Origin: Calditrichales bacterium MX18-03
GTDB lineage: Bacteria > Bacillota > Clostridia > Lutisporales > Lutisporaceae
Reading direction: 5' to 3'
NCBI GenBank assembly: GCA_021083345.1
Contig: JAJGRE010000001.1
Coordinates: 1,426,001-1,490,000 of the forward strand
Length of the DNA: 64,000 bases
Part shown: positions 1-64,000 of the stretch, piece by piece
Layout of the letters: each line of letters starts with the position of its first letter
Numbering within the stretch: position 1 is the first letter of the stretch
Notes under the pieces: model-generated
The model's database searches: none
Told to the model about the DNA's origin: nothing
The model's input: only the letters and a program-made list of their open reading frames with translations
Made by a program: the position numbers and the translations under genes

Positions 1-270
1 GTCACTGCCCATCAGTACCTGTCCCATCACCTGGAGAAAAACCGGCAGGCTCTCGCCAGCCCCGAAGGTATCCTTTGCCTGTACGGCATAGCCGTCCACT
101 GTCGACCTGTCAAAATCAGGAATGTCCACCCTGGAAGCTATGTCCTCATAAGCGGTCCTGTCCATAGCGTCCGTTATATGAACTTCTTCGAATCCGACAT
201 GTACATCTGCAAAGTGCAAGTCCATTTTTTCCTTAACCTGGTCGACAGTATCAACCTGCAAAAGCTTCAT
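1..270 (-). CDS. moeA: Molybdopterin molybdotransferase MoeA (N-terminal part, runs off left edge)
   Basis: MoeA inserts molybdate (or tungstate) into adenylated molybdopterin in the cytoplasm, the last common step of Mo/W cofactor synthesis. Only the first 90 residues lie in the window. They contain the family signature around residues 49-63 (IPDFDRSTVDGYAV), the conserved loop that opens MoeA domain III. The ATG at 268-270 is preceded by AAGGAGG at ideal spacing. It lies about 100 bp downstream of tupA on the same strand, so it is probably co-transcribed with the tungstate transporter. The C-terminal part is outside the window, so completeness cannot be judged. Confidence 0.9.
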   Translation of the reverse strand, partial: MKLLQVDTVDQVKEKMDLHFADVHVGFEEVHITDAMDRTAYEDIASRVDIPDFDRSTVDGYAVQAKDTFGAGESLPVFLQVMGQVLMGSD

Positions 271-373
271 TGGCCGTCCTCCTTACAAGAAAATGCAACG
301 CTACCTGTTTTCATATTATTTGTCATTACTTAAAAATAATTCTACCGCATCAACCTGTCATTAGCAATGCGGC

Positions 374-1474
374 TTATTTCGCATCCGGCATAAACAGTTG
401 CTGCCCGTTCTTCTTGTAGTCTGCGATCATCTTCTGGCCTTCGTCAGAAGTGATGAAGTAGATAAAGGCATTGGCTGCATTGTGATGAATATTGGGGTAC
501 TTTTCAGGGTTGACAGCAATAACGCCATAGGGGTTGAAGAGGATCGGATCGCCTTGTAGTACGACCTTCAAGTTGACCTTATCCTGGAAAGCAAACCAGG
601 TGCCGCTGTCCACCAAAGTGTATGCACCCATTTCACCGGCCATCATCAGCGTATCCCCCATGCCCTGTCCGGACTCCATGTACCAGGCTTCGCCCTGAGG
701 TTTGATGCCGTATGTGCTCCAGATCGCCAATTCTTTCTTGTGGGTTCCGGATTGGTCGCCGCGGGATACGAACTTGGCTTTGGATGAAGCAACCTTAGCC
801 ATTGCTTCCTGCACGGTCTTCAAATCGGCTACCCCCACCGGATCATCCTTGGGACCCACAAGGAAGAAGAAGTTGTACATGACATCCTTCCTGTTTACGC
901 CAAAGCCGCTGGCTACAAACTCATCCTCTGACTTTCTGGCATGTACCAGAATGACATCCGCGTCACCGCGTTTTCCCATTTCAATCGCTTCGCCTGTACC
1001 CACCGAAACCACTTTGGTGGTTACGCCGTATTTCTTGTCAAAGGCAGGCATCAGTACGTCCAGCAATCCGGTGTCCCTTGTGCTTGTAGTGGTTGCCAAT
1101 ACCATGGTTGGTTCCGCCTTGAAGACGGGTTCTGCTGCGGGCTGCACTGCAGGTTGGTTTTCTGCTTTGGCTGCAGCCTGAGCCAGCATCAGGTATTTAG
1201 CGTAAACATAGCCGACTTTTCCATCGCTGAGCTTTACCTGATACCAGCCACCCACTTTGTTCAGTACCGTCACTTCGGTGTTCCTGACCAGAACCTTTGC
1301 AATCTTGCCCGTCATACCGGCAGCTTCCCTGAAGTTGAGAGCTGTGGTTGTTTTTGCTGTATCTCCAATATTGACGGGTGCTCCTTCCGAAAAGACCATG
1401 GAAGCTGTGAACACGATCATCAGCAGAACCGTTGCCAGAAAGAGAATCTTTTTTCTTTCCGCACCTTTTTTCAT
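374..1474 (-). CDS. tupA: Tungstate ABC transporter substrate-binding protein TupA with N-terminal SH3 domain
   Basis: Extracytoplasmic binding protein that delivers tungstate to TupBC. Residues about 9-30 form a signal/anchor segment (no clear lipobox Cys). Residues about 40-97 are a bacterial SH3 (SH3b) domain (ALNFREAAGMTGKIAKVL, WYQVKLSDGKVGYVYAKYL). From about 124 the TupA-type domain begins with the anion-binding TTTSTRDTGLLD motif and continues with the typical RGDQSGTHKKE and WYMESGQGMG segments. The SH3 domain is extra compared with usual TupA (about 270 residues) and may hold the protein at the cell wall. The start has AAGGAGG. It lies 12 bp after tupC. Molybdate cannot be excluded as ligand, but the signature favours tungstate. 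Confidence 0.88.
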   Translation of the reverse strand: MKKGAERKKILFLATVLLMIVFTASMVFSEGAPVNIGDTAKTTTALNFREAAGMTGKIAKVLVRNTEVTVLNKVGGWYQVKLSDGKVGYVYAKYLMLAQAAAKAENQPAVQPAAEPVFKAEPTMVLATTTSTRDTGLLDVLMPAFDKKYGVTTKVVSVGTGEAIEMGKRGDADVILVHARKSEDEFVASGFGVNRKDVMYNFFFLVGPKDDPVGVADLKTVQEAMAKVASSKAKFVSRGDQSGTHKKELAIWSTYGIKPQGEAWYMESGQGMGDTLMMAGEMGAYTLVDSGTWFAFQDKVNLKVVLQGDPILFNPYGVIAVNPEKYPNIHHNAANAFIYFITSDEGQKMIADYKKNGQQLFMPDAK

Positions 1475-1486
1475 ACTTACGCCTCC

Positions 1487-2218
1487 TTAATAGATCATGA
1501 CCCCTGCAATAAAGTCCCGTGTTTTGACCTCTGCGGGATTTTCAAACATCCTTGCCGCTTCCCCTTTTTCAATAATTCCACCTTCCAGCATGAAGACGGC
1601 GTCATCCGCCAGCCTTTTGGCCTGGTGCATATTGTGGGTCACAATGACAATGGTCGTACTGTATTCGGACTTGAAATAATCCAGCAGCTTTTCAATCATC
1701 GCCACATTGGCAGGATCCAGGTTGGTTGTAGGCTCATCCAGAAAAAGAACACGGGGCTTATAGATCATGGCCCTGGCCAAAGCCAGCCGCTGGGCCTCTC
1801 CCCCGGACAGCGTCGCCGCCCTTTGCTTCTGCTGCTCACGCAGTCCCACAAGCTCCAGCATCTCTGCGACCTGTTTTTCCGTGCTTTGCTTGCTTTGTCC
1901 TCTCAATCTGAGGCCATAGGCCGCATTGTCATAAACAGAGCTGTTGAAAACCACTGGTTTCTGGAAGACCATTGCCAGCTCCCGCCTTACAGCCATATCG
2001 GACTTGCTCTTCCAAATGCTTTTTCCGGCATAGAGGACATTCCCTGATGTAGCCGCTTCCAAGCCATTGAGAATCATGAGCAGCGTGCTCTTTCCGGCGC
2101 CGCTGGGACCGATCACCGCCGTTGTCCTTCCTCCATGAAGCTCCAAGCTTTCAATATTCAGAACACGCTTGCTTCCATACGACTTAACCAGATCCTTCAC
2201 TTCAAACAAAACCGCCAT
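1487..2218 (-). CDS. tupC: Tungstate ABC transporter ATP-binding protein TupC
   Basis: Cytoplasmic ATPase of the tungstate importer, 243 residues, the normal size. Walker A is GPSGAGKST at 37-45, the Q-loop lies in MVFQKPVVF, the ABC signature is LSGGEAQRLALARA near 136, Walker B is VLFLDEPTTNLDP near 157 and the switch His is in VIVTHNM. Its ATG overlaps the tupB stop by one base (TAATG), which implies translational coupling. Tungstate specificity is inferred from the adjacent TupA and TupB. Confidence 0.9.
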   Translation of the reverse strand: MAVLFEVKDLVKSYGSKRVLNIESLELHGGRTTAVIGPSGAGKSTLLMILNGLEAATSGNVLYAGKSIWKSKSDMAVRRELAMVFQKPVVFNSSVYDNAAYGLRLRGQSKQSTEKQVAEMLELVGLREQQKQRAATLSGGEAQRLALARAMIYKPRVLFLDEPTTNLDPANVAMIEKLLDYFKSEYSTTIVIVTHNMHQAKRLADDAVFMLEGGIIEKGEAARMFENPAEVKTRDFIAGVMIY

Positions 2219-2898
2219 TACGATTCCAGCCCCCTTCCACGGCGCAGGAAATCCACACCGGAATTGATGATGAAGGAAATCAGCAGCAGGATCATACCTA
2301 AGGCCAGGGCATTCTGGAATTCTCCCATTCCCTTATGCAGGGCGATGGCTGTAGTCATCACACGGGTCTGGAACCGGATATTGCCGCCCACCATCATCAC
2401 GGCACCAACCTCCGCCATCAGCCTTCCGAAGGCCACGATGACTGATGCACCGATGCCGTACCGGGCTTCTCTGACGATGGTCCATGCCAGCTGACCGGGT
2501 GTTGCACCAAGGCTGACGGCCGTATGCCGGATATGCTTATCCACGCCCTGTACCGCAACAATGGTCAAGCCTGTAATAATGGGAGCTGCCAGCAATACCT
2601 GCGCTATCAGCATCGCTGTGGGCGTAAAAAGGAGGCGCAGATCCCCGAAAAGACCCATCTGGTTCGAAAGCAGCACATAAACCGTCAAACCGATAACCAC
2701 CGGCGGAACCCCCATGAAGGTATTGACCACGTTGACCAGAAGGACCTTTCCGGGAAACCGGTTCATCGCTATCAGGACCCCAATGGGCACACCAATGATG
2801 AAGCTGATCAGCACAGCAGCTGTTGACACCCTGATGGATAAAAAGATGATGCCGTAAAGCTCAGGATCAAAGGAAACAAGCAGTTGTACGGCTTGCAA
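2218..2898 (-). CDS. tupB: Tungstate ABC transporter permease TupB
   Basis: Inner-membrane permease with about five hydrophobic segments and a binding-protein-dependent inner-membrane signature (EAxxxG-type loop, SLGATPGQLAWTIVREARYGI). The start is uncertain. The coordinates use a TTG at 2898 that has only a weak AAAGAAG upstream. In the same frame a CTG at 2920-2922 stands 6 bases after a strong GGGGGGA, and starting there restores the family-like N-terminus (GYFKEAFLQAVQLLVSFDPELYG). No in-frame ATG or GTG exists between the SD and the TTG. A non-AUG CTG start or a sequence error is therefore possible. Transcription is probably controlled by the leader at 2955-3121. Confidence 0.85.
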   Translation of the reverse strand: MQAVQLLVSFDPELYGIIFLSIRVSTAAVLISFIIGVPIGVLIAMNRFPGKVLLVNVVNTFMGVPPVVIGLTVYVLLSNQMGLFGDLRLLFTPTAMLIAQVLLAAPIITGLTIVAVQGVDKHIRHTAVSLGATPGQLAWTIVREARYGIGASVIVAFGRLMAEVGAVMMVGGNIRFQTRVMTTAIALHKGMGEFQNALALGMILLLISFIINSGVDFLRRGRGLES

Positions 2899-2954
2899 AA
2901 AGGCTTCTTTGAAATAACCCAGAACGCATCCCCCCTTGAAAGCATGGTTATCAA

Positions 2955-2983
2955 TAAAAAAGACAATCCTGAAAGGATTGTCT
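2955..2983 (-). terminator. Intrinsic terminator in the tupB leader
   Basis: A perfect 10-bp stem (2961-2970 with 2974-2983), triloop GAA, followed on the minus strand by six T. It sits between the structured leader and tupB, only about 35-60 bases before the start codon. This is the position of a transcription-attenuation terminator rather than an operon end. Confidence 0.85.
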
Positions 2984-3121
2984 CGAGAGGTCTAATAATT
3001 TTCCTTTCCAAACACGGGAGGTGCAGAGATTTCTCTCGACACCCTTAGGGCACGCCCTAGGTTATGGCTTCATAGAGTCCCTTGTGCGGGAACCGTTAGA
3101 AACGACAACTCGGAAAACGCA
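2984..3121 (-). promoter_or_regulatory. Candidate Moco/Tuco-type riboswitch upstream of the tupBCA operon
   Basis: Read on the minus strand, this leader can fold as a closing stem (TTTTCC near 3116 with GGAAAA near 3000), a stem CCTAGGG/CCCTAAGG (about 3042-3062), and a hairpin GAGA-GAAA-TCTC with a GNRA tetraloop (about 3027-3039) enclosed by GTG/CAC. It carries a TTTCCGAG segment at the 5' side and CACCTCCC near the 3' side. A perfect intrinsic terminator follows immediately. Known Mo/W cofactor riboswitches have a GNRA-bearing multistem aptamer and often precede tungstate or molybdate uptake genes. The assignment comes from fold, position and context, not from a covariance-model match. Confidence 0.55.
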
Positions 3122-3141
3122 ATATTCACTTTTCTAATAGC

Positions 3142-3750
3142 CTACTTCTTAAATATACCAAAAGGTTTGCCCACTGGCAAGAAGATTCTGCCGAAATGGG
3201 TGTTGAGGACGACAGCTGCTGAGCCGTAGAAGGAAACCAAAGCGATGATCAGTTCTGCATAAGCTGCCATCATGTGCATCGGCTCCTTGGCAATGCCGAA
3301 GGTGCTGAGCGAAAGACCGATGAACAGGACATCGATAAGGACGAATATGATAAATAATACCTTGTTTGTTTCCATGGAGCCGATTGTCATATAGACTGAG
3401 AAAATAAGGTACCCTACGAAAGCGAAGCCCAACTGGTTGATGTCTGCTGTTGCTGCTAGCTTCTCTCCGAAGAAGCCCAGCTTCACCAGCCAGGTTGTTG
3501 CTACGCCCAGCCAGAAGAAGGCATAGCCGCCGAATGCTGTCGTTCCAAAAATGTTGTTGCGCTTTGAGTCTTCGATGCATGCGAAGAGTTGTGCGAAAGC
3601 GCCCAGGAAAATCGCCCACGGAATAACCAACGTTGTATCATGTGTGATGCCAAGCTTCTGTGAGGATGCAACCAGCGTCACCATCGCCAATCCGAAAAGT
3701 CCCAGTGCGGAAGGATCGGCATTCGTGATCTTTACATTCTGTGTTTCCAT
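3142..3750 (-). CDS. satP: GPR1/FUN34/SatP-family acetate transporter
   Basis: Membrane protein of the AceTr family, which moves acetate (and succinate) across the cytoplasmic membrane, probably as a hexameric channel/symporter. At 202 residues it has the family's six-helix layout, and its N-terminal NADPSALGLFGLAM segment corresponds to the NPAPLGL signature. The ATG at 3748-3750 has GGAGG seven bases upstream; an upstream in-frame TTG overlaps that SD and is rejected. Its stop lies about 20 bases before the tup leader begins. It sits beside a formate channel, consistent with export or uptake of C1/C2 acids. Confidence 0.88.
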   Translation of the reverse strand: METQNVKITNADPSALGLFGLAMVTLVASSQKLGITHDTTLVIPWAIFLGAFAQLFACIEDSKRNNIFGTTAFGGYAFFWLGVATTWLVKLGFFGEKLAATADINQLGFAFVGYLIFSVYMTIGSMETNKVLFIIFVLIDVLFIGLSLSTFGIAKEPMHMMAAYAELIIALVSFYGSAAVVLNTHFGRIFLPVGKPFGIFKK

Positions 3751-3855
3751 TTTTACCTCCAAAAATAATATATAGTATGAACGTTAATATATTATCATTT
3801 TCTTCGCACAATTAAAAGGTTTTTCAACAAATTTCGCACATTCCTGAAATTTTTA

Positions 3856-4737
3856 TCAAGCAACAGACTTTGCTTTTACGGCTTCGTTTTTGCCGTTCTT
3901 GATGTAGACATACCAATACAAAGCTGCTACAAAGACACCTCCGCCCACAATATTGCCCAGCGTAACAGGCAGGAGGTTATTGACCGCGAAGCTGCCCCAA
4001 TTCAGATGCGCCAGCTTCTCCGGCGTGACGCCCAATGCCATGGCTGCATCTGCCCAGGCCGGTGTGCCTTTTGCTATGATTCCCGCCGGTATGTAGTACA
4101 TGTTGGCTACGCTGTGTTCAAAGCCCGAGGTAATGAAAAGCCAGATGGGGAAGAAAATGGCAAGGAGCTTCCCGGTTACATCCCTTGCGCCGGAGGCCAT
4201 CCACACAGCCAGGCATACAAGCCAGTTGCACATGATGCCCAGCACAAATGCCTGGGTAAAGGTCAGACCAACCTTGTATACGGCAATCTTGATGGTAATG
4301 CCCCCAAGGTGGTTGGCACCGCTGCTCAGCAGCCCGGACTGCACCATCATGAAAGCGATCAGAACGGATCCCACGAAATTCCCCAAATACACCACGCCCC
4401 AGTTTTTCAGCATGGCGCTCATGGTAACCTTCTTGTCCAGGACAGCAGCAATGATCATGGTATTTCCGGTAAAAAGCTCGGCACCGGCCACAACCACCAG
4501 CATCAGCCCCGTGCCGAAAATTGCACCTGCCAGGGCTTTGCCCAGGCCAAAGGTTTCAGGCTTGGCAAGCAGGTTGAAGGCTGCCATGTTGGAGCCTTCG
4601 GATGCAAAGGCAATATAAACGCCGGCCAGAACGCCCAACAGGAACATGCTGACAACCGGCAGCTTCACTTTCCTGACGCCGGCCTGTACGGTTGTATCGC
4701 AAATTTCCGCCGGTGTCAGATAGTTATGATTTGACAT
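3856..4737 (-). CDS. Formate/nitrite transporter family protein (FocA-like channel)
   Basis: A 293-residue FNT-family pentameric channel with six helices. Family landmarks are AGAELFTGNT (near 85), CNWLVCLAVWM with the central pore region (near 170), and GFEHSVANMYYIPAGI with the gating/translocation histidine (near 205). FNT proteins carry formate, nitrite or hydrosulfide. Formate is favoured here by the neighbouring fdhD, mobA and Mo/W uptake genes. ATG preceded by GGGAGGAATC. It lies upstream of the acetate carrier on the same strand, with about 100 bp between them. Confidence 0.9.
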   Translation of the reverse strand: MSNHNYLTPAEICDTTVQAGVRKVKLPVVSMFLLGVLAGVYIAFASEGSNMAAFNLLAKPETFGLGKALAGAIFGTGLMLVVVAGAELFTGNTMIIAAVLDKKVTMSAMLKNWGVVYLGNFVGSVLIAFMMVQSGLLSSGANHLGGITIKIAVYKVGLTFTQAFVLGIMCNWLVCLAVWMASGARDVTGKLLAIFFPIWLFITSGFEHSVANMYYIPAGIIAKGTPAWADAAMALGVTPEKLAHLNWGSFAVNNLLPVTLGNIVGGGVFVAALYWYVYIKNGKNEAVKAKSVA

Positions 4738-4885
4738 ATTATTGATTCCTCCCTATAAAAACTCAAGCAAAACCAATTTTATCATACAATATAGTTTGTT
4801 AAAATAATGTTCATCCTAATCCCAATAATTTTTATAGGATTGACATAATTTTTATATCTCCGGCAGCCAAATGACTTTTTTGCCA

Positions 4886-4918
4886 ACAAAAAAACAGCTT
4901 CCGTCCTATTGAAGCTGT
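4886..4918 (-). terminator. Rho-independent terminator after fdhD
   Basis: Stem ACAGCTTC/GAAGCTGT (4894-4901 with 4911-4918), loop of 9, then eight T on the minus strand. It lies 22 bases after the fdhD stop, so mobA-fdhD probably forms a unit separate from the FNT gene. Confidence 0.85.
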
Positions 4919-4940
4919 AGAAAACATGATGATTGGCATA

Positions 4941-5717
4941 TTAGGTTATGTCAATCTCGCTATATACATTAAACCGCAAACCTCTGACGAAGCCGATCAT
5001 GCCGATGCCGAGCTGTCTGCCCAGCACCACTGCCTGCTCAGTGGGAGCGGACCTTGATACCACAACGGGGATCCGCCTCTTAGCACATTTGATCAGAATC
5101 TCCGACGAAAGCCTACCGCTGGTGATCAGAAGCTTATCCTCCGTGTCGACCCCTTTATACAGCGCTTCACCGATGATTTTGTCCAAGGCATTGTGCCTTC
5201 CGATATCTTCATAGAAGAGCACCACTTCCCTGTCCTTGCAAAGGCAGGCACTGTGCACCCCTCCCGTTTCGGCAAACACCCCGGACATTTTGCTGAAGCT
5301 TTTCATCAGCTGAATGATATCGTCAGCGGCTAGCTTCATTTCCGGATTCACCCTGCTGCATTTCAGGGCATCCACCGCAACATAAAAGGAAGTCCCTTTC
5401 CCGCAGCCGGTTGTGACCATGCGCTTGCCATAAAGCCGCCTGGCCAGGCTGTCTTTGTTGGAGGTCTCTATCTCAACCGTTCCTCTCTGCTCATCCAGCT
5501 TCAGGCTGAGGATCTCTTCCTGCTTGGTGATAAGGCCTTCAGAGGCAAGGAACCCCACAGCCAGAAAAGAGAGGGCCGAAGGTGAGCAAAGCAGCGTCAC
5601 CAGCTCATCGCCATTCAGATAGAGGGTAAGCGCATATTCCTTTGCAACAAGATCCTCCATCCGGCTGAAGGATCCGTTTTCGTACCTTATGATATCAACC
5701 TTTCCGGTAAGCCCCAT
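4941..5717 (-). CDS. fdhD: Formate dehydrogenase accessory sulfurtransferase FdhD
   Basis: FdhD passes sulfur from a cysteine desulfurase to the bis-MGD cofactor of formate dehydrogenase, a step needed for active enzyme. At 258 residues it is of family length. The catalytic loop is VTTGCGKGTSFY with Cys105. Only this one Cys is present where the E. coli protein has CxxC, a pattern I recall from other Firmicute FdhD proteins. The nearby GGVHSACLC, ITSGRLSSEI and VVVSRSAPTEQAV segments are family landmarks. ATG with AAGGAG. It starts 34 bp after mobA ends. No formate dehydrogenase structural gene is in the window. Confidence 0.93.
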   Translation of the reverse strand: MGLTGKVDIIRYENGSFSRMEDLVAKEYALTLYLNGDELVTLLCSPSALSFLAVGFLASEGLITKQEEILSLKLDEQRGTVEIETSNKDSLARRLYGKRMVTTGCGKGTSFYVAVDALKCSRVNPEMKLAADDIIQLMKSFSKMSGVFAETGGVHSACLCKDREVVLFYEDIGRHNALDKIIGEALYKGVDTEDKLLITSGRLSSEILIKCAKRRIPVVVSRSAPTEQAVVLGRQLGIGMIGFVRGLRFNVYSEIDIT

Positions 5718-5751
5718 ACTAACGCTCCTTCCCGCCTGTGCCGCAGGCTTC

Positions 5752-6354
5752 TCAATCGATGCTGCCCCTATGCCTTACAAGGTCTTCAGCCGTGTTCAGA
5801 TTGACGAACATGTCCCAGTTGGGGCTGTATTCTCTGGCCTTGCTCTCTTCTACATAGATCACATCAGCCTTCTTCAGCATCACATTAATCTGGCGTATAT
5901 CTTGTCTGATGCAATCCTCAATAAGGTTTGCAAGTGTTATGGAATAAAAAGCATTGAAGGGCTCGATCCATTCTCCCAGCCGGGTTATGATGGCATCCGC
6001 ACCGGTCTGGCTTTCCAGCAGCAGGCCTTTCATGTACCGGATATAATCCAGGTTGATAAAAGGCATATCGCAGGCAATGAGATAGTTGTACCGGCTCCCG
6101 GACTGCTTCAGGCCCGCGTGAATGCCCCCCATGGGACCGAAGTCCTTCACTTCATCCTGAACAATCCTGCAGCTGTATTGCTGGTAAGCTTCAGGGGTAT
6201 TCGTCACAATAATGAAGTTTTCAAAAAGGGGCTGCAGCCTGTCCATGATCAAATCGGTAATATACCGGTCATCCAGCTTCATGAACTGCTTGTCGAAGCC
6301 CATCCTGCTGCTTCTTCCGCCAGCCAGGATAATGGCAGTATCCATGGTTTTCAT
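5752..6354 (-). CDS. mobA: Molybdenum cofactor guanylyltransferase MobA
   Basis: Transfers GMP from GTP to molybdopterin to form the MGD cofactor used by formate dehydrogenase and related enzymes. It is a 200-residue nucleotidyltransferase with the GTP-binding LAGGRSSRMGFDK motif at 10-22 and the metal/nucleotide-binding ACDMPFI segment near 100. The ATG at 6354 follows CGGAGAA. It heads the mobA-fdhD pair. A second in-frame ATG three codons later is a less likely start. Confidence 0.92.
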   Translation of the reverse strand: MKTMDTAIILAGGRSSRMGFDKQFMKLDDRYITDLIMDRLQPLFENFIIVTNTPEAYQQYSCRIVQDEVKDFGPMGGIHAGLKQSGSRYNYLIACDMPFINLDYIRYMKGLLLESQTGADAIITRLGEWIEPFNAFYSITLANLIEDCIRQDIRQINVMLKKADVIYVEESKAREYSPNWDMFVNLNTAEDLVRHRGSID

Positions 6355-6396
6355 ATCTGATTCTCCGATATTCTAGGTTGCTTGACCGGCTTGCCG

Positions 6397-6882
6397 TCAG
6401 TCAAAAAAAATGATCTCCCCTTCAATGCCGCCGTTTATATGCAGCAGGCCGAGGGAATAACTGGGCTGAAACCGCCGGTATGTCGGGGAACCGGGGTTGA
6501 AGTATAGAATGCCGTCGATCACCTCATTATGAGGTTTGTGGCTATGGCCATATACGATGCAATCCACCTTGTCCTCCATGAATTCCAGGTAGGCGCTCAT
6601 ATAAGATCGCCCCCTGCCGTCGCCATGGGTCAACCCGATGCGCTTTCCTCCTGCTGTGATGATTTTTCTTCTTCCGTATTTGGAAAGCAGGTCAAACCCA
6701 TCGTTGTTGCCTGCTACCACCTGCACAGGTGCAATCATGGACAGCTCCATGATCACTTCCTCTATGAGAATATCGCCTGCATGCAGGATAAGGTCCACCC
6801 CTTTGAAGGCTTCATGCACAATGTTGGGCAATTGCCTGCCGCTGCCCATGATATGGGTATCCGAGATGACACCAATCTTCAA
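6397..6882 (-). CDS. Metallophosphoesterase, YfcE/MJ0936 family
   Basis: A small calcineurin-like phosphoesterase of 161 residues. The five metal-ligand motifs are all visible in order: GVISDTH (4-10), LHAGD (near 35), VAGNND (near 57), LTHGDG (near 85) and YGHSHKP (near 113). Members hydrolyse phosphodiesters in vitro; the physiological substrate is unknown. The start is TTG at 6882, preceded by GGAGGAAGAGGA. It lies 42 bp upstream of mobA on the same strand and may be co-transcribed. Often linked to the rph-XTP pyrophosphatase locus in Firmicutes, which is not seen here. Confidence 0.85.
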   Translation of the reverse strand: MKIGVISDTHIMGSGRQLPNIVHEAFKGVDLILHAGDILIEEVIMELSMIAPVQVVAGNNDGFDLLSKYGRRKIITAGGKRIGLTHGDGRGRSYMSAYLEFMEDKVDCIVYGHSHKPHNEVIDGILYFNPGSPTYRRFQPSYSLGLLHINGGIEGEIIFFD

Positions 6883-6920
6883 TTCCTCTTCCTCCGTTAC
6901 GGTTATGTATAGGCTGCTTT

Positions 6921-7718
6921 CTACTCCTGCAGCAAATCGGGTGTATCAGGCATGTCCGGCTTGCAGCTCTTTACCGCAAAGGTCACATACAGGATCGAAA
7001 TAAGCCAGTAAATCACCCAGAAATATGGAATATATACGCCGGTGACCCGTACCAGGCTGTATGCCAATTCCAGCAGCATAGGCAGCGTCAGTGCGTAGAT
7101 GCTGATGTTCAGCAGCTGGCCATAACTAAGCGCTGCCTTGAATGCCGAATTGGAGATAAGTCCCAGCAGTGCCAGCAGTACCACATTCAAAAGTTTCCAA
7201 GCCAATACGAACACAAAACCGAATACAATAAGAACCATCAGAATCCAGCTCAGTTTCGGCAGAAATTCCACCACCTGCGCTTTTGTAAGGCGGAAGCCCT
7301 CCGGCAGCTCTCTGAGGTTATACTCCTGCAGCTGTGCGGCACTCCGCTTGACATGGACCCTGTCCCGGGTAATCAGCAAACCGGTTTTGGCACTGTCCAA
7401 TACGCTTTTGTCCACCTGTCCGGTGGTGTCGATGACAAAAACCTCCGACGTGCTGCTGCTTATGTAGTAAGGCATTTTCCCTTCAAAAATAAACTCCCCG
7501 TTCTCCAGTCTGAACTCCGGAATGGTTTCGCTGAATTCGGCAACCGCTTCTTCAATGTAATACCTTGAAATGATAAAATTCTTTGCCCCATTGATGGAAT
7601 AAAGAATCAGAAAAAGCAGCAGAAGATAGAGAAAGCTTCTGCCGAAACGGTTTCCTTTGATCTGTCTGTAAAAGTCAAAATCAATGACGCACTCCCGCAT
7701 TTCGGTTAAAAATTTCAT
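6921..7718 (-). CDS. DUF1189 family membrane protein
   Basis: A 265-residue integral membrane protein. One helix lies near 26-45, a soluble extracytoplasmic part of about 100 residues follows, then four or five helices from about 155 to 250 and a short polar tail. The layout and the N-terminal YRQIKGNRFGRSFLYL-type segment fit DUF1189, a Firmicute family of unknown function. ATG with AGGAGG. It ends 38 bp before the phosphoesterase start. No catalytic motif is apparent. Confidence 0.7.
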   Translation of the reverse strand: MKFLTEMRECVIDFDFYRQIKGNRFGRSFLYLLLLFLILYSINGAKNFIISRYYIEEAVAEFSETIPEFRLENGEFIFEGKMPYYISSSTSEVFVIDTTGQVDKSVLDSAKTGLLITRDRVHVKRSAAQLQEYNLRELPEGFRLTKAQVVEFLPKLSWILMVLIVFGFVFVLAWKLLNVVLLALLGLISNSAFKAALSYGQLLNISIYALTLPMLLELAYSLVRVTGVYIPYFWVIYWLISILYVTFAVKSCKPDMPDTPDLLQE

Positions 7719-7790
7719 AGAAAATCCTCCTGTAAATACATACGTCCCTTTATACTAACTCATTATATCAAACTCAACCACCGGCTGCAA

Positions 7791-8819
7791 TTAGAACAAA
7801 GGCGGCGTTAGCCCTTCAATCCGGACCGCTTTGCCGCATTTTGTGCAGCTTCCCTCATCCAGATGCTCGATAAAGATGCCGTCCTGCCGCCCGATCAGCA
7901 ATGCGCCGCATTGGGGACAATAGGTGTTCTGGTCTGTTCCCTGAAGATTTCCTATATAAACATATTCCAGGTAATGCCCGGCTTTCTCCTTTAGACGCTT
8001 TAAAGTCTCTGCAGGTGTAGCCGCTTCGTGCATCCTGTATCTCGGGAAATATCTGGACAGATGCAGCGGAATGTCCGGCCTGACGGATGCCAGCCAACGG
8101 CATTGTGCGGACAGCTCCTCTTCGTTGTCGTTCTTTCCGGGTATGATCAGCGTCGTTACCTCCACATGACATTGCTTTGCAGCCAGCTCAACAGTCCGCT
8201 TCACCGGTTCGAGACTTCCGCCGCACAGGCTCCGGTAATAACCCTCCGTAAAGCCCTTGACATCGATATTCATCGCATCGGTAAGCGGCAGCAGCTCCAG
8301 GAGCGGCTTCTCCTGGATATAGCCGTTAGTCACCAGCACGTTCTTGTAGCCCTTTTCCTTTATCAGGCGGGCCGTATCGAGGACATATTCGTACCAGGTA
8401 TTAGGCTCGTTGTAGGTATAAGCAATGCCCACACAGTTTTCCTCCTGCCTGCAAAGGCTTAAAAGGTAGTGGGGTGAAGCGTCGTCCGTATTTCCCCGCT
8501 GTGAAAATGCCTCCGGTCCGCTTTGTGCGATCTGATAGTTCTGGCAAAAGCTGCAGCGGAAGTTGCACCCCATTGTCCCGATGGAGAGCAGATATTTGCC
8601 GGGATGAAAGTGGTACAGGGGTTTTTTCTCCACTGGATCCATGGCGATAGCCGATACTATCCCATAGCTTCCGGCATAAAGCGTCCCGCTGCGGTTGCTC
8701 CTGACACGGCAAATGCCGGAGCCCCCTTCAGGAATCCTGCATTCATGAGGGCACAACCGGCAGGTTACCTGATTGGACTCGTTCTTTTCATAGTGTAAAG
8801 CTTCTTTCTGATGGCTCAT
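7791..8819 (-). CDS. amrS: AmmeMemoRadiSam system radical SAM enzyme (AmrS)
   Basis: A radical SAM protein of 342 residues of the PflA-like subset. The cluster-binding motif is GCNFRCSFCQNY (Cx3Cx2C, near residue 70). An N-terminal CRLCPHECRIPEGGSGICRVR cysteine region and a C-terminal zinc ribbon (YCPQCGALLIG, SCTKCGKAV) are typical of AmrS. The reaction is unknown; AmrS, a Memo-like protein and an AMMECR1 protein co-occur across bacteria and archaea. The ATG at 8819 follows GGGAGGG; the upstream in-frame GTG lies in that SD. The partner fusion gene ends 28 bp upstream on the same strand. Confidence 0.9.
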   Translation of the reverse strand: MSHQKEALHYEKNESNQVTCRLCPHECRIPEGGSGICRVRSNRSGTLYAGSYGIVSAIAMDPVEKKPLYHFHPGKYLLSIGTMGCNFRCSFCQNYQIAQSGPEAFSQRGNTDDASPHYLLSLCRQEENCVGIAYTYNEPNTWYEYVLDTARLIKEKGYKNVLVTNGYIQEKPLLELLPLTDAMNIDVKGFTEGYYRSLCGGSLEPVKRTVELAAKQCHVEVTTLIIPGKNDNEEELSAQCRWLASVRPDIPLHLSRYFPRYRMHEAATPAETLKRLKEKAGHYLEYVYIGNLQGTDQNTYCPQCGALLIGRQDGIFIEHLDEGSCTKCGKAVRIEGLTPPLF

Positions 8820-8846
8820 TTGCAGCCCTCCCACAGGCCTAGTATA

Positions 8847-10208
8847 TTAGTGGTGCCGTATGACTTCAAAGCGTTCAATGGCATAACGTTCATGGGGTTC
8901 AATACCTGCTTTCCGTAGTGCTATGTCCAGCTGTTCCTCCACGGTATCCACCCCTTCCAGGTTGGGCAGCAGCAACCCTGTCCGATAGCCGCTTCTTACG
9001 ATGACGCCGTACCGGTTCACATCCAGCAGATCCTTCGATGCAACAGGCTCCGGACTTTTCAGCACATCAACCGAATAGACCAGGTCAGCCAATTCCTCCG
9101 CTTCAACCGGATAAAACCTGGGATCGCCGGTACCGGCGCTTACCGCATTCTGAATGATTTCCTGCGCTATGCTGGGTGTGGTAGGGCTAATGGTTCCGAT
9201 GCAGCCTCTCAGTTCCCCGAATTTTTTCAAAGAGACAAAAACTCCTGCCTTTTCCTTCAGCATTTCCTCAGGCAGGTTATCCGGAGCCTTGATCTTCTTA
9301 TGGGTCTCCACATAAGCCTCCAAGGTTGCCTTTGCAAGAGCCACATAGGGATCAACAGCTTCTACCCTTTTCCCATCCATAAATACCTCTCCTTTCAGCT
9401 CCGCGACACAGTAGCCCACGCCAAAGGGACCTTCATAGGAAAGCACCTCGCCGGCAATCCGGCAGCCATCCAGGCAGCCTAGCAGTACAACGGTCGACAG
9501 ATAGGCACATTCCCCTGCTTCCTCCAGCAAACGATCAGGTATGGATAGGATTGCTTCCCCCTGGCCTTTGCCGACAAGGTCTACGAACATATTGTCAAAC
9601 TCCGCCCCACGGCTGCTATAGCCTGAGTAGGAGTCTCTGGACAGCCTGTGTGACAGGTCCCCGCTGGCGATAACCACAGCGTTGCGGTCAAACGCCTCAA
9701 CTGCTTCGCGGATCACTCTCCCGAACTGATAATGCTGCTCTCTTTCCAGCAGGCTGTAAGTAATATGTACCAGTTTGAAGTCCTGGTATGCCATGCGGAT
9801 GAAATGCAGCGGAACCACAGCACCATGGTCCAGCCCCGGTTCAAAGCCATAGGTAGGCTTGACTTCTTCATGCATCGGGATACACGTTATGCCTTTGCTG
9901 TCAGCGACCTCCAGAAGTTTATCGGTCAGCTCCGCGTCATTTTCAAGGCTCATGCTGACTTGAGGAGCTCCAAAGCGTGCAAGGCTGCCGTCAAGGATAT
10001 CATCTGCCGCAATGCTGATGGCATCTCTCAGCAGCGTTCCGTGAGGCGTTATCAGGATCACGGTATCAGGCTTCAGGTCCTGTATCCGCCGGCCGACCTC
10101 CATGGCCGCCCGGACCGAGTTATTTACCTTTTCCGATTCACCCTTGCCTACTTCTCTTACCATAATCGGAGGGTGCGGCATAATAAAGGATGACATAATC
10201 CTGCCCAT
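8847..10208 (-). CDS. AmmeMemoRadiSam fusion protein: Memo/LigB-like domain (AmrB) plus AMMECR1 domain (AmrA)
   Basis: A 453-residue fusion. Residues about 1-265 are LigB/Memo-like: MPHPPIMV near the start carries metal-ligand-type histidines, followed by ITPHG, ASGDLSHRL and LGCLDG. Residues about 285-450 are AMMECR1: KFGELRGCIGTISPTT with the invariant RGCIG, then DPRFYPV and YSVDVLKSPEPV. With the adjacent AmrS, all three parts of the system are present in two genes. Function is unknown; a modification or metabolite-repair role is speculative. ATG at 10208 with AAAGGAG. Confidence 0.9.
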   Translation of the reverse strand: MGRIMSSFIMPHPPIMVREVGKGESEKVNNSVRAAMEVGRRIQDLKPDTVILITPHGTLLRDAISIAADDILDGSLARFGAPQVSMSLENDAELTDKLLEVADSKGITCIPMHEEVKPTYGFEPGLDHGAVVPLHFIRMAYQDFKLVHITYSLLEREQHYQFGRVIREAVEAFDRNAVVIASGDLSHRLSRDSYSGYSSRGAEFDNMFVDLVGKGQGEAILSIPDRLLEEAGECAYLSTVVLLGCLDGCRIAGEVLSYEGPFGVGYCVAELKGEVFMDGKRVEAVDPYVALAKATLEAYVETHKKIKAPDNLPEEMLKEKAGVFVSLKKFGELRGCIGTISPTTPSIAQEIIQNAVSAGTGDPRFYPVEAEELADLVYSVDVLKSPEPVASKDLLDVNRYGVIVRSGYRTGLLLPNLEGVDTVEEQLDIALRKAGIEPHERYAIERFEVIRHH

Positions 10209-10275
10209 ATCCTATCTCCTTTCAAACTTCCATGCGCATCATAACCTTCGCCGGTTCTTATTATATTGCCCGTCT

Positions 10276-10481
10276 AGTACTCTGTTAACTCTAAACTATG
10301 TATTACTCGGCGAGGAAAATTTTCGTAGGATACCCGCAAACCAAGGCGAAGGAGTGAGTAATACTCTATGTATTGCGAGTGATCACAAAAAATACCAACC
10401 CTGTTGGCATTTTATGTGCCAACGCAGTACTACGGAAATTTAACCGGCGATAATACATAGAATTAGGGTTAACAGAGTACT
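10276..10481. mobile_element. MITE-like element with about 52-bp imperfect terminal inverted repeats
   Basis: The ends are AGTACTCTGTTAAC (10276) and its exact reverse complement (ending 10481). The inverted repeats continue imperfectly for about 52 bases per arm, to CGTAG at 10328 and CTACGG on the right. Inside are a GTATTACTC/GAGTAATAC pair and a hairpin GTTGGCA-7 nt-TGCCAAC (10403-10423). No ORF spans the 206 bp. The outermost AGTACT/TA could be target duplication or part of the repeat. It lies between two minus-strand genes. No second copy was found in this window by eye, so mobility is inferred from structure alone. Confidence 0.65.
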
Positions 10482-10497
10482 TTGCCCGCTGCCATAC

Positions 10498-11001
10498 TTA
10501 TTTGCCTTTTTTCCCTGTCATCTCCATGATATCCAGACGCAGGATGCCTGCCGTGTCATAAACCTTGTCACTCTTGAATATCCTGGCCTTTACCGGTGCC
10601 GGCTCAGCTTCCAGCTGGTCGATCAGGACCTCGAAGGCATGCTTCTTTTCCTCCAGCGTCTCAACTAGCTGCATCTCTCCCCAGAATACAACGGAGGCGT
10701 AACGATGCTCGCATTGTCCCGTCACATAGCCGCCATCCTGTATCACCGTCCCGCAGACCCTGGGATTCTCCCGGATGAAATCCAGCTTCAGCCCTTCCAA
10801 GGCACTATGAAAGTATAAAGCATGCTTTCCACTGTCATAGCCGTAGCTCAGCGTCACCACATAGGGCTCGCTGTTCCGGCACATCGCGATGGTTGCAAAT
10901 TTGCCCTCCCGCAGCAATGCCTGCAGCTCCTCCTTGCCGGTTATTTCCCTTTCCCTCTTGTTCATATGATACTGCGCCAATTTCCCAGCCCCTCTCCTCA
11001 T
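10498..11001 (-). CDS. Pyridoxamine 5'-phosphate oxidase-related flavin protein (NimA-like)
   Basis: A 167-residue split-barrel flavoprotein. Landmarks are MNKREREITGKEEL, an ATIAMCRNSEPYVVTLSYGYD strand pair, ALYFHSALEGLKLDFIRENPRVCGTVIQDGG with the conserved HxAxxGxKxDxI motif, and YASVVFWGEMQLV. This family binds FMN or heme and includes nitroimidazole-resistance-type reductases; the native substrate is unknown. The ATG at 11001 has AAGGA eight bases upstream; an earlier in-frame ATG at 11034 has no SD. It is divergent from the NusG-II gene. Confidence 0.85.
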   Translation of the reverse strand: MRRGAGKLAQYHMNKREREITGKEELQALLREGKFATIAMCRNSEPYVVTLSYGYDSGKHALYFHSALEGLKLDFIRENPRVCGTVIQDGGYVTGQCEHRYASVVFWGEMQLVETLEEKKHAFEVLIDQLEAEPAPVKARIFKSDKVYDTAGILRLDIMEMTGKKGK

Positions 11002-11169
11002 TTTAAGTATCCTTATGACTCTATTGTATTTCATCCGGCTCGCAGCTTCAATGTATCAGTACCGCTGCGCAGGTTATAAATTTCAGTGAATCGGTTCACT
11101 TTGTTCTATGCAAATACTTTCAATTCGTATAAAATGATTATAACAAGAATAATGGGAGAGATCGTTTTG

Positions 11170-11505
11170 ATGATACGAATAAAAGAGAGCCTTGGGATTG
11201 CGGTCCTGCTCATCATAGCCGTTGGCAGCATGCTGGTGCTGCATCTGGCACAGCAGGGGACCGGTATTAAAGCCGTCATTGAGGTTGACGGAAGCGTTTA
11301 CAAACAAGTCAAATTGACGGAAAACCGAACCATGCATATAGAGCTGAAAAATCATCATGGCGTCGACATCGTTGTGGCTGATGGGAAAGTCCATGTTGAA
11401 CATTCTACCTGTCCTGACGGTATTTGTGAAAAAATGGGTGAAATCGGCAGTCCGGAGGAAACCATTGTCTGCCTGCCCAATAAGGTTCTCATTTATGTCC
11501 AATAG
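11170..11505 (+). CDS. NusG domain II-containing membrane-anchored protein
   Basis: A 111-residue protein with one N-terminal helix (about 8-24, GIAVLLIIAVGSMLVLHL) and an extracytoplasmic NusG-II-like barrel: AVIEVDGSVYKQVKLTE, then VEHSTCPDGICEKMGEIGSPEETIVCLPNKVLIYV. The paired cysteines in TCPDGIC are family-typical. Such proteins usually sit beside FMN-binding or Rnf/FLEET-type redox genes, as here (ndh and an FMN lipoprotein follow on the same strand). The ATG at 11170 has GGGAGAG about ten bases upstream; earlier in-frame ATGs lack an SD. Its role is unknown. Confidence 0.8.
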   Translation: MIRIKESLGIAVLLIIAVGSMLVLHLAQQGTGIKAVIEVDGSVYKQVKLTENRTMHIELKNHHGVDIVVADGKVHVEHSTCPDGICEKMGEIGSPEETIVCLPNKVLIYVQ

Positions 11506-11885
11506 CGCGAAACTGATTCAGTGGCTGGCGCCAAAATCGGCATATTTGTGATTAATTAAACAAGCGTTGTTAATAGATTATCAATGTTATTGGATGACTT
11601 TTATCCGTGTATCTTGTATAATTATACTGAACACATTCAGCTTGCTGTAGCTCGGAAAAAGACTAATCGCCTTGATTTTTCTTAAATATCAGTCAGTTTG
11701 GATTGTTTTGTTTTGTCCGCCTGCAGCTCGATTATTTATTAACTTTTTACAAATAATTTCATTCTAAAAAATGTCGCTTTCTACTTAAATTTATTGTATA
11801 ATGATAACGATTATAATTTAACTTTGCTTGCACCCTTGTGCAGGTAATTATTTGTTATTTTTTTATTAACATAAGGAGGGATAAA
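11506..11885 (+). promoter_or_regulatory. ndh upstream region with Fur-box-like operator at 11797-11815
   Basis: A 380-bp AT-rich gap. At 11797-11815 a 19-base sequence (ATAATGATAA core with an ATTAT right arm) matches about 15 of 19 positions of the classical Fur box GATAATGATAATCATTATC. It overlaps a TATAAT hexamer at 11797-11802, so a bound repressor would block the promoter. A perfect GTATAATTATAC palindrome lies near 11616. No gene is visible in the gap. Fur control is inferred from the match and no regulator gene is in the window. Confidence 0.5.
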
Positions 11886-13667
11886 ATGTCAGGTAACAAG
11901 AGGATTGTTATTCTGGGTGCCGGTTATGCAGGCGTTGAAGCCGCAAAAGTTCTGAGTAAAAAGTTCCAGAAAACCGGCGGGGTCGAGATCACACTGATTG
12001 ACGAAAATCCGTTCCACACACTGCTGACCGAGCTGCATGAAATAGCAGGTCACAGGACGGAAAAGGAAAGCGTCATGGTAGATCTCTACAATGTTTTTAA
12101 AGCCACTAAGGTAAAAGTGGTACGGGATCGCATCGATGCCATCGATTACACAGCCAAAACCCTTACTTCAGCAAAAGGTACATACAGCTATGACTACCTG
12201 GTACTGGGCTGCGGCAGTGAACCGGCCTTTTTCGGCGTCGAAGGCGTAAAGGAAAATGCTTTCACCATCTGGTCCCTGAAGGATGCATTGAAAATCAGGG
12301 AGCATGTTGAGAAGGTGTTCCAGCTGGCAAAGGATGAGCAGGACATCGAGAAAAGAAAAGAGCTCCTGACCATTATCGTTGCCGGTGCAGGCTTTACAGG
12401 AATCGAAGTTGTCGGAGAGCTTTTCGAGTGGAAAGATCTTTTGTGTGCCAAGCACGAAATTGATCCAAAGGAAGTTTCCATCTACAACGTAGAAGCACTT
12501 CCCACCATTCTGCCTATTCTAAGACCCAGTCTCCAGAAGAAAGCGGAAAACTTCCTGAAGAAGAAGGATGTCAAGGTTCTGACCAATGCACCAATCGTAA
12601 AGGCAAACCCGGACAGCATCGTTCTGAAGGACGGCCAGGTTATCAAGGCAAAAACACTGATCTGGACCTGCGGTGTGCAGGGCAACAGCTTCGCAATCTC
12701 TACCGGTCTGACACAAGGCAAGCGGAACAGACTTCAGGTCAATGACTTCCTGCAAAGCCCGGATCACGAGAATGTTTACGCCATTGGCGACAACGCCTAT
12801 TATGAGATAGACGGCAAACCGATTCCGCAGATCGTTGAGACTGCGATACAGACTGGAGAATGTGCAGCGCACAACATCGCAGCAGATATCCAGAAAACCG
12901 AAAAGAAAAAGTTCAAGCTTGAAACCCACGGCTTTATGGTATCCATCGGAAGCCACTACTGCGTAGCAGAGGTTATGGGTGTCGCCATGTCCGGCTTCGT
13001 CGCAATGGCAATGAAGCACATGGTCAACCTCCACTATCTGTGGGGCGTAGGCGGACTGAGACTCATCTGGAACTACCTGATGCATGAATTCTTCCACATG
13101 AAAGATAACCGTGCATTTGTCGGCGGACATTTGGCTCATAAGGTGCCAACCTTCTGGCTGTTCCCGCTCCGTCTCTTTGTCGGCGTCATATGGCTCCTTG
13201 AGGGTGTCAAGAAGGTACAGGAAGGCTGGCTGGATCCTGCCAATATCAAGATTGTACAGGTAGCTGCAAATTCAGCGGCATCAGCAGCAGAAACCACGGC
13301 AGCGGCAGGACCGACGCCTATTCTGGCACAACCGCCTGCATTCTACCAGTGGTTCACGGACACTATTATCGCACCTAACGCTTATATGTTCCAGTCATCC
13401 GTTGTTATTATGGAGATACTCATTGGTCTTGCATTGATTGCCGGCTTGTTTACATTCTTTGCATCCATCGGCTCGGTCTTCATGTGCTTCAACTTCATAC
13501 TTTCCGCTATGGCGGGTTATGAGATCCTGTGGCACTTGTTTGCAGGCATAGCACTTATGGGCGGTGCCGGCGGCGCCTTGGGCCTGGACTACTATGTACA
13601 GCCATGGATCAAGAAATGGTGGAAAAAGAACGGATTTGCAAGAAAATCGTACCTATATTTTGATTAA
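11886..13667 (+). CDS. ndh: Type II NADH dehydrogenase with C-terminal membrane (DoxX-like) domain
   Basis: Flavoprotein that oxidises NADH and passes electrons to quinone or another membrane acceptor without proton pumping. The 593 residues carry an FAD-binding GAGYAGVEAA motif (11-20), an NAD-binding GAGFTGIEVVGEL motif (near 165) and YAIGDNAYY (near 300). From about 415 a C-terminal region has four hydrophobic helices (FWLFPLRLFVGVIWLLEGV and others) resembling DoxX. This makes it longer than classical Ndh (about 400) and similar in layout to Ndh2 of flavin-based extracellular electron transfer. The ATG at 11886 has AAGGAGGG; the longer upstream reading frame is rejected. An FMN lipoprotein follows after about 100 bp. 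Confidence 0.85.
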   Translation: MSGNKRIVILGAGYAGVEAAKVLSKKFQKTGGVEITLIDENPFHTLLTELHEIAGHRTEKESVMVDLYNVFKATKVKVVRDRIDAIDYTAKTLTSAKGTYSYDYLVLGCGSEPAFFGVEGVKENAFTIWSLKDALKIREHVEKVFQLAKDEQDIEKRKELLTIIVAGAGFTGIEVVGELFEWKDLLCAKHEIDPKEVSIYNVEALPTILPILRPSLQKKAENFLKKKDVKVLTNAPIVKANPDSIVLKDGQVIKAKTLIWTCGVQGNSFAISTGLTQGKRNRLQVNDFLQSPDHENVYAIGDNAYYEIDGKPIPQIVETAIQTGECAAHNIAADIQKTEKKKFKLETHGFMVSIGSHYCVAEVMGVAMSGFVAMAMKHMVNLHYLWGVGGLRLIWNYLMHEFFHMKDNRAFVGGHLAHKVPTFWLFPLRLFVGVIWLLEGVKKVQEGWLDPANIKIVQVAANSAASAAETTAAAGPTPILAQPPAFYQWFTDTIIAPNAYMFQSSVVIMEILIGLALIAGLFTFFASIGSVFMCFNFILSAMAGYEILWHLFAGIALMGGAGGALGLDYYVQPWIKKWWKKNGFARKSYLYFD

Positions 13668-13768
13668 TCCGTATCCGACAGAATTTGCCTTTTGAGGCAG
13701 AACGCGGTTTATGCTATAATCAAAAGGCGATGTTAAATAATAAACACATTGGGGGAGGAATTTATCTT

Positions 13769-14269
13769 ATGAAGAAAACACTTTCAATTGCATTAATCGT
13801 TGTCCTGGTGTTAGCCCTTGCAGTAGGCTGTGCACCGAAAGCGGCTCCGGCTGCAGCTGAACCTGCAGCAGCACCGGCAGCTACTGAAGCACCAGCAGCA
13901 ACACCGGCAGCTACAGAGCAACCGGCGGCCGCAGCAGGCGCTTTCAAGGATGGCACTTACACTGAAAAGGGTAAGGCTGACGAAAGAGGCTGGACACCGC
14001 AGATCGAAATCACCGTTAAGGATGGCAAAATCGCTGCTGTCGTGTATGACGAATTCGCAGCTGACGGCAAGAAGAAGTCCGAAGATGCCGGCTACAAGGA
14101 TGCTTTCCTGAAGAACGGAAAAGTTGACCTGGTTAAAGCCTATGAGTCACTTCAGAACTCATTAGTTGAAAAGCAGGATGCTTCAAAGGTTGACGCATTC
14201 TCAGGTGCAACAGGCACATCCACAACTTTTGTAGAGCTTGCAACAAAAGCACTGGCACAAGCGAAGTAG
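13769..14269 (+). CDS. FMN-binding domain lipoprotein
   Basis: An exported lipoprotein of 166 residues. The signal peptide ends in the lipobox LAVGC with Cys21. An Ala/Pro/Thr-rich linker follows (about 25-62), then one FMN_bind domain (FKDGTYTEKGKADERGWTPQ to the end). The covalent flavin attachment motif is DAFSGATGTST, with the acceptor Thr near 148. ApbE normally attaches the FMN; no apbE is in the window. It resembles PplA-type shuttles that accept electrons from a membrane NADH dehydrogenase, which is the upstream gene. The ATG at 13769 follows GGGGGAGG. Confidence 0.88.
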   Translation: MKKTLSIALIVVLVLALAVGCAPKAAPAAAEPAAAPAATEAPAATPAATEQPAAAAGAFKDGTYTEKGKADERGWTPQIEITVKDGKIAAVVYDEFAADGKKKSEDAGYKDAFLKNGKVDLVKAYESLQNSLVEKQDASKVDAFSGATGTSTTFVELATKALAQAK

Positions 14270-14277
14270 TAACATAA

Positions 14278-14311
14278 AAAAGCGGTTTCGCAAAGAAACC
14301 GCTTTTTTTAT
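14278..14311. terminator. Bidirectional intrinsic terminator
   Basis: Stem AAGCGGTTTC/GAAACCGCTT (about 14280-14304) with a 5-base loop, T-run on the plus side and A-run on the other. It separates the FMN lipoprotein gene (plus) from the convergent STAS gene (minus). Confidence 0.9.
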
Positions 14312-14328
14312 GTTTAGTTATTCCTCAT

Positions 14329-14622
14329 TCAATTCTGAATTTCGAAAACCTTATCCAGCCTGGTCAGGCTGAATATCCGCATGATCTGCGGCATCACATA
14401 GCAGAGCCTTACGTTGCCGCCTTTCTCAACACATCTTTTGTACACGGCTACGATCACACCCAAGCCTGTACTATCAATAAACTCACACTCCCTGAAATCA
14501 AGCAGGAATTCTTTTTTGCCCTGAGCGATCATGGCATACAGCTCCTCTCTCAGGTTGCCTGCTTCTTCTACTGCGAAATTCTTTGGAATGGTAATCCGCT
14601 GTTCTTCTCTGCCCATGCTCAT
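14329..14622 (-). CDS. STAS-domain anti-sigma factor antagonist
   Basis: A 97-residue single STAS domain of the SpoIIAA/RsbV type. The phosphorylatable serine is in ECEFIDSTGLGVIVAVYKR (DSTGLG). Such proteins are phosphorylated by RsbW-type kinases and dephosphorylated by SpoIIE/RsbU-type phosphatases; both partners are encoded in the same operon. The ATG at 14622 lies two bases after the MCP stop, with its SD (GGGGGAG) inside the MCP's last codons, so translation is coupled. It is the last gene before the terminator. Confidence 0.9.
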   Translation of the reverse strand: MSMGREEQRITIPKNFAVEEAGNLREELYAMIAQGKKEFLLDFRECEFIDSTGLGVIVAVYKRCVEKGGNVRLCYVMPQIMRIFSLTRLDKVFEIQN

Positions 14623-14623
14623 T

Positions 14624-16630
14624 TTATTCTCCCCCCACATTGAATTTTCTGACCAAGTTGTCCAATGTTACGGCCATGGCACTTGTTTCTTCAGCTGTTG
14701 TCGCCAGGGTTTCCATTCCCGAGGCCTGTTCCTCTGAGGCTGCAGAAACTTCCTGGCTGTTGGCCGAGGTGGCTTCTGTAACGGTCGCTATGGAGTCGAT
14801 CAGCTTAACGATCTGCTCGGAGGTAGCCACCTCATCCCTGGTAATATTCAGGATCTCCTTAACGTTCTTTACGATCTCTTCCACTGCATTGATGATATCC
14901 ACAAAGGCAGTGTCTGTGTGGTTGGCCACCATGACGCCGTTGTCAGCCGCTTGCTTGCTTTCACTGACGGTGCGGGCTGCCGTTACAGTGTTGCCGACCA
15001 TTTCGTTGACCAGCGTTTCTATTTCTCTTGCCCGTATATTTGTCTGTTCAGAAAGCTTCCTTACCTCATCTGCTACCACGGCAAAGCCTTTGCCGTGTTC
15101 TCCGGCTCTGGCGGCTTCTATGGCTGCATTGAGAGCCAGCATATTGGTCTGCTCTGCTATGCCGTTGATGGTCCCGATGATGCCGCCGACCTTTCCGCTT
15201 AGATCCTTCAAAACTTCCAGCGCTCCCACCGTTTCATTGGTGCTTCTGCTGATAGCACCCATGGCGCTGACCGTTTCTTTAACTTTGTTTCGGCCCGTTT
15301 GTGCCGTCTCCATGGAGTATTCGGCATTCCTGTTTGTAGCCAAAGCCTTGCTCTGAGCCAGCTGCACAAGACTTGAAAGCTGCAGCAGCACCTGTGAGGT
15401 TTCGATGATCATGCCGCTCTGTCCAGAGGCATCTCTTGCGACCTCCTGCATGCTGGCGCTGATCTGCTGGGTAGCTGTACTGACCTGCTCCGCCGAAGCA
15501 GCCATTTCCTCTGAACCTGCAGCCAGTTCTTGTGCGCCGCTCCTCACCTGCCTTACAATATCGGATTGATGGCGGATCATCTGATTGAAGGAACTGCCCA
15601 GAGCTTGTATCTCGTCGCCGGTCCGGATATCGGATGCCACCGTCAGGTCTCCTGCGCCTGCCTTCTCCATCAAGAGCTGCAGCTTTTTAAGCGGCTTTAC
15701 GATGTTGTATGTGGAAATCAGGTAGGCTATCACCATGGCAGCCAAGATAAACAAAGGAACCATCATGGCGGTCATCATCCTGATCCGAAGTGCGGCCGCC
15801 ATATACTCGTCGTAGTTGGCCGTAACTGCCATAACCCAATTGGAAACCGGGTGGAAGCTGACATATTTTTTAACGCCCTCATAGGTATAAAAGCCGCTGC
15901 CTGTTTCCCCTGCCTTCATTCTTTCAACCAGTGCCTTTAATTCGACAGCGTCGGTATCTCCCAGGTTCTCCTTCAGGATCTTTTCACTTTTGGGATGATA
16001 TACCAGCAAACCATCCCTGTCAATCATATAGCCGTAACCGTTCTCGCCCACCTTGATTTCCGCGGCATGCTCCGAAATGCTGTCGAATTTGATGGATGCC
16101 ACCAGCACCCCTGCCGTAATTCCAGACGCCTTTACCGGACAAGCAATCGCCGTAACCAGGTTCCCTGTCAGCTTGGACTGAATAGCACCGCTGATGGCAA
16201 TGCTGCCCTTCATTGCTTCCGGGAAGTAGCTTCGGTCGCTGATGTTCAGTTCCGGATTCATATTGTCATTGGTGACCAGAACCTTGCCTGTCGAATTCAC
16301 CAGTAAAATACCCTCTATTTTTTTGCTACCTTCCTTTTGGACTCTTGAAAGGGATTCATACACCCTTTGTAAAGCTTCAGGCTGCGGATCCAAGAGAGCC
16401 GCTTCCAGGTCCGCACTGCCCGCTATCAGGCGCAGCTGCTCTTCCACATTGCTGATTGCTGCAGCAATGGTTTCAGAAGACAGCTCGGTAATTTTCGTGA
16501 TCTGCTGCTCTGTTTCGGCCTGCAAAGCACTGGATGCCATATTGTAAGACACGAGGCCCAGTATGGCAGTTGGAATGGATATAAGTAAAAGAAAGCTGAT
16601 GATAAGTTTTGCTTTTAAGCTGAGTTTCAT
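14624..16630 (-). CDS. Methyl-accepting chemotaxis protein with extracellular Cache domain
   Basis: A 668-residue chemoreceptor. One helix at about 8-30, a periplasm-equivalent dCache sensor at about 35-275 (typical [23 protein letters not shown]), a second helix near 285-308, HAMP at about 310-365 and a cytoplasmic signalling domain with the hairpin tip containing [39 protein letters not shown]. There are no local CheA or CheW genes. It is embedded in a partner-switching operon, so it may feed that cascade rather than, or in addition to, flagellar chemotaxis. ATG at 16630 with AAGGGAG. Confidence 0.93.
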
Positions 16631-16644
16631 TTTGATCTCCCTTC

Positions 16645-17043
16645 TTAGATGATGTTTCTTGTATGCAACACTTTTTTGACAACCCATACGTTATGCCTGC
16701 ATTTGACTTCATCCGCAACACACCGGATCAGGTAAATACCTCTGCCGCCGTCGCTTAAAATGTCCCCTCCCGGAATCCCTTCACCCAGTGCTTCCATATC
16801 AAAGCCGGCTCCGCAGTCCCTAACGACAAACTTTATACTTGAGCCGTCATAGACATACTTAAGGATGATCGGTTTTTCATTATCCTGGTGGTTGCCATGA
16901 TAGTAGGCATTACTTAAGAGCTCAGTCAGAATCAGCCGGATGTCGTATGCATCCTTCTGTGTACCAAGACTGTGCAGAATGTGGTCGATGACACCGCTAT
17001 ACTGCTGAAGTCCGTAAAGTTTATAGGTTTCGCAGCACCGCAT
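16645..17043 (-). CDS. RsbW/SpoIIAB-like ATP-binding anti-sigma regulatory kinase
   Basis: A 132-residue HATPase_c protein of the serine-kinase anti-sigma type. The N-box is [14 protein letters not shown], the G1 box VRDCGAGFD and the G2-like region [14 protein letters not shown]. By family it phosphorylates a STAS partner and/or binds a sigma factor. The ATG at 17043 has GAGG ten bases upstream; the longer frame overlaps the phosphatase gene and is rejected. It lies between the SpoIIE-type phosphatase and the MCP, with gaps of 22 and 14 bp. Confidence 0.85.
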
Positions 17044-17065
17044 AAAGCATTTTCCTCTCTTCCGA

Positions 17066-18865
17066 CTATTTGAATGATAAACCGATCCAGGTGCAGTCGT
17101 CCCACAGCTCCGGCTCGTTCTGAAGCTGCTCCTGAATGGCGTTTTTATATATCTCCATATCCATTTCGCCATGTATCGCTAAAGCCGCTGTCTCATCGAA
17201 AAACAGCTGCTCCAATCCGTCAGTATACAAGAACAGCTTGTCCCCTGGTCTAAAACACAGCTTCAGCTGCTCAAACCAGTTGTTCCCAAACATACCCAGG
17301 AATGGCCCCCTTATAAACTTTCTCTGCCATCCTTCTGTTCCGCTGAAAAACATGAATTCATTGATACCGGCGCCGGCGGCAGTTATCTCCTGTGAACTAA
17401 AATCAATACAAAAGCAGCAGGCTGCAATGTATTCCTCTTTAAAATGCCGCATTGCCTCCCGGTTCAACTGGTGCAGAACGGCAACCGGATCCTTGCTTAG
17501 AGACGCAGCTTCATAAAAAAGTACCCGCATGGCAGATACACTTAATGCAGCCGTTATGCCCTTTCCGCTGACATCTCCGATAATACCTGTCACTGTGTCC
17601 GGTCCGCTTCGGTACAGCTCAAAAAAATCACCGCTGACATGTTTGGCCGGCAAATAGACGGTCTGCATTTCCGCTCTTTCGGGTATGGGAAAGTGGGTCA
17701 TTAGCCGCTGCTTCTGTATCGCTGCTGCTTTTTCCATCTCCATTTTCTTCAGGGTTATATCCCGGATCACCGATTGCACCGCCTGCGCTCCTTTATATTC
17801 AAAAGGGGTGGAGGATATTTCGGCATAAGCAGCACTGCCGTTGGGCAGGATCAGCCTGTATTCCAAAGGTCTTGTTACCGCAGCGTCCTTTACGACCATG
17901 CTCATCCGTTTTCTGGCAATATCGTGATAGGCCGGATGGATAAATTCAAACAGTGATTTTCCGGTTAAGCCGCTTGCTGCCGACTGAAACAGGACTTCCG
18001 CAGAATGATTGGCAAGTATGATATGTGCCTCTGCATCAAAAACAAGTATAGCGTCCGGCGAAAGCTCCACCAGGCTTCTGTACTGCTTTTCACTCTCCTG
18101 CAGCGCCATTTCCACTTGTTTTCTCTCGGTTATGTCCCGGAGCTGCTCAATGATGTAAACAATGCTGCCATCATCACCAAACACCGGATTGCCGCTGCAC
18201 TCCATATATTTCCCCAGCTCGGGGATATACTTCTCATACCTTACCAGCTTTTTTTCCTTCATCACCTTTTCGGTGGTGCATATCTCACACCGGCAGCTTC
18301 TGCCGCATAGCTCATAGCAGCTTTTTCCGACGGCTTCCTCCGGCTTCTTCCCGTAGAATTCATAGCCGGCCTGGTTGTACATGATAACGCTTTGATCGGG
18401 ATTATATACACCGATGATATCGGGAATGCCCTTCAAAATACCTTCCAGAAGCCTGGAATATTCCAGGATCTGCTGCTCTCTTTCCTTCAAGGCTTTTGCA
18501 AACCTTTGTTTCTCCGATATGTCAAAAACAACAGAGTACAGCAGCTGGCGCCCTTCCACGGCAATGGACCCGCTGTATACCTCTACATCCCGGATCTGAC
18601 CATCTGCCAGCCGGTGCTTGAAAAGGAAGTACCGGCACTCCGCCTTTCTGGCCCGCTCCATTTCTTTGAAAACCTCTTTCCGGGTCAATGTATTGATATC
18701 TGATATCTTCATTCCGCCGGTAAGCTTTTCATAGCAGTAGCCGTAATAGCTGCATGCCGCATCATTGGCATCCACAACGTCCGCTGTCTCCGGGTCTATA
18801 AGCAGCATGACGGAGTGATTCTTCTTGAATAGGCTGCTGTAGTATTCCTGCTGTTCCGTGTCCAT
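17066..18865 (-). CDS. PAS-domain SpoIIE/RsbU-type PP2C phosphatase
   Basis: A protein of about 599 residues with three PAS/PAC modules (about 1-110, 125-240 and 250-370) followed by a PP2C_SIG/SpoIIE phosphatase (about 385-599: HVSGDFFELYR, IIGDVSGKGITAALSVSAM, KLFLYTDGLEQLF with metal-binding Asp residues). A cysteine-rich insert (CYELCGRSCRCEICTTEKV) in the second PAS suggests a redox or metal cofactor. It should dephosphorylate the STAS protein in response to a PAS signal. Start uncertain: ATG at 18865 has GAGG, ATG at 18871 has GGGGGGA, and a frame-shifted ATG with an SD lies upstream (see the G7 tract). Confidence 0.88.
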   Translation of the reverse strand: MDTEQQEYYSSLFKKNHSVMLLIDPETADVVDANDAACSYYGYCYEKLTGGMKISDINTLTRKEVFKEMERARKAECRYFLFKHRLADGQIRDVEVYSGSIAVEGRQLLYSVVFDISEKQRFAKALKEREQQILEYSRLLEGILKGIPDIIGVYNPDQSVIMYNQAGYEFYGKKPEEAVGKSCYELCGRSCRCEICTTEKVMKEKKLVRYEKYIPELGKYMECSGNPVFGDDGSIVYIIEQLRDITERKQVEMALQESEKQYRSLVELSPDAILVFDAEAHIILANHSAEVLFQSAASGLTGKSLFEFIHPAYHDIARKRMSMVVKDAAVTRPLEYRLILPNGSAAYAEISSTPFEYKGAQAVQSVIRDITLKKMEMEKAAAIQKQRLMTHFPIPERAEMQTVYLPAKHVSGDFFELYRSGPDTVTGIIGDVSGKGITAALSVSAMRVLFYEAASLSKDPVAVLHQLNREAMRHFKEEYIAACCFCIDFSSQEITAAGAGINEFMFFSGTEGWQRKFIRGPFLGMFGNNWFEQLKLCFRPGDKLFLYTDGLEQLFFDETAALAIHGEMDMEIYKNAIQEQLQNEPELWDDCTWIGLSFK

Positions 18866-18948
18866 CCCCATCCTCGACCTGTCCCCCCCTTGGTATCTCA
18901 TCATATGTCAAATTCGCCATTTTTTTCTCTTTTCCTTCACAATTCCCT

Positions 18949-18977
18949 ATATTTTGCAGGAATAATTCTTTGTTCAA
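18949..18977 (-). promoter_or_regulatory. Putative promoter of the phosphatase-kinase-MCP-STAS operon
   Basis: On the minus strand, TTGAAC (18972-18977), a 17-base spacer and AAATAT (18949-18954). The predicted transcript starts near 18942, about 80 bases before the phosphatase start. Moderate match; not confirmed. Confidence 0.45.
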
Positions 18978-18994
18978 GCACTGCCGGAAGCCGA

Positions 18995-20794
18995 TCAATA
19001 GAAATGCCTGGCACCGTAGACCCCGGCCAGCACCATCAGGCCTCCCCCTACCCACAGGCAGAAGATCAGCGGGTTCAGGATGACCTGTATCCGTGCCCTT
19101 CCCGAAAGGTCAAAATAGCTGAACAGAACGACGACATCGTATAGCAAGCCGCGTCTGATCTCTGCCTTGCTATGATAATCACCCTGCTTTTCATTGTACT
19201 TCAGCATGGGAAACAGGTTAACAGTGTCCGTCCCGTCCTCCATCCGTACAACTGCCATAACCGATTTCAGATCCTCCTTGTAATCCACGCCTGAATTGGA
19301 AACCATGAAGCGTCCGGCACCGACGCTTTGTCCCGGCAACAGCGTCCATTCCCTGGCCATGGAGAAGCCTCCCGTCCCAATGATTCCCAATGCCATCATC
19401 AGCAGTGCCGCCTGAATGAAAATATACCTGCACGCAGGTCTGCTTCTGACCCTGTCAACCAGATAAATCTTGTAGGCCAGCTGCAGGGCAGCGGTCAAGC
19501 ATAAGGTAAAAGCAAATATGGCTATGGACAGCAGTATTCCACTCTGGCCGGTAAGTGCTGCTGCAAGCCTTGCTGCCGCTATGCCCGCAGCAACGCCGGC
19601 ACAGGCAGCCTTCAGGCTTTGGGTCTTGGAAAACGCATGACGTGCAAAGGCGAGCAGCAGCAATAAACCTCCAAAGCTGAAAACGGTATTCAAGAGACGG
19701 CTCCGTTGTATTTCACTGTCCCAGGGCAGCAACATGACAGCTGGAATAAACAGGTCTGCCGCCAGGATTGCCGCAGCGATGGCTGCGAGCCATGCAGCTG
19801 CATTGCTGCTTGTTCCGGCTTTTTCTGCCGTTTTGCCCCGATATATGAAATAGCAAATGACTGCAGCGGCAGTAGCAATAAAGAGCATTCCTAGAAAAGG
19901 TCTCTGAAACGTATGACTCCATGTTGCATACACCGGCTTTAGCAAAGATCCGCCGTTGATTACAACGGCATAGGCAGTGGCAAGCACTGATAAAAAGGAT
20001 ATCAGCAGCTCTAGATGATAGGAACGTTCTTTTTCTTCCATACAGCAGAGCAAGGCAGACTGTAGGAACCACACTGCCAGCAAAGAGCATTCTGCTGTGT
20101 CCCAGCTCCAATACCTGCCCTGCCGCTGGGATGCATAGGTCCATAACCCCCCTGACAGCAGCGCGAAGCTATATACTGTCCAGGTCATCCACGCCCAGAA
20201 TCTGCATTTCTTAAAATGGCTTCCTCCGATATCCCTGATGCTTCTTGCAGACAGCAGGTAGCCTAAGGGAATCAAACCCAGCACATATCCGGCTATAACA
20301 GCCGGCGGATGGACCAGCATGCCCGGGTTCTGCAGCGCAGGGTTGAGGCCCAGCCCTTCTCCGGGTCCTGCCGTTGCGGCAAAAGGATTGCCGATTGCTC
20401 GCAAAAGCACCTGCAGTACGATTTGTACTACAAGGTAATATTTCATCAGCACCTGCCTCACCAACAGATTTTTTTCTACTGCGGTCAAGGACAAGGCAAG
20501 TGCCGATGCCAGTCCCAGGCATAACAGCATAGTACCTTCACCCCCTGCCCATAGCGCAGAAACCCGGTATAAGGAGGGCAGACTCCTGTCGGTATATTTA
20601 TAGACATAGACCATATCCTGCCTGCCCGAAAGCAATCCTGCAAGCAATACGAGCAAAGCGCCGTATACCGCCGCACAGCTCCATTTGGCTGCACGCCTTG
20701 CGGCGCCGTAGTACTTTCTCCTGCTTGCCAGTACAAGGGCTACCAGCTGCAGCAGCAGCGACAGATTAATGAGTATTGCACCTGCTGTCCTCAT
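18995..20794 (-). CDS. CcmF/CcsA-family cytochrome c biogenesis (heme lyase-like) protein
   Basis: A 599-residue polytopic membrane protein of the heme-handling superfamily. Landmarks are NPGMLVHPPAVIAGYVLG (the HPP segment of CcmF) and a WWD-like GRYWSWDTAECSLLAVW motif, plus about twelve or more hydrophobic helices. CcmF binds heme and attaches it to apocytochrome c outside the membrane. No other ccm/ccs genes or cytochromes occur in the window, which is unusual. The ATG at 20794 follows AAGGGGGATATGA. It precedes the PAS-phosphatase operon on the same strand, and faces the HEAT gene divergently. Confidence 0.8.
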   Translation of the reverse strand: MRTAGAILINLSLLLQLVALVLASRRKYYGAARRAAKWSCAAVYGALLVLLAGLLSGRQDMVYVYKYTDRSLPSLYRVSALWAGGEGTMLLCLGLASALALSLTAVEKNLLVRQVLMKYYLVVQIVLQVLLRAIGNPFAATAGPGEGLGLNPALQNPGMLVHPPAVIAGYVLGLIPLGYLLSARSIRDIGGSHFKKCRFWAWMTWTVYSFALLSGGLWTYASQRQGRYWSWDTAECSLLAVWFLQSALLCCMEEKERSYHLELLISFLSVLATAYAVVINGGSLLKPVYATWSHTFQRPFLGMLFIATAAAVICYFIYRGKTAEKAGTSSNAAAWLAAIAAAILAADLFIPAVMLLPWDSEIQRSRLLNTVFSFGGLLLLLAFARHAFSKTQSLKAACAGVAAGIAAARLAAALTGQSGILLSIAIFAFTLCLTAALQLAYKIYLVDRVRSRPACRYIFIQAALLMMALGIIGTGGFSMAREWTLLPGQSVGAGRFMVSNSGVDYKEDLKSVMAVVRMEDGTDTVNLFPMLKYNEKQGDYHSKAEIRRGLLYDVVVLFSYFDLSGRARIQVILNPLIFCLWVGGGLMVLAGVYGARHFY

Positions 20795-21003
20795 TCATAT
20801 CCCCCTTCTCAAAATGCGGCTCAATACCGCCTTTGTTCTTAGCATTTACACAAAGTGCCGTAATATGTATGTGAACCCAGTTTGCAACCGGCTTAGAAGC
20901 TTGTGGCCGGGGAATAGGATAGCCTTCGACACGAGAAAATATAACCGTGAAAATGTTGTTATAATTTGCTATCATATACATATTACAGTTTAGGAGCGAT
21001 TGG
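20795..21003. other. Divergent intergenic region with several hairpins, no gene
   Basis: About 209 bp between ccmF-like (minus) and the HEAT gene (plus). Visible inverted repeats are CCGGC/GCCGG (about 20888-20910) and CTTTGT/ACAAAG (about 20830-20855). A TATAAT stands at about 20959 and GGAG precedes the HEAT start. I could not match it to a known riboswitch. Confidence 0.4.
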
Positions 21004-22155
21004 ATGGAGCTTTACATCTATTACACACTTATTTTTTTCTCCGGCGTTATCCAGTTTCTGTACCTGTACCTGTTGTATGACAAGCTGCACACCGCCATCT
21101 TAAGCAAGCTGAAAGCACGCTATATACGGCTATATTCTCAGCGTATCGATTGCGTGATGGACGGTCTCCTGGGCAAATGCCGGCACTCCAAGGAAGACCT
21201 GGCGTTTATGAAAAAGTACCTACATAAGAGATTGATACAGGAGATCTTTATCGAAAAAATCCTGGAATTCATCGAAGTTTCAGGAGAAAAACCCTTTCCG
21301 CAGCTGTCCGGACTCTGTGAAGAACTGGGCTTCGTCGGACACGAGATTGATACCTTGAAAAGCAGGGATACCTTCATGGTGGCCCTGGCATGCAAGACAC
21401 TGGGTGAATTCAGAAGCAAGCAGGCCGTACAGCCGCTGCTCCGATGCCTGAACAGCTACTCCCTGGATATTGTCTATCACGCACTTTCCGCCCTAGCAAA
21501 AATAGGTGATGAGGGCGCTTTTGTCATGGCGTTGGAGGAGTCCGGCAACGTCCCACTTCTGACAGAGCGCAGCCTGATCGAAATTGCAGACAGCTTTGAA
21601 GGGAACCGGCATTTTGTCTGCAAGACCATGATGAAAAGTCCCAATGAATATCTGGCTTCTGTTTTTATCAAAGCAGCCGGCAATTTGAAGGACCGGACCT
21701 TGGGCAGCACCATCGCTGCTTTCCTGACCGACGAAAACAAGGAAATAAGGATTGCGGCCTCCAAGGCCCTGGGAACGTTGGGAGATGCCCGATATACCGG
21801 CGAGCTTGTGAAGCTGCTCACCGATGCTGAGTGGGAAGTCCGTGCGCTGGCTGCCGGTGCATTAGGCAGCATCAAGAGCCCCCTGGCGCTGAATCCTTTG
21901 AAAAAGGCGCTGAGCGACAGGCAGTGGCACGTCCGCTTTAATGCTGCCGGTGCCATTCTGGCGGTTCCGGGGGGGCTGAAGACCGCAGCCCGTGTATTTC
22001 TGGGCAATGACCCTTTTGCCAAGGACATCCTGATGTCGGCAATGGAAAACCTCCGCTTCGCGGAGGCTTTGAGCCGCTATGAGGCATCCGGAGACGTCAA
22101 TGAGCAGAGGAGCGCTAAAATCATACGCAATTATATGGCAAAGGTAAAGGAGTGA
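21004..22155 (+). CDS. HEAT-repeat membrane-anchored protein
   Basis: A 383-residue protein with one N-terminal helix (about 3-24) and a largely alpha-helical remainder. At least five HEAT/PBS-lyase-type repeats are visible at about 135-170, 225-260 (IAAFLTDENKEIRIAASKALGTLGD), 257-290 (LVKLLTDAEWEVRALAAGALGSI) and 290-320 (LKKALSDRQWHVRFNAAGAIL). Such repeats are protein-interaction scaffolds. It is followed four bases later by a membrane glycosyltransferase whose SD lies in its tail, so it is probably an accessory or regulatory partner for polysaccharide synthesis. ATG with GGAG. Confidence 0.8.
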   Translation: MELYIYYTLIFFSGVIQFLYLYLLYDKLHTAILSKLKARYIRLYSQRIDCVMDGLLGKCRHSKEDLAFMKKYLHKRLIQEIFIEKILEFIEVSGEKPFPQLSGLCEELGFVGHEIDTLKSRDTFMVALACKTLGEFRSKQAVQPLLRCLNSYSLDIVYHALSALAKIGDEGAFVMALEESGNVPLLTERSLIEIADSFEGNRHFVCKTMMKSPNEYLASVFIKAAGNLKDRTLGSTIAAFLTDENKEIRIAASKALGTLGDARYTGELVKLLTDAEWEVRALAAGALGSIKSPLALNPLKKALSDRQWHVRFNAAGAILAVPGGLKTAARVFLGNDPFAKDILMSAMENLRFAEALSRYEASGDVNEQRSAKIIRNYMAKVKE

Positions 22156-22159
22156 GGAA

Positions 22160-23572
22160 ATGGATACTTTATGGTTGACAAGCATCATCATCGGGTTTAA
22201 CCGTTTCCTGCTTTTTTATGTGCTTTGTATCAATTCCATCTATTTTTTTCAACTGATTCTCTCCGCCTTCAGCCTTTACGACTATCTCCGCAAAATGCGC
22301 TATTCGGACTATAGGAAATACTCACGTTCCAACAACATGATCCCTATTTCGGTTCTCGTTCCGGCATACAATGAAGCAGAAACCATTGTCGACAACGTAC
22401 GTTCCCTGTTGTCGCTGGATTATCCCGTTTTTGAAGTCATCGTCATCAACGACGGCTCTGTGGACAATACACTGGACACGCTCCTGCAGGCCTTTGGTCT
22501 GAGAGAGGTGGAGCAGCCTGTCCTGAACCGTATCAGTTCAAAGCCTGTGAAGGGAATCTTTAGAAGCTTGGATTCTCCCAACCTCATCGTCGCGGATAAG
22601 GAAAACGGCGGAAAAGCAGATGCCCTCAATGTGGGCATCAATCTTTCCCGTTATCCGGTTTTTGCCTCCATCGATGCGGACTCCATATTGGAAAACGATT
22701 CGCTGGTGCGCGTGATCATGCCCTTCATTGAAGATAGCCGGACAGCTGCCGTAGGCGGCATTGTCAGGGTTGCCAACGGCAGCCGTATCGAAAGCGGTCG
22801 GATCAGGGGCATCCGCCTTCCAAGACGCCGTCTGGCGCTTTTTCAGGTGGTGGAATACCTGAGGGCATTTCTCACCGGGCGTATGGGCTGGGATGCCTTG
22901 GGGTCCCTGCTGATTATATCCGGTGCCTTCGGAGCCTTCAGGAAGGATCTGGTCATTGAGGCAGGGGGCTATCGGGTAGGAACCATCGGAGAAGACATGG
23001 AGCTGGTGGTCCGTCTGCATGCGATTCTGAGAAAAGGCAAAAAAAAATACCGTATTAAATTCATACCCGATCCGGTGTGCTGGACCCAAGCTCCGGAAAG
23101 GGTCCGGGATCTGCGGAACCAGCGCCGGCGGTGGCAGATCGGTCTGATGGACAGTCTTTTCCGCCACAAAAAGCTGCTTTTCAATCCCAGGTACGGCATC
23201 ATCGGCATTTTTGCAGCACCCTATTTCTGGTTTTTCGAGATGCTGGGACCTCTAGTGGAAGCCATCGGCTACGTCATGATACCGCTTTCCTATTATTTCG
23301 GCCTGCTGAATCAGAAGTTTTTTCTGCTTTTTGTGGCAGTCTCCATATTATATGGTGTTACTTTATCCATCGGGGCCATCCTGCTGGAGGAGTATACCTT
23401 CAACAAATATCCCTCCCTCCTGCAGCTCTTCAAGTTAAGCTGGTACGGCATCCTTGAGAATTTCGGCTACCGCCAGCTGACAACACTTTTCCGGGTTGAA
23501 GGTATCCTGCGCTATAGAAAATATAAAAACAGCTGGGGAAAATTCAAGCGTCATCATTTTGAGGAAAAATGA
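22160..23572 (+). CDS. Membrane glycosyltransferase family 2 (processive, BcsA/hyaluronan-synthase-like)
   Basis: A 470-residue GT2 enzyme. One N-terminal helix (about 15-40), a cytosolic GT-A domain with SVLVPAYNEAET (near 57), VIVINDGSVDNT (near 93), SIDADS (near 172), GEDMELVVRLH (near 276) and the processive-type QRRRWQIG motif (near 322), then three or four C-terminal helices (about 350-430). It should polymerise or transfer sugar from a UDP-sugar at the membrane; the polysaccharide is unknown. ATG with AAAGGAG. Its 3' end overlaps the convergent downstream gene by 19 bp. Confidence 0.88.
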   Translation: MDTLWLTSIIIGFNRFLLFYVLCINSIYFFQLILSAFSLYDYLRKMRYSDYRKYSRSNNMIPISVLVPAYNEAETIVDNVRSLLSLDYPVFEVIVINDGSVDNTLDTLLQAFGLREVEQPVLNRISSKPVKGIFRSLDSPNLIVADKENGGKADALNVGINLSRYPVFASIDADSILENDSLVRVIMPFIEDSRTAAVGGIVRVANGSRIESGRIRGIRLPRRRLALFQVVEYLRAFLTGRMGWDALGSLLIISGAFGAFRKDLVIEAGGYRVGTIGEDMELVVRLHAILRKGKKKYRIKFIPDPVCWTQAPERVRDLRNQRRRWQIGLMDSLFRHKKLLFNPRYGIIGIFAAPYFWFFEMLGPLVEAIGYVMIPLSYYFGLLNQKFFLLFVAVSILYGVTLSIGAILLEEYTFNKYPSLLQLFKLSWYGILENFGYRQLTTLFRVEGILRYRKYKNSWGKFKRHHFEEK

Positions 23573-24306
23573 GGCGTATAGAGCCGGCTGCTCTTGAAAT
23601 AGCTGATGATCTCCATGGCCTCCTGCTCTTTCCCGGCCGGCACGGGAACGTGAAAAACATTCAGCTGTTTGCCGTAGCGTGCGGGCGTATAATACCGGAA
23701 CTCAAGCATCCTGTTTTCGGAAAAAAATTGGACCCGTTCAAGCCGGCACCGGTAACCCGTCCAGACATGCAGTTCCCCACTGAGATACACGCCTTCAGGG
23801 GAGATGATCACATCTCCGGCGCTATTTTTGTTTTTGTTGTAGTAATGCCTGGGCATCAGCCATGCCGTAAAGCCGAGAACCGGAACAATACCCGTCAGGA
23901 CGGCAAATACAACAGGGCCGCCTCCGTCTAGATCAGCAACGAGAAATATCGATCCTACGACCAGGCAAATCACGGCAATGAAGATCAGCAAAGAGCGGTT
24001 GTAGCTCTTTCTGTACGCAAATTCCTTCTCGTTATAATCATCCCATTGTGCCTGCCCATAAGTCCAACGGGCCAGCGTGCCTTCCTCTCTGTACATCCTG
24101 TCAAGCACCTGCTTGCGCCTGACAAATATAAAGCTGACGAAAAATGCGGAAAGTGAAACAAAAAAACCGAGGAGTATCAGAGCCCCTCCGCCATCCATCA
24201 TATCGATGCCAAAAATGGACGGGGCAAAAATCATCAGAATGCCCAAAAGTAAAATGACAATGCAGATGACAACATTTCGACTCTGTGTGTTCTTTCGTTC
24301 AAACAT
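23554..24306 (-). CDS. Membrane protein of unknown function
   Basis: A 250-residue protein that I do not recognise. Four hydrophobic helices in two pairs lie at about 12-33, 40-62, 104-125 and 130-150, with a charged cytosolic loop between the pairs and a beta-rich C-terminal soluble part (VIISPEGVYLSGELHVWTGYRCRLERV, LEFRYYTPARYGKQLNVFHVPVPAGKEQEAMEII). The C-terminal pattern resembles a bacterial PH-like fold, but this is only an impression. ATG with GGGGGG-type SD. It is convergent with the glycosyltransferase, overlapping by 19 bp. Confidence 0.65.
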   Translation of the reverse strand: MFERKNTQSRNVVICIVILLLGILMIFAPSIFGIDMMDGGGALILLGFFVSLSAFFVSFIFVRRKQVLDRMYREEGTLARWTYGQAQWDDYNEKEFAYRKSYNRSLLIFIAVICLVVGSIFLVADLDGGGPVVFAVLTGIVPVLGFTAWLMPRHYYNKNKNSAGDVIISPEGVYLSGELHVWTGYRCRLERVQFFSENRMLEFRYYTPARYGKQLNVFHVPVPAGKEQEAMEIISYFKSSRLYTPHFSSK

Positions 24307-24358
24307 ATTACCCCCCCTATCAAGAATCGGATAATTTCATCTTAGCATCTCATTGGAA

Positions 24359-24384
24359 AGAAAAAATCACCCTTTTCGGGTGAT
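24359..24384 (-). terminator. Terminator after the flavodiiron operon
   Basis: Stem ATCACCC/GGGTGAT (24366-24372 with 24378-24384), 5-base loop, followed by six T on the minus strand, 18 bases after the flavodiiron stop. Confidence 0.85.
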
Positions 24385-24401
24385 AATGGGCTTAACCTCT
24401 A

Positions 24402-25589
24402 TTAAATGCTTTCAGCGATCCTCTTTCCGAATGCCATGCACGTATGGATTGATGCCTCGTCAGGATTCCAAAGGCCTCTGACGCCATCAGCAGCCAACTC
24501 GAAGCCGGCTTCTTCCAGCCCCTGGGTCAGCAACTTCACCGATTCGCCGCTCCAACCGTAGCTTCCGAAGGCTGCCGCTTTTTTATTCTTGAAAGCCAAG
24601 CCTTTCATCTGCTCCAGCATACCGGCCATGGAGTGCAGTATGCCCTTGTTGATGGTAGGGGAGCCCAATAGGACCAGCTTTGATTTGAATACCTCGGTTA
24701 TGATGTCGTTCTTGTCTGTCTTTGAGGCGTTGTACAGCTTGATCTGAAAACCCTTCCCTGCTGATTTTATGCCTTCTGCAATGGCTTCAGCCATTTTCCG
24801 TGTTGAGTCCCACATAGTATCATACACAATGGTGATCTGATCCTCTTGATAGTCCTTTGCCCACTCCAGGTACTTGCCCACAATCTGAAGCGGGTTGTCC
24901 CTCCAGATGATGCCGTGACTGGGGCATATCATGCTTACTGGCACATTCATGCCCACAACCTCGTTGATCTTGTGCTCTACCAATCTGCTGAAGGGCGTCA
25001 ATATATTGGCGTAATACTTGATGGCCTCCTGGTAAAGCTCTGCCTGATCCACCTGGTCATTATACATTCTCTCGGAGGCATAATGCTGTCCGAATGCATC
25101 ATTGCTGAAAAGAATATTATCGCCGGTCAGGTAGCAGAACATGCTATCCGGCCAATGCAGCAGCCGGGCTTCGATGAAAACCAGCTCGCGGCTGCCCAGA
25201 CTCAATCTGTCCCCAGTCTTGACAGTTACAAAGTTCCAATCCTGATGGTAATGACCCTTCAGAGATTTAATTCCGTTTGCGGTGCAATAGATCGGAGTAT
25301 CGGGTATCTCCTTCATCAGCTCCGGCAGTGCCCCGCTGTGGTCGATCTCGGCATGATTGGCGATGATGTAGTCAATCTTCTTCAGATCTATTTCTTTCTT
25401 AAGGTTTTCGATGAACTCCTTTGCGAAGGGCTTCCACACGGTATCGATCAGTACCGTTTTTTCATCCTGAATCAAATAGGAATTGTAGCTGGAACCTCTG
25501 TGCGTAGAATACTCTTCCCCATGGAACTTCCTCAACTCCCAGTCGATCTTGCCTACCCAGGTGATAGTGTCATTAATTTTATAACTCAC
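24402..25589 (-). CDS. fprA: Flavodiiron protein (FprA, A-type flavoprotein)
   Basis: Cytoplasmic O2 and/or NO reductase. Residues about 30-250 are the beta-lactamase-like di-iron domain with ANHAEIDHSGALPEL (HxExD ligands, near 80), WPDSMFCYL and CPSHGIIWRD; residues about 250-395 are a flavodoxin domain (TIVYDTMWDSTRKMAEAI). About 395 residues, normal length, no rubredoxin fusion. Start: GTG at 25589 sits ten bases after AGGA; an upstream in-frame GTG at 25598 abuts that SD. It is the last gene of the RIC-DUF1858-fprA operon, which faces an FNR-type regulator. Confidence 0.92.
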   Translation of the reverse strand: MSYKINDTITWVGKIDWELRKFHGEEYSTHRGSSYNSYLIQDEKTVLIDTVWKPFAKEFIENLKKEIDLKKIDYIIANHAEIDHSGALPELMKEIPDTPIYCTANGIKSLKGHYHQDWNFVTVKTGDRLSLGSRELVFIEARLLHWPDSMFCYLTGDNILFSNDAFGQHYASERMYNDQVDQAELYQEAIKYYANILTPFSRLVEHKINEVVGMNVPVSMICPSHGIIWRDNPLQIVGKYLEWAKDYQEDQITIVYDTMWDSTRKMAEAIAEGIKSAGKGFQIKLYNASKTDKNDIITEVFKSKLVLLGSPTINKGILHSMAGMLEQMKGLAFKNKKAAAFGSYGWSGESVKLLTQGLEEAGFELAADGVRGLWNPDEASIHTCMAFGKRIAESI

Positions 25590-25633
25590 TGTACTCACTT
25601 CCTTTACGCTATCTTTCGCATTTCTATCGTTAA

Positions 25634-25861
25634 CTAATTCAACACGGTATAACCCTTTTCCTCCAAGACGCTCACAATCTTTCCCAAGTCGATCTCCTTC
25701 ATCAAAGCGCCTTTGGGTATCGTCATAATTCTCCCCACCGTGTTCAGCATAGCAGGGGACAGCACCTGTTCAAAGCCCAGCTCTGCCATTATCCCCTTCA
25801 GCTCCGGGTTTTCCTCGCAAAGCTGAAGGACTGTCTTCTTTAGATCTATGGTCTTGCTCAT
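25634..25861 (-). CDS. DUF1858 domain protein
   Basis: A 75-residue protein consisting of one DUF1858 domain (TIDLKKTVLQLCEENPELKGIMAELGF, then LNTVGRIMTIPKGALMKEI and VVSVLEEKGY-like end). This domain is often found fused or adjacent to RIC/hemerythrin proteins and hybrid-cluster proteins, where it may act in Fe-S cluster handling; its function is unproven. The ATG at 25861 has GGAGG eight bases upstream. It lies between the RIC gene and fprA with short gaps. Confidence 0.85.
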   Translation of the reverse strand: MSKTIDLKKTVLQLCEENPELKGIMAELGFEQVLSPAMLNTVGRIMTIPKGALMKEIDLGKIVSVLEEKGYTVLN

Positions 25862-25888
25862 GATCAGCACCTCCAAGTTTATTGTCTG

Positions 25889-26599
25889 CTAAATCTTTCC
25901 CCTTAATCTCGGGAATAGGATATTATTCTCCAGATGCACATGCTTGAAAATATCTTCCTCCAGTTCCTCCAGCTTTCTGTAGGTGTAGCTGTAAGTGATG
26001 CAGCCATCGTCAGGAACCTTGTAGTGATCCGTTACCTTCCGCAATTCCTTTAAGAGGCTGCCGACGCCTTCATGCTCATCTTCCAATGCTTCAATGCCCT
26101 TGAGAGCCTTTTCCAATGCTGCTTCCGAATGCGTACGCTCATGCTCTTTAACAGCTGGAAACACGCTTACTTCTTCTGATATCAGGTGCTGCTCCAGTTC
26201 TCCTCTCAGCTTGCTGTACAATCTGTGTACCGCTGACAGCTCCTCCCCATGGGCTTCTCCATGGGCTCTTAAAAGCTTCTTTATCAGCTCGCCGATGACC
26301 GGAAGCTCTTTGTACATATAGTCATGATGCTTACTGATAATATAGTCGATAAAGCTGCTGTAATCCGACTGCCGCCAGTCTACCTCTCCTGAGTCCGACT
26401 TCAGGAAGGAGCGGTAGGCCTCCTCAACGCTCTCCAGAAGCGATGCCTCTTCTATCCTTTGTTCATTTAAAGCTTCCTTCAAAGTTCTACTCCCACCGCA
26501 GCAGAAATCGATATGAAAACGCTTGAATATCGTAGCTGCTACGGGAAACCGTGCGACGATATCGCCTATTTTTTCCTGGCTGGAAAACATTTTATCCAT
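25889..26599 (-). CDS. ric: Iron-sulfur cluster repair di-iron protein (RIC/ScdA/YtfE family)
   Basis: Repairs Fe-S clusters damaged by NO or oxidants. The 236 residues start with a ScdA_N domain (DIVARFPVAATIFKRFHIDFCCGG, with the CC pair) and continue as a hemerythrin-like four-helix bundle with di-iron ligands: YIISKHHDYM, LRAHGEAHGEEL, HLISEEVSVFPAV, EDEHEGVG and HVHLENNILFPR. The ATG at 26599 follows GGAGGTAGG. It is the first gene of its operon. Its promoter carries a TATAAT and an FNR box at about -41.5, so activation by the divergent regulator is likely. Confidence 0.93.
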   Translation of the reverse strand: MDKMFSSQEKIGDIVARFPVAATIFKRFHIDFCCGGSRTLKEALNEQRIEEASLLESVEEAYRSFLKSDSGEVDWRQSDYSSFIDYIISKHHDYMYKELPVIGELIKKLLRAHGEAHGEELSAVHRLYSKLRGELEQHLISEEVSVFPAVKEHERTHSEAALEKALKGIEALEDEHEGVGSLLKELRKVTDHYKVPDDGCITYSYTYRKLEELEEDIFKHVHLENNILFPRLRGKI

Positions 26600-26631
26600 T
26601 TTTCCTACCTCCAAATTCCTTTTATACTCTC

Positions 26632-26673
26632 ATTATAAATCCGACTAAATTTGTCGGCTTTGATTTGAATCAC
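26632..26673 (-). promoter_or_regulatory. Promoter of ric-DUF1858-fprA with FNR box and a second inverted repeat
   Basis: On the minus strand a TATAAT lies at 26632-26637 without a recognisable -35. An FNR-type site TTGAT-TTGA-ATCAC (26660-26673; 9 of 10 consensus positions) is centred at 26666.5, about 41.5 bases upstream of the predicted start near 26625, the class II activator position. Between them lies CCGAC-N7-GTCGG (26641-26657), which overlaps the -35 area and may bind a second regulator. Confidence 0.72.
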
Positions 26674-26780
26674 AATTTGTATTATTTTTAAAACCTGCTG
26701 TGTATGCAGCAAATTAAGGTGGATTATACTTTCTATTCGTTATACAATATAAAGGAGTAATGAAAAAGGGAGAGAACTCC

Positions 26781-27500
26781 ATGAATGCACTTATGTATGA
26801 AGTGGGCGCCTGCGCCAGGTGCTCCGGCAAGTATTGCGCACAAAAGGTGTCTATTTTCGCAGGCCTCAATGAGGATCAGCTGGGGGAGATCTCCAGTTCC
26901 GTCGAGCGTAAAAGCTTTAAGAAGGGCAATTCGATTTTTTTTGAAGGCGATATGTCAGACAGGCTTATCATCATCAACAAGGGAAAGATCAAGGTCTTCA
27001 AGTATACCAAAGAAGGCAAGGAACAGATTCTCTACATACTGGCCGAAGGGGATTTTATCGGCGAATTGAGCCTGATCAAGAAGGACCAGTTTGAATTCAA
27101 TGCCACAGCGCTGGAGGATACAAAGATCTGTACCATTACAAAGCAGCATTTTGACAGCATCATGAAGAAGCATCCGGCTATCATGCTGAAAATCATGGAA
27201 AAGCTCCACGACCGGGTCCTCCGTCTGGAAAAACTGATCCAGCAGCTGGTCACAAAGGATGTGGAAGCCCGCATCGCCTGCCTGCTGTTAGGCTTTATCC
27301 GGGATTTTGGAACCACCACCGCTAGAGGGATCGAACTAGACATGCCCCTGAACCGTGAGGAAATGGGCAGCTATATTGGGATCACGCGGGAGACCATCAG
27401 CCGGAAGCTATCGGCTTTGCAGGACTCCGGAGTCATTGAGTTGGATGGAAACCGCAAGATTATTATTAAGGACAAAAAGGCGTTGGAAGATATGGAATGA
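26781..27500 (+). CDS. FNR-type Crp/Fnr family transcriptional regulator with [4Fe-4S] cysteine set
   Basis: A 239-residue regulator. The N-terminus carries C11-x2-C14-x4-C19 (CARCSGKYC), and a fourth Cys117 lies in ALEDTKICTIT, the place of E. coli FNR Cys122, so a [4Fe-4S] O2-sensing cluster is likely. A cyclic-nucleotide-like barrel is at about 25-140 and a winged helix at about 160-230, with recognition helix ITRETISRKLS matching the E-x2-SR contacts of FNR. The ATG at 26781 follows GGGAGAG by six; the upstream ATG at 26760 is only two bases after its SD. It is divergent from the NO/O2-stress operon, which has an FNR box. Confidence 0.9.
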   Translation: MNALMYEVGACARCSGKYCAQKVSIFAGLNEDQLGEISSSVERKSFKKGNSIFFEGDMSDRLIIINKGKIKVFKYTKEGKEQILYILAEGDFIGELSLIKKDQFEFNATALEDTKICTITKQHFDSIMKKHPAIMLKIMEKLHDRVLRLEKLIQQLVTKDVEARIACLLLGFIRDFGTTTARGIELDMPLNREEMGSYIGITRETISRKLSALQDSGVIELDGNRKIIIKDKKALEDME

Positions 27501-27534
27501 CCTTTTGATTAACAGGTGTCATTGTAAAACAGTA

Positions 27535-27563
27535 AGAAGGCTGGTAGAACCAGCCTTCTCTTT
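27535..27563. terminator. Bidirectional terminator between the FNR-type gene and the hydrogenase operon
   Basis: Stem AGAAGGCTGG/CCAGCCTTCT (27535-27544 with 27550-27559), 5-base loop, T-rich plus side. It lies between the convergent regulator gene and hydA. Confidence 0.85.
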
Positions 27564-27579
27564 ATTTGTTTGTACTTAT

Positions 27580-29304
27580 TTATTTGTTCTTCCTGTCTAC
27601 ATAATGGGTATGCAGCAGGTGGTGAGACTTGTGGCTATTGGGTTTTTCCAGGTATTCCTCGTAGATGGCCTTTACAGCCGGGCTCTCATGGGACTTTCTC
27701 AGCGGCATGCTCTTGTCAACCTCATAGGTTGAGCAGATGCGGCACTCTCTGTCCTTGTTGGTGGTTCCTACCGGCTGTCCGCCGCCGCCAATGCAGCCGC
27801 CGGGGCAGCACATGACTTCGATGAACTTGTAGTCGCATTCTCCGCTCTTGATCTTTTCAAGCACCAGTCTTGCATTCTTGATGCCGTTTGCTACGGCTAC
27901 CTTTACATCCATGCCGTTGATGTTGACAGTCGCTTCCTTTATGCCGGTGAGGCCTCTGACTGCTACAAAATCAATATTCTGCAGCGTTTCCTTTGTCAGT
28001 ACCTCATACACGGTTCTGAGCGCTGCTTCCATAACACCGCCTGTAGCACCGAAAATTGCGCCGGCGCCTGTGGTGATGCCGAAGGGATCGTCATATTCTT
28101 CCTCTTCCAAGCTGTCAAAGCTGATGCCTGCTTGCTTGATCATTCTGGCAAGCTCTCTTGTCGTCAATACGACATCAACATCCTGATAGCCGCTAGAGCG
28201 CATTTCTTCTCTGGTGCACTCATATTTCTTGGCTGTGCAAGGCATGATGGATACCACGAATATCTTATCCGGCGAGATGCCGGCCTTCTCTGCATAATAG
28301 GTCTTTGCCAGTGCGCCGAACATCTGCTGCGGTGATTTGCAGCTGGAAAGGTGCGGCAGGCACTCAGGATAGAACTTCTCGATGAAGTTGATCCAGCCTG
28401 GGCTGCAGGAAGTGATCATTGGCAGTGTTCCGCCGTTCTGCACTCTTCCGATAAACTCAGTACCTTCTTCAAGAATAGTCAGGTCTGCTGTAAAGTCGGT
28501 ATCGAATACTTTATTGAAGCCCAATCTGCTGAGCGCCGCAACCATTTTGCCGGTTACGATGCCTCCTCTGCCGTCTCCGAACTCTTCGCCCAGGGATACC
28601 CTTACCGCAGGCGCTGTCTGAACGACAACATGCATGTCAGGGTTATCCAAAGCTGCCCATACCTTATCGATATCGCTCTTTTCGTAAATGGCGCCCACCG
28701 GACATACCAGGGAACACTGTCCGCAGTATATGCAGGTGCTTTCTTCAAGGGGCATGTCAAAGGCTGTTGTGATGTTGTATTCATAGGATCTATGGGAGTT
28801 GTATATGGCGCCCACAGTCTGTACTTCATTGCAAGCCTCGACGCAGCGGTTGCATTTGATACATTTGGATGAATCCCTTACGATGGAAGGATTGGTATTA
28901 TCCTTTGCTTTTCTTTCCACCACATTGTCAAAGCTGATCTTGTTCAAACCGAATTCGTTGGTCAGCTTCTGAAGCTCGCAGCTGCCATTCCGGATACAGG
29001 ACAGGCAGTCCTGCGGATGATTGGCAAGTATCAGCTCCAGTACAGTCTTTCTGGCATCTCTGGCCATTTTGCTGTTGGTCAGGATTTCCATACCGTCCCA
29101 TACTGTTGTGGAACAGGCTGTATTCAAGCCTTTAGAGCCTTTTACCTCTACCAGACAGATGCGGCAGTTGGCTTTAACCTTCTGATCCGGATGGTAGCAC
29201 AGTGTCGGTATGCTGACACCGACTTTCTTGGCTGCTTCCAGGATGGTGGTTCCTTCAGGAACATTGACATTGATATGATCTATAAGAATATTAACCGTTT
29301 TCAT
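27580..29304 (-). CDS. hydA: NAD-linked [FeFe] hydrogenase catalytic subunit (HydA/HndD, group A)
   Basis: A 574-residue H2-forming/oxidising subunit. An N-terminal [2Fe-2S] domain (CYHPDQKVKANCRICLVEV) is followed by the His-Cys3 [4Fe-4S] motif (HPQDCLSCIRNGSCEL), two [4Fe-4S] motifs (CIKCNRCVEAC, CIYCGQCSLVCPVGAI) and the H-cluster motifs L1 TSCSPGWINF, L2 MPCTAKKYE and L3 EVMCCPGGCIGGGGQP. With the NuoE- and NuoF-like subunits it should form a trimeric, probably electron-bifurcating hydrogenase coupling H2 to NADH and ferredoxin. Its ATG overlaps the hydB stop (TAATG); the SD lies in hydB's last codons. Confidence 0.95.
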   Translation of the reverse strand: MKTVNILIDHINVNVPEGTTILEAAKKVGVSIPTLCYHPDQKVKANCRICLVEVKGSKGLNTACSTTVWDGMEILTNSKMARDARKTVLELILANHPQDCLSCIRNGSCELQKLTNEFGLNKISFDNVVERKAKDNTNPSIVRDSSKCIKCNRCVEACNEVQTVGAIYNSHRSYEYNITTAFDMPLEESTCIYCGQCSLVCPVGAIYEKSDIDKVWAALDNPDMHVVVQTAPAVRVSLGEEFGDGRGGIVTGKMVAALSRLGFNKVFDTDFTADLTILEEGTEFIGRVQNGGTLPMITSCSPGWINFIEKFYPECLPHLSSCKSPQQMFGALAKTYYAEKAGISPDKIFVVSIMPCTAKKYECTREEMRSSGYQDVDVVLTTRELARMIKQAGISFDSLEEEEYDDPFGITTGAGAIFGATGGVMEAALRTVYEVLTKETLQNIDFVAVRGLTGIKEATVNINGMDVKVAVANGIKNARLVLEKIKSGECDYKFIEVMCCPGGCIGGGGQPVGTTNKDRECRICSTYEVDKSMPLRKSHESPAVKAIYEEYLEKPNSHKSHHLLHTHYVDRKNK

Positions 29305-30599
29305 TACTTTGCCTCCTTACCGTTAAGACTGCAAACCCCTGCCCTGCATTTTCCTTCGATGTGTTCTTCGAACTCCTCCTTGAAATACTTCAAGCAGGTA
29401 ATAAGGGCAGTCGTAGCGGTCTGGCCCAAACCACAAAAAGCGCCGTATTTCATTGTATCGCAAATTCTCTTCATTTTTTCGAAGTCTGCCTTGGTCGCTG
29501 TACCATCTGCGAACTTCTCAACCAGCATCAGGATGTGCCTGTTGCCTTCGCGGCAGGGTGTGCATTTTCCGCAGGACTCATGTACAAAAAATTCCATGAT
29601 GCATTTGACAAAGTCAACGATGCAGTTGCTGTCGTCCAGCACCAATACAGCACCGGAGCCCAGGCTGATGCCCTTGGACTTCAGATCCTTGTAGCAGAGT
29701 TGGGTATCCAATACCGCCTCTGGGAAGCATGCACCAGAGGATCCGCCCAGTTGTACCATCTTCAGCGTTCTTCCTTCCGGAATGCCGCCGCCTATTTCAT
29801 AAACCAGTTCCCTTAAAGTGATTCCAAAGGGAACTTCATATACGTCCCTATTCTCAACATTGCCTGAGAGGCTGACAAGCTTCGTGCCGCCGCTGTGCTC
29901 ATTGCCGTAGCTTGCGAAGTTGTCTCCGCCGTTGTCAATGATATAGGGGATGCAGCTGAAGGTTTCTACGTTGTTCAACAAGGTGGGCTTCAGATACAAG
30001 CCTGCGTTTTTGATGAACGGCGGCTTGATTCTGGGTCTGCCGGCTTTTCCTTCAATGGATTCTACCAGTGCGGTATTTTCACCGCATACGTAAGCGCCGG
30101 CACCTGAAACAACTTCCAGGTGGAAGCTGAACTGGGTACCCAGGATGTTGTCGCCCAGATAACCGGCTTTCACAGCATTTTCAATTGCCTTTTTCACGGT
30201 TTCCTGAATGGCTTTGTACTCGCCTCTGATATAGATATAGCCTTCTCTCGCGTCAAGCACGCGGGCGGCTATGGTCATGCCTTCAATAAGCTGGAGGGGA
30301 TTCTGTCCCAGCATCAGTCTGTCTTTGTAGGTGCCTGGCTCGCCTTCGTCGCCGTTGCAGACGATGTACTTCGGATTCTTGGTTATGCTATAGGCCTGCT
30401 CCCACTTGATACCTGTGGGGTAAGCTGCGCCGCCTCTTCCCATCAGCTTGGATTTCTTTACTTCTTCGATGATGTCCAGAGGGCCCATGCCCATTGCTTT
30501 TTTAAGTGCTGCATAGCCGCCTGCCTTTACATAATCTTCTACCGAGTCAGGCCGGACATTGCCGCAGTATTTGCTGATCAATCGAACCATTTTCGCCAT
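29304..30599 (-). CDS. hydB: Trimeric hydrogenase NADH-binding flavoprotein subunit (HydB/HndC, NuoF-like), short form
   Basis: A 431-residue NuoF-type subunit that binds FMN, NADH and a [4Fe-4S] cluster. Landmarks are LMGRGGAAYPTGIKW, the NADH-binding CNGDEGEPGTYKDR, EVVSGAGAYVCGENTALVESIEGKAGRPR, and the cluster ligands ESCGKCTPCREG with a later Cys in GAFCGLG. It lacks both the N-terminal thioredoxin-like [2Fe-2S] domain and the C-terminal two-cluster ferredoxin domain of the usual roughly 600-residue HydB, ending soon after GKCRAGVC. The ATG overlaps the upstream stop as TAATG. Confidence 0.92.
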   Translation of the reverse strand: MAKMVRLISKYCGNVRPDSVEDYVKAGGYAALKKAMGMGPLDIIEEVKKSKLMGRGGAAYPTGIKWEQAYSITKNPKYIVCNGDEGEPGTYKDRLMLGQNPLQLIEGMTIAARVLDAREGYIYIRGEYKAIQETVKKAIENAVKAGYLGDNILGTQFSFHLEVVSGAGAYVCGENTALVESIEGKAGRPRIKPPFIKNAGLYLKPTLLNNVETFSCIPYIIDNGGDNFASYGNEHSGGTKLVSLSGNVENRDVYEVPFGITLRELVYEIGGGIPEGRTLKMVQLGGSSGACFPEAVLDTQLCYKDLKSKGISLGSGAVLVLDDSNCIVDFVKCIMEFFVHESCGKCTPCREGNRHILMLVEKFADGTATKADFEKMKRICDTMKYGAFCGLGQTATTALITCLKYFKEEFEEHIEGKCRAGVCSLNGKEAK

Positions 30600-31069
30600 T
30601 ATTTCTGACCCTCCCGATAAGCACGAATGATTTCTGCCAGTTTGTCCTCATTGAGGTTACCGTAAACCTTCTCGCCTATTTTGATAGCCGGGCTGATATC
30701 ACAAGCGCCGAAGCAGCTTGTGTGCTGAAGTGTGAATAAACCGTCAGCAGTCGTCTCACCCATCTTGATGCTCAAAAGCTTTTCCAGGGACTGTGCGAGG
30801 GTTTCTGCCTTTCTGGAACGGCAGGGTGCACTCTTGCAGACCTCGATGACATACCTTCCCTTGGGATCCAGGTTGTACATGGCGTAGAACGTTGCAACAT
30901 CGTACACCTTGGTCAGCGGCGTATCGAGCTTTTGGGAAACCTCTTCCAACCATTCTCTCGGGATGTAGTTCTGACCGGATTCCTCCTGCAGATCCAACAG
31001 GATCTGAACCAGTCTGTCCTTTGAATTGTCGTACTTTGTCAGGACCTCACTTACGACAGTTCCTTTCAA
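30599..31069 (-). CDS. hydC: Trimeric hydrogenase [2Fe-2S] subunit (HydC/HndA, NuoE-like)
   Basis: A 156-residue NuoE-type protein with a helical N-terminus (LVQILLDLQEESGQNYIPREWLEEVS) and a thioredoxin-like domain whose four [2Fe-2S] ligands lie in VCKSAPC and TSCFGAC. It carries electrons between the flavin subunit and the catalytic subunit. The probable start is TTG at 31069, seven bases after GGAGGAGGT; the longer GTG start would lie inside that SD. First gene of the hydC-B-A operon, with overlapping stop/start codons throughout. Confidence 0.9.
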   Translation of the reverse strand: MKGTVVSEVLTKYDNSKDRLVQILLDLQEESGQNYIPREWLEEVSQKLDTPLTKVYDVATFYAMYNLDPKGRYVIEVCKSAPCRSRKAETLAQSLEKLLSIKMGETTADGLFTLQHTSCFGACDISPAIKIGEKVYGNLNEDKLAEIIRAYREGQK

Positions 31070-31147
31070 TGCTATGACCTCCTCCACAAAATAAATAAAT
31101 AATGCTGCTTATGTAATCCCAGCTGCAAGCAATGCTTCCTTCACATG

Positions 31148-31165
31148 TTGTTTATCTAATAACAA
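31148..31165. promoter_or_regulatory. Rex-box-like operator upstream of the hydrogenase operon
   Basis: TTGTTTATCTAATAACAA, 18 bases with dyad symmetry, matches the Rex consensus TTGTTAA-N4-TTAACAA at 12 of 14 fixed positions. It lies about 80 bases upstream of the hydC start. Rex senses the NADH/NAD ratio and represses fermentative and hydrogenase genes in Clostridia. No rex gene is in the window. Confidence 0.6.
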
Positions 31166-31362
31166 ACAATATTTGGCAGTCCCCACATTTTTTTATTATC
31201 TGCATGCCGCCTTTTTTGTGAAGTCCGTTATTGCTCCAAATACTATTAGATACGGTTTTTAATGTTTATTGTACTACATTAATTCCATATCTGATATACT
31301 ATTTTACTAATTAATTTTATAACAATCTTGGCTTTTTTGCAAGTCTTCCGTCACATTAGTAA

Positions 31363-31380
31363 ATGTTATATTTTTAACAA
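31363..31380. promoter_or_regulatory. Second Rex-like site
   Basis: ATGTTATATTTTTAACAA matches 12 of 14 fixed positions of the Rex consensus. It lies about 300 bases upstream of hydC and 33 bases after the helD stop, in an AT-rich 343-bp gap that holds no gene. AT-richness makes chance more likely than for the nearer site. Confidence 0.35.
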
Positions 31381-31412
31381 TCATTTTTGGTTATTATTTC
31401 CTTCCCTCTGCC

Positions 31413-33686
31413 TTAAATGACATGCTCAAACAAGCTGCGAGGCATATGTCCAATGATGGGCGTCAGGCTTTCCCTATAGTATATCTTAAGCTGGTGCAGC
31501 GCTCTTGTACATATGGTATAGAGCAGCTTTCTGTCGTATTCCGTATTATAGACAGCCGCCTCGGCACCATAAAGGATAACCCCGTCAAACTCCAGACCTT
31601 TGCATAGATAGGACGGTATAAGTGAAACGCCTGCCTTTAAAACATCTTCTTCCCCTGTGATCAAATGAAGGGAAACATGGTGAGCCAGCAAGGCGTGGAG
31701 ACTTTTGCATTCTGCGGCAGTCTTGCAGATAACTGCAATGGATTTCATCCCATCGGCCTGCATTCTGGGAATGTCCGTATCGGCTATACACTTCACAGCT
31801 TCTTCTGAATTCAACTTGACAACATGCGGCCGCTGCCCTTTTCTTTCAAAGCCCGCCTGATCATCCGCCGCCCCAAGGATTGCCCCTGCAAAACTGTAAA
31901 TTTGAATGGTGGACCGGTACGATTTGTTCAGCTGCAGCACCGCTGTCTCTTGCTCGGCAAATACTGCAAAAGCCTCCCGATAGTTCCCGATATGTCCATA
32001 CGGATTCACAGTCTGGTTCATATCGCCCAGTATGGTAAACCCGGCATCAGGGAACAACAGGTTGAATACTGCGTATTGAAGCGGGCTGTAGTCCTGTGCT
32101 TCATCAATAACAACATGCTTGATCCGTGAGCTGTCTGCAGCACCTTCTATCCTTAGCCTTAAATAGAGGAGCACTATCGCATCTTCATAATGCATCAAAC
32201 CGTTTCTGTGTTGCAGCAAGGTATTCTTTCCAATTTCCCGCAATTCATCTTCCGGGAAGCCCTCCGCCAATCCTGCATCATAGAAGCCCGCGCTGTTGTA
32301 AAATCCCCTATACGCATTCTCCAAGCTCAAAAACGTCCGCTTAATGATCTCTTCCTTATATAGCTTCATTTCCTTCTGCAGCTCCAACCGGACAATGGCA
32401 GCAATCTCCCGGCTGCTCTTGCCTGCACCGGCCAACTGCTGGCGAAACACTGCCTTCCGCTCCTCCTGAGCCTTTGCCAAGAGATACAGCGCCCGCTCCC
32501 GGATGATCTTCAGGCACTTATGTATGGGCAGCTCCCGTCTGTACCGGTTGTACAGCGCCGCCATTTCCTGCCCGGATACCGCCAGCCTGCCGTGGTACCG
32601 GATATCCTCAAAGCTTTCCATACCGCTTCCCAGACTGTCCGCATACCGTTTCAGGCCAAGAAGGAAGCTGGCCGACGCTTTCAACCGGTAGCCTTTTTCA
32701 CGTACCGGCGGGATTCCGCCTTCACACCGGTCCAACAGGCATTCCAAATGAAAGCTCAATTTTTCCACAGGCGCACTTGCTCCATGCAGCCCGGCATACT
32801 CCTCCAGCGTCGTCTGAATCACATTTTCTTCTCCCAGCTCAGGCAGAACATTTGAAATGTAATCATTAAAAATGGGATTGGGGGAAAAAATGACGATGTT
32901 CTTTGATTCCAACCGGCTGTCCCTGTACAGCATATACGCAATGCGGTGCAAAGCGATGGAAGTCTTGCCGCTTCCGGCAGCCCCCTGTACCATCAGCACC
33001 CTGCTGCCTTCATGGCGTATCACTCTGTTCTGCTCCTTCTGAATGGTGGTCACGATCTGCTTCATTTTGTCGCCTGCATTCCTGCTTAGCATTTCCTGAA
33101 GAATCTCATCGTCTATCTTGATGGCACTGTCGAAAAAATATTGCAGCCTGGAGTCCTTGATTTTATACTGCCGCTTTAATAGGATTTCGCCGGTCACCCT
33201 GGCTTCCTTCGTATCAAAACCTGCTTTTCCCGGCTCGTATTCGTAGAAGATCCCGGCGATGGGTGCCCGCCAGTCATGAACCAGCACCGACATGCTGCCG
33301 TGGTCAATAAAGGAATACAAACCGATATGGATTTTCTCCGTTTCCCCATCTTCATCATATCGGAAGTCCACTCTTGCAAAATAAGGCGAGTCAAGCAACT
33401 TTCGGTATTTGTGCAGCAGATTTTCCGTAAAGCGGTAATGCTCCTCCTGCTGCTTCATGGCATGAATGTATTGATTGGCCTCTATTATGGCCTCCACTTC
33501 ATTGTTAAAGGTATGCGTCGTATTCTCCCACATGGCTTTTCGGATGCTGACCACTTCGTTCCTGTAAGCATGCATATCGGCTTCTTTTTTTTGTATTTCA
33601 CTGCTGATGCGGCCACATACATCCGCCAGTTTTTTCGCTTCATCGTAGAAATCGGGATGCTGATTCAAAGGATTACCCCCACTCAT
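31413..33686 (-). CDS. helD: HelD-like superfamily 1 helicase (RNA polymerase recycling factor)
   Basis: A 757-residue UvrD/Rep-like ATPase of the HelD type, which removes nucleic acid from stalled RNA polymerase. The N-terminus is a long charged coiled coil (about 8-75) as in HelD. Then come HDWRAPIAGIFYEYE, Walker A GAAGSGKTSIALHRIAYML (near 235), motif II VIDEAQDYSPLQYAVF, motif III ILGDMNQTVNPYG, motif IV LNKSYRST and C-terminal CKGLEFDGVILY. ATG at 33686 with no clear SD; a TTG one codon earlier is an alternative. Confidence 0.88.
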   Translation of the reverse strand: MSGGNPLNQHPDFYDEAKKLADVCGRISSEIQKKEADMHAYRNEVVSIRKAMWENTTHTFNNEVEAIIEANQYIHAMKQQEEHYRFTENLLHKYRKLLDSPYFARVDFRYDEDGETEKIHIGLYSFIDHGSMSVLVHDWRAPIAGIFYEYEPGKAGFDTKEARVTGEILLKRQYKIKDSRLQYFFDSAIKIDDEILQEMLSRNAGDKMKQIVTTIQKEQNRVIRHEGSRVLMVQGAAGSGKTSIALHRIAYMLYRDSRLESKNIVIFSPNPIFNDYISNVLPELGEENVIQTTLEEYAGLHGASAPVEKLSFHLECLLDRCEGGIPPVREKGYRLKASASFLLGLKRYADSLGSGMESFEDIRYHGRLAVSGQEMAALYNRYRRELPIHKCLKIIRERALYLLAKAQEERKAVFRQQLAGAGKSSREIAAIVRLELQKEMKLYKEEIIKRTFLSLENAYRGFYNSAGFYDAGLAEGFPEDELREIGKNTLLQHRNGLMHYEDAIVLLYLRLRIEGAADSSRIKHVVIDEAQDYSPLQYAVFNLLFPDAGFTILGDMNQTVNPYGHIGNYREAFAVFAEQETAVLQLNKSYRSTIQIYSFAGAILGAADDQAGFERKGQRPHVVKLNSEEAVKCIADTDIPRMQADGMKSIAVICKTAAECKSLHALLAHHVSLHLITGEEDVLKAGVSLIPSYLCKGLEFDGVILYGAEAAVYNTEYDRKLLYTICTRALHQLKIYYRESLTPIIGHMPRSLFEHVI

Positions 33687-33755
33687 CAATGGATTCTGAA
33701 CACTGCTATCATTTTATCACTTTCAAGCTCGTAAGAATAGGTGGTATGCACAGTT

Positions 33756-33785
33756 AAAAATCTACCCGGCCAGGGTAGATTTTTT
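33756..33785. terminator. Bidirectional terminator after cheY
   Basis: Stem AAAAATCTACCC/GGGTAGATTTTT (33756-33767 with 33773-33784), loop GGCCA, with A and T runs on either side. It ends the cheY transcript (minus). Confidence 0.9.
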
Positions 33786-33821
33786 CAGGATTCTTTACGC
33801 CCTTGAAGCTATTGGCATGAG

Positions 33822-34196
33822 TCAACACAGCACTTTCTTAATAGATTCCACTACCCGTTCCACTTGAAATGGTTTGACGATGAAATCCTTTGCGCCTGCT
33901 TTAATAGCATCCACTACCATCGCCTGCTGTCCCATGGCTGAGCACATGATGATTTTTGCATCGCCATCCAGCTTCAGTATTTCTTTAGCTGCACTGATGC
34001 CATCCAGTTCAGGCATGGTAATATCCAAGGTCACCAGATCCGGCTTCAGTTCCTTGTATTTTTCAATGGCCTTCTTTCCGTTCTCGGCTTCCCCGACAAC
34101 CTCAAAGCCATTTTCTGTCAACATTTTACCTAAAATCATGCGCATAAAAGTCGCATCATCCACAATTAGAATCCTGGCACTCATTTTCTTCACCAT
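33822..34196 (-). CDS. cheY: CheY-like single-domain response regulator
   Basis: A receiver-only protein of 124 residues. Acidic pocket DD (12-13, LIVDDATF), phosphoacceptor Asp in DLVTLDITMPELDG (near 57), the switch Thr/Ser position in IMCSAMGQQ and Lys in GAKDFIVKPF. It could be the flagellar-motor CheY or act elsewhere; no che or fli genes are adjacent. ATG at 34196 has GGGAGAG; ATG at 34184 is an alternative. Monocistronic, between a small unknown gene and helD. Confidence 0.9.
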   Translation of the reverse strand: MVKKMSARILIVDDATFMRMILGKMLTENGFEVVGEAENGKKAIEKYKELKPDLVTLDITMPELDGISAAKEILKLDGDAKIIMCSAMGQQAMVVDAIKAGAKDFIVKPFQVERVVESIKKVLC

Positions 34197-34345
34197 CCGC
34201 CTCTCCCAATGCTGTACTTTTTTCTATCATCATCATTATAACCGGTGAGCACCTTTGTTAAACCTTCAGCATCTCTGAATCCGGTCATATTTCAACTCAA
34301 GTCATTCTATTATACTATATCCGCTGTATTTAAATTAACGGATTC

Positions 34346-34384
34346 AAGAAAAAAGGCATTACCCTCATGTCCGGTATTGCCTTC
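34346..34384 (-). terminator. Terminator overlapping the end of the 34.4-kb unknown gene
   Basis: Stem AAGGCAATACC/GGTAATGCCTT with one mismatch (about 34353-34384), then TTTTTT on the minus strand. The stop codon at 34365-34367 lies in the loop/stem, an arrangement suggesting that transcription on this strand ends here. Confidence 0.7.
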
Positions 34385-34751
34385 TGATTCGCTTTATATT
34401 CTCGTTATATATTTTAGGTAAATACTCCAGCAACAGGAAGGTCTTGAGCTTTGCTATCTTGCCCAGCAGGTAGTCCACTGTTATGCCTTCATAGCTGTTT
34501 TCAATGGTTTTATCGCTACTTTTTTCTGTATAAAGACCTGTATGTACACCATCTTCCATGCCGATGAACAAGTTGGGATAATAAAAACGGGGTGCGAGTT
34601 GCTCTGTAGTGAAGGTCTGCTGGAATCCGTCAGAAGCAGCAAAGGTGATAGACGCCTGCATAGATTCATCTTCATGCTGCGTCATAATAAAAAGCAGTCT
34701 CCGAGGAAACTGCCATAGCCAACGTATTGCATCAAAAGCAACATGCTGCAA
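34365..34751 (-). CDS. Small protein of unknown function
   Basis: About 128 residues; I do not recognise a family. It has a hydrophobic/aromatic N-terminus (AIRWLWQFPRRLLFIM), a mixed middle (FYYPNLFIGMEDGVHTGLYT) and a basic helical tail (LLLEYLPKIYNENIKRIRRQYRT). The start is unclear: TTG at 34751 follows AAAGGA, and an internal ATG at about 34687 is possible. A terminator at its end supports transcription on this strand. It could be a decayed gene, since about 200 bp upstream hold no coding sequence. Confidence 0.4.
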   Translation of the reverse strand: MQHVAFDAIRWLWQFPRRLLFIMTQHEDESMQASITFAASDGFQQTFTTEQLAPRFYYPNLFIGMEDGVHTGLYTEKSSDKTIENSYEGITVDYLLGKIAKLKTFLLLEYLPKIYNENIKRIRRQYRT

Positions 34752-34937
34752 TTGTTTCCTTTCCAATCAATGCCAAGGGAGGCACAAGCGTTTCCACTTA
34801 TACCCTAACGGTTAACGCTCATGCCGTCGTAATAGGATCGCGGCGGTTTAGAGCCATTAACTCGGAAACAAGGATATTCAATTCTTATTACTATATTAAC
34901 TATTTCTTTAACAAATTTCAATGGGCAAAAACATAAC

Positions 34938-34965
34938 AAAGGGCAGTCCCTGGGGACTACCCTTT
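34938..34965 (-). terminator. Terminator after the alanine symporter gene
   Basis: Stem AAAGGGCAGTCC/GGACTACCCTTT (34938-34949 with 34954-34965), one mismatch, 4-base loop, 10 bases after the symporter stop. The T-run is interrupted (TTTGTTATGTTTTT). Confidence 0.7.
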
Positions 34966-34975
34966 CCTGTACTTA

Positions 34976-36472
34976 TTACTTCTTTGTCTTTTCCTTCAAT
35001 GCAGCCAATTCAGTAGCATACATCTTGGGAACGATTTTATTCCAAAGATCTGCGCCCTTGATGCCGCATCTTTCAGGAACGAATACCGGATCCAAGCCCA
35101 GCTTCTTCTGCTCTTCGTAATCCTTAAGGGTTGCAATACCCGGCTTAGTCAGGATGATGATGACGATGATGTTGAACCAAGCCATTGCGCCAACACCGGC
35201 GGAACCAAAGTTCCAAACCATGTCTGCGGACATGATTGTTCCGATGAAAGTCATAGCAACCAACGCAATTCTGGAAGCTGTGATAGCATATTTGTAGCCG
35301 GCGCCTTCTGTGTTCTTTCTGAACAGATAAGCAACGTTGGAGTCAGTGTAGAATGCATATGCCAGCACTGTTGTGAAAGTGAAGAAGAACAGTGCGATAG
35401 CTACGAACTGCCCGCCGATACCGGGGATAAATGAGTTAACAGCTGTCTGAGTGAAGTTACCCTTTTCGATTCCAGGGATCAACTCAGTGATGAAACCACC
35501 TGCCGGATTTGCAACGTTGTATGAGCCTGTTGAAAGGATCATGATTGCTGTTGCCGTACATACGAACAATGTGTCAACATAAACTGAGAAAGCCTGAACG
35601 AGACCCTGCTTTGCAGGATGGGATACTTCTGCAGCACCTGCTGCCTGTGCGCCTGTACCCTGGCCGGCTTCGTTGGAGAAAATACCTCTCTTGACGCCCC
35701 AGGAAATAGCCAAGCCGAAAATAGCGCCATATACTGCATTCATGTTGAATGCGCTGCTGAAAATCAAACCGAATACTTCACCAATCTTGTTGAAGTTAAC
35801 AAGCAGGATGACGACGGCAAGCAGGATGTAGCCGATTGCCATGAAGGGTACGATCAATTCCGCAGCTTTTGCAATTCTCTTGCCGCCGCCGAATACGATG
35901 TATCCGAACAGGATCGAATAAATAACTGCCCAAACGATGGGATCAATTCCAAAAGCTGCCTTTGCTGCAACAGCAAAAGAGTTGGACTGAATACCAGGAA
36001 GAAGGATACCGCAGGATACGATTGTAAGAATAGCGAATGCAGCTCCTAAAGTCTTGCTGCCCAGACCCTTTTCGATGTAATATGCAGGGCCGCCGCGATA
36101 TTCCCCATGAACTTCTTCTTTCCAAACCTGTGCAAGAGCAGATTCTATGTAAGCTGAACCTGCGCCGAGGAAGGCAATTGCCCACATCCAGAATACAGCG
36201 CCGGGGCCGCCGAAGAAGATAGCGCTTGCAACGCCTGTGATATTACCGGTTCCTACACGTCCGCCCAAAGCCATTGCAAAGCCCTGGAAGGAAGAAACAC
36301 CGCTGTCTGAGCTCTTGCCGCCCAGCAGCTGGCCTACCATGTCCTTGATCAGGCGGAGCTGTGGGAATCTCATGATAACTGAGAAATAAACACCAGCAGC
36401 CAAGCAACCGTAGATCATGATTTTGCCCCAGAAGAAATTGTCCAGACTAGCAGATAAGGTTAATAAGTCCAT
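34976..36472 (-). CDS. Sodium:alanine/glycine symporter, AGCS family
   Basis: A 498-residue membrane carrier with about eleven helices. AGCS landmarks: FQGFAMALGGRVGTGNITGVASAIFFGGPGAVFWMW, a YRGGPAYYIEKGLG segment, and GVKRGIFSNEAGQGTGAQAAGAAEVSHPAKQGLVQAFSVYVDTLFVC. It imports alanine or glycine with Na+. ATG preceded by AGGGGG. It is expressed from a TTGACA-17-TAAACT promoter with a leader of about 120 bases carrying a hairpin, and it ends in its own terminator. Confidence 0.92.
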   Translation of the reverse strand: MDLLTLSASLDNFFWGKIMIYGCLAAGVYFSVIMRFPQLRLIKDMVGQLLGGKSSDSGVSSFQGFAMALGGRVGTGNITGVASAIFFGGPGAVFWMWAIAFLGAGSAYIESALAQVWKEEVHGEYRGGPAYYIEKGLGSKTLGAAFAILTIVSCGILLPGIQSNSFAVAAKAAFGIDPIVWAVIYSILFGYIVFGGGKRIAKAAELIVPFMAIGYILLAVVILLVNFNKIGEVFGLIFSSAFNMNAVYGAIFGLAISWGVKRGIFSNEAGQGTGAQAAGAAEVSHPAKQGLVQAFSVYVDTLFVCTATAIMILSTGSYNVANPAGGFITELIPGIEKGNFTQTAVNSFIPGIGGQFVAIALFFFTFTTVLAYAFYTDSNVAYLFRKNTEGAGYKYAITASRIALVAMTFIGTIMSADMVWNFGSAGVGAMAWFNIIVIIILTKPGIATLKDYEEQKKLGLDPVFVPERCGIKGADLWNKIVPKMYATELAALKEKTKK

Positions 36473-36510
36473 AGATTTTACTACCCCCTAGTTTAGATTT
36501 ATTATTACAC

Positions 36511-36533
36511 ATGCGGCTGTGCTGAAGCCGCAT
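36511..36533 (-). promoter_or_regulatory. Hairpin in the symporter leader
   Basis: Perfect 8-bp stem ATGCGGCT/AGCCGCAT with a 7-base loop, about 40 bases before the symporter ATG on the minus strand. There is no T-run after it, so it is not a terminator; it may affect mRNA stability or translation. Confidence 0.45.
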
Positions 36534-36599
36534 CGAGTAACCGTGGGTAATGCATAGAAATGAATAAAAATACATGGCGCATAGTATTTATGCCTTTTC

Positions 36600-36628
36600 A
36601 GTTTATCATTTCCAGCTGAGAATGTCAA
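36600..36628 (-). promoter_or_regulatory. Promoter of the alanine symporter gene
   Basis: Minus strand TTGACA (36623-36628), 17-base spacer, TAAACT (36600-36605). A near-consensus sigma-A promoter that gives a leader of about 120 bases. Confidence 0.75.
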
Positions 36629-37053
36629 TAAAAAATTGACATGTTAAAAAATTGTTTGTACTCCAGCTACATTTCGACAGTATCTATTACAAATTTACTT
36701 TCTTCTCTTCATTAGAAGATAAAAAGGCTTGCTGTTCCCTTGCATTTGCGAAATAGTCCTCCAAAAAATATTTTCACCTGGGTTATTGGTGCCTTCATTA
36801 CATATTCCATATTATTACAATTTTGTATTTTAATACATGGGTATGCAATACTGCTGTCTTTTCCGGCATTCTTGTCTTGTGGGGAATTGCTCTGTTTCAC
36901 ATTATAGTGTTCCTAAAGAAACACCATTTATTCCTTATTTTTTGCGTTTGCAAGGTGTGCATGCTTATACGATTTCATTTTAATCATGCGCGGAATAAAC
37001 ATCTGATATCTTTCCTATAATAACAAAAACAAGCTTGAAAGGTGGTCAGCTTA
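36629..37053. other. Gene-free AT-rich stretch
   Basis: About 425 bp between the symporter promoter (minus) and the MBL-fold gene (plus). I see no coding sequence with an SD, no repeat and no convincing structure. A 65-codon plus-strand ORF at 36823 has low-complexity hydrophobic content and no ribosome binding site. Confidence 0.5.
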
Positions 37054-37842
37054 TTGTTTGGTTTGGTAAAAGCGCATCAAGTTGCAAAGGATTTGTCGTA
37101 TATGCGCATTATGATTGCCAATGTATGTTTTATAGGAAGTTCTTCCCGGTGGGTGCTGGTGGACGCCGGACTTCCGGGTTCAACACAAAAAATCATTACA
37201 GCCGCAGAAAAGCTATATGGCGAAGGTATTCCGCCCCAGGCCATCATCCTGACACATGGGCATTTCGACCATACCGGTGCGGCGAAGGACCTGGCACAGC
37301 ACTGGAATGTCATGACCTTTGCCCATAGCCTGGAAATGCCCTATCTGACCGGAAGAACCAGCTACCCGCCGCCGGATCCCAGCGTAAGCAGCGGTCTCTT
37401 GGCCAAGGCTTCAGGCCTTTATCCACGGGGTCCGGTGGATCTGGGCCATTTCGCCGCAACGCTGCCGGCTGACGGCAGTGTACCCGGTCTGCCCGACTGG
37501 CACTGGCTGCATACGCCGGGCCATACGCCCGGGCATATTTCTTTGTTCCGCAGCAGCGACGGTGTCCTGATAGCAGGCGATGCCTTCACGACAGTGAAGC
37601 AGGAGTCCGCACTGGCAGTTGCCCTGCAGGATGAAGAGCTTCATGGGCCTCCTGCCTATTATACAACGGACTGGAAAGCAGCTCAGGAATCCGTCAGCAA
37701 GCTGGAAGCCCTGAAACCTGCGCTGGCGGTGACTGGCCACGGTAAGCCCATGAGCGGAAGGACGTTCCAACATCAATTGAAAAAGCTGAGGTCAGACTTT
37801 GAACGGTATGCCGTACCTGATCAAGGCAGATATGTGGATTAA
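37054..37842 (+). CDS. MBL-fold metallo-hydrolase
   Basis: A 262-residue metallo-beta-lactamase-fold protein. The metal-binding motif is ILTHGHFDHTGAAK (HxHxDH, near 67-75), further ligands lie in HTPGHTPGHISL (near 150), LIAGDAF (near 172) and the C-terminal VTGHGKPM. The subgroup includes glyoxalase II-like and lactonase-like hydrolases; the substrate is not predictable. The most likely start is TTG at 37054, eight bases after AAGGTGG; GTG at 37042 lies in that SD. Monocistronic. Confidence 0.85.
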   Translation: MFGLVKAHQVAKDLSYMRIMIANVCFIGSSSRWVLVDAGLPGSTQKIITAAEKLYGEGIPPQAIILTHGHFDHTGAAKDLAQHWNVMTFAHSLEMPYLTGRTSYPPPDPSVSSGLLAKASGLYPRGPVDLGHFAATLPADGSVPGLPDWHWLHTPGHTPGHISLFRSSDGVLIAGDAFTTVKQESALAVALQDEELHGPPAYYTTDWKAAQESVSKLEALKPALAVTGHGKPMSGRTFQHQLKKLRSDFERYAVPDQGRYVD

Positions 37843-37881
37843 GGAAGACCAGTCCGGACTGATATGCCGGACTGGTCTTCC
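37843..37881. terminator. Strong hairpin between convergent genes
   Basis: Perfect 15-bp stem (37843-37857 with 37867-37881), 9-base loop, one base after the MBL gene stop and 10 before the convergent gene's stop. Only a weak T-rich tail follows. Confidence 0.7.
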
Positions 37882-37890
37882 TGCTCTTTC

Positions 37891-38442
37891 TTATGCCTGG
37901 CTTGCCATGATTTTTTCGAGATTGTCCATCAGGTACTTCTTACCCTGGTCATTAAATACAATCATCTCATATTCCCTGCCGTTGAAGCTCCGCTTCTCCG
38001 TTTCGATACCGTACGTGCCTGATTTGTCGTTGATAATGGTTCGGGGCTTGCCGTCCTCCCCTTTCTCCTCGCTCAGGACACCCATTTTCTTGAGCTGCTT
38101 GTTCAGGTCCGTGCCGGTCAGTTTCCTGCTCTTCATGGGGTCGATGACGAAGTTGATCCGCTTGGCAAACTCGGTGACGCCGATCTTGCTTTCAGGAAGT
38201 GCCACCAGCTGCTTTTCATCCTCGGTGATGATGAAATCTGTCAGCCGTTTCATGTGGCTCCTGGCTTGATACCGGATCATATCGTTCATCACCTCCGAAA
38301 TGTAAAAGAAGTGCCGGATCATTTTGGGATCATGAACAAAATCCTTTTCATTGATGGGCTGTCCGCTCAGCGGGTTGATACCTTCCGCAATTTTTGCCAG
38401 TACCTCCCGGGCTTTCATAAGCTTCTCGATATCCTGGGCCAT
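37891..38442 (-). CDS. Conserved-looking protein of unknown function
   Basis: A 183-residue soluble, charged protein that I cannot assign. The N-terminal half is helical (IEKLMKAREVLAKIAEGINPLSG, FFYISEVMNDMIRYQARSHMKRL) and the middle has a TEFAKRINFVIDP segment. The C-terminal half is mixed, with a KQLKKMGVLSEE motif and paired beta strands (GIETEKRSFNGREYEMIVFNDQGKKYLMDNL), which looks like a winged-helix or small alpha/beta domain. ATG with AAGGAGG. Coding character is good and expression is likely, but no function can be proposed. Confidence 0.75.
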   Translation of the reverse strand: MAQDIEKLMKAREVLAKIAEGINPLSGQPINEKDFVHDPKMIRHFFYISEVMNDMIRYQARSHMKRLTDFIITEDEKQLVALPESKIGVTEFAKRINFVIDPMKSRKLTGTDLNKQLKKMGVLSEEKGEDGKPRTIINDKSGTYGIETEKRSFNGREYEMIVFNDQGKKYLMDNLEKIMASQA

Positions 38443-38601
38443 TGCCGATCCTCCTTAATCTGTATTGCCGTTCCCTTTGCCGCCCGGCACTGCTGGCCAG
38501 GAAAACAAGGCTATACGGCTCTTAAGGAAGTATTCGACATCAAAATGTAAAATCCTTCCATTTTGTTAAAATATTTACATATTTTAACAATTGGTCCTGA
38601 C

Positions 38602-39501
38602 TCATTGCTTCTCGGTATCTGCATTCGAAATGTTCTGTACATGTGACATGATAACGAATAGCGCACCTGACAAAACGAGTACACCGCCAGTTAACTGCAC
38701 TGATGATAAGCGGTCATGAAACAGCAGTGTAGAGAAAACTACGGTAAAGACAGGTTCCATCATACTTATAATGGATGCCTTTGACGGCCCAAGCAATTCC
38801 ATGCCCCGGAAGAAAAACAGCATGGCCAAAACTGTAGATAATAAAACCAAGCCCGCAGCAGGAAACCAGGCTTCAGCTTCAAAATTGAAGCTAATGTCCC
38901 CGTTTATAAGACCCAATGCAAAGACACCGATCGATGAAAACAGAGTAATAAAAGAAATGGCGACTAAAGGCGGCAGTTTTTTCACCACGTGATTCCCGAA
39001 CACGATGTAGACTGCGTAAATGAATGCCGCACCCAAAGCCAGCACTATTCCTAATCCATTCATCTTTCCAATTGATGTTCCAAGTATCATCATCAGGCCA
39101 ATAAAGGAAATGATCATAGAGCCTGCCATCTTTTTTGTCAGCTTTTCTTTGTCAATTAAGAAAGATAACACAGCCACCATCATGGGATTCGTATAAACAA
39201 GCAGAGAAGCAAGGGAAGCCGGAATATACTGTATGGATGAAAAATAAAATCTTGCCTGCAAATTGTAGCATATTCCGCCAAGCACAAATAAGAAGAATAA
39301 TTCTTTTGTATGAATGACTATCTTTTTATACTTAATGATCAAGTAAGAAAACAGCACTGCTGCCGCTAGGAAAAAGCGTATGAATAATAATGTCGAAACG
39401 TTCATACCGCCTTGATATGCAAATAGTGCAAAAATTGGAAGCAACCCAAAGCCCAGAGCGGATAAGACTAATAATACCGCACCTTTATGGAAAGTATTCA
39501 T
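38602..39501 (-). CDS. EamA-family (DMT superfamily) transporter
   Basis: A 299-residue membrane protein with ten helices in two EamA halves (about 8-140 and 150-285). Typical patterns are a small-residue-rich first helix (VLSALGFGLLPIFALFAYQGG), ASLLVYTNPMMVAVLSFLI closing the first half, and LGPSKASIISMMEPVFTVVFSTLLF in the second. The family exports metabolites such as amino acids; the substrate is not predictable. ATG with AGGGTGAT. It is downstream of ilvBN on the same strand after about 110 bp, so export of branched-chain amino acids is conceivable. Confidence 0.85.
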   Translation of the reverse strand: MNTFHKGAVLLVLSALGFGLLPIFALFAYQGGMNVSTLLFIRFFLAAAVLFSYLIIKYKKIVIHTKELFFLFVLGGICYNLQARFYFSSIQYIPASLASLLVYTNPMMVAVLSFLIDKEKLTKKMAGSMIISFIGLMMILGTSIGKMNGLGIVLALGAAFIYAVYIVFGNHVVKKLPPLVAISFITLFSSIGVFALGLINGDISFNFEAEAWFPAAGLVLLSTVLAMLFFFRGMELLGPSKASIISMMEPVFTVVFSTLLFHDRLSSVQLTGGVLVLSGALFVIMSHVQNISNADTEKQ

Positions 39502-39610
39502 ACTATCACCCTATTTCAAATTTAGTAGCCTGCATCCATACGCTGTATCGCTAATTCTACCATCCGCATCACTTGGTTTCAAGATTTCCATCGGCACTAT
39601 TTTTGCTAGT

Positions 39611-39901
39611 TTATCCGCCGATCCACTCCGACAGCCTGTCGAATACCGATTGGTCATAATCATACTTCAGAGAAACCTCCAGCACATCATAAAGCTTTTG
39701 CAGCTGCTTGACGATCTGCTCAAGCCTGTCGTCGTCATTTACCAGCAGATACATCCGGCTCCTGGTTCCATCTCCAATGCGCCCGCACAGAATGCCTTCC
39801 AGGTTGAAAGCCCGCCTTGAGAACAGACCTGTAATATGCGACATGACACCTGCATGGTTCTGTACAGTCAGTTCAATGATGACACTATCCTTATCTTTCA
39901 T
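39611..39901 (-). CDS. ilvN: Acetolactate synthase small (regulatory) subunit
   Basis: A 96-residue ACT-domain regulator, the short E. coli IlvN type. VQNHAGVMSHITGLFSRRAFNLEGILCGRIGDGTRSRMYL is the typical valine-binding ACT sequence; there is no C-terminal extension. It confers valine feedback inhibition on the large subunit. Its ATG lies 11 bases inside ilvB, with GGAGG in the ilvB coding sequence, so the two are coupled. Confidence 0.92.
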   Translation of the reverse strand: MKDKDSVIIELTVQNHAGVMSHITGLFSRRAFNLEGILCGRIGDGTRSRMYLLVNDDDRLEQIVKQLQKLYDVLEVSLKYDYDQSVFDRLSEWIGG

Positions 39902-41570
39902 AAGTCTCGCCTCCTACCATATCATGATTGGCTGCGCCCGGCGGCACAATGGGGATGACGTTTTCCTTCGGGGGAATCGGTATGTTGACAAATGCCGGTC
40001 CTGAATGGGACAATGCCTGCCGAAGGACTTCCTCCATATTGCCGCCTCTACCGGCATCGTAGGCCGTGATGCCGAAGCCGCGGCTGATCATGGCGAAATC
40101 GGGATTTGTCACAAATTCCGAAGCAATGTAGTGACCGTCATAGAACATTTCCTGCTGCTGCCTCACCAGCCCCAGATGCCCATTGTTCAGAACGGCTACC
40201 GTTACATTCAGCTGCAGGTCTGCCAGTGTTGCCAGCTCCTGTATGTTCATCAGGATGGATCCGTCGCCGCTGAAGCAGATGACCCTTTTATCCGGATTGG
40301 CTATGGCAGCCCCGATTGCTGCCGGCAGACCGAAGCCCATGGTTCCCAATCCGCCTGAGGTGAGCAGTGTCCTGGGAAGCTTGAAGGGGTATCCCTGAGC
40401 CACCCACATCTGGTGCTGCCCTACATCCGTGGTGATGATGGCATCCTCCGGGGCCAGGCTGCCGATCAGCTTGATGATTTCAATGGGATGGCGGCCGCTG
40501 CCGCTTGGCATAAAAAATGGAAATGCTGCCTTCATGCTTTCGATCTGCGTGATCCATTCTTTCCGTTCATCTCTTTTGACCAGCGGAAGCATTTTTCCCA
40601 AAACCGCACCGATATCTCCTGTGATGGATATATCCGCTTTCCTTATCTTATTGATTTCCGCCTCATCAATATCGATGTGCACAATCCTGGCATTCCTGCA
40701 GAAGCCGGAGACTTTGCCTGTAGCCCTATCGTCGAACCGGACCCCGAAGGCCAGCAGAAGGTCGGTTTCATTCAGCAGATAGTTGGTATACCGGGTGCCG
40801 TGCATGCCCACCATGCCAAGATTCAAGGGATCGTCTCCCCTCAGGCACCCCAATCCCATCAGTGTGGATGTGACCGGTATGCTGTTCTTCCCTGCAAATT
40901 CCCTTAGAGCCCGGTAGGCATTGGAGTGTACGATCCCGCCGCCGATATACAACAGCGGCTTTTTTGCTTCATTGATCAGCGTGGCTGTCTGTTCAATATC
41001 CGCCATGCAGATTTCAACATGGCTTTTTTCTTTTGCTGCCGCAGGTTCAGGCCATGCTTCCAGCTCCACCATCCCCAGCTGCACGTCCTTGGGAATATCC
41101 ACCACAACCGGTCCCGGCCTTCCGCCTTCGGCTATCCTGAAGGCTTCAGGCACCACCTGCAGCAATTCCTCCGGTGAACGCACCAGGAAATTGTGTTTTG
41201 TGATGGGGATCGTCAGACCGTAGGTGTCTACTTCCTGAAAAGCATCGGTTCCCACCAGTCCATAGGAAACCTGCCCTGTTACTGCTACCATGGGAATGGA
41301 ATCCTGCTTGGCATCGGCGATTGCCGTCAAAAGATTGGTCAGTCCGGGTCCCGAGGTTGCAAAGCATACCGCCGCACGGCCTGTGGTACGGGCTATGCCT
41401 TGGGCGATAAAACCGGCTCCTTGCTCATGCCTGGCCAGGACGTGCCGGATGCTGCTTTTGCTGAGGGCATCATAAAGAGGCAGGTTTGCACCCCCCGGAA
41501 TGCCTGAAATGACCTCGATCCCCTGTCTTTCCAACAGTTTGATTGTGATTTCCGCTCCGTTAACCTTCAT
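39891..41570 (-). CDS. ilvB: Acetolactate synthase large (catalytic) subunit
   Basis: TPP- and FAD-dependent enzyme that condenses two pyruvates to acetolactate, or pyruvate with 2-oxobutyrate, the first common step to Val, Leu and Ile. At 559 residues it is of usual length. The N-terminal catalytic Glu lies in ARHEQGAGFIAQGIAR, the TPP-binding GDGSILMNIQELATLADLQLNVTVAVLNN lies near 428 and the IGGGIV/FAD-domain region is in the middle. ATG with GGAGGAG. Controlled by the T-box leader upstream. Confidence 0.95.
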   Translation of the reverse strand: MKVNGAEITIKLLERQGIEVISGIPGGANLPLYDALSKSSIRHVLARHEQGAGFIAQGIARTTGRAAVCFATSGPGLTNLLTAIADAKQDSIPMVAVTGQVSYGLVGTDAFQEVDTYGLTIPITKHNFLVRSPEELLQVVPEAFRIAEGGRPGPVVVDIPKDVQLGMVELEAWPEPAAAKEKSHVEICMADIEQTATLINEAKKPLLYIGGGIVHSNAYRALREFAGKNSIPVTSTLMGLGCLRGDDPLNLGMVGMHGTRYTNYLLNETDLLLAFGVRFDDRATGKVSGFCRNARIVHIDIDEAEINKIRKADISITGDIGAVLGKMLPLVKRDERKEWITQIESMKAAFPFFMPSGSGRHPIEIIKLIGSLAPEDAIITTDVGQHQMWVAQGYPFKLPRTLLTSGGLGTMGFGLPAAIGAAIANPDKRVICFSGDGSILMNIQELATLADLQLNVTVAVLNNGHLGLVRQQQEMFYDGHYIASEFVTNPDFAMISRGFGITAYDAGRGGNMEEVLRQALSHSGPAFVNIPIPPKENVIPIVPPGAANHDMVGGETYER

Positions 41571-41605
41571 TTACTTCTCCTCCTGTCAATTTTTCATCGT
41601 AAAAT

Positions 41606-41885
41606 AAAAAACCCCTCATCCGTTAGGACGAAGGGTTATCTCCGTGGTACCACCTACATTTGCACATATCCGAAGGCTATGCGCACACTCATCAAGTACG
41701 GGCTCTCGCCGATACTCTTCCCTGCTAACGGTGGGTGCCGTCGGAATCTACTCAAGTCTTTCTTTCCAAAGCTCTGGGGCTACCTTCGATATATCCGTCA
41801 CGGGGAATTTCCACCGGCATCCCCTCTCTATGCATCAGGTATATATTTACTCCTCCCCGTCATGGCCTTTGCTGTATTATGTATG
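41606..41885 (-). promoter_or_regulatory. T-box riboswitch leader of ilvBN, apparent Val (GUA) specifier
   Basis: Read on the minus strand. Stem I starts near 41870 (CAAAG pairing with CTTTG; GGGG with CCCC) and has the 5' AGTA of the specifier loop, distal-loop sequences GAGAGGGGATGCCGGTGG, and the 3' loop strand GAA-G-GTA-G. By comparison with glyQS T-boxes this places GTA (Val) as specifier codon near 41785. The T-box sequence GGTGGTACC lies at 41646-41654. A 12-bp terminator stem with T-run (41610-41636) follows. Uncharged tRNA-Val should permit read-through into ilvB. A register one base off would read GGT, so the codon is not certain. Confidence 0.93.
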
Positions 41886-41914
41886 ATTTTAATCCGGCAG
41901 TACCCTTTTGTCAA
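41886..41914 (-). promoter_or_regulatory. Promoter of the T-box/ilvBN transcript
   Basis: Minus strand TTGACA (41909-41914), 17-base spacer, TAAAAT (41886-41891), immediately upstream of stem I of the T-box. Confidence 0.85.
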
Positions 41915-41968
41915 GGATAGGTGCAGATTTCAGTAAAATCAGGCAAGCTGTTCAACTTTTTTCATATA

Positions 41969-41997
41969 TTGACTATTCATATAAGCAGTGCTATGAT
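41969..41997 (+). promoter_or_regulatory. Promoter of the ABC exporter operon
   Basis: TTGACT (41969-41974), 17-base spacer, TATGAT (41992-41997), 22 bases before the GTG start of the first ABC gene. Confidence 0.7.
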
Positions 41998-42019
41998 ACG
42001 GGGGAAATGAGGTGATTGC

Positions 42020-43747
42020 GTGAAAAAACTCGCTGTTTACATGAAGCCTTATTGGAAGACCGCCGTACTGGCTCCCGTCATGATGCTGCTGGAGGTTGTA
42101 ATGGACCTGCTACAGCCTACCCTGATGGCTTCCATCATCGATAGAGGCATTGCAAACGGAGATATGGACTATATAATCAGAACGGGACTTCTGATGGTGG
42201 GTGTTGCAGCTATCGGCATGCTTGGCGGTGCCGGCTGCACCCTGTGCTCCAGTATCGCATCCCAGAGCTTCGGCACGGACCTCAGACTGGAAATGTTCCG
42301 CCGGATCCAGACCTTTTCCTTTGATAACCTGGACAAATTCAATACTGCCTCCCTCATCACGCGGCTGACCAGTGATGTCATGCAGGTACAGACGGTTGCG
42401 CTGGCTATGATGCGCATGCTTGTCCGGGCTCCGCTGCTCAGTATCGGCGGGATTATCATGGCGCTTGCCATCAACCCGGGTCTTGCGCTGATCCTTTTGT
42501 TTACCGTGCCGCTCCTGGTGGTGACCCTGGCAGTGGTTATCAAAAAGGGCTTCCCTCTTTTTTCTGCCGTGCAAAAAAAGCTTGACCGGCTCAATGCCGT
42601 CATGCGTGAAAACCTGACGGGAGTCAGGGTCGTAAAGGCTTTTGTCCGTTCCGGCTTTGAGCAGGAACGCTTCGGAGCGGCAAACAGCGACTTGAGAAGC
42701 ATAACGGTGAGGGCTTCCCGAATGGTAGGCATGACCATGCCGGTTATGATGCTGATCATGAATCTCAGCATGGTTGCAGTTGTCTGGTTCGGCGGCCTCC
42801 GTGTCCATGCCGGCGGCATGCAGATCGGCCAGGTTATGGCTTTCATCAACTACATGGTCCAGATCCTTTTTTCGCTGATGATGCTGGCTTTTATGCTGAT
42901 CATGGTGTCCAGGGCAAAAGCGTCCGTTGAAAGAATCAATGAGGTCCTGGACACAGACGTGCGGATCAAGGATTCGGTGAATGCTGACGCTGAACCTATC
43001 CAGGCAGGACAGGTGGATTTTGATAACGTCAGTTTCCGATATGAGGGTGCAGGCGGTGCGCCGGTACTGAAAAATATCACCTTCAGTGCCTCGGCGGGAG
43101 AAACTGTGGCCATACTCGGCTCCACCGGCTCTGGAAAATCCACCCTGGTGAATCTGCTGCCAAGGTTTTACGAGCCGTCGGAGGGGCACATCCGCGTTGA
43201 CGGAAGGGATCTCAAGGACATCAAGCTCTCTGCGCTGCGTCAGAGCATCAGCCTGGTGCTGCAAGAGTCCATCCTCTTTACTGGGACCATCAGGGAAAAT
43301 ATACGCTGGGGTGACAGCCAGGCTTCCGAAGAAGCTATTGTAGAGGCTGCCAAAGCTGCACAGGCTCACGATTTTATCGTTAGCTTTCCCGACGGCTATG
43401 AAACCCTGCTGGGACAAAGAGGTGTAAACCTGTCAGGCGGGCAGAAGCAGCGGCTGTCCATAGCCCGGGCACTTCTGAAAAAACCGCGCATTCTGGTGCT
43501 GGACGACAGTACCAGCGCGGTCGATATGGTTACCGAAGCCCGTATTCAGGCGGCTTTGAAGGAACGCCTGGCGGGTACCACTGTTTTTGTTGTGGCGCAG
43601 CGCATCAGCTCCGTCCTTGAGGCAGACAAGATCCTGGTTCTGGAGGATGGGGAGATCATGGATATGGGAACGCATCATGAGCTGCTGCTAAGGTGTCCGG
43701 TATACCAGGACATCTATCACTCCCAGATAGGTGAGGAGGTGGTTTAG
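42020..43747 (+). CDS. ABC exporter half-transporter with degenerate catalytic site
   Basis: A 575-residue type IV ABC half-transporter: six helices (about 15-310), then an ATPase domain with Walker A GSTGSGKST, signature LSGGQKQRLSIARALL and Walker B RILVLDDSTSAVD. The catalytic Glu after Walker B is Asp, as in the degenerate subunit of heterodimeric exporters (TM287, BmrC type). Its partner follows after one base. Substrates are likely drugs or lipophilic compounds. GTG start with GAGGTGATTGC. Confidence 0.9.
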   Translation: MKKLAVYMKPYWKTAVLAPVMMLLEVVMDLLQPTLMASIIDRGIANGDMDYIIRTGLLMVGVAAIGMLGGAGCTLCSSIASQSFGTDLRLEMFRRIQTFSFDNLDKFNTASLITRLTSDVMQVQTVALAMMRMLVRAPLLSIGGIIMALAINPGLALILLFTVPLLVVTLAVVIKKGFPLFSAVQKKLDRLNAVMRENLTGVRVVKAFVRSGFEQERFGAANSDLRSITVRASRMVGMTMPVMMLIMNLSMVAVVWFGGLRVHAGGMQIGQVMAFINYMVQILFSLMMLAFMLIMVSRAKASVERINEVLDTDVRIKDSVNADAEPIQAGQVDFDNVSFRYEGAGGAPVLKNITFSASAGETVAILGSTGSGKSTLVNLLPRFYEPSEGHIRVDGRDLKDIKLSALRQSISLVLQESILFTGTIRENIRWGDSQASEEAIVEAAKAAQAHDFIVSFPDGYETLLGQRGVNLSGGQKQRLSIARALLKKPRILVLDDSTSAVDMVTEARIQAALKERLAGTTVFVVAQRISSVLEADKILVLEDGEIMDMGTHHELLLRCPVYQDIYHSQIGEEVV

Positions 43748-43748
43748 G

Positions 43749-45593
43749 ATGGAGAATCGAAGCGGCAAAATGCCTATGCGGCCCGGGGGTGCCGGGGGCA
43801 TGGGCGGCGGTGCCCGCCACATGGCCGGTTTCACGGGACCGAAGGTCCGGGCGAAGGACACCCGAACCACCCTGAAGCGCCTCTGGAAGTATCTCAGGCG
43901 CAGATCCGGCATGTTATTTACAGTATTTGGTTTTGTGCTTCTCGCCACGCTTTTTACGCTTGTCGGTCCCATCTTGATCGGAAGGGGTATCGACGCCATG
44001 ACCGGCGGTAAAGGCGGGGTTGATTTCAGAAGCCTTGCTGCTATTGCATTGGCATTGACCTGCACCTATTTCTTAAGTGCATTGATGACCTGGTTCCAGA
44101 CCTATATCATGATCGGAATTGCACAGGATACCGTCTGGGATCTGCGGTCCGACCTTTTCTCAAAAATCCAGACGCTGCCGCTGCGCTTCTTTGACGGTAG
44201 GCCTCACGGTGAGCTCATGAGCCGCCTGACAAATGATGTGGAGAACATTAATAATACCCTAACGCAGCATACAACACAGCTTTTTTCCAGTGTGATCACC
44301 GTTCTGGGTGCACTTTCCATGATGCTGTACCTGAGTCCGCTGCTGACCGTGATCAGCTTGGCGACCATCCCCGTTGGAATAGCCATAACCGCGTGGATTG
44401 CGCGCAATACCAGAAAGCATTTTTCAGCACAGCAAACGGTGCTGGGAGAACTGAACGGCTTTATTGAAGAAACGGTTTCGGGCCAGAAGGTGGTAAAGGC
44501 ATTTTGCCATGAACAGGAATCCTTACGCAGCTTTGCCGCCGGCAACGACCGGTTGAAGGATGCAGGTATAAAGGCACAGGTATACTCAGGCATCATCCCG
44601 CCTATGATGAATGCCATCAATAATATGAGCTTTGCGCTTGTCGCCTGGGCAGGGGGCTGGATGGCTATCAACGGCCTCATCACCATTGGCATTATAGCCA
44701 GCTTTCTGAACTATTCCAAGCAGTTTGCACGGCCTATCAATGAGATTGCCAATCTGTTCAACATGATACAATCCGCCTTGGCGGGTGCTGAACGGGTTTT
44801 TGAGATCATGGACGAAAAAGCGGAGTTTGAAGGAAACGAAGATGCCCCCTCTCTTGGAGACGCAGCCGGAAAGGTCACCTTTGATAACGTGTGCTTCGGA
44901 TACAGCAAGGAGGTTCCCGTTCTGAAAAACGTCAGCATGACTGCCGAGCCTGGTCAGACCATCGCCCTGGTGGGACCTACCGGCGCAGGTAAAACTACCA
45001 TTGTCAACCTGCTGACCCGGTTTTATGACGTGGACAGCGGCAGTATAAGAATAAATGGAACCGACATCCGGGAAGTGCAGAAGGACAGCCTGCGAAGGGC
45101 CTTGGGCATCGTACTGCAGGATACCTACCTGTTTTCCGATACCGTCAGGGAGAATATCCGGTACGGCCGGCTTGATGCCTCTGATGCTGAGGTGGAAGCT
45201 GCAGCCAGGCTGGCCAATGCTGAGCATTTCATACTGCGTCTTCCGGAAGGTTATGATACCGTCCTGTCGGAGGATGGGGGCAATCTCAGCCAGGGGCAGC
45301 GGCAGCTTCTGACCATCGCCCGGGCCATCCTGGCCAATCCTGCCATCCTGATCCTGGATGAGGCAACCAGCAGCGTCGACACCAGGACCGAGCTGCACAT
45401 CCAGGAGGCCATGCTCTCGTTGATGAAAGGCCGCACCAGCTTTGTCATCGCGCACCGGTTGAGCACCATCCGCGAGGCAGACCTGATCCTGGTCATCCAT
45501 AACGGAGAGATCATTGAAAAGGGCTCCCACAAAGCACTCCTGGCGGCTAAAGGTTTCTATTACGAGCTTTATACCAGCCAATTAAGGTATTAA
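43749..45593 (+). CDS. ABC exporter half-transporter, catalytically canonical partner
   Basis: A 614-residue half-transporter with a Gly/Met/Arg-rich N-terminal tail (GKMPMRPGGAGGMGGGARHM), six helices (about 60-340) and an ATPase domain with Walker A GPTGAGKTT, signature LSQGQRQLLTIARAIL and Walker B ILILDEATSSVD. The Glu is present, so this subunit supplies the active ATP site of the heterodimer. ATG at 43749 with GAGGAGG in the preceding gene's 3' end; the longer frame from 43731 is rejected. Transcription ends at a strong terminator. Confidence 0.92.
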   Translation: MENRSGKMPMRPGGAGGMGGGARHMAGFTGPKVRAKDTRTTLKRLWKYLRRRSGMLFTVFGFVLLATLFTLVGPILIGRGIDAMTGGKGGVDFRSLAAIALALTCTYFLSALMTWFQTYIMIGIAQDTVWDLRSDLFSKIQTLPLRFFDGRPHGELMSRLTNDVENINNTLTQHTTQLFSSVITVLGALSMMLYLSPLLTVISLATIPVGIAITAWIARNTRKHFSAQQTVLGELNGFIEETVSGQKVVKAFCHEQESLRSFAAGNDRLKDAGIKAQVYSGIIPPMMNAINNMSFALVAWAGGWMAINGLITIGIIASFLNYSKQFARPINEIANLFNMIQSALAGAERVFEIMDEKAEFEGNEDAPSLGDAAGKVTFDNVCFGYSKEVPVLKNVSMTAEPGQTIALVGPTGAGKTTIVNLLTRFYDVDSGSIRINGTDIREVQKDSLRRALGIVLQDTYLFSDTVRENIRYGRLDASDAEVEAAARLANAEHFILRLPEGYDTVLSEDGGNLSQGQRQLLTIARAILANPAILILDEATSSVDTRTELHIQEAMLSLMKGRTSFVIAHRLSTIREADLILVIHNGEIIEKGSHKALLAAKGFYYELYTSQLRY

Positions 45594-45597
45594 ACGG

Positions 45598-45633
45598 AAA
45601 ATGATTGTACTTTTCGGTACAATCATTTTTTTT
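45598..45633. terminator. Bidirectional terminator between the ABC operon and hprK
   Basis: Perfect 13-bp stem AAAATGATTGTAC/GTACAATCATTTT (45598-45610 with 45617-45629), 6-base loop, then T. It overlaps the last codons of the convergent hprK. Confidence 0.93.
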
Positions 45634-46540
45634 GCAGCCGCATGATGGTCTCGTTCAGCTTGCTGACCACCGAATTGCCGCCGTTCATTAAATTCTGCCG
45701 GTAATTCAAAGCTGCTATTTCCACAATAGCCGCCAGATTCCGTCCCGGCTTGACGGGTACCCGTATATAAGGCAGCTTGATGTCCAAATAGGCCGTCATC
45801 TCGTATTCGGAGCCCACCCGGTCATAATGGGCATTGTCATCCCATGGCTCCAGGTTGATGACGATCTCGATATTCTTCTGAATCCGGATTGCGCTGAGTC
45901 CAAACAGGGAATTGATATCGATGATGCCGATGCCCCGAATCTCCATCAGGTTTCTGGTGATTTCGCTGCAGGTACCTACAAGGTTATCCGCCCCTATCTT
46001 CTTAATGACCACGAAATCATCTGCAATCAGAAGATGGCCGTTCCGAATAAGCTCAAGGGCTGTTTCGCTCTTGCCGATGCCGCTTTGTCCCGTGATCAGA
46101 ACACCCACACCATATACATCCAGAAGGTTCGCGTGAATACTGATGCTTTCAGCCAGGGCACTCTGCAAATACAACGTCAGGTCCACATGAAAGCTGGAGG
46201 TTGACTTGTGCGTTCCCAATACCCATCGGCCATAGTGCGCCGCTTCCTTCAACAGATCATCCGACACCGTATTTCCGCTTGTAATGACAATACACGGGAT
46301 GGGATAGCTCAGCAGCTTGCCCACCGCTTTCTTCCGTTCCGGATCAGGCAAGCTGTGCAGATAACTGTTTTCTGCATTGCCGATAATCTGGACGCGGACA
46401 TGCTCAAAGTAGTCATAGTAACCTGAGAGCTGCAGGCCACACCGGTTGATCTCAACCTCATTGACCTCCGCCCCCTCCAGCCCTTCATTATATACCTTCA
46501 GATCAAACTCCTTGACAAGGTCTGCCACTTTAACAGCCAT
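45623..46540 (-). CDS. hprK: HPr kinase/phosphorylase
   Basis: Bifunctional enzyme that phosphorylates HPr at Ser46 and reverses this, the central switch of carbon catabolite control in Firmicutes. The 305 residues have an N-terminal MurF-like domain (about 1-130) and a C-terminal kinase domain with Walker A GQSGIGKSETALELI (near 154), the catalytic region LIADDFV, and the HprK signature LMEIRGIGIIDI (near 200). The ATG at 46540 has AAGGAGATG. Its 3' end lies inside the shared terminator. No lgt or other usual partner follows. Confidence 0.94.
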   Translation of the reverse strand: MAVKVADLVKEFDLKVYNEGLEGAEVNEVEINRCGLQLSGYYDYFEHVRVQIIGNAENSYLHSLPDPERKKAVGKLLSYPIPCIVITSGNTVSDDLLKEAAHYGRWVLGTHKSTSSFHVDLTLYLQSALAESISIHANLLDVYGVGVLITGQSGIGKSETALELIRNGHLLIADDFVVIKKIGADNLVGTCSEITRNLMEIRGIGIIDINSLFGLSAIRIQKNIEIVINLEPWDDNAHYDRVGSEYEMTAYLDIKLPYIRVPVKPGRNLAAIVEIAALNYRQNLMNGGNSVVSKLNETIMRLQKK

Positions 46541-46632
46541 CGTGCATCTCCTTCTCTGCAAAATCTATGCCTTTTTCATGTTTATAACAATTCTACATCA
46601 TACTGCCGCCTAAAGCAATTTGCTGAAAAAAA

Positions 46633-46653
46633 ATACCGGATATGATCCGGTAT
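46633..46653 (-). terminator. Terminator after the anti-sigma-like gene
   Basis: Stem ATACCGGAT/ATCCGGTAT with a 3-base loop, followed on the minus strand by eight T. Confidence 0.85.
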
Positions 46654-46662
46654 CGTTTGCGT

Positions 46663-47640
46663 CTATTCCGACTTTTTCAGTACATAGTAGTATGGGTCCA
46701 TACCTCTGTAGGTATAGTCGCCGCTTTTCCATTCGAAGAACATATATGTCTCTCCATCTATTTCCTCGATTGTACACCGGCTGGCTGTTTTCTCATACTT
46801 GTTAATGATCAGGTCATCTGTCCAGCGCAAGGGGAAGCTTTCCGCCGTTGTTGTCACGTTTATATTCCCGTTTTCCCGAATATCCAGCGTTACCAGGAAC
46901 AAAACATCCAGCCAGCTTTTCTCTCCGGCGTTGAAGCTGTCTATGGATTTCACAAAATCCACACTCTCCCATTTGCCTATCATCCGAGGATTATCGGTAA
47001 ACGGATAATCGACTTTATCCTCACGGACCACTACGTCCTGATGATCTGAATAATCTCTGCTGTCAACCTGCTTTAGCACATAATACCGGGGATCCATGTT
47101 TCTGAATATATAATCGCCGCTTTTCCACTCCATGAACAGGTAGGTTACACCGTCTATCACCTTGATCTTGTATCTTTCAGCCGTTTTGTCCTGTTCATTC
47201 AATATAAGCCCTTTTGTCCACTTGGAAAGAGAAGTCAGATTCCCGTTTTCAATGGCAAAGAGCAATCTTCCGCCTTTGACAAATGCCAGCTGAGAAAGAT
47301 ACATATCCTCTTCGAAAGACTTTTTACCCGGTGAAAAATTTCCGATTTCATCAACAAAATCTACAGCCTGCCATTTCCCGATCACCTGCGGATCATCCAC
47401 AAAGGGATAATCCGTTTTATCAATATTTCTAAAGTAGGCGTAGCCGCCAAATGCTACAGAGAACAAGAGCGTGCATGCGATGATGGCTGCAACCGGCACC
47501 TTTAAGGCCCTTCCGGCCTTAACCGTTCTTTTCATACTTTTTTGATGCCCCTCCCAGATGGAATCGAAAGGCACTGATGGAAAATGCTGCTTCAAAACAC
47601 CGTCCATCATATTTTCTATATCGATGTTAGATTGTTTCAT
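46663..47640 (-). CDS. Membrane protein with duplicated extracytoplasmic domain, putative anti-sigma factor
   Basis: A 325-residue protein: a cytosolic N-terminus (about 1-45), one helix (about 47-68), then two tandem copies of a domain of about 110 residues (about 77-190 and 212-325). Both copies begin YPFxDxPxxIGKW, share VDFV and end MEWKSGDY or FEWKSGDY followed by MDPxYYVLK. The domain resembles the extracellular part of some BlaR1-like sensors. The gene overlaps the 3' end of an ECF sigma gene by 14 bp, which is the basis for the anti-sigma proposal; no zinc-binding motif is present to confirm it. Confidence 0.7.
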   Translation of the reverse strand: MKQSNIDIENMMDGVLKQHFPSVPFDSIWEGHQKSMKRTVKAGRALKVPVAAIIACTLLFSVAFGGYAYFRNIDKTDYPFVDDPQVIGKWQAVDFVDEIGNFSPGKKSFEEDMYLSQLAFVKGGRLLFAIENGNLTSLSKWTKGLILNEQDKTAERYKIKVIDGVTYLFMEWKSGDYIFRNMDPRYYVLKQVDSRDYSDHQDVVVREDKVDYPFTDNPRMIGKWESVDFVKSIDSFNAGEKSWLDVLFLVTLDIRENGNINVTTTAESFPLRWTDDLIINKYEKTASRCTIEEIDGETYMFFEWKSGDYTYRGMDPYYYVLKKSE

Positions 47641-48172
47641 AAATATCTCCTCCTCGACTCAAGATGTGAAAATCATTCTCCGGCAGCTGCTTTCTCAGTG
47701 TGTTCAAAGCCTGATTCAGCCTGGATTTGCAGGTTCCCAACGGTATATCCAGGATCTCGGAAATTTCTTTAAGCTTCAAGCCGGAGTAAAAGTGCAGAAT
47801 AATAACCTCCCTGCTTTTTAAAGAGAGTTTATTGGTCTCCAGCCACAATTCCGCTTCTTCTTCACTTTTGATCACAGCTGTTTCCACCCATTCCCCACAA
47901 CCATTTTCCGGCGTTTCCCCAAATAAATTGCACCACTTTTGCTTACGCAGCATATTTCTCGTGATATTCAGGGTGATTTTGTAAATCCAAGGCTTTATGG
48001 GCTTTGATGCATCATACATGCCATATTTGCTGAATATCTGTAAAAATGCTTCCTGTGTGATATCGTCTGCCAGCGCCTTATCCCTCGTCAGGAATAATGC
48101 CGTCCGGTATATGTAGGCCGAATGTTCCCTGAAAAGCATTTCCGCTTTTTCTTTTGATATTTGCTTTATCAA
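47627..48172 (-). CDS. ECF-type RNA polymerase sigma factor
   Basis: A 181-residue sigma-70-family factor with regions 2 and 4 only. Region 2: AYIYRTALFLTRDKALADDITQEAFLQIFSKYG and the ASKPIKPWIYKITLNITRNMLRKQK that follows. Region 4: LSLKSREVIILHFYSGLKLKEISEILDIPLGTCKSRLNQALNTLRKQL. TTG start with AAAGGAGG. Its end overlaps the putative membrane anti-sigma gene, the common ECF layout. It is probably autoregulated; the target signal is unknown. Confidence 0.9.
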   Translation of the reverse strand: MIKQISKEKAEMLFREHSAYIYRTALFLTRDKALADDITQEAFLQIFSKYGMYDASKPIKPWIYKITLNITRNMLRKQKWCNLFGETPENGCGEWVETAVIKSEEEAELWLETNKLSLKSREVIILHFYSGLKLKEISEILDIPLGTCKSRLNQALNTLRKQLPENDFHILSRGGDIYETI

Positions 48173-48225
48173 CAGCGCTACCTCCTTTTGAGTATACTCA
48201 ACCTATATACACATTCAATCAAAAA

Positions 48226-48248
48226 GAGGTTCGGTAGAATCCGAACCC
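48226..48248 (-). terminator. Terminator after the WYL regulator gene
   Basis: Stem GAGGTTCGG/CCGAACCCC (one mismatch), 6-base loop, T-run on the minus strand, 8 bases after the stop. Confidence 0.8.
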
Positions 48249-48255
48249 CAATCGC

Positions 48256-49233
48256 CTAATCTTTCCTATACTTTTTATATGTATCTTCAAGGCTTTCCAT
48301 TACCTTATTCTTCAACCAGAGCGGTTCCAGTATTTCGATGCAGTCAAAAAACCTTAATGCCAGCTTTACATATTCCTGTGCATCAACCGTACCTATTGTC
48401 AAAATGTATTTATTCCCTTGCTCTGTCAGCTCATCGTATTTAAAAAAAACGTAATCCTTCACCAGGTAAAACCTGGACTTATCCACCGCAATTTTAACAA
48501 TTTCATATTTGTCATTGCCTTCTTCCCCATAGTAGCAACGTTGGCCACTGTAATCCTGAATGTCAAATGCATCAGGAAGCGCAAAGGCTTCGTCTTTCAG
48601 TACGACCTCCCTGATCCGGTCCATGCGAAAATGTTCGATCTGTTTGCATACTTCGCAAAAAGCTACAATCAGCCAAATACCGTCCCGATAGATTAAACCG
48701 TAAGGCCTGATATACAATTCCACGTCTTCCATTTTGCAAGGGCTGTAGATTTTAACTCTGGTTCTGCGGTTGCTTTCCAGGCCCTCTATGATCTTATAAA
48801 AGAGCTGCTGTTCACTAATATCCACATCCATATTTTTAATGTCAAAGAAGATCCTTTTTTGCAGGTTTTCAAAGCGCCGCAGGAGACAGCCGTACACATT
48901 GCTCTCCATCTTAAAAAAAGCTGAATTGACATATTGGGTATACCCTGGTATATTCACTTCTTTGATAACCTTTTTAGACAGCAGCATGGCAAACACCTCA
49001 TCGGCATTAAAAACAACCGGAGGAATAAAGTAATCGTCAAGCAATGAATACCCGCCGTCCGTACCTGTCTTTGCCACTATGGGGACATTCATTTCGGAGA
49101 GCGCCTGTATATCCCTGTAAATGGTTCTTAACCCTACCTCAAAGGTTTTCGAAAGCTCAACTGCCGTCATTCTTTTGTTTTTGCTGAGAGCCAGTATTTC
49201 AGCTGTAAGCCGTTCAATTTTATTCATATCCAT
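48256..49233 (-). CDS. HTH and WYL domain transcriptional regulator (YafY/DeoR-like)
   Basis: A 325-residue regulator. N-terminal winged helix (about 5-60: LTAEILALSKNKRMTAVELSKTFEVGLRTIYRDIQALSEMNVPIVA) and a WYL domain (about 140-225: VRPYGLIYRDGIWLIVAFCEVCKQIEHFRMDRI), then a WCX-type C-terminal domain. WYL domains sense small ligands or nucleic acid. ATG at 49233 with GGAAG. It is downstream of the MFS gene on the same strand and may control it. Confidence 0.88.
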   Translation of the reverse strand: MDMNKIERLTAEILALSKNKRMTAVELSKTFEVGLRTIYRDIQALSEMNVPIVAKTGTDGGYSLLDDYFIPPVVFNADEVFAMLLSKKVIKEVNIPGYTQYVNSAFFKMESNVYGCLLRRFENLQKRIFFDIKNMDVDISEQQLFYKIIEGLESNRRTRVKIYSPCKMEDVELYIRPYGLIYRDGIWLIVAFCEVCKQIEHFRMDRIREVVLKDEAFALPDAFDIQDYSGQRCYYGEEGNDKYEIVKIAVDKSRFYLVKDYVFFKYDELTEQGNKYILTIGTVDAQEYVKLALRFFDCIEILEPLWLKNKVMESLEDTYKKYRKD

Positions 49234-49317
49234 CACACTTCCAATATATTTTCAATTTTCATCTATTACTTGTATTATATTACTTTTTCATTCAAGTACA
49301 TAGACTGCTATTCATCG

Positions 49318-50595
49318 TTACTTGGCAACACAGATCTCTTTTTTATACGCTTTCATGTTTTTTCCCGCACCCCTTTTCTCAAAGTGGAAAAGGCCATACA
49401 TGGCGGCAGCTGCTATGATTGAAACAACAAGCACAACAATCCAACTGCTTCTTATGCTATATACTGCAATATACCTTCCCATGATCAGGGTTCCCAGTGA
49501 AGACCCTGCCCGGAAAATGATCGGCAGGATTGAGTTCATCCTTCCTCTATGGGACTCCGGAGTGTGTTCTGCAAGGTATACGCCGACTTCAGTGGCAGAC
49601 AAAATTTCTCCAATCGTCCATATCACTGTTGATAGAATGAGCAGTGCGTAATGGTTGACAAAATATAACATGCCAAAACCTATCGCATAAAAAACACCGC
49701 TTAAAGCAATATTGGAAATCGCTTTATTCTTCTGTGTAAAGCTGATGATGAAGGTTGTCATGGTCACCACAACCACTGCATTAACGGTCATTAATGAGCC
49801 GAACATCGCCGGTCCGCCGGCACCAAAGCTTTCGTTCAGCTGCAGCGGGATGATGAATGTGTGCTGTGAATAGACAAAAATAAAAATCGGATAAATCAGG
49901 ATAAACAGCAATATGTTCGGCCTCTTTAACAATACGCTTATCAAGCCGCCTGTTTCTGCTCTTTCCCCAACGCTCTCCCCGGAATTTCCGAAAGCCGTGA
50001 TTTTGGATCCTTCTGGCTTTGATTCTTCGATATAGATCATGATCAAAAATACCGTCAGTATCAACGCGAAGGCATTTCCAATAAATATCAATGCCACATG
50101 GTTGTTGTACAAAAATCCTGCAATGAGGGGTCCCAGAGCAAAGCCTATGTTCCCGCCAAGATATTGCAGGGAAAATGCCTTTTTCCTTTCGGAAGGCAAG
50201 GTCAGATCTGCCACCATCGCCTGATAGGACGCTTGTGAAAGGGATCCGAAAAAGCAGGATGCAATAATCATCCAAACGATGATCAACGGGTCCCCTGCAA
50301 AAGCACAGGATAATCTCAATACAGCTGTAATCGAATGAGATATGATAATGACATGCCTTCTGCCCACGCTGTCAGAAAGCTTCCCCCCGAGCAACACAGA
50401 GGGTATGCCGATCAACCAGACCATCATCATATAAAAACCAACTGTCGCATTATTGAAATGCAGCTTGTCCGCCATGTATATGGCAAGAAAAGGGAATACC
50501 AGGTTGCCTGCGCTTGCAATCATATTGACAATAAACAATATGTAAATACTTTTATGCAATCCCCCATACGCATTTACCAGACTCTTAACTTTCAC
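49318..50595 (-). CDS. MFS transporter
   Basis: A major facilitator of about 425 residues with twelve helices. The motif A-like loop is GGKLSDSVGRRHVIIISHS, repeated in degenerate form in the C-half, and HTPESHRGRMNSI is typical of multidrug/efflux members. Start: GTG at 50595 is preferred because a palindromic operator-like sequence (50664-50691) and probable promoter lie upstream; the longer frame from an ATG at 50667 would start inside that palindrome and lacks an SD. The substrate is unknown. Confidence 0.85.
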   Translation of the reverse strand: MKVKSLVNAYGGLHKSIYILFIVNMIASAGNLVFPFLAIYMADKLHFNNATVGFYMMMVWLIGIPSVLLGGKLSDSVGRRHVIIISHSITAVLRLSCAFAGDPLIIVWMIIASCFFGSLSQASYQAMVADLTLPSERKKAFSLQYLGGNIGFALGPLIAGFLYNNHVALIFIGNAFALILTVFLIMIYIEESKPEGSKITAFGNSGESVGERAETGGLISVLLKRPNILLFILIYPIFIFVYSQHTFIIPLQLNESFGAGGPAMFGSLMTVNAVVVVTMTTFIISFTQKNKAISNIALSGVFYAIGFGMLYFVNHYALLILSTVIWTIGEILSATEVGVYLAEHTPESHRGRMNSILPIIFRAGSSLGTLIMGRYIAVYSIRSSWIVVLVVSIIAAAAMYGLFHFEKRGAGKNMKAYKKEICVAK

Positions 50596-50663
50596 GCTAC
50601 CCACTACTTTCTTTATAATATTGATGCCGGCTCGCCGGAGCCTACTACTCAATAATAAATGAA

Positions 50664-50691
50664 CCATACTGCCATATACCTGTCAGTATGG
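50664..50691. promoter_or_regulatory. Operator-like palindrome upstream of the MFS gene
   Basis: Perfect 8-bp arms CCATACTG/CAGTATGG separated by 12 bases, in a 28-bp dyad. The size and position are those of a TetR- or MarR-type operator. No TetR/MarR gene is adjacent; the WYL regulator is the nearest candidate. Confidence 0.5.
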
Positions 50692-50753
50692 TTTTGGAAA
50701 TTGCAAAAAAAAGGAACCCTTTTAAAGGATTCCTCTCTTATTAATAAGTCTAG

Positions 50754-52886
50754 TTATCTGCCTGCGTTGACCAATGCTGCATTGATGGCCTCAACCACTC
50801 TGGCTGAAACAGCCTTTTCTGAGTCATTGGCTCCGAAGGCTGCCGCTCTGTATGCATACTTGTGCATCTTTTGACCTTCAGCCATGGGCAGTTCGATTTC
50901 TGCTTTTACGATGTTTTCTTCCGGAACCAGCTTGTCATTGGCCTTTACCTTGCCTGCAGCGTCCAGGAAGAATACTTGCATCTTGACAGGAACGTTCTTC
51001 TCCACCGTTACGATGACATAAACGCTCTTTGCCTTGTCCGTACCCGGGAATTCACCGTTCAGGAATGCTGCCCGGTACGGCTCTTTAATTTCTGCCTTCT
51101 TATATGCAGCGTCTATTGCATATTTGAAGCCGTCGCCGCTGGCTGTAGCGCCTGAAACAACATCAACCTTGGCGACGTTTTCTCTTGTCGCTGCTTCCCA
51201 GAACTTCTTGGTGAAACCAGGGATGTTTTTGACAACTTCCGCATAAGCGGATTCGCCTCTGTCAACCATGTTCTGACCGACTCTTGCCACTTTAACGTCA
51301 ACGATGCTGCCGTTTCTCAATGTGACATCCGCACGGTTCGAGCCTTTGTCATAAGTGTGTCCGTAAGCGGTAAATGTGCCGTCCATGTAATTGCCCATCT
51401 TCTTGGAGGCATTTGCCAAGGCATCCTTGTAAGCGGCCTTTGCGGCAGCTGAAAGGGCTTTATTGCTCAGATCGGCCATATCCAGACCCTTGGCCAGCAG
51501 ACCTGCTTCCAGGTTGACAACCATCTCCTGCTGTTCGGAGAACATGGTCTCTTTCTTGATCAGCTTCTTGTCTGCGCCGAAAAGGTGTACCTGTACCTTT
51601 GTTACCTTGTCAGCCGCGATATCAACCAGAACAAGTACCTTGGACTGATTGTCCACGCCGGCAAATGTACCTTCAAAATATTGTCCTGCCGCCGGCACCT
51701 TCAGCGCCTTTTCGAAAGCTCTTTCCACGGCCAGGTTCCAGCTGTGGCTGCTTTCTGTCGCGCCTGCGACGGCATCAACCTTGTCATCATAGTTCACTAT
51801 GAAGGAACCGTGTTCCTTCAGCTTAGCCACCATTGGTGCGTTGGCTGCTACAACAGTTTCGTAAGCTGTTGCGCCTCTGTCGATCAGATTGGAGCCCAAC
51901 CTGTACAGCTTGACATCAACCAGCTTGCCGTTTCTGATAACAACGTCGGCCCTCTCAACCCCCTTGTCTCTGGCAGCGCCATAAGCGGAGTAGAAACCGT
52001 CAACGTATTTGGAATCATTCACAACCTTGGCGTTCTGCTCTGCATCCCAGAATGCATTGAGAACTGCCTTTGTTTCAGCTTCCTGGCCTTTAACAGCCTG
52101 AGCAGCCATTCCTTTTGCAAGGATTTCTTTTGCAAGCGCACTTGTGAAGCTTAATTGCTCAGCGCTCATGGTTTTTTCGTCAAGTGCCGCATCTTTTGCG
52201 TCAAAAGGATAAATCTTGACAGCTGTCAGCTTATTCTTTTCATACGTCACAAAAACCATGTACTTGCCCTGAGGGTCTACGCCCATGTGCTCACCATCAA
52301 AATATACCATGCCTTCCGGTTTCACGGTGAGTGCTCTAGCGAAGGCTCTGTCCACTGACATGATCCAGCCTTCGGAGGATCTTGTAGCACCTGCTACAGC
52401 ATCGGCCTTCTGAGCTTCTTCCCTTGTCTTGCCCAGGAGTCTCTGCTTCATCGGCTCATATGCAAACCACAAGCCCATATAGTTTTGTCTGACATCCCTG
52501 TCAATGAGCTTGGTGCTGGTTCTCATCAACTCGATATCCGCCACTTTGCCATTCTTGATGGTCACTTTGGCGCCTTCCGTTCCCTTTGAGTAAGCATTTC
52601 CGAAAGCCACATAGACGCCATCCTGATACTTGCTCTGGACAGCTGCAACGGGCTTTACAACGGGTACTGGCACTGTCGGTTTGACTGCAGGTGCTGGTTT
52701 TACAACCGGTGCCGGTTTGACTGCCGGTGTGGCAGGCTTTGGTGCCGGTGTTGGTGCAGGTGTCGTTGTCTCTGTCGCAGCAGCTACAACGTCCACTCTG
52801 CCGGGTGCAGCTGCATAGCCTGCTGCTGATACAACAGATGTGAGCAGGAATGAAGTGCAAATCGTTAGTGCAATGAGTTTTTTCAT
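50754..52886 (-). CDS. Exported protein with three FMN-binding domains
   Basis: A 710-residue secreted protein. A signal peptide (about 1-25) precedes a Pro/Ala/Val-Lys-rich linker (about 38-84). Three FMN_bind domains follow at about 88-190, 295-395 and 500-600, each with a flavin-attachment motif: DAVAGATRSS (Thr168), DAVAGATESS (Thr377) and DVVSGATASG (Thr581). Each is followed by a second conserved module (FDGEHMGVD, FEGTFAGVD, LNGEFPGTD), giving a period of about 205 residues. No lipobox, LPXTG or SLH anchor is visible. It could carry three covalent FMN and pass electrons at the cell surface. ATG with GGAGG. Monocistronic. Confidence 0.88.
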   Translation of the reverse strand: MKKLIALTICTSFLLTSVVSAAGYAAAPGRVDVVAAATETTTPAPTPAPKPATPAVKPAPVVKPAPAVKPTVPVPVVKPVAAVQSKYQDGVYVAFGNAYSKGTEGAKVTIKNGKVADIELMRTSTKLIDRDVRQNYMGLWFAYEPMKQRLLGKTREEAQKADAVAGATRSSEGWIMSVDRAFARALTVKPEGMVYFDGEHMGVDPQGKYMVFVTYEKNKLTAVKIYPFDAKDAALDEKTMSAEQLSFTSALAKEILAKGMAAQAVKGQEAETKAVLNAFWDAEQNAKVVNDSKYVDGFYSAYGAARDKGVERADVVIRNGKLVDVKLYRLGSNLIDRGATAYETVVAANAPMVAKLKEHGSFIVNYDDKVDAVAGATESSHSWNLAVERAFEKALKVPAAGQYFEGTFAGVDNQSKVLVLVDIAADKVTKVQVHLFGADKKLIKKETMFSEQQEMVVNLEAGLLAKGLDMADLSNKALSAAAKAAYKDALANASKKMGNYMDGTFTAYGHTYDKGSNRADVTLRNGSIVDVKVARVGQNMVDRGESAYAEVVKNIPGFTKKFWEAATRENVAKVDVVSGATASGDGFKYAIDAAYKKAEIKEPYRAAFLNGEFPGTDKAKSVYVIVTVEKNVPVKMQVFFLDAAGKVKANDKLVPEENIVKAEIELPMAEGQKMHKYAYRAAAFGANDSEKAVSARVVEAINAALVNAGR

Positions 52887-53027
52887 GGTCCACCTCCAAA
52901 AATAGTACAGAACTTAATTGTTATTATTCGACAAAGATTGTTAAATTCCTGCTTATGTTAACAAGTAATATTTATTATGTAATATTTGCTAATTTCATCA
53001 CTTTCTTCCGGGGTCCTGACATAGAAA

Positions 53028-53062
53028 AACAGCCCTGCCTATTTATGCGGCACAGGGCTGTT
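53028..53062 (-). terminator. Terminator at the end of the rbs operon
   Basis: Stem AACAGCCCTG/CAGGGCTGTT (53028-53037 with 53053-53062), 15-base loop, T-run on the minus strand, 27 bases after the rbsB stop. Confidence 0.88.
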
Positions 53063-53088
53063 TTCATACATTCTAATCGTTGAACCTT

Positions 53089-54009
53089 CTATTTTGTTAC
53101 CAATTTAAGATCCACCGGTATGGATTTTTCTATACTTTCTCCCTTGATAACCTTAGCTGCGTTTTCTACGCCAAGCGAACCGATCATTGCCGGCTGCTGT
53201 GCAACCGTCGCAGCCATTTCGCCGCTTTCTACCGCCTTTACAGCATCATCCGTAGCATCGAAGCCGACAACCATAATGCTTCTGCCTGAAGCCTTAATAG
53301 CCTGCAGGGCGCCTAACGCCATCTCGTCATTGTGGGCAAATACTGCATTGATCTCTGGTTGGGCCTGGAGTATGTTTTCCATTACAGAAAGCCCCTTTGT
53401 CCTGTCGAAGTCTGCAGTCTGCTTTGCTACAACTTCAATGCCCGCGCCTTGAATCGCTTCATTGAAGCCTTTTCCCCTGTCTCTGGCTGCTGAAGTACCG
53501 GCAATTCCCTCGAGTTCTACAACCTTGCCTTTGCCCTCAAGCTGCTTGATGATGAACTCACCTGCCATTTTTCCGCCTGCCACATTATCCGAAGCGATGT
53601 GGGCAACAACGTCGCCGGCATTAGCGCCTCTATCCAGGGTAATAACGGGTATGTTCTTGCTGTTTGCCGCTTTTACGGCGTTGCCGACTGCATCGGAATC
53701 AGTCGGATTGATCAGAATTACTGCAACACTCTTCGTAATGAGGTCTTCTACATTCGCCATTTCCTTGGCCGGGTCGTTCTGGGAGTCCAGTACGACCAGA
53801 TCCATTCCCAGCTCCTTGGCCTTCGCTTCGGCACCTTCCTTAAGCGTTACAAAGAAAGGGTTGTTAAGAGTGGAAATAACCAGACCAACTTTTTTCGCAC
53901 CTTCCTGATTTGTTTCAGCCGGTGCGGCTGGTGCAGCTGGTGCGGCGCACCCTGCAAACAGGCCTGCCACCAGAATGACAACCATTGTCAATATCAGAGC
54001 TTTTTTCAT
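53089..54009 (-). CDS. rbsB: D-ribose ABC transporter substrate-binding lipoprotein
   Basis: A 306-residue periplasmic-binding-protein-like lipoprotein with lipobox LFAGCAAP and a short Ala/Pro linker. [30 protein letters not shown] opens the type I fold, and the sugar-contact regions [19 protein letters not shown] and [14 protein letters not shown] are typical of RbsB. ATG at 54009 with GGAGGGG. Last gene of the rbs operon. Confidence 0.93.
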
Positions 54010-54075
54010 ACAATTCCCCTCCACTTTCATTTTTTATTATTAATGTATTTGTTGTTTTTCACAAACACATTAAGT

Positions 54076-55026
54076 TCATTTTGATGATTTTTGTTTGCGG
54101 TCTAGAAGCACGGCCACCAAAATGACCAAACCTTTCAACAATAGCTGGTAGTATGAGGATACATCCATGAGATTCAATGCGTTATTCAATACACCGATAA
54201 TCAGGGCACCGATAATCGTTCCAAAGATGCTTCCTACACCGCCCGACAGGCTTGTTCCTCCAAGCACTACCGCAGCAATGGCATCCAGTTCATAGCCTGA
54301 ACCGGCCTGCGGCTGAGCCGATGAAAGCCTTGCCGTAATGATTATGCCGGCGAGTGCTGACAAGAAGCCTGAAACTGTATATACGAAAATCTTGACACGG
54401 TCTGCGTTGATACCCGAATAAACTGTCGCTTCCTCATTACATCCCAGAGAATAGACATACCTGCCTGTTCTTGTATGCCTGAGGATATAATAGGCCAATG
54501 CAAAAACCGCCGCCATGACGTAAATGGGGATTGGAACACCGAGGAAATAACCGGCTCCGATGCTTGAGAAAACCCCGGCAACTTCATGGCTTCCGGTGCT
54601 GACCGGCTTGCCATCTGTAAAAACCATGGCATAGCCTCTTAAAAGTGTCATCGTCGCAAGTGTTGCAATAAAAGGCTGAATCTTGCCTTTACTGATCACA
54701 ATCCCGTTAAATGCGCCTATCACTGCACCGATTGCCAATGCTGTCATAACTGAAGCGAATAAATTCGCCCCTCCGGCAATCATGGATGCCGCCACCGCAC
54801 CTGTCACTGCTAGTATCGATCCCACAGACAGATCGATCCCGCCGGTTAAGATAACAAAGGTCATACCGGCTGCAATGATGGAGTTTATGGATGTTTGTCT
54901 CAAAACATTGAGAATGTTATTGACGGTCAAGAACCTCGGATTTAGCACGGCAATAACAAGCGAAAACAGTATCAGGACAAAAAGTGATTTATTTCTGATC
55001 AATTTTCCTTTGATTGTCATCATCAT
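54076..55026 (-). CDS. rbsC: Ribose ABC transporter permease
   Basis: A 316-residue permease with about eight to ten helices. Family motifs: FVILTGGIDLSVGSILAVTGAVAA near 60 and DAIAAVVLGGTSLSGGVGSIFGTIIGALIIGVLNNALNLM near 245. The first of three tandem ATGs has GGAGG at seven bases. It overlaps the rbsA stop by four bases (ATGA). Confidence 0.93.
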   Translation of the reverse strand: MMMTIKGKLIRNKSLFVLILFSLVIAVLNPRFLTVNNILNVLRQTSINSIIAAGMTFVILTGGIDLSVGSILAVTGAVAASMIAGGANLFASVMTALAIGAVIGAFNGIVISKGKIQPFIATLATMTLLRGYAMVFTDGKPVSTGSHEVAGVFSSIGAGYFLGVPIPIYVMAAVFALAYYILRHTRTGRYVYSLGCNEEATVYSGINADRVKIFVYTVSGFLSALAGIIITARLSSAQPQAGSGYELDAIAAVVLGGTSLSGGVGSIFGTIIGALIIGVLNNALNLMDVSSYYQLLLKGLVILVAVLLDRKQKSSK

Positions 55027-56525
55027 AACGCTACCTCCTTCTTCCCTATCGCCAGGCGCATAAGCTTCTCCTGATCGGCATCCTGATAATCAATAATACC
55101 GGCAATCCTACCCTCATGCATGACCAGTATTCGGTCGCTCATACCTAAAATTTCCGGCATCTCTGAGGAAATCATGATGATGCTCATACCTTCTTTTTTG
55201 AACTGATTCATGATATCATAAATCTCTTTTTTTGCACCCACATCAACGCCCCGGGTCGGTTCATCCAATATGAGAACCTTTGGCTTTGCTGCGAGGCTTT
55301 TGGATAGAGATACCTTCTGCTGATTTCCGCCGCTAAGATTCTTAACCTGCTGCATAGGCCCGGAGGTCCTGATGGACATGCTGCGGATCGCATCCTCGGC
55401 CATAGCTGCTTCCTTTCGCATATCGATTTTGCCCAGGAGGCCGGATAGCCTTTGCAGCACAGACAAACTGACATTCTCCTTAATGCTTAACCCAAGAACA
55501 ACACCGTTTGCCTTCCGGTCCTCTGAAACATAAACAAGCCCGTTCCAGATGGCTTGACCGGGAGACTTGATATCTACTGGCTTTCCATCAATCAGGATTT
55601 CTCCGCTGCTTTTCCCATAAATACCGTATAACGTGCGAGCCAGTTCTGTTCTACCGGAACCCATCAAACCCGCAATACCGACAATTTCACCTTGTTTGAC
55701 CTCAAAGCTGATTTCTTTGACCAATGGACTGTTGAGGTTCCTCACTTCCAGTGCCGCTTTGCCGGGTCTGCAGCTTATCCGCGGAAACTGCTCGCTTAAT
55801 TTTCTGCCCACCATCAGCTCTATAACCTTGTCTTCATCCAGATCACCAACCGGATACTCCCCTATGAATTGCCCATCACGCAAGACCGTTACATCATCGC
55901 AAATCTCAAATATCTCCTTAAGCCTGTGGGAGATGTAAACAATGCTTCTTCCTTCTTCTTTAAGTTCACGGATAACGCGGAACAGGCTTTCCGTCTCTTT
56001 TTCTGTCAGTGCCCCTGTAGGCTCATCCATGATAATGACCTGTGCATCAAGGGAAAGTGCTTTCGCAATCTCCACCATCTGCTGCTTGCCTATACTGAGT
56101 TCACTGACCTGTGTCTCAGGACTCTCGGCGATGCCAAGGCGTTTCATGATAGTTCCCGCATCCTTATAAAGCTTTTGCCAGTCAATTTTCCTTAACCGGT
56201 TTACAGGCTCTCTTCCCAGGAAGATGTTTTCCCCGATGGAAAGGTGCGGAATCAGGTTCAGCTCCTGATGAATGATTGCAATCCCTATGCCCTGAGATTC
56301 CCTGGTATTACTGAAGGAGACAGCCTTTCCTTCAAGCTGTATTTCTCCGGAGGTCTTTTCATATACGCCGGTAAGAATCTTCATTAATGTTGATTTGCCG
56401 GCGCCGTTTTCACCAAGCAACGCCATGATTTTACCCTTATAGATGTTCAAATTGACAGAATCAAGTGCCTTAACGCCGGGAAATATCTTTGTTATGCCCC
56501 TCATTTGGATAATTATATTGCTCAC
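55023..56525 (-). CDS. rbsA: Ribose ABC transporter ATP-binding protein (double NBD)
   Basis: A 500-residue tandem ATPase. The first domain has a canonical Walker A GENGAGKST, signature LSIGKQQMVEIAKAL and Walker B VIIMDEPTGALTEKE. The second has a degenerate Walker A (GLMGSGRTEL), signature LSGGNQQKVSLSKSLA and Walker B VLILDEPTRGVDVGAK, as usual in RbsA. The probable start is GTG at 56525, eight bases after AAGGAG; earlier GTG codons overlap the SD. Confidence 0.94.
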   Translation of the reverse strand: MSNIIIQMRGITKIFPGVKALDSVNLNIYKGKIMALLGENGAGKSTLMKILTGVYEKTSGEIQLEGKAVSFSNTRESQGIGIAIIHQELNLIPHLSIGENIFLGREPVNRLRKIDWQKLYKDAGTIMKRLGIAESPETQVSELSIGKQQMVEIAKALSLDAQVIIMDEPTGALTEKETESLFRVIRELKEEGRSIVYISHRLKEIFEICDDVTVLRDGQFIGEYPVGDLDEDKVIELMVGRKLSEQFPRISCRPGKAALEVRNLNSPLVKEISFEVKQGEIVGIAGLMGSGRTELARTLYGIYGKSSGEILIDGKPVDIKSPGQAIWNGLVYVSEDRKANGVVLGLSIKENVSLSVLQRLSGLLGKIDMRKEAAMAEDAIRSMSIRTSGPMQQVKNLSGGNQQKVSLSKSLAAKPKVLILDEPTRGVDVGAKKEIYDIMNQFKKEGMSIIMISSEMPEILGMSDRILVMHEGRIAGIIDYQDADQEKLMRLAIGKKEVAL

Positions 56526-56537
56526 TTGCACCACTCC

Positions 56538-56957
56538 TTAAAAAGCAACGCCGGATTTCAAGAGGATATTGGCATAGGGTGTGAACTCCCCAGTCCGTAT
56601 CACTGCCTTGGAATCACGCGTTAGCATCTTGAATGCGTCATGTGGTACCTCCACCAGCCTTATGGTGATGCCTTCCTGCCTTTCTATTTCGCCGATCATT
56701 GAAACAATCCCGTTATATACCTCCGGGCTTTTTTGTTTTGTCTCAATTGCCAATATCACTTCTTCAACCCGCTGCTCTGAAAGCACCCCTTCCAGCACAT
56801 CAAAAAAACCAGGTATTCCTTTTTTTACAGCCAGATCAATCCGCTTGACGTTATCCGGGACAGGCAGGCCGCTGTCCCCAATGACCAGGCTGTCACCGTG
56901 TCCAAGCTTGGATATGACATAGGAAATTTCAGAGTTCAGCAATATTGTCTTTTTCAT
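56538..56957 (-). CDS. rbsD: D-ribose pyranase
   Basis: A 139-residue RbsD/FucU-family mutarotase that converts beta-pyranose to beta-furanose ribose before phosphorylation. The active-site pattern LGHGDSLVIGDSGLPVP includes the catalytic His near 20 and Asp near 28, and the C-terminus has the conserved RTGEFTPYANILLKSGV. ATG with GGAGG. It lies between rbsK and rbsA with short gaps. Confidence 0.95.
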   Translation of the reverse strand: MKKTILLNSEISYVISKLGHGDSLVIGDSGLPVPDNVKRIDLAVKKGIPGFFDVLEGVLSEQRVEEVILAIETKQKSPEVYNGIVSMIGEIERQEGITIRLVEVPHDAFKMLTRDSKAVIRTGEFTPYANILLKSGVAF

Positions 56958-56970
56958 TGATAATCCTCCA

Positions 56971-57885
56971 TCAAGCCATATTTCTGATAAAAGCTTCTAC
57001 TTCGGTGCGAAGCGGCAACGAGCTTTGTGCGCCTTCCTTCATTACGGTGAGTGCGCCGACGGCTGTTGCAAAAGCAATCGCATCTGCCATTTCTTTTCCC
57101 TCGCTGATTGCGACTGCCAATGCACCTGTGAAGCTATCACCGGCAGCAGTCGTATCAACCGCTCTCACCTTATGGGCCTTGTGGGAGCTGAAGCCTTGCT
57201 TGTTAATGTGAATGCACCCCTTCTCGCCCAGTGTTACGATCAATTCCCGGACACCCTTTTCTATCAGAAGCTGTGCTGCAGCCAAAACGTCGTCATCTGT
57301 TCGGATTTTCATTCCGCTGACCGCTTCCAATTCAGTTTCATTTGGAATCAATACATCAACATTTTCAAGCATATCATCATCCAATACTGCTGCCGGGGCA
57401 GGGTTCAATATGGTCGTCTTCCCAAGCCTCCTAGCCATTCTTAAACCGGATTTCACGGTCTCGATGGGAACTTCCAGCTGCGCAACGACGACGGATGCTT
57501 CTTCGATAGCATTGCGAACAGCCCGCAGCCGTTCAACCGTAAGCATATCATTGGCACCGGGCACAACAATGATGCAATTGTTTCCCTCCGTGTCAACCGT
57601 AATGGCTGCTATGCCTGTAGAAACGCCATCTGCTACTGACACCGAAGATGTGTCTACTCCATCATTCCGCAGGGAATGTATGAGTGTATTCCCCAGCTCA
57701 TCTGCGCCTACGCATCCTACCATTTTTACTGCCAATCCGAGCTTGGCAATCGCATCTGCCTGATTTGCCCCTTTGCCTCCCGGTATCTGCATAAAGCTTT
57801 TTCCAATGATGGTTTCGCCCATCTTGGGCATTCTCGAGGCATAGGTCACAAGATCCATATTCAGGCTCCCGATAACCGTTATCAT
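56971..57885 (-). CDS. rbsK: Ribokinase
   Basis: A 304-residue PfkB-family kinase that phosphorylates ribose to ribose-5-phosphate. N-terminal GSLNMDLVTYASRMPKMGETIIGKSFMQIPGGKGANQADAIAKLG contains the sugar-binding GGKGANQA motif; the C-terminal VRAVDTTAAGDSFTGALAVAI carries the catalytic Asp in the DTTAAGD motif and the anion hole. ATG with GGGGTGATGAT. It is separated from rbsR by 75 bp containing a LacI-type operator. Confidence 0.95.
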   Translation of the reverse strand: MITVIGSLNMDLVTYASRMPKMGETIIGKSFMQIPGGKGANQADAIAKLGLAVKMVGCVGADELGNTLIHSLRNDGVDTSSVSVADGVSTGIAAITVDTEGNNCIIVVPGANDMLTVERLRAVRNAIEEASVVVAQLEVPIETVKSGLRMARRLGKTTILNPAPAAVLDDDMLENVDVLIPNETELEAVSGMKIRTDDDVLAAAQLLIEKGVRELIVTLGEKGCIHINKQGFSSHKAHKVRAVDTTAAGDSFTGALAVAISEGKEMADAIAFATAVGALTVMKEGAQSSLPLRTEVEAFIRNMA

Positions 57886-57931
57886 ATCATCACCCCTTTG
57901 CTTTTCAACCTTACCTGTAACTTAAACCAAC

Positions 57932-57943
57932 TAAAACGTTTTA
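57932..57943. promoter_or_regulatory. LacI-type operator between rbsR and rbsK
   Basis: TAAAACGTTTTA, a perfect 12-bp palindrome with the central CG of LacI/CcpA operators, about 50 bases before the rbsK start. It could serve an internal promoter or a roadblock. RbsR or CcpA could bind. Confidence 0.6.
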
Positions 57944-57960
57944 CTAAAGTGTAAAAAAAA

Positions 57961-58965
57961 TTATGATGATTTTCTGACCATGAGCTCGGTATCTAGTATA
58001 ATTTTTCTCTGTTCTTCCTGTGTTCCATGCTTTTCCAATACCTCAATCAGAAGCTCCACCGCCTTATACCCCATTTCATAATTGGGCTGCTTTACGGTAG
58101 TCAGCTCCGGCTCTACCATACTCGCCATCTGGATATCATCAAAGCCCACCACACCGATATCTTCAGGAATTGAGAAACCGGAATCCTTCAAAGTCTTTAT
58201 AACACTGATGGCGATCAAATCATTGCCGCAAAATACTGCATCAAAAGCTATGCCTTCTCTTAAAAGCTGCTTCGCGGCTTCTATCCCCCACTCGCTCTTG
58301 TACTGTCCGGCTTTGATGTACCTTTCATCGTAAGCAATATTATATTCCTGAAGCGCTTTCTGGTAGCCTGCAAGTCTGCCCATAGCTGTTGTGGAGGTAA
58401 GGGCACCGGTAATAAAGACAATTCGTCTGTATCCCCTATCCAGCAGGTGCTTTACCCCCTGATAGGCGCCTTCCAGATTGTTTACCAGCACCTTGCCCTT
58501 TACATTCTCACTTTCCATATCTCGGTCGATCAGGACAATCGGGATATTGCCCCTATCATAGCTCGCCAGATCTCCTGTCCTTTTGGCAGAATGGGCGAAA
58601 ACAATCCCATCAACCATCTTTTCAGCCAGCATATTTATATACTTTTCTTCTTTTTCGATATCATCATCCGTATTGCAGAAAATGATGCCGTATCCGGCTT
58701 CACTGGCTTTATCCTCTGCGCCTCTGGCCAGCTCCGGAAAAAATGGATTGGCTATATCCGGAATGATCAAGCCGATGGTCTTTGTCTGACGGGTAACCAA
58801 GCTTCTTGCCATGGTATTGGGTATGTAATTGCTTTCCTTTACAATTCTCAATACCTTTTCCCGGGTTGACGGACTGATGTTCTCATCCTTGTTGTTTAAG
58901 ATCATCGATACGGTAGTGATGGAAACCTCCGCCATCCGGGCGATATCTTTTATCGTCAGCTTCAT
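57961..58965 (-). CDS. rbsR: LacI-family ribose operon repressor
   Basis: A 334-residue regulator. N-terminal LacI helix-turn-helix KLTIKDIARMAEVSITTVSMILNN, hinge helix with VKESNYIPNTMARSLV, and a periplasmic-binding-like ligand domain (about 60-334: GLIIPDIANPFFPELARG, FVTGALTS and DAVFCGNDLIAI). The ATG at 58965 has AAAGGA at nine bases; an ATG three codons earlier abuts the SD. First gene of rbsRKDACB. Two operators lie just downstream of its own promoter, so autorepression is likely. Confidence 0.92.
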   Translation of the reverse strand: MKLTIKDIARMAEVSITTVSMILNNKDENISPSTREKVLRIVKESNYIPNTMARSLVTRQTKTIGLIIPDIANPFFPELARGAEDKASEAGYGIIFCNTDDDIEKEEKYINMLAEKMVDGIVFAHSAKRTGDLASYDRGNIPIVLIDRDMESENVKGKVLVNNLEGAYQGVKHLLDRGYRRIVFITGALTSTTAMGRLAGYQKALQEYNIAYDERYIKAGQYKSEWGIEAAKQLLREGIAFDAVFCGNDLIAISVIKTLKDSGFSIPEDIGVVGFDDIQMASMVEPELTTVKQPNYEMGYKAVELLIEVLEKHGTQEEQRKIILDTELMVRKSS

Positions 58966-59000
58966 TTGCTTCATTCCTTTATAACTAGAAATGCTTTAAG

Positions 59001-59058
59001 TGAACCGTTTTATTGAAACGTTTTACTTAATTTTAGCACAGCCTTATTACTATTTCAA
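59001..59058 (-). promoter_or_regulatory. rbs operon promoter with tandem LacI-type operators
   Basis: On the minus strand TTGAAA (59053-59058), a 17-base spacer and TAAAAT (59030-59035) form the promoter. Two CG-centred 12-mers follow: 59014-59025 (TGAAACGTTTTA on plus) and 59001-59012 (TGAACCGTTTTA), spaced 13 bp centre to centre and covering about +1 to +25. Repressor binding here would block initiation. Confidence 0.75.
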
Positions 59059-59061
59059 GTA

Positions 59062-59988
59062 TCATTTATAAGAAGTTTGCGCGTTGGATATCATTCGATC
59101 AATTGAATTTGTGCTGTTTTCCAAAGATAACGTTACAATTTCCCATATTGCCTTATAAGTGCAAAGATTCTCCCTCAGGCTGAACCCGTCCACTGTCGTC
59201 ATATTCTTCTTTGTACAACCGTCTACTGCACCTGCTTGGACCATGCTCGCCAAGACCCTTATCTCCTTCATCGGATCTCCCAGGAGCTTCTTTTGGGACA
59301 AGAGCGACATAGCTGCCACCAGGGCATAGGCACCCCAATTGGATACGCTTGCAACAATCAGATAGTCAGCGGCGAATTCCGCACATATCTTATCGCCCAG
59401 GCTGACCGTACACTCAATCTGTGCTTTGACCTTTCCCATCCCTACTTCATTGCCGCCGTCTCCCACTGCAATAGTGGTCATTCCCCTTTCCGCCGCCTTG
59501 TGGAACAGCAGGTCGGTATCGGGCACAATATCGCTCAGGTCCTCGCCCCGCATGGAATAGCACCTGCCGTCCCTTGCCCGTCCCGGCCTTTCAACTGCAA
59601 TCAAGTGGGATGGCCTATACCGCTCAAGCAGACTATCACAGAAGCCTCCGGTATTCTCAACCGATACAATCTCAACCGGCGTCGATATCCCACGTGACCT
59701 TAATCCGCACATCACAATTTCAGCCGAGTGCCGATCCGTTATGATAACCGGACTTTTACCCATGGTCTCCAAGGCGCCGGCCAGAGCAACCGCCCCAGGC
59801 GGACCGTCTGTCTCCCCTGTCATGGTATCCCGGATGACAAAGCCGGTAACGATCAGCACAGTGGAAGCTTCGGCCAGACTTCGAGCCGCTTTTTCAAGCT
59901 CTCCCTTCACCCACGCCTTTTCCATCTGTCTTTTGCTCAAATGCTTGCTGATTACCGCCTCCATGGATTCAAACACATTGCTTTTCAC
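59062..59988 (-). CDS. DUF4392 / D-glutamate cyclase-like protein
   Basis: A protein of about 308 residues of the DUF4392 (glutamate cyclase-like) family. Key segments are VTGFVIRDTMTGETDGPPGAVALAGALE, VIITDRHSAEIV, HLIAVERPGRARDGRCYSMRGEDLSD, TIAVGDGGNEVGMGKV and LIVASVSNWGAYALVAAMSLL. The animal relative converts D-glutamate to 5-oxo-D-proline; the bacterial function is less clear. The start is GTG at 59988, after GAGGAGGGAG. The frame is open further upstream, but its first ATG (60150) overlaps the -10 box, so it cannot be used. A terminator-containing leader precedes it. Confidence 0.85.
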   Translation of the reverse strand: MKSNVFESMEAVISKHLSKRQMEKAWVKGELEKAARSLAEASTVLIVTGFVIRDTMTGETDGPPGAVALAGALETMGKSPVIITDRHSAEIVMCGLRSRGISTPVEIVSVENTGGFCDSLLERYRPSHLIAVERPGRARDGRCYSMRGEDLSDIVPDTDLLFHKAAERGMTTIAVGDGGNEVGMGKVKAQIECTVSLGDKICAEFAADYLIVASVSNWGAYALVAAMSLLSQKKLLGDPMKEIRVLASMVQAGAVDGCTKKNMTTVDGFSLRENLCTYKAIWEIVTLSLENSTNSIDRMISNAQTSYK

Positions 59989-60038
59989 CTCTTGTTCTCC
60001 CTCCTCTGTCCTATTTGCCCTATCGGCATACACCGGGT

Positions 60039-60084
60039 CAAAAAAATAATAAAGACCCAGTATATCGCAATATCTCTGGGTCTT
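60039..60084 (-). terminator. Attenuator-like terminator in the DUF4392 gene leader
   Basis: Stem AAGACCCAG/CTGGGTCTT (60052-60060 with 60076-60084), followed on the minus strand by TTTATTATTTTTTT. It lies between the promoter (60149-60177) and the gene start (59988), so it would stop transcription before the gene unless an alternative fold forms. Confidence 0.75.
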
Positions 60085-60148
60085 ATTTACGGGTATATGC
60101 GGCGGTCGGCGGCATACAGGTAAACAAAACAGATGAATCGTTGACTTC

Positions 60149-60177
60149 ATTATAGCCTAATTGCATGTCTCTTTCAA
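60149..60177 (-). promoter_or_regulatory. Promoter of the DUF4392 gene
   Basis: Minus strand TTGAAA (60172-60177), 17-base spacer, TATAAT (60149-60154). Predicted start near 60142, giving a leader of about 150 bases. It lies in the last codons of the upstream DUF3870 gene. Confidence 0.8.
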
Positions 60178-60497
60178 CCATTTCTTATCAGCATATACTT
60201 GTTTCGTGCGTCCTTGACAGCTGCCACAACAGCTTTCTGCGCCATGCCATGAAACCGTTCCTTTATTTCATCAACCATCACCTCAATGTCGTCTATCAGA
60301 TTATACCCTGTGAGGATGGATTTGATAAAGTTATTGGTCTCCTCCCGGACCATATTGCATGTGGAATCTACAATTCTTCCTGTCTCTTTATCCAGAATGA
60401 CACCAACAAAGAAAACATCGTATAGCGCTGAAATGGGATCGCTGCTGCTGATCTTCGATGCACCGGTCACATAGATTGTATTCTTGCCGTATTCCAA
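60174..60497 (-). CDS. DUF3870 domain protein
   Basis: A 107-residue single-domain protein of unknown function, fitting DUF3870: NTIYVTGASKISSSDPISALYDVFFVGVILDKETGRIVDSTCNMVREETNNFIKSILTGYNL, then a helical tail ending MAQKAVVAAVKDARNKYMLIR. TTG start with GGGAGG. The family is often found next to amino-acid or opine metabolism genes, but I cannot assign a role. It ends inside the -35 region of the next gene's promoter. Confidence 0.8.
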   Translation of the reverse strand: MEYGKNTIYVTGASKISSSDPISALYDVFFVGVILDKETGRIVDSTCNMVREETNNFIKSILTGYNLIDDIEVMVDEIKERFHGMAQKAVVAAVKDARNKYMLIRNG

Positions 60498-60557
60498 GAT
60501 TGTACCTCCCTATTATGATATCGAAGCAGTACATGCCATCGGCTTCATTGTATCACA

Positions 60558-61565
60558 TCACAGCGTCCTCTGGAAATAGCTGCGGGCAGCATCAAAACCT
60601 TGCCTGTAAAGAAATCTGTAAGTTTCATCGTTGGTGCTTATATCGAAGTCCACTGGAGAAATGTCACCGGTATCGACTTGGATGGATCTTGCTTTATCCG
60701 AGGGAGTGTGGTCGTATAGGTCCTGTTGGACCTGCAGTAGCGCGTGAAAGACGTTGGAAATGTATTCCGGCAGGCTGTTTGTATCTTTATAACTTGATTT
60801 GCTTCTGAAGCATGCGCCCAGTGTATGATGCTGCATTCCCGATGCAGTCTGATCCCTATAGTTGAAGGCATCAAACAGGTTGATCGGATAATTCCGCATG
60901 ACACCGCCATCTGCAAATACATTGGTCAGTTTGTCTTTTGTAATTGCTTCATCATTGATTTGCACCGCTTCGAAAAACAGCGGGATGGACATGGATATCC
61001 GGACTGCCTGGGCCACTTCCATTTCCGGTGTCGTTTCGTAGCAGAAGACCCTGGAGGCTCTATAAGAAATATCGGTCCCAATGACATACAGATCCCGGAA
61101 AGTCCTTTTACCTTGATGGATCAATGGATTCTTAAAATCTGAGAAGGTGTAGGGAGGCTGTTTTTTTGATTGGTCGAACTGTGCAGCGATCTGCTCTTTG
61201 ATCCAGTTGTAGAAATAGGTACTTGAATACCAGCCATAGTTCTTTACCAGCCGGTAAATACAATCCAGATTGCCGAACATCCTTTCGAATTCAGCTCTGA
61301 CCATTGGGGGTATGTTCCGCATTTCCGGGATCTCTTCCTTCTGCGGCACCTTTTTGTAATCCAGCGTGTCTGCTATTTTTTTTATTTCGTCGAAATTCAG
61401 ATTAAAGCTGGTAATACAAGCTGTGATAGCGCCGGCAGAAGTCCCCGCTGTTCTGTGTATGCTTTTCATGATCCCGGCTTTGTACAAATAATCCAATACA
61501 CCTAAATAGGCTATTCCCAGAACACCGCCGCCTTCAAAAACCAAATTGCTGATTTGATGATACAT
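60558..61565 (-). CDS. Patatin-like phospholipase
   Basis: A 335-residue patatin-family lipid acyl hydrolase with a Ser-Asp dyad. The oxyanion loop is FEGGGVLGIAYLGVL (near 9-23), the nucleophile motif is GTSAGAITA (Ser near 43), and the catalytic Asp is in FADGGVMRNYPINLFD (near 215). No signal peptide is seen, so it is probably cytoplasmic or membrane-peripheral. The ATG at 61565 follows TAGGTGAG; the longer frame is rejected. It is divergent from the SLH gene. Confidence 0.9.
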   Translation of the reverse strand: MYHQISNLVFEGGGVLGIAYLGVLDYLYKAGIMKSIHRTAGTSAGAITACITSFNLNFDEIKKIADTLDYKKVPQKEEIPEMRNIPPMVRAEFERMFGNLDCIYRLVKNYGWYSSTYFYNWIKEQIAAQFDQSKKQPPYTFSDFKNPLIHQGKRTFRDLYVIGTDISYRASRVFCYETTPEMEVAQAVRISMSIPLFFEAVQINDEAITKDKLTNVFADGGVMRNYPINLFDAFNYRDQTASGMQHHTLGACFRSKSSYKDTNSLPEYISNVFHALLQVQQDLYDHTPSDKARSIQVDTGDISPVDFDISTNDETYRFLYRQGFDAARSYFQRTL

Positions 61566-61772
61566 ACACTCACCTACTAATGTTTTTACTTCAATATATT
61601 CCGAAGCAGAAAACCATATGAAAAGAAGGTGCTGTCTCTGCAAGAATAACACGCCATTCGTGCCAGAACATACTGGGGTATTCATGACCAAGATGCAAAA
61701 AATATAATTGATCCTCATATTATTCTTCGCAACTGACTCATTTTGATGTATGAACTGAAAGGAGCTAATGAA

Positions 61773-63086
61773 ATGAAGGTAAAAAAGCAACGCTATACTA
61801 TTTTGATTGCTTCAGCCCTTATTCTGGCCATAGCAGCCAACCTGATGCTGATTCCGGTTTCAGCTCAGACTTCCATGACTGTATCCGATTTCGCCAAAAC
61901 CGGCTTGAAAAATGAGACCATCAGTTTTACGGCTGCCGATTTTTCCTCCCACTACAACGACACCCGTGATCCTGCGCAGCCCTTGCAGAAAATCCGGATC
62001 ACCCAATTGCCGGAAGCAACTGCAGGCCTCTTGAAAACCGGCGACACCGTCATTGATGAGGATGCCGAAATACCGGTTGATAACTTGGCTTCACTTATTT
62101 TTGTACCTGTGACGGATTGGATCGGCGCCACAGCCTTTAAGTGGCAAGGCAGCGACGGCACCGATTACTCTGAGAATGAAGCAACGGTCAGCATTACCAT
62201 AGAAGAACCAGCTGTGGTCAATCAACCGCCGACAGCAAGTGATCTCAGCATTTCGACACAAAAAAATACACCTGTAACAGGTAAGCTGCCGGCGACCGAC
62301 CCTGAAGGGGATTCGCTGACTTTCATAGTCGTTGCCGAACCGCAGAAAGGAACTGTAACACTCACCGATGCTGCCACCGGTGATTTCACCTATACGCCGG
62401 ACAACAACGCAACTGGGGTAGACAGCTTCCAATTCAAGGCAAATGACGGAAATGCAGATTCCAACATTGCAGATATCGTTGTCACCATTACCGTACCCGA
62501 GCCACCGCCCTTTGTTTATGCAGACCTGGTAAACCATTGGGCCAACTTTTCTGCTGGCAAGCTGGCAGAAAGAGGCCTCATCGTCGGTGAGAAAATTGCC
62601 GGCAAGTATTATTTCTATCCGGATAAGATCATGACCCGAGCAGAGTTCAACTTATTCCTCAATGCCGCACTGGAAATCGATAGCGATACTCTGGGCAGCG
62701 AGCCGGTAGGCTATGCCGATGAGAACAAGATCCCGATATGGGTCTTGCATGAAGCCAGGGCAGCAAAACGGGAAAACCTGATCAATGGGGTAAAGGTCGG
62801 CAACAAAGTATTCTATCGTGCCAATGATAAGCTTACCAGAATCGAAACCCTGGTAATCCTGCATAATGCATTGAAGCCTACCGCAAACAACAACGAGCCT
62901 TTGACCTATGTCGATAAAGCCGCCATTCCCAAGTGGGCGGTGCAGCATGTCAAAAACATGCGGGGCTACGGCATTATAAAGGGTAATCCGGGCAACACCT
63001 TCAAGCCTTCCGATACGATCACCCGGGCGCAGGCTGCCGAATTGCTGTATCAACTGATCAAATACCTGGAAGCAAACCAGCAATAG
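61773..63086 (+). CDS. S-layer homology domain protein with cadherin-like repeat
   Basis: A 437-residue exported wall protein. Signal peptide about 1-33 (ending VSAQT). An N-terminal domain (about 35-140) and a cadherin-like/tandem-95 domain (about 145-245: NQPPTASDLSISTQKNTPVTGKL, ATDPEGDSLTF, GTVTLTDAATGDFTYTPD, DSFQFKANDG). The C-terminus has three SLH modules (about 250-437: VNHWANFSAGKLAERGLI, MTRAEFNLFLN, TRIETLVILHNAL, IPKWAVQHVKNMRGYGII, ITRAQAAELLYQL). SLH domains bind pyruvylated wall polymer. ATG at 61773 with AAGGAG. Confidence 0.9.
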   Translation: MKVKKQRYTILIASALILAIAANLMLIPVSAQTSMTVSDFAKTGLKNETISFTAADFSSHYNDTRDPAQPLQKIRITQLPEATAGLLKTGDTVIDEDAEIPVDNLASLIFVPVTDWIGATAFKWQGSDGTDYSENEATVSITIEEPAVVNQPPTASDLSISTQKNTPVTGKLPATDPEGDSLTFIVVAEPQKGTVTLTDAATGDFTYTPDNNATGVDSFQFKANDGNADSNIADIVVTITVPEPPPFVYADLVNHWANFSAGKLAERGLIVGEKIAGKYYFYPDKIMTRAEFNLFLNAALEIDSDTLGSEPVGYADENKIPIWVLHEARAAKRENLINGVKVGNKVFYRANDKLTRIETLVILHNALKPTANNNEPLTYVDKAAIPKWAVQHVKNMRGYGIIKGNPGNTFKPSDTITRAQAAELLYQLIKYLEANQQ

Positions 63087-63247
63087 CGGTGAAGCCCCAT
63101 GTTCGGATGCAGGTGGAACTGCATCCGAACTCTATCATATTGAATATCTTGCCAAGTTTCCTTACTGATAAAGGATTTTATTCAATTAAGTAGAAATAGA
63201 TAATCATATGGAATTTATCAATTTGTAATAAAAGGCAGGGGAAGAAT

Positions 63248-64000
63248 ATGATGCGTTCTATCGTAGCCCGAATTGGCAGTTTTTTGCGGACAGATTGGAA
63301 AAATGATCTGAAAGCGGATCACGCTGTCTTTGCAAAGGAATGCCTCGAAAGCAATATACAGAGGCAAAGGGTCATATTCATACTGCTTTTTTACTGTAAC
63401 CTATTGCTATTGCTTTTCGACAGGGTCTACTATTTCCGTTTTTGGAATGTGGCTCCTGCTTATTTGAGATTGTTTTATTCACATTTATTCATGTTGGTGA
63501 TTCTCCCGATTTTCATCTACGCAGCTTCACCGAAAAGAGTGCAGGCAAGCCTGCACTCCTTATCCATCCGACGGTTTATTTTCCAGTCAGGCACCATGCT
63601 GATTTTATTTTGGTGCGTATTCCTTGCAGTTAATGCGCAGTACATTCATGGACAGATCTCAGCCTATATCATCTGTGCCTTCAGCATTTCCTCAATTTTT
63701 ATATTGACCCCCATTGAGAGCTTTGTCATATACGCTTCGTCCTTTATCACTTTTACTGTGGGATTATCCTTTGTACAGCATAATACTGCAAAACTAAGCG
63801 GTAACCTAATAAATGCTTCAATATTGATTATTCTTGCCTTTATCATTTCCAGAATCATGCTCTTTTATCACTTAAGGTATTTCATAGATAAAAAGATCAT
63901 CGAAAAAAAGACTGAGCAGCTGAACAGCTTTAATCATCAACTGGAGTCCATCATTTGGGAGCGTACCGATGAGCTGGTAACCGCCAATGAACGGCTTATT
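63248..64000 (+). CDS. Membrane sensor protein, probably a histidine kinase (N-terminal part, runs off right edge)
   Basis: The first 251 residues are in the window. After a charged N-terminus (about 1-38) there are about six hydrophobic helices (about 42-60, 70-92, 108-128, 135-152, 156-175 and 180-200). A coiled-coil linker follows (KIIEKKTEQLNSFNHQLESIIWERTDELVTANERLI), the signature that commonly leads into a PAS, HisKA or GGDEF output domain. The output domain is off the edge, so kinase versus diguanylate cyclase cannot be decided. ATG at 63248 after AGGGGAAGA. It follows the SLH gene by 160 bp. Confidence 0.7.
   Translation, partial: MMRSIVARIGSFLRTDWKNDLKADHAVFAKECLESNIQRQRVIFILLFYCNLLLLLFDRVYYFRFWNVAPAYLRLFYSHLFMLVILPIFIYAASPKRVQASLHSLSIRRFIFQSGTMLILFWCVFLAVNAQYIHGQISAYIICAFSISSIFILTPIESFVIYASSFITFTVGLSFVQHNTAKLSGNLINASILIILAFIISRIMLFYHLRYFIDKKIIEKKTEQLNSFNHQLESIIWERTDELVTANERLI

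Follow-up and report, generated by a model that had tools for sequence, protein, structure and literature searches.

A predicted Moco RNA OFF switch with a P3 stem precedes a tungstate-uptake operon in Calditrichales bacterium MX18-03

The leader of the operon for tungstate uptake and cofactor synthesis in Calditrichales bacterium MX18-03 is very probably a cis-acting Moco RNA that works as a transcription-terminating OFF switch. Judged by its sequence, the RNA is an ordinary member of the known family RF01055, and in this lineage its P3 stem, read against gene content, appears neither to mark the metal nor to track the metal genes. On balance we favour the view that P3 is no discriminator between the molybdenum and tungsten cofactors, that the RNA either reads a feature shared by the two forms of the cofactor or takes its choice of metal from elsewhere, and that Moco and Wco labels based on P3 need revision. 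Within the literature that we searched, two points are new, namely evidence that the presence of P3 is not tied to the metal genes and an explicit, co-varying antiterminator for the Moco RNA family; that the family regulates molybdate or tungstate transporters is already on record (PMC9971707, PMC10043782).

How an RNA might distinguish the molybdenum from the tungsten cofactor has been a question since 2008; the instability of the ligand stands in the way of binding assays, and P3 was the only structural handle offered. Regulski et al. (2008) placed P3-bearing RNAs exclusively with molybdopterin or Moco genes and assigned RNAs without P3 to tungsten; they found that Moco represses through this RNA family in E. 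coli, but the unstable cofactor kept them from demonstrating binding directly for the family (PMC2408646). The labels Moco and Wco remain in use (PMC9481103).

Identity of the leader and its operon

The analysed stretch of DNA (the window, 64,000 nt, to which all plain coordinates refer) contains the following features of the leader and operon.

3152–3180, minus strand: promoter-like site TTGCCA-17-TATATT, second hexamer preceded by TG (consensus scan, 10/12 matches)
2985–3127, minus strand: Moco RNA aptamer (RF01055), P1–P5, P3 present (cmscan and covariation in 15 leaders)
3112–3118, minus strand: P1 5′ strand GUUUUCC, partner 3004–2998 (MFE fold)
3046–3059, minus strand: P3 hairpin UAGGG-CGUG-CCCUA, 5 bp (cmscan alignments, MFE fold)
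3019–3044, minus strand: P4 with GAAA tetraloop and CACCUCCC strand (cmscan alignment, MFE fold)
2998–3009, minus strand: contested strand GGAAAGGAAAAU, made up of the 3′ strand of P1 and the sequence on its 5′ side (complementarity to the terminator arm)
2955–2984, minus strand: intrinsic terminator GAGACAAUCCU-UUC-AGGAUUGUCUU and U-run, hairpin 2984–2960 (fold, terminator scan)
2971–2977, minus strand: antiterminator partner UCCUUUC, in the terminator 5′ arm and loop (complementarity, conserved in relatives)
2218–2922, minus strand: tupB, tungstate ABC permease (NF041773, 164 bits, under the strict NCBIfam equivalog cut-off of 320)
1487–2218, minus strand: tupC, ABC ATPase (homology; order tupB-tupC-tupA common to relatives)
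374–1474, minus strand: tupA, binding protein with ATTTS motif (NF041772, 245 bits, under the strict NCBIfam equivalog cut-off of 400)
1–271, minus strand: start of moeA (MoeA_N, MoCF_biosynth, MoeA_C; ORFs and Pfam scan, L154)

A preliminary description of this DNA had proposed a Moco/Tuco-type riboswitch upstream of tupB, and both homology and covariation bear this out. The leader matched RF01055 over the full length of the model (positions 1–135 of 135) at 3127–2985 on the minus strand, essentially where the element had been placed; the match scored 73.8 bits (gathering score 36), with an E value of 5.9e-16 for the 64-kb window. The MFE fold consists of P1 (3118–3112/3004–2998), a capped P2 (3109–3099/3071–3061), P3 (3059–3055/3050–3046) and P4 with its GAAA loop (3044–3034/3029–3019), followed by P5 and the terminator; the closing stem and the GAAA-capped hairpin of the preliminary description are thus present, but its two internal hairpins are actually four, P2–P5. 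At −57.6 kcal/mol the fold lies well below the shuffled sequences (−42.5 ± 4.0; z = −3.8), none of 200 being as low. Covariation, which had been named as a check, was strong in 15 orthologous leaders: standard pairs occupied 96.5% of the paired cells and both sides changed in 18 of the 43 pairs, values that 0 of 500 shuffles reached, and slid controls dropped to 38–53%. One pair of P1 varies on both sides; the P5 pairs counted are invariant in the 15 leaders, so P5 itself lies outside the covariation support. The leader has the conserved P1, P2, P4 and P5 of the family with a GNRA loop on P4, covariation for P1, P2 and P4, an expression platform made of a terminator and a competing antiterminator, and a Mo/W gene context, with tupBCA-moeA-moeA/PBP-moaA-MOSC downstream.

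These seven genes form an operon that continues past the window edge (ORFs and Pfam scan), beyond which come a moeA gene that carries a PBP-like domain as a fusion, then moaA and the MOSC gene. The longest ATG/GTG/TTG ORF of tupB begins at 2898; the start is probably CTG at 2922 (MGYFKEAFLQAVQLL...; 2920–2922, minus strand), because in the alignment relatives begin MEYFVEAF where tupB reads CTG-GGT-TAT-TTC-AAA-GAA-GCC-TTT. In TupA (374–1474, minus strand), an extra SH3-like domain separates the signal peptide from the binding domain; a similar N-terminal extension occurs in one relative described below (G008) and is missing in another (G002).

A conserved antiterminator competes with P1 and the terminator

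The promoter-like site lies directly 5′ of the aptamer, and relatives have TATAAT-like boxes near the aptamer start. A transcript start downstream of 2984, which had been named as evidence against the switch, is unlikely because these predicted sites (3180–3152 in the window) sit upstream of the aptamer. The terminator stands directly after the aptamer and before tupB; described earlier as a perfect 10-bp hairpin with a triloop, it was found to have 11 pairs, a UUC triloop (hairpin 2984–2960) and a U-run. Its CAAUCC/GGAUUG stem is kept in orthologous leaders, and among the family's tupBCA leaders it takes the form CAAUCC-UUUY-GGAUUG or a near variant.

The GAAAGGA strand (3008–3002), which is invariant and forms the 3′ side of P1, complements UCCUUUC (2977–2971), in what the sequences indicate to be the arrangement of a classical antiterminator. 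A second, overlapping pairing of UGUUUGGAAAGG (3014–3003) with CCUCUCGAGACA (2990–2979) appears in folds of transcripts ending within the terminator. Another candidate, in which the spacer CUCUCGAGAC would pair with the 5′ strand of P4 (GUGUCGAGAG), was spotted by eye and dropped; GAAAGGA/UCCUUUC is the pairing that relatives conserve.

Across the 34 leaders possessing a terminator, the P1 3′ strand scored on average 15.96 against its own terminator arm and 8.11 against 47 terminators of the same loci that served as controls, and the own arm outscored every control in 26 leaders but not in the other 8. When P1 strands were swapped between leaders, the mean fit fell to 14.70 ± 0.21 and 0 of 1,000 exchanges were as good; therefore, the P1 3′ strand and the terminator arm co-vary, as in the antiterminator pairs GGAAAGGAG/CUCCUUUUU, AGGAAAC/GUUUCCU and GAAAGGA/UCCUUUC. 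When transcripts ended at the terminator loop, the antiterminator was highly probable in most leaders, with a probability of 0.47 in the MX18-03 tupB leader, whose P1-open fold equals the best fold in stability (−44.1 for both). At full length, P1 and the terminator dominated this leader (0.96 and 1.00) and were ahead in most tup leaders; the unliganded full-length fold of three other leaders (L008, L010 and L058) favoured the antiterminator. Because the MX18-03 leader, unliganded and at full length, favours the terminator, its ligand-free ON state would depend on kinetics.

We propose that, when cofactor is low, the invariant P1 3′ strand GGAAAGGA would pair with UCCUUUC, so that the terminator would be blocked and the operon transcribed. 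Once finished cofactor is bound, P1 would close and occupy GGAAAGGA, the terminator would fold and transcription would end before tupB. In MX18-03 the ligand would most likely be the tungsten form of the finished cofactor. Ligand binding, the identity of the ligand and the direction of control are what we infer here, the OFF direction because of the competition between antiterminator and terminator and the direction known from E. coli (PMC2408646). Covariation, the terminator and the conserved antiterminator back the transcriptional OFF architecture of the preliminary description in its structural parts, and control of tungstate uptake is backed by homology (tupBCA downstream) and by the same antiterminator. 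Direct sensing of tungstate, which had also been entertained, found no support; it is the finished cofactor to which the family has been linked (PMC2408646). A conserved antiterminator would give the RF01055 family an explicit termination mechanism.

P3 and the metal genes

The tupB leader has the P3 that defines the Moco sub-type and that the Tuco (Wco) sub-type lacks. Its first genes are tupBCA, and not only the molybdopterin or Moco genes to which the Moco sub-type is confined according to the 2008 paper (PMC2408646). Within the same genome, cmscan alignments show P3 in the tup leader and none in the two other Moco RNAs. Among the 48 TupB lineages whose leader is a Moco RNA, reading of the sequence between P2 and P4 assigned P3 to 17, two of them borderline with a P3 of only 3 bp (L064 and L065), and no P3 to 31. 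The TupB tree requires at least nine changes of P3 state, five of which are forced by well-supported branches; P3 has been gained or lost among orthologous tup leaders.

Sister species in genus g3 of the same family provide a natural experiment, in which metal genes are swapped under a constant switch. Four genomes share the arrangement FocA, Moco RNA, terminator. In two of them, G002 (99% complete) and G008 (80%), tupBCA-moeA-moeA/PBP-moaA-MOSC stands behind the RNA, AOR-family matches number 4 and 2, respectively, and ModA was not found. In G015 (95%) and G018 (97%), moaA stands directly behind the RNA, the tup-moeA-moeA block is gone and MoeA genes lie elsewhere; TupA and AOR were not found in these two genomes, and ModA and ModB score over their cut-offs. 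The four RNAs share a like P3 (GAUGGG..CCCAU) and are 83–92% identical, and no position of the aptamer core splits tungsten-type from molybdenum-type genomes, metal use being inferred here from genes alone. The positions that do separate them are column 7, in the 5′ flank, for all five sequences including that of MX18-03, and one loop position within the genus only, which the MX18-03 sequence does not follow. With four such similar RNAs and no separating core position, the switch was therefore retained through an exchange of the metal genes. RNAs without P3 are present in G015 and G018 as well (L032 and L030), so each form is represented in tungsten-type and molybdenum-type genomes alike. Tup and Mod proteins may take either oxyanion as cargo.

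Alternative explanations

The alternative that survives best is that the 2008 rule holds, P3 denoting a Moco sensor, so that molybdenum cofactor represses tungstate uptake, either as cross-control or because Tup feeds molybdate too. We consider this unlikely, although the tupB leader does have P3, the P3-bearing RNA of E. coli ignores tungstate (PMC2408646), and the MX18-03 genome keeps several kinds of molybdopterin enzymes; a tungsten operon under P3 would indeed be odd if P3 truly meant Moco, which also counts against the OFF-switch reading. That genome, however, has seven AFOR_C matches (tungsten-type aldehyde:ferredoxin oxidoreductase family), one TupA and a modABC that is in fragments (C10:33900–35200; L159 1430–2690): ModA is a C-terminal piece with 77 aligned residues, ModB has lost 25 internal residues and ModC retains only its C-terminal half. 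The syntenic P3-bearing RNAs that stand with tup and AOR in some sister genomes and with mod in others, and the presence of P3 in 17 of 48 tup lineages, likewise argue against a molybdenum-specific P3.

A separate variant class that binds some other ligand, such as free tungstate or metal-free molybdopterin, is improbable in our assessment. A P3 that does not follow metal genes would suit a sensor of the pterin part, but the RNA aligns to RF01055 at every position and scores highly, it retains the canonical core and the GAAA loop, and no sequence feature separates the tupB leader from the family; the variant class raised in the preliminary description is therefore unnecessary. That the element is no more than a terminator for the acetate-transporter gene upstream, preceded by a fortuitous fold, is scarcely credible: the terminator, 158 nt past that gene's stop codon (3142), could act for both, but the covariance evidence already refutes this reading, with the 73.8-bit family match and covariation joined by the repeated tup association across phyla and by relatives that keep the leader behind another upstream gene (FocA).

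Distribution and other Moco RNAs

Moco RNAs were found in 25 of the 61 genomes searched, most relatives being draft assemblies from metagenomes, and mostly in the window's own family, which includes Lutispora saccharofermentans; tup genes lie behind at least 14 of them. About half of 80 TupB loci from named genomes have an RF01055 match, which in nearly every case shares the strand of tupA or tupB and lies upstream of that gene, and the association of Moco RNA with tup recurs across phyla.

Five tup leaders, all with P3, read ACGGU ... GCCCCCC or similar (L089, L093, L103, L109 and L137) where AGGGU ... GCCUCCC is found elsewhere. In Geosporobacter ferrireducens a Clostridiales-2 sRNA (L064 2307–2389, 82.4 bits) lies between Moco RNA and tupB; a match to this sRNA in the window (3155–3237) was dismissed at 12.9 bits against a gathering score of 58.6.

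Other Moco RNAs precede AOR-type genes (L045, L048, L050, L051, L053 and L055), and have a terminator-like hairpin, its 5′ arm starting inside the P1 3′ strand (GGAGUCCAUCUG ... CAGAUGGACUUUU). Ligand binding would break this hairpin, making these RNAs candidate ON switches for cofactor-using enzymes. In relatives, Moco RNAs without P3 also precede FeFe-hydrogenase-like genes (L008, L027, L029, L030 and L058). FeFe-hydrogenases require neither molybdenum nor tungsten. A hydrogenase association has been reported for tandem Wco switches (PMC9481103).

The two further Moco RNAs of the MX18-03 genome both lack P3. One (window 34740–34879, minus strand; 65.7 bits) has its own terminator and is followed by a short ORF (34365–34766) that appears to be a remnant, a longer protein being intact behind the equivalent RNA in a relative (L022). 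The other (C7:1062832–1062952; L002 1501–1621; 70.5 bits), followed by a terminator, is an apparent orphan switch with no intact Mo/W gene seen behind it. The window also contains a T-box leader (41621–41872, minus strand; 116.9 bits) preceding an acetolactate-synthase-like gene (39891–41570).

Comparison with known systems

The tupB leader resembles RF01055 (PMC2408646) in its stems P1–P5, the GAAA tetraloop on P4, the CCGAG / CUAA / AUG / AGGG / CCUCCC / GGAAAGG core, its site before Mo/W genes and a terminator platform as in some members; it has P3 yet precedes a tungstate importer, against the exclusivity given there. With the ‘Tuco’ or ‘Wco’ sub-type (PMC2408646; PMC9481103) it shares the gene context of tup and AOR, and of FeFe-hydrogenase in relatives, but its P3 has 5 bp where the sub-type has none. 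With the E. coli moaA leader it shares the aptamer family and the use of the P1 3′ side as the contested strand; in that leader P1 holds the ribosome-binding site (PMC2408646), whereas in the tupB leader the strand would feed the choice between antiterminator and terminator.
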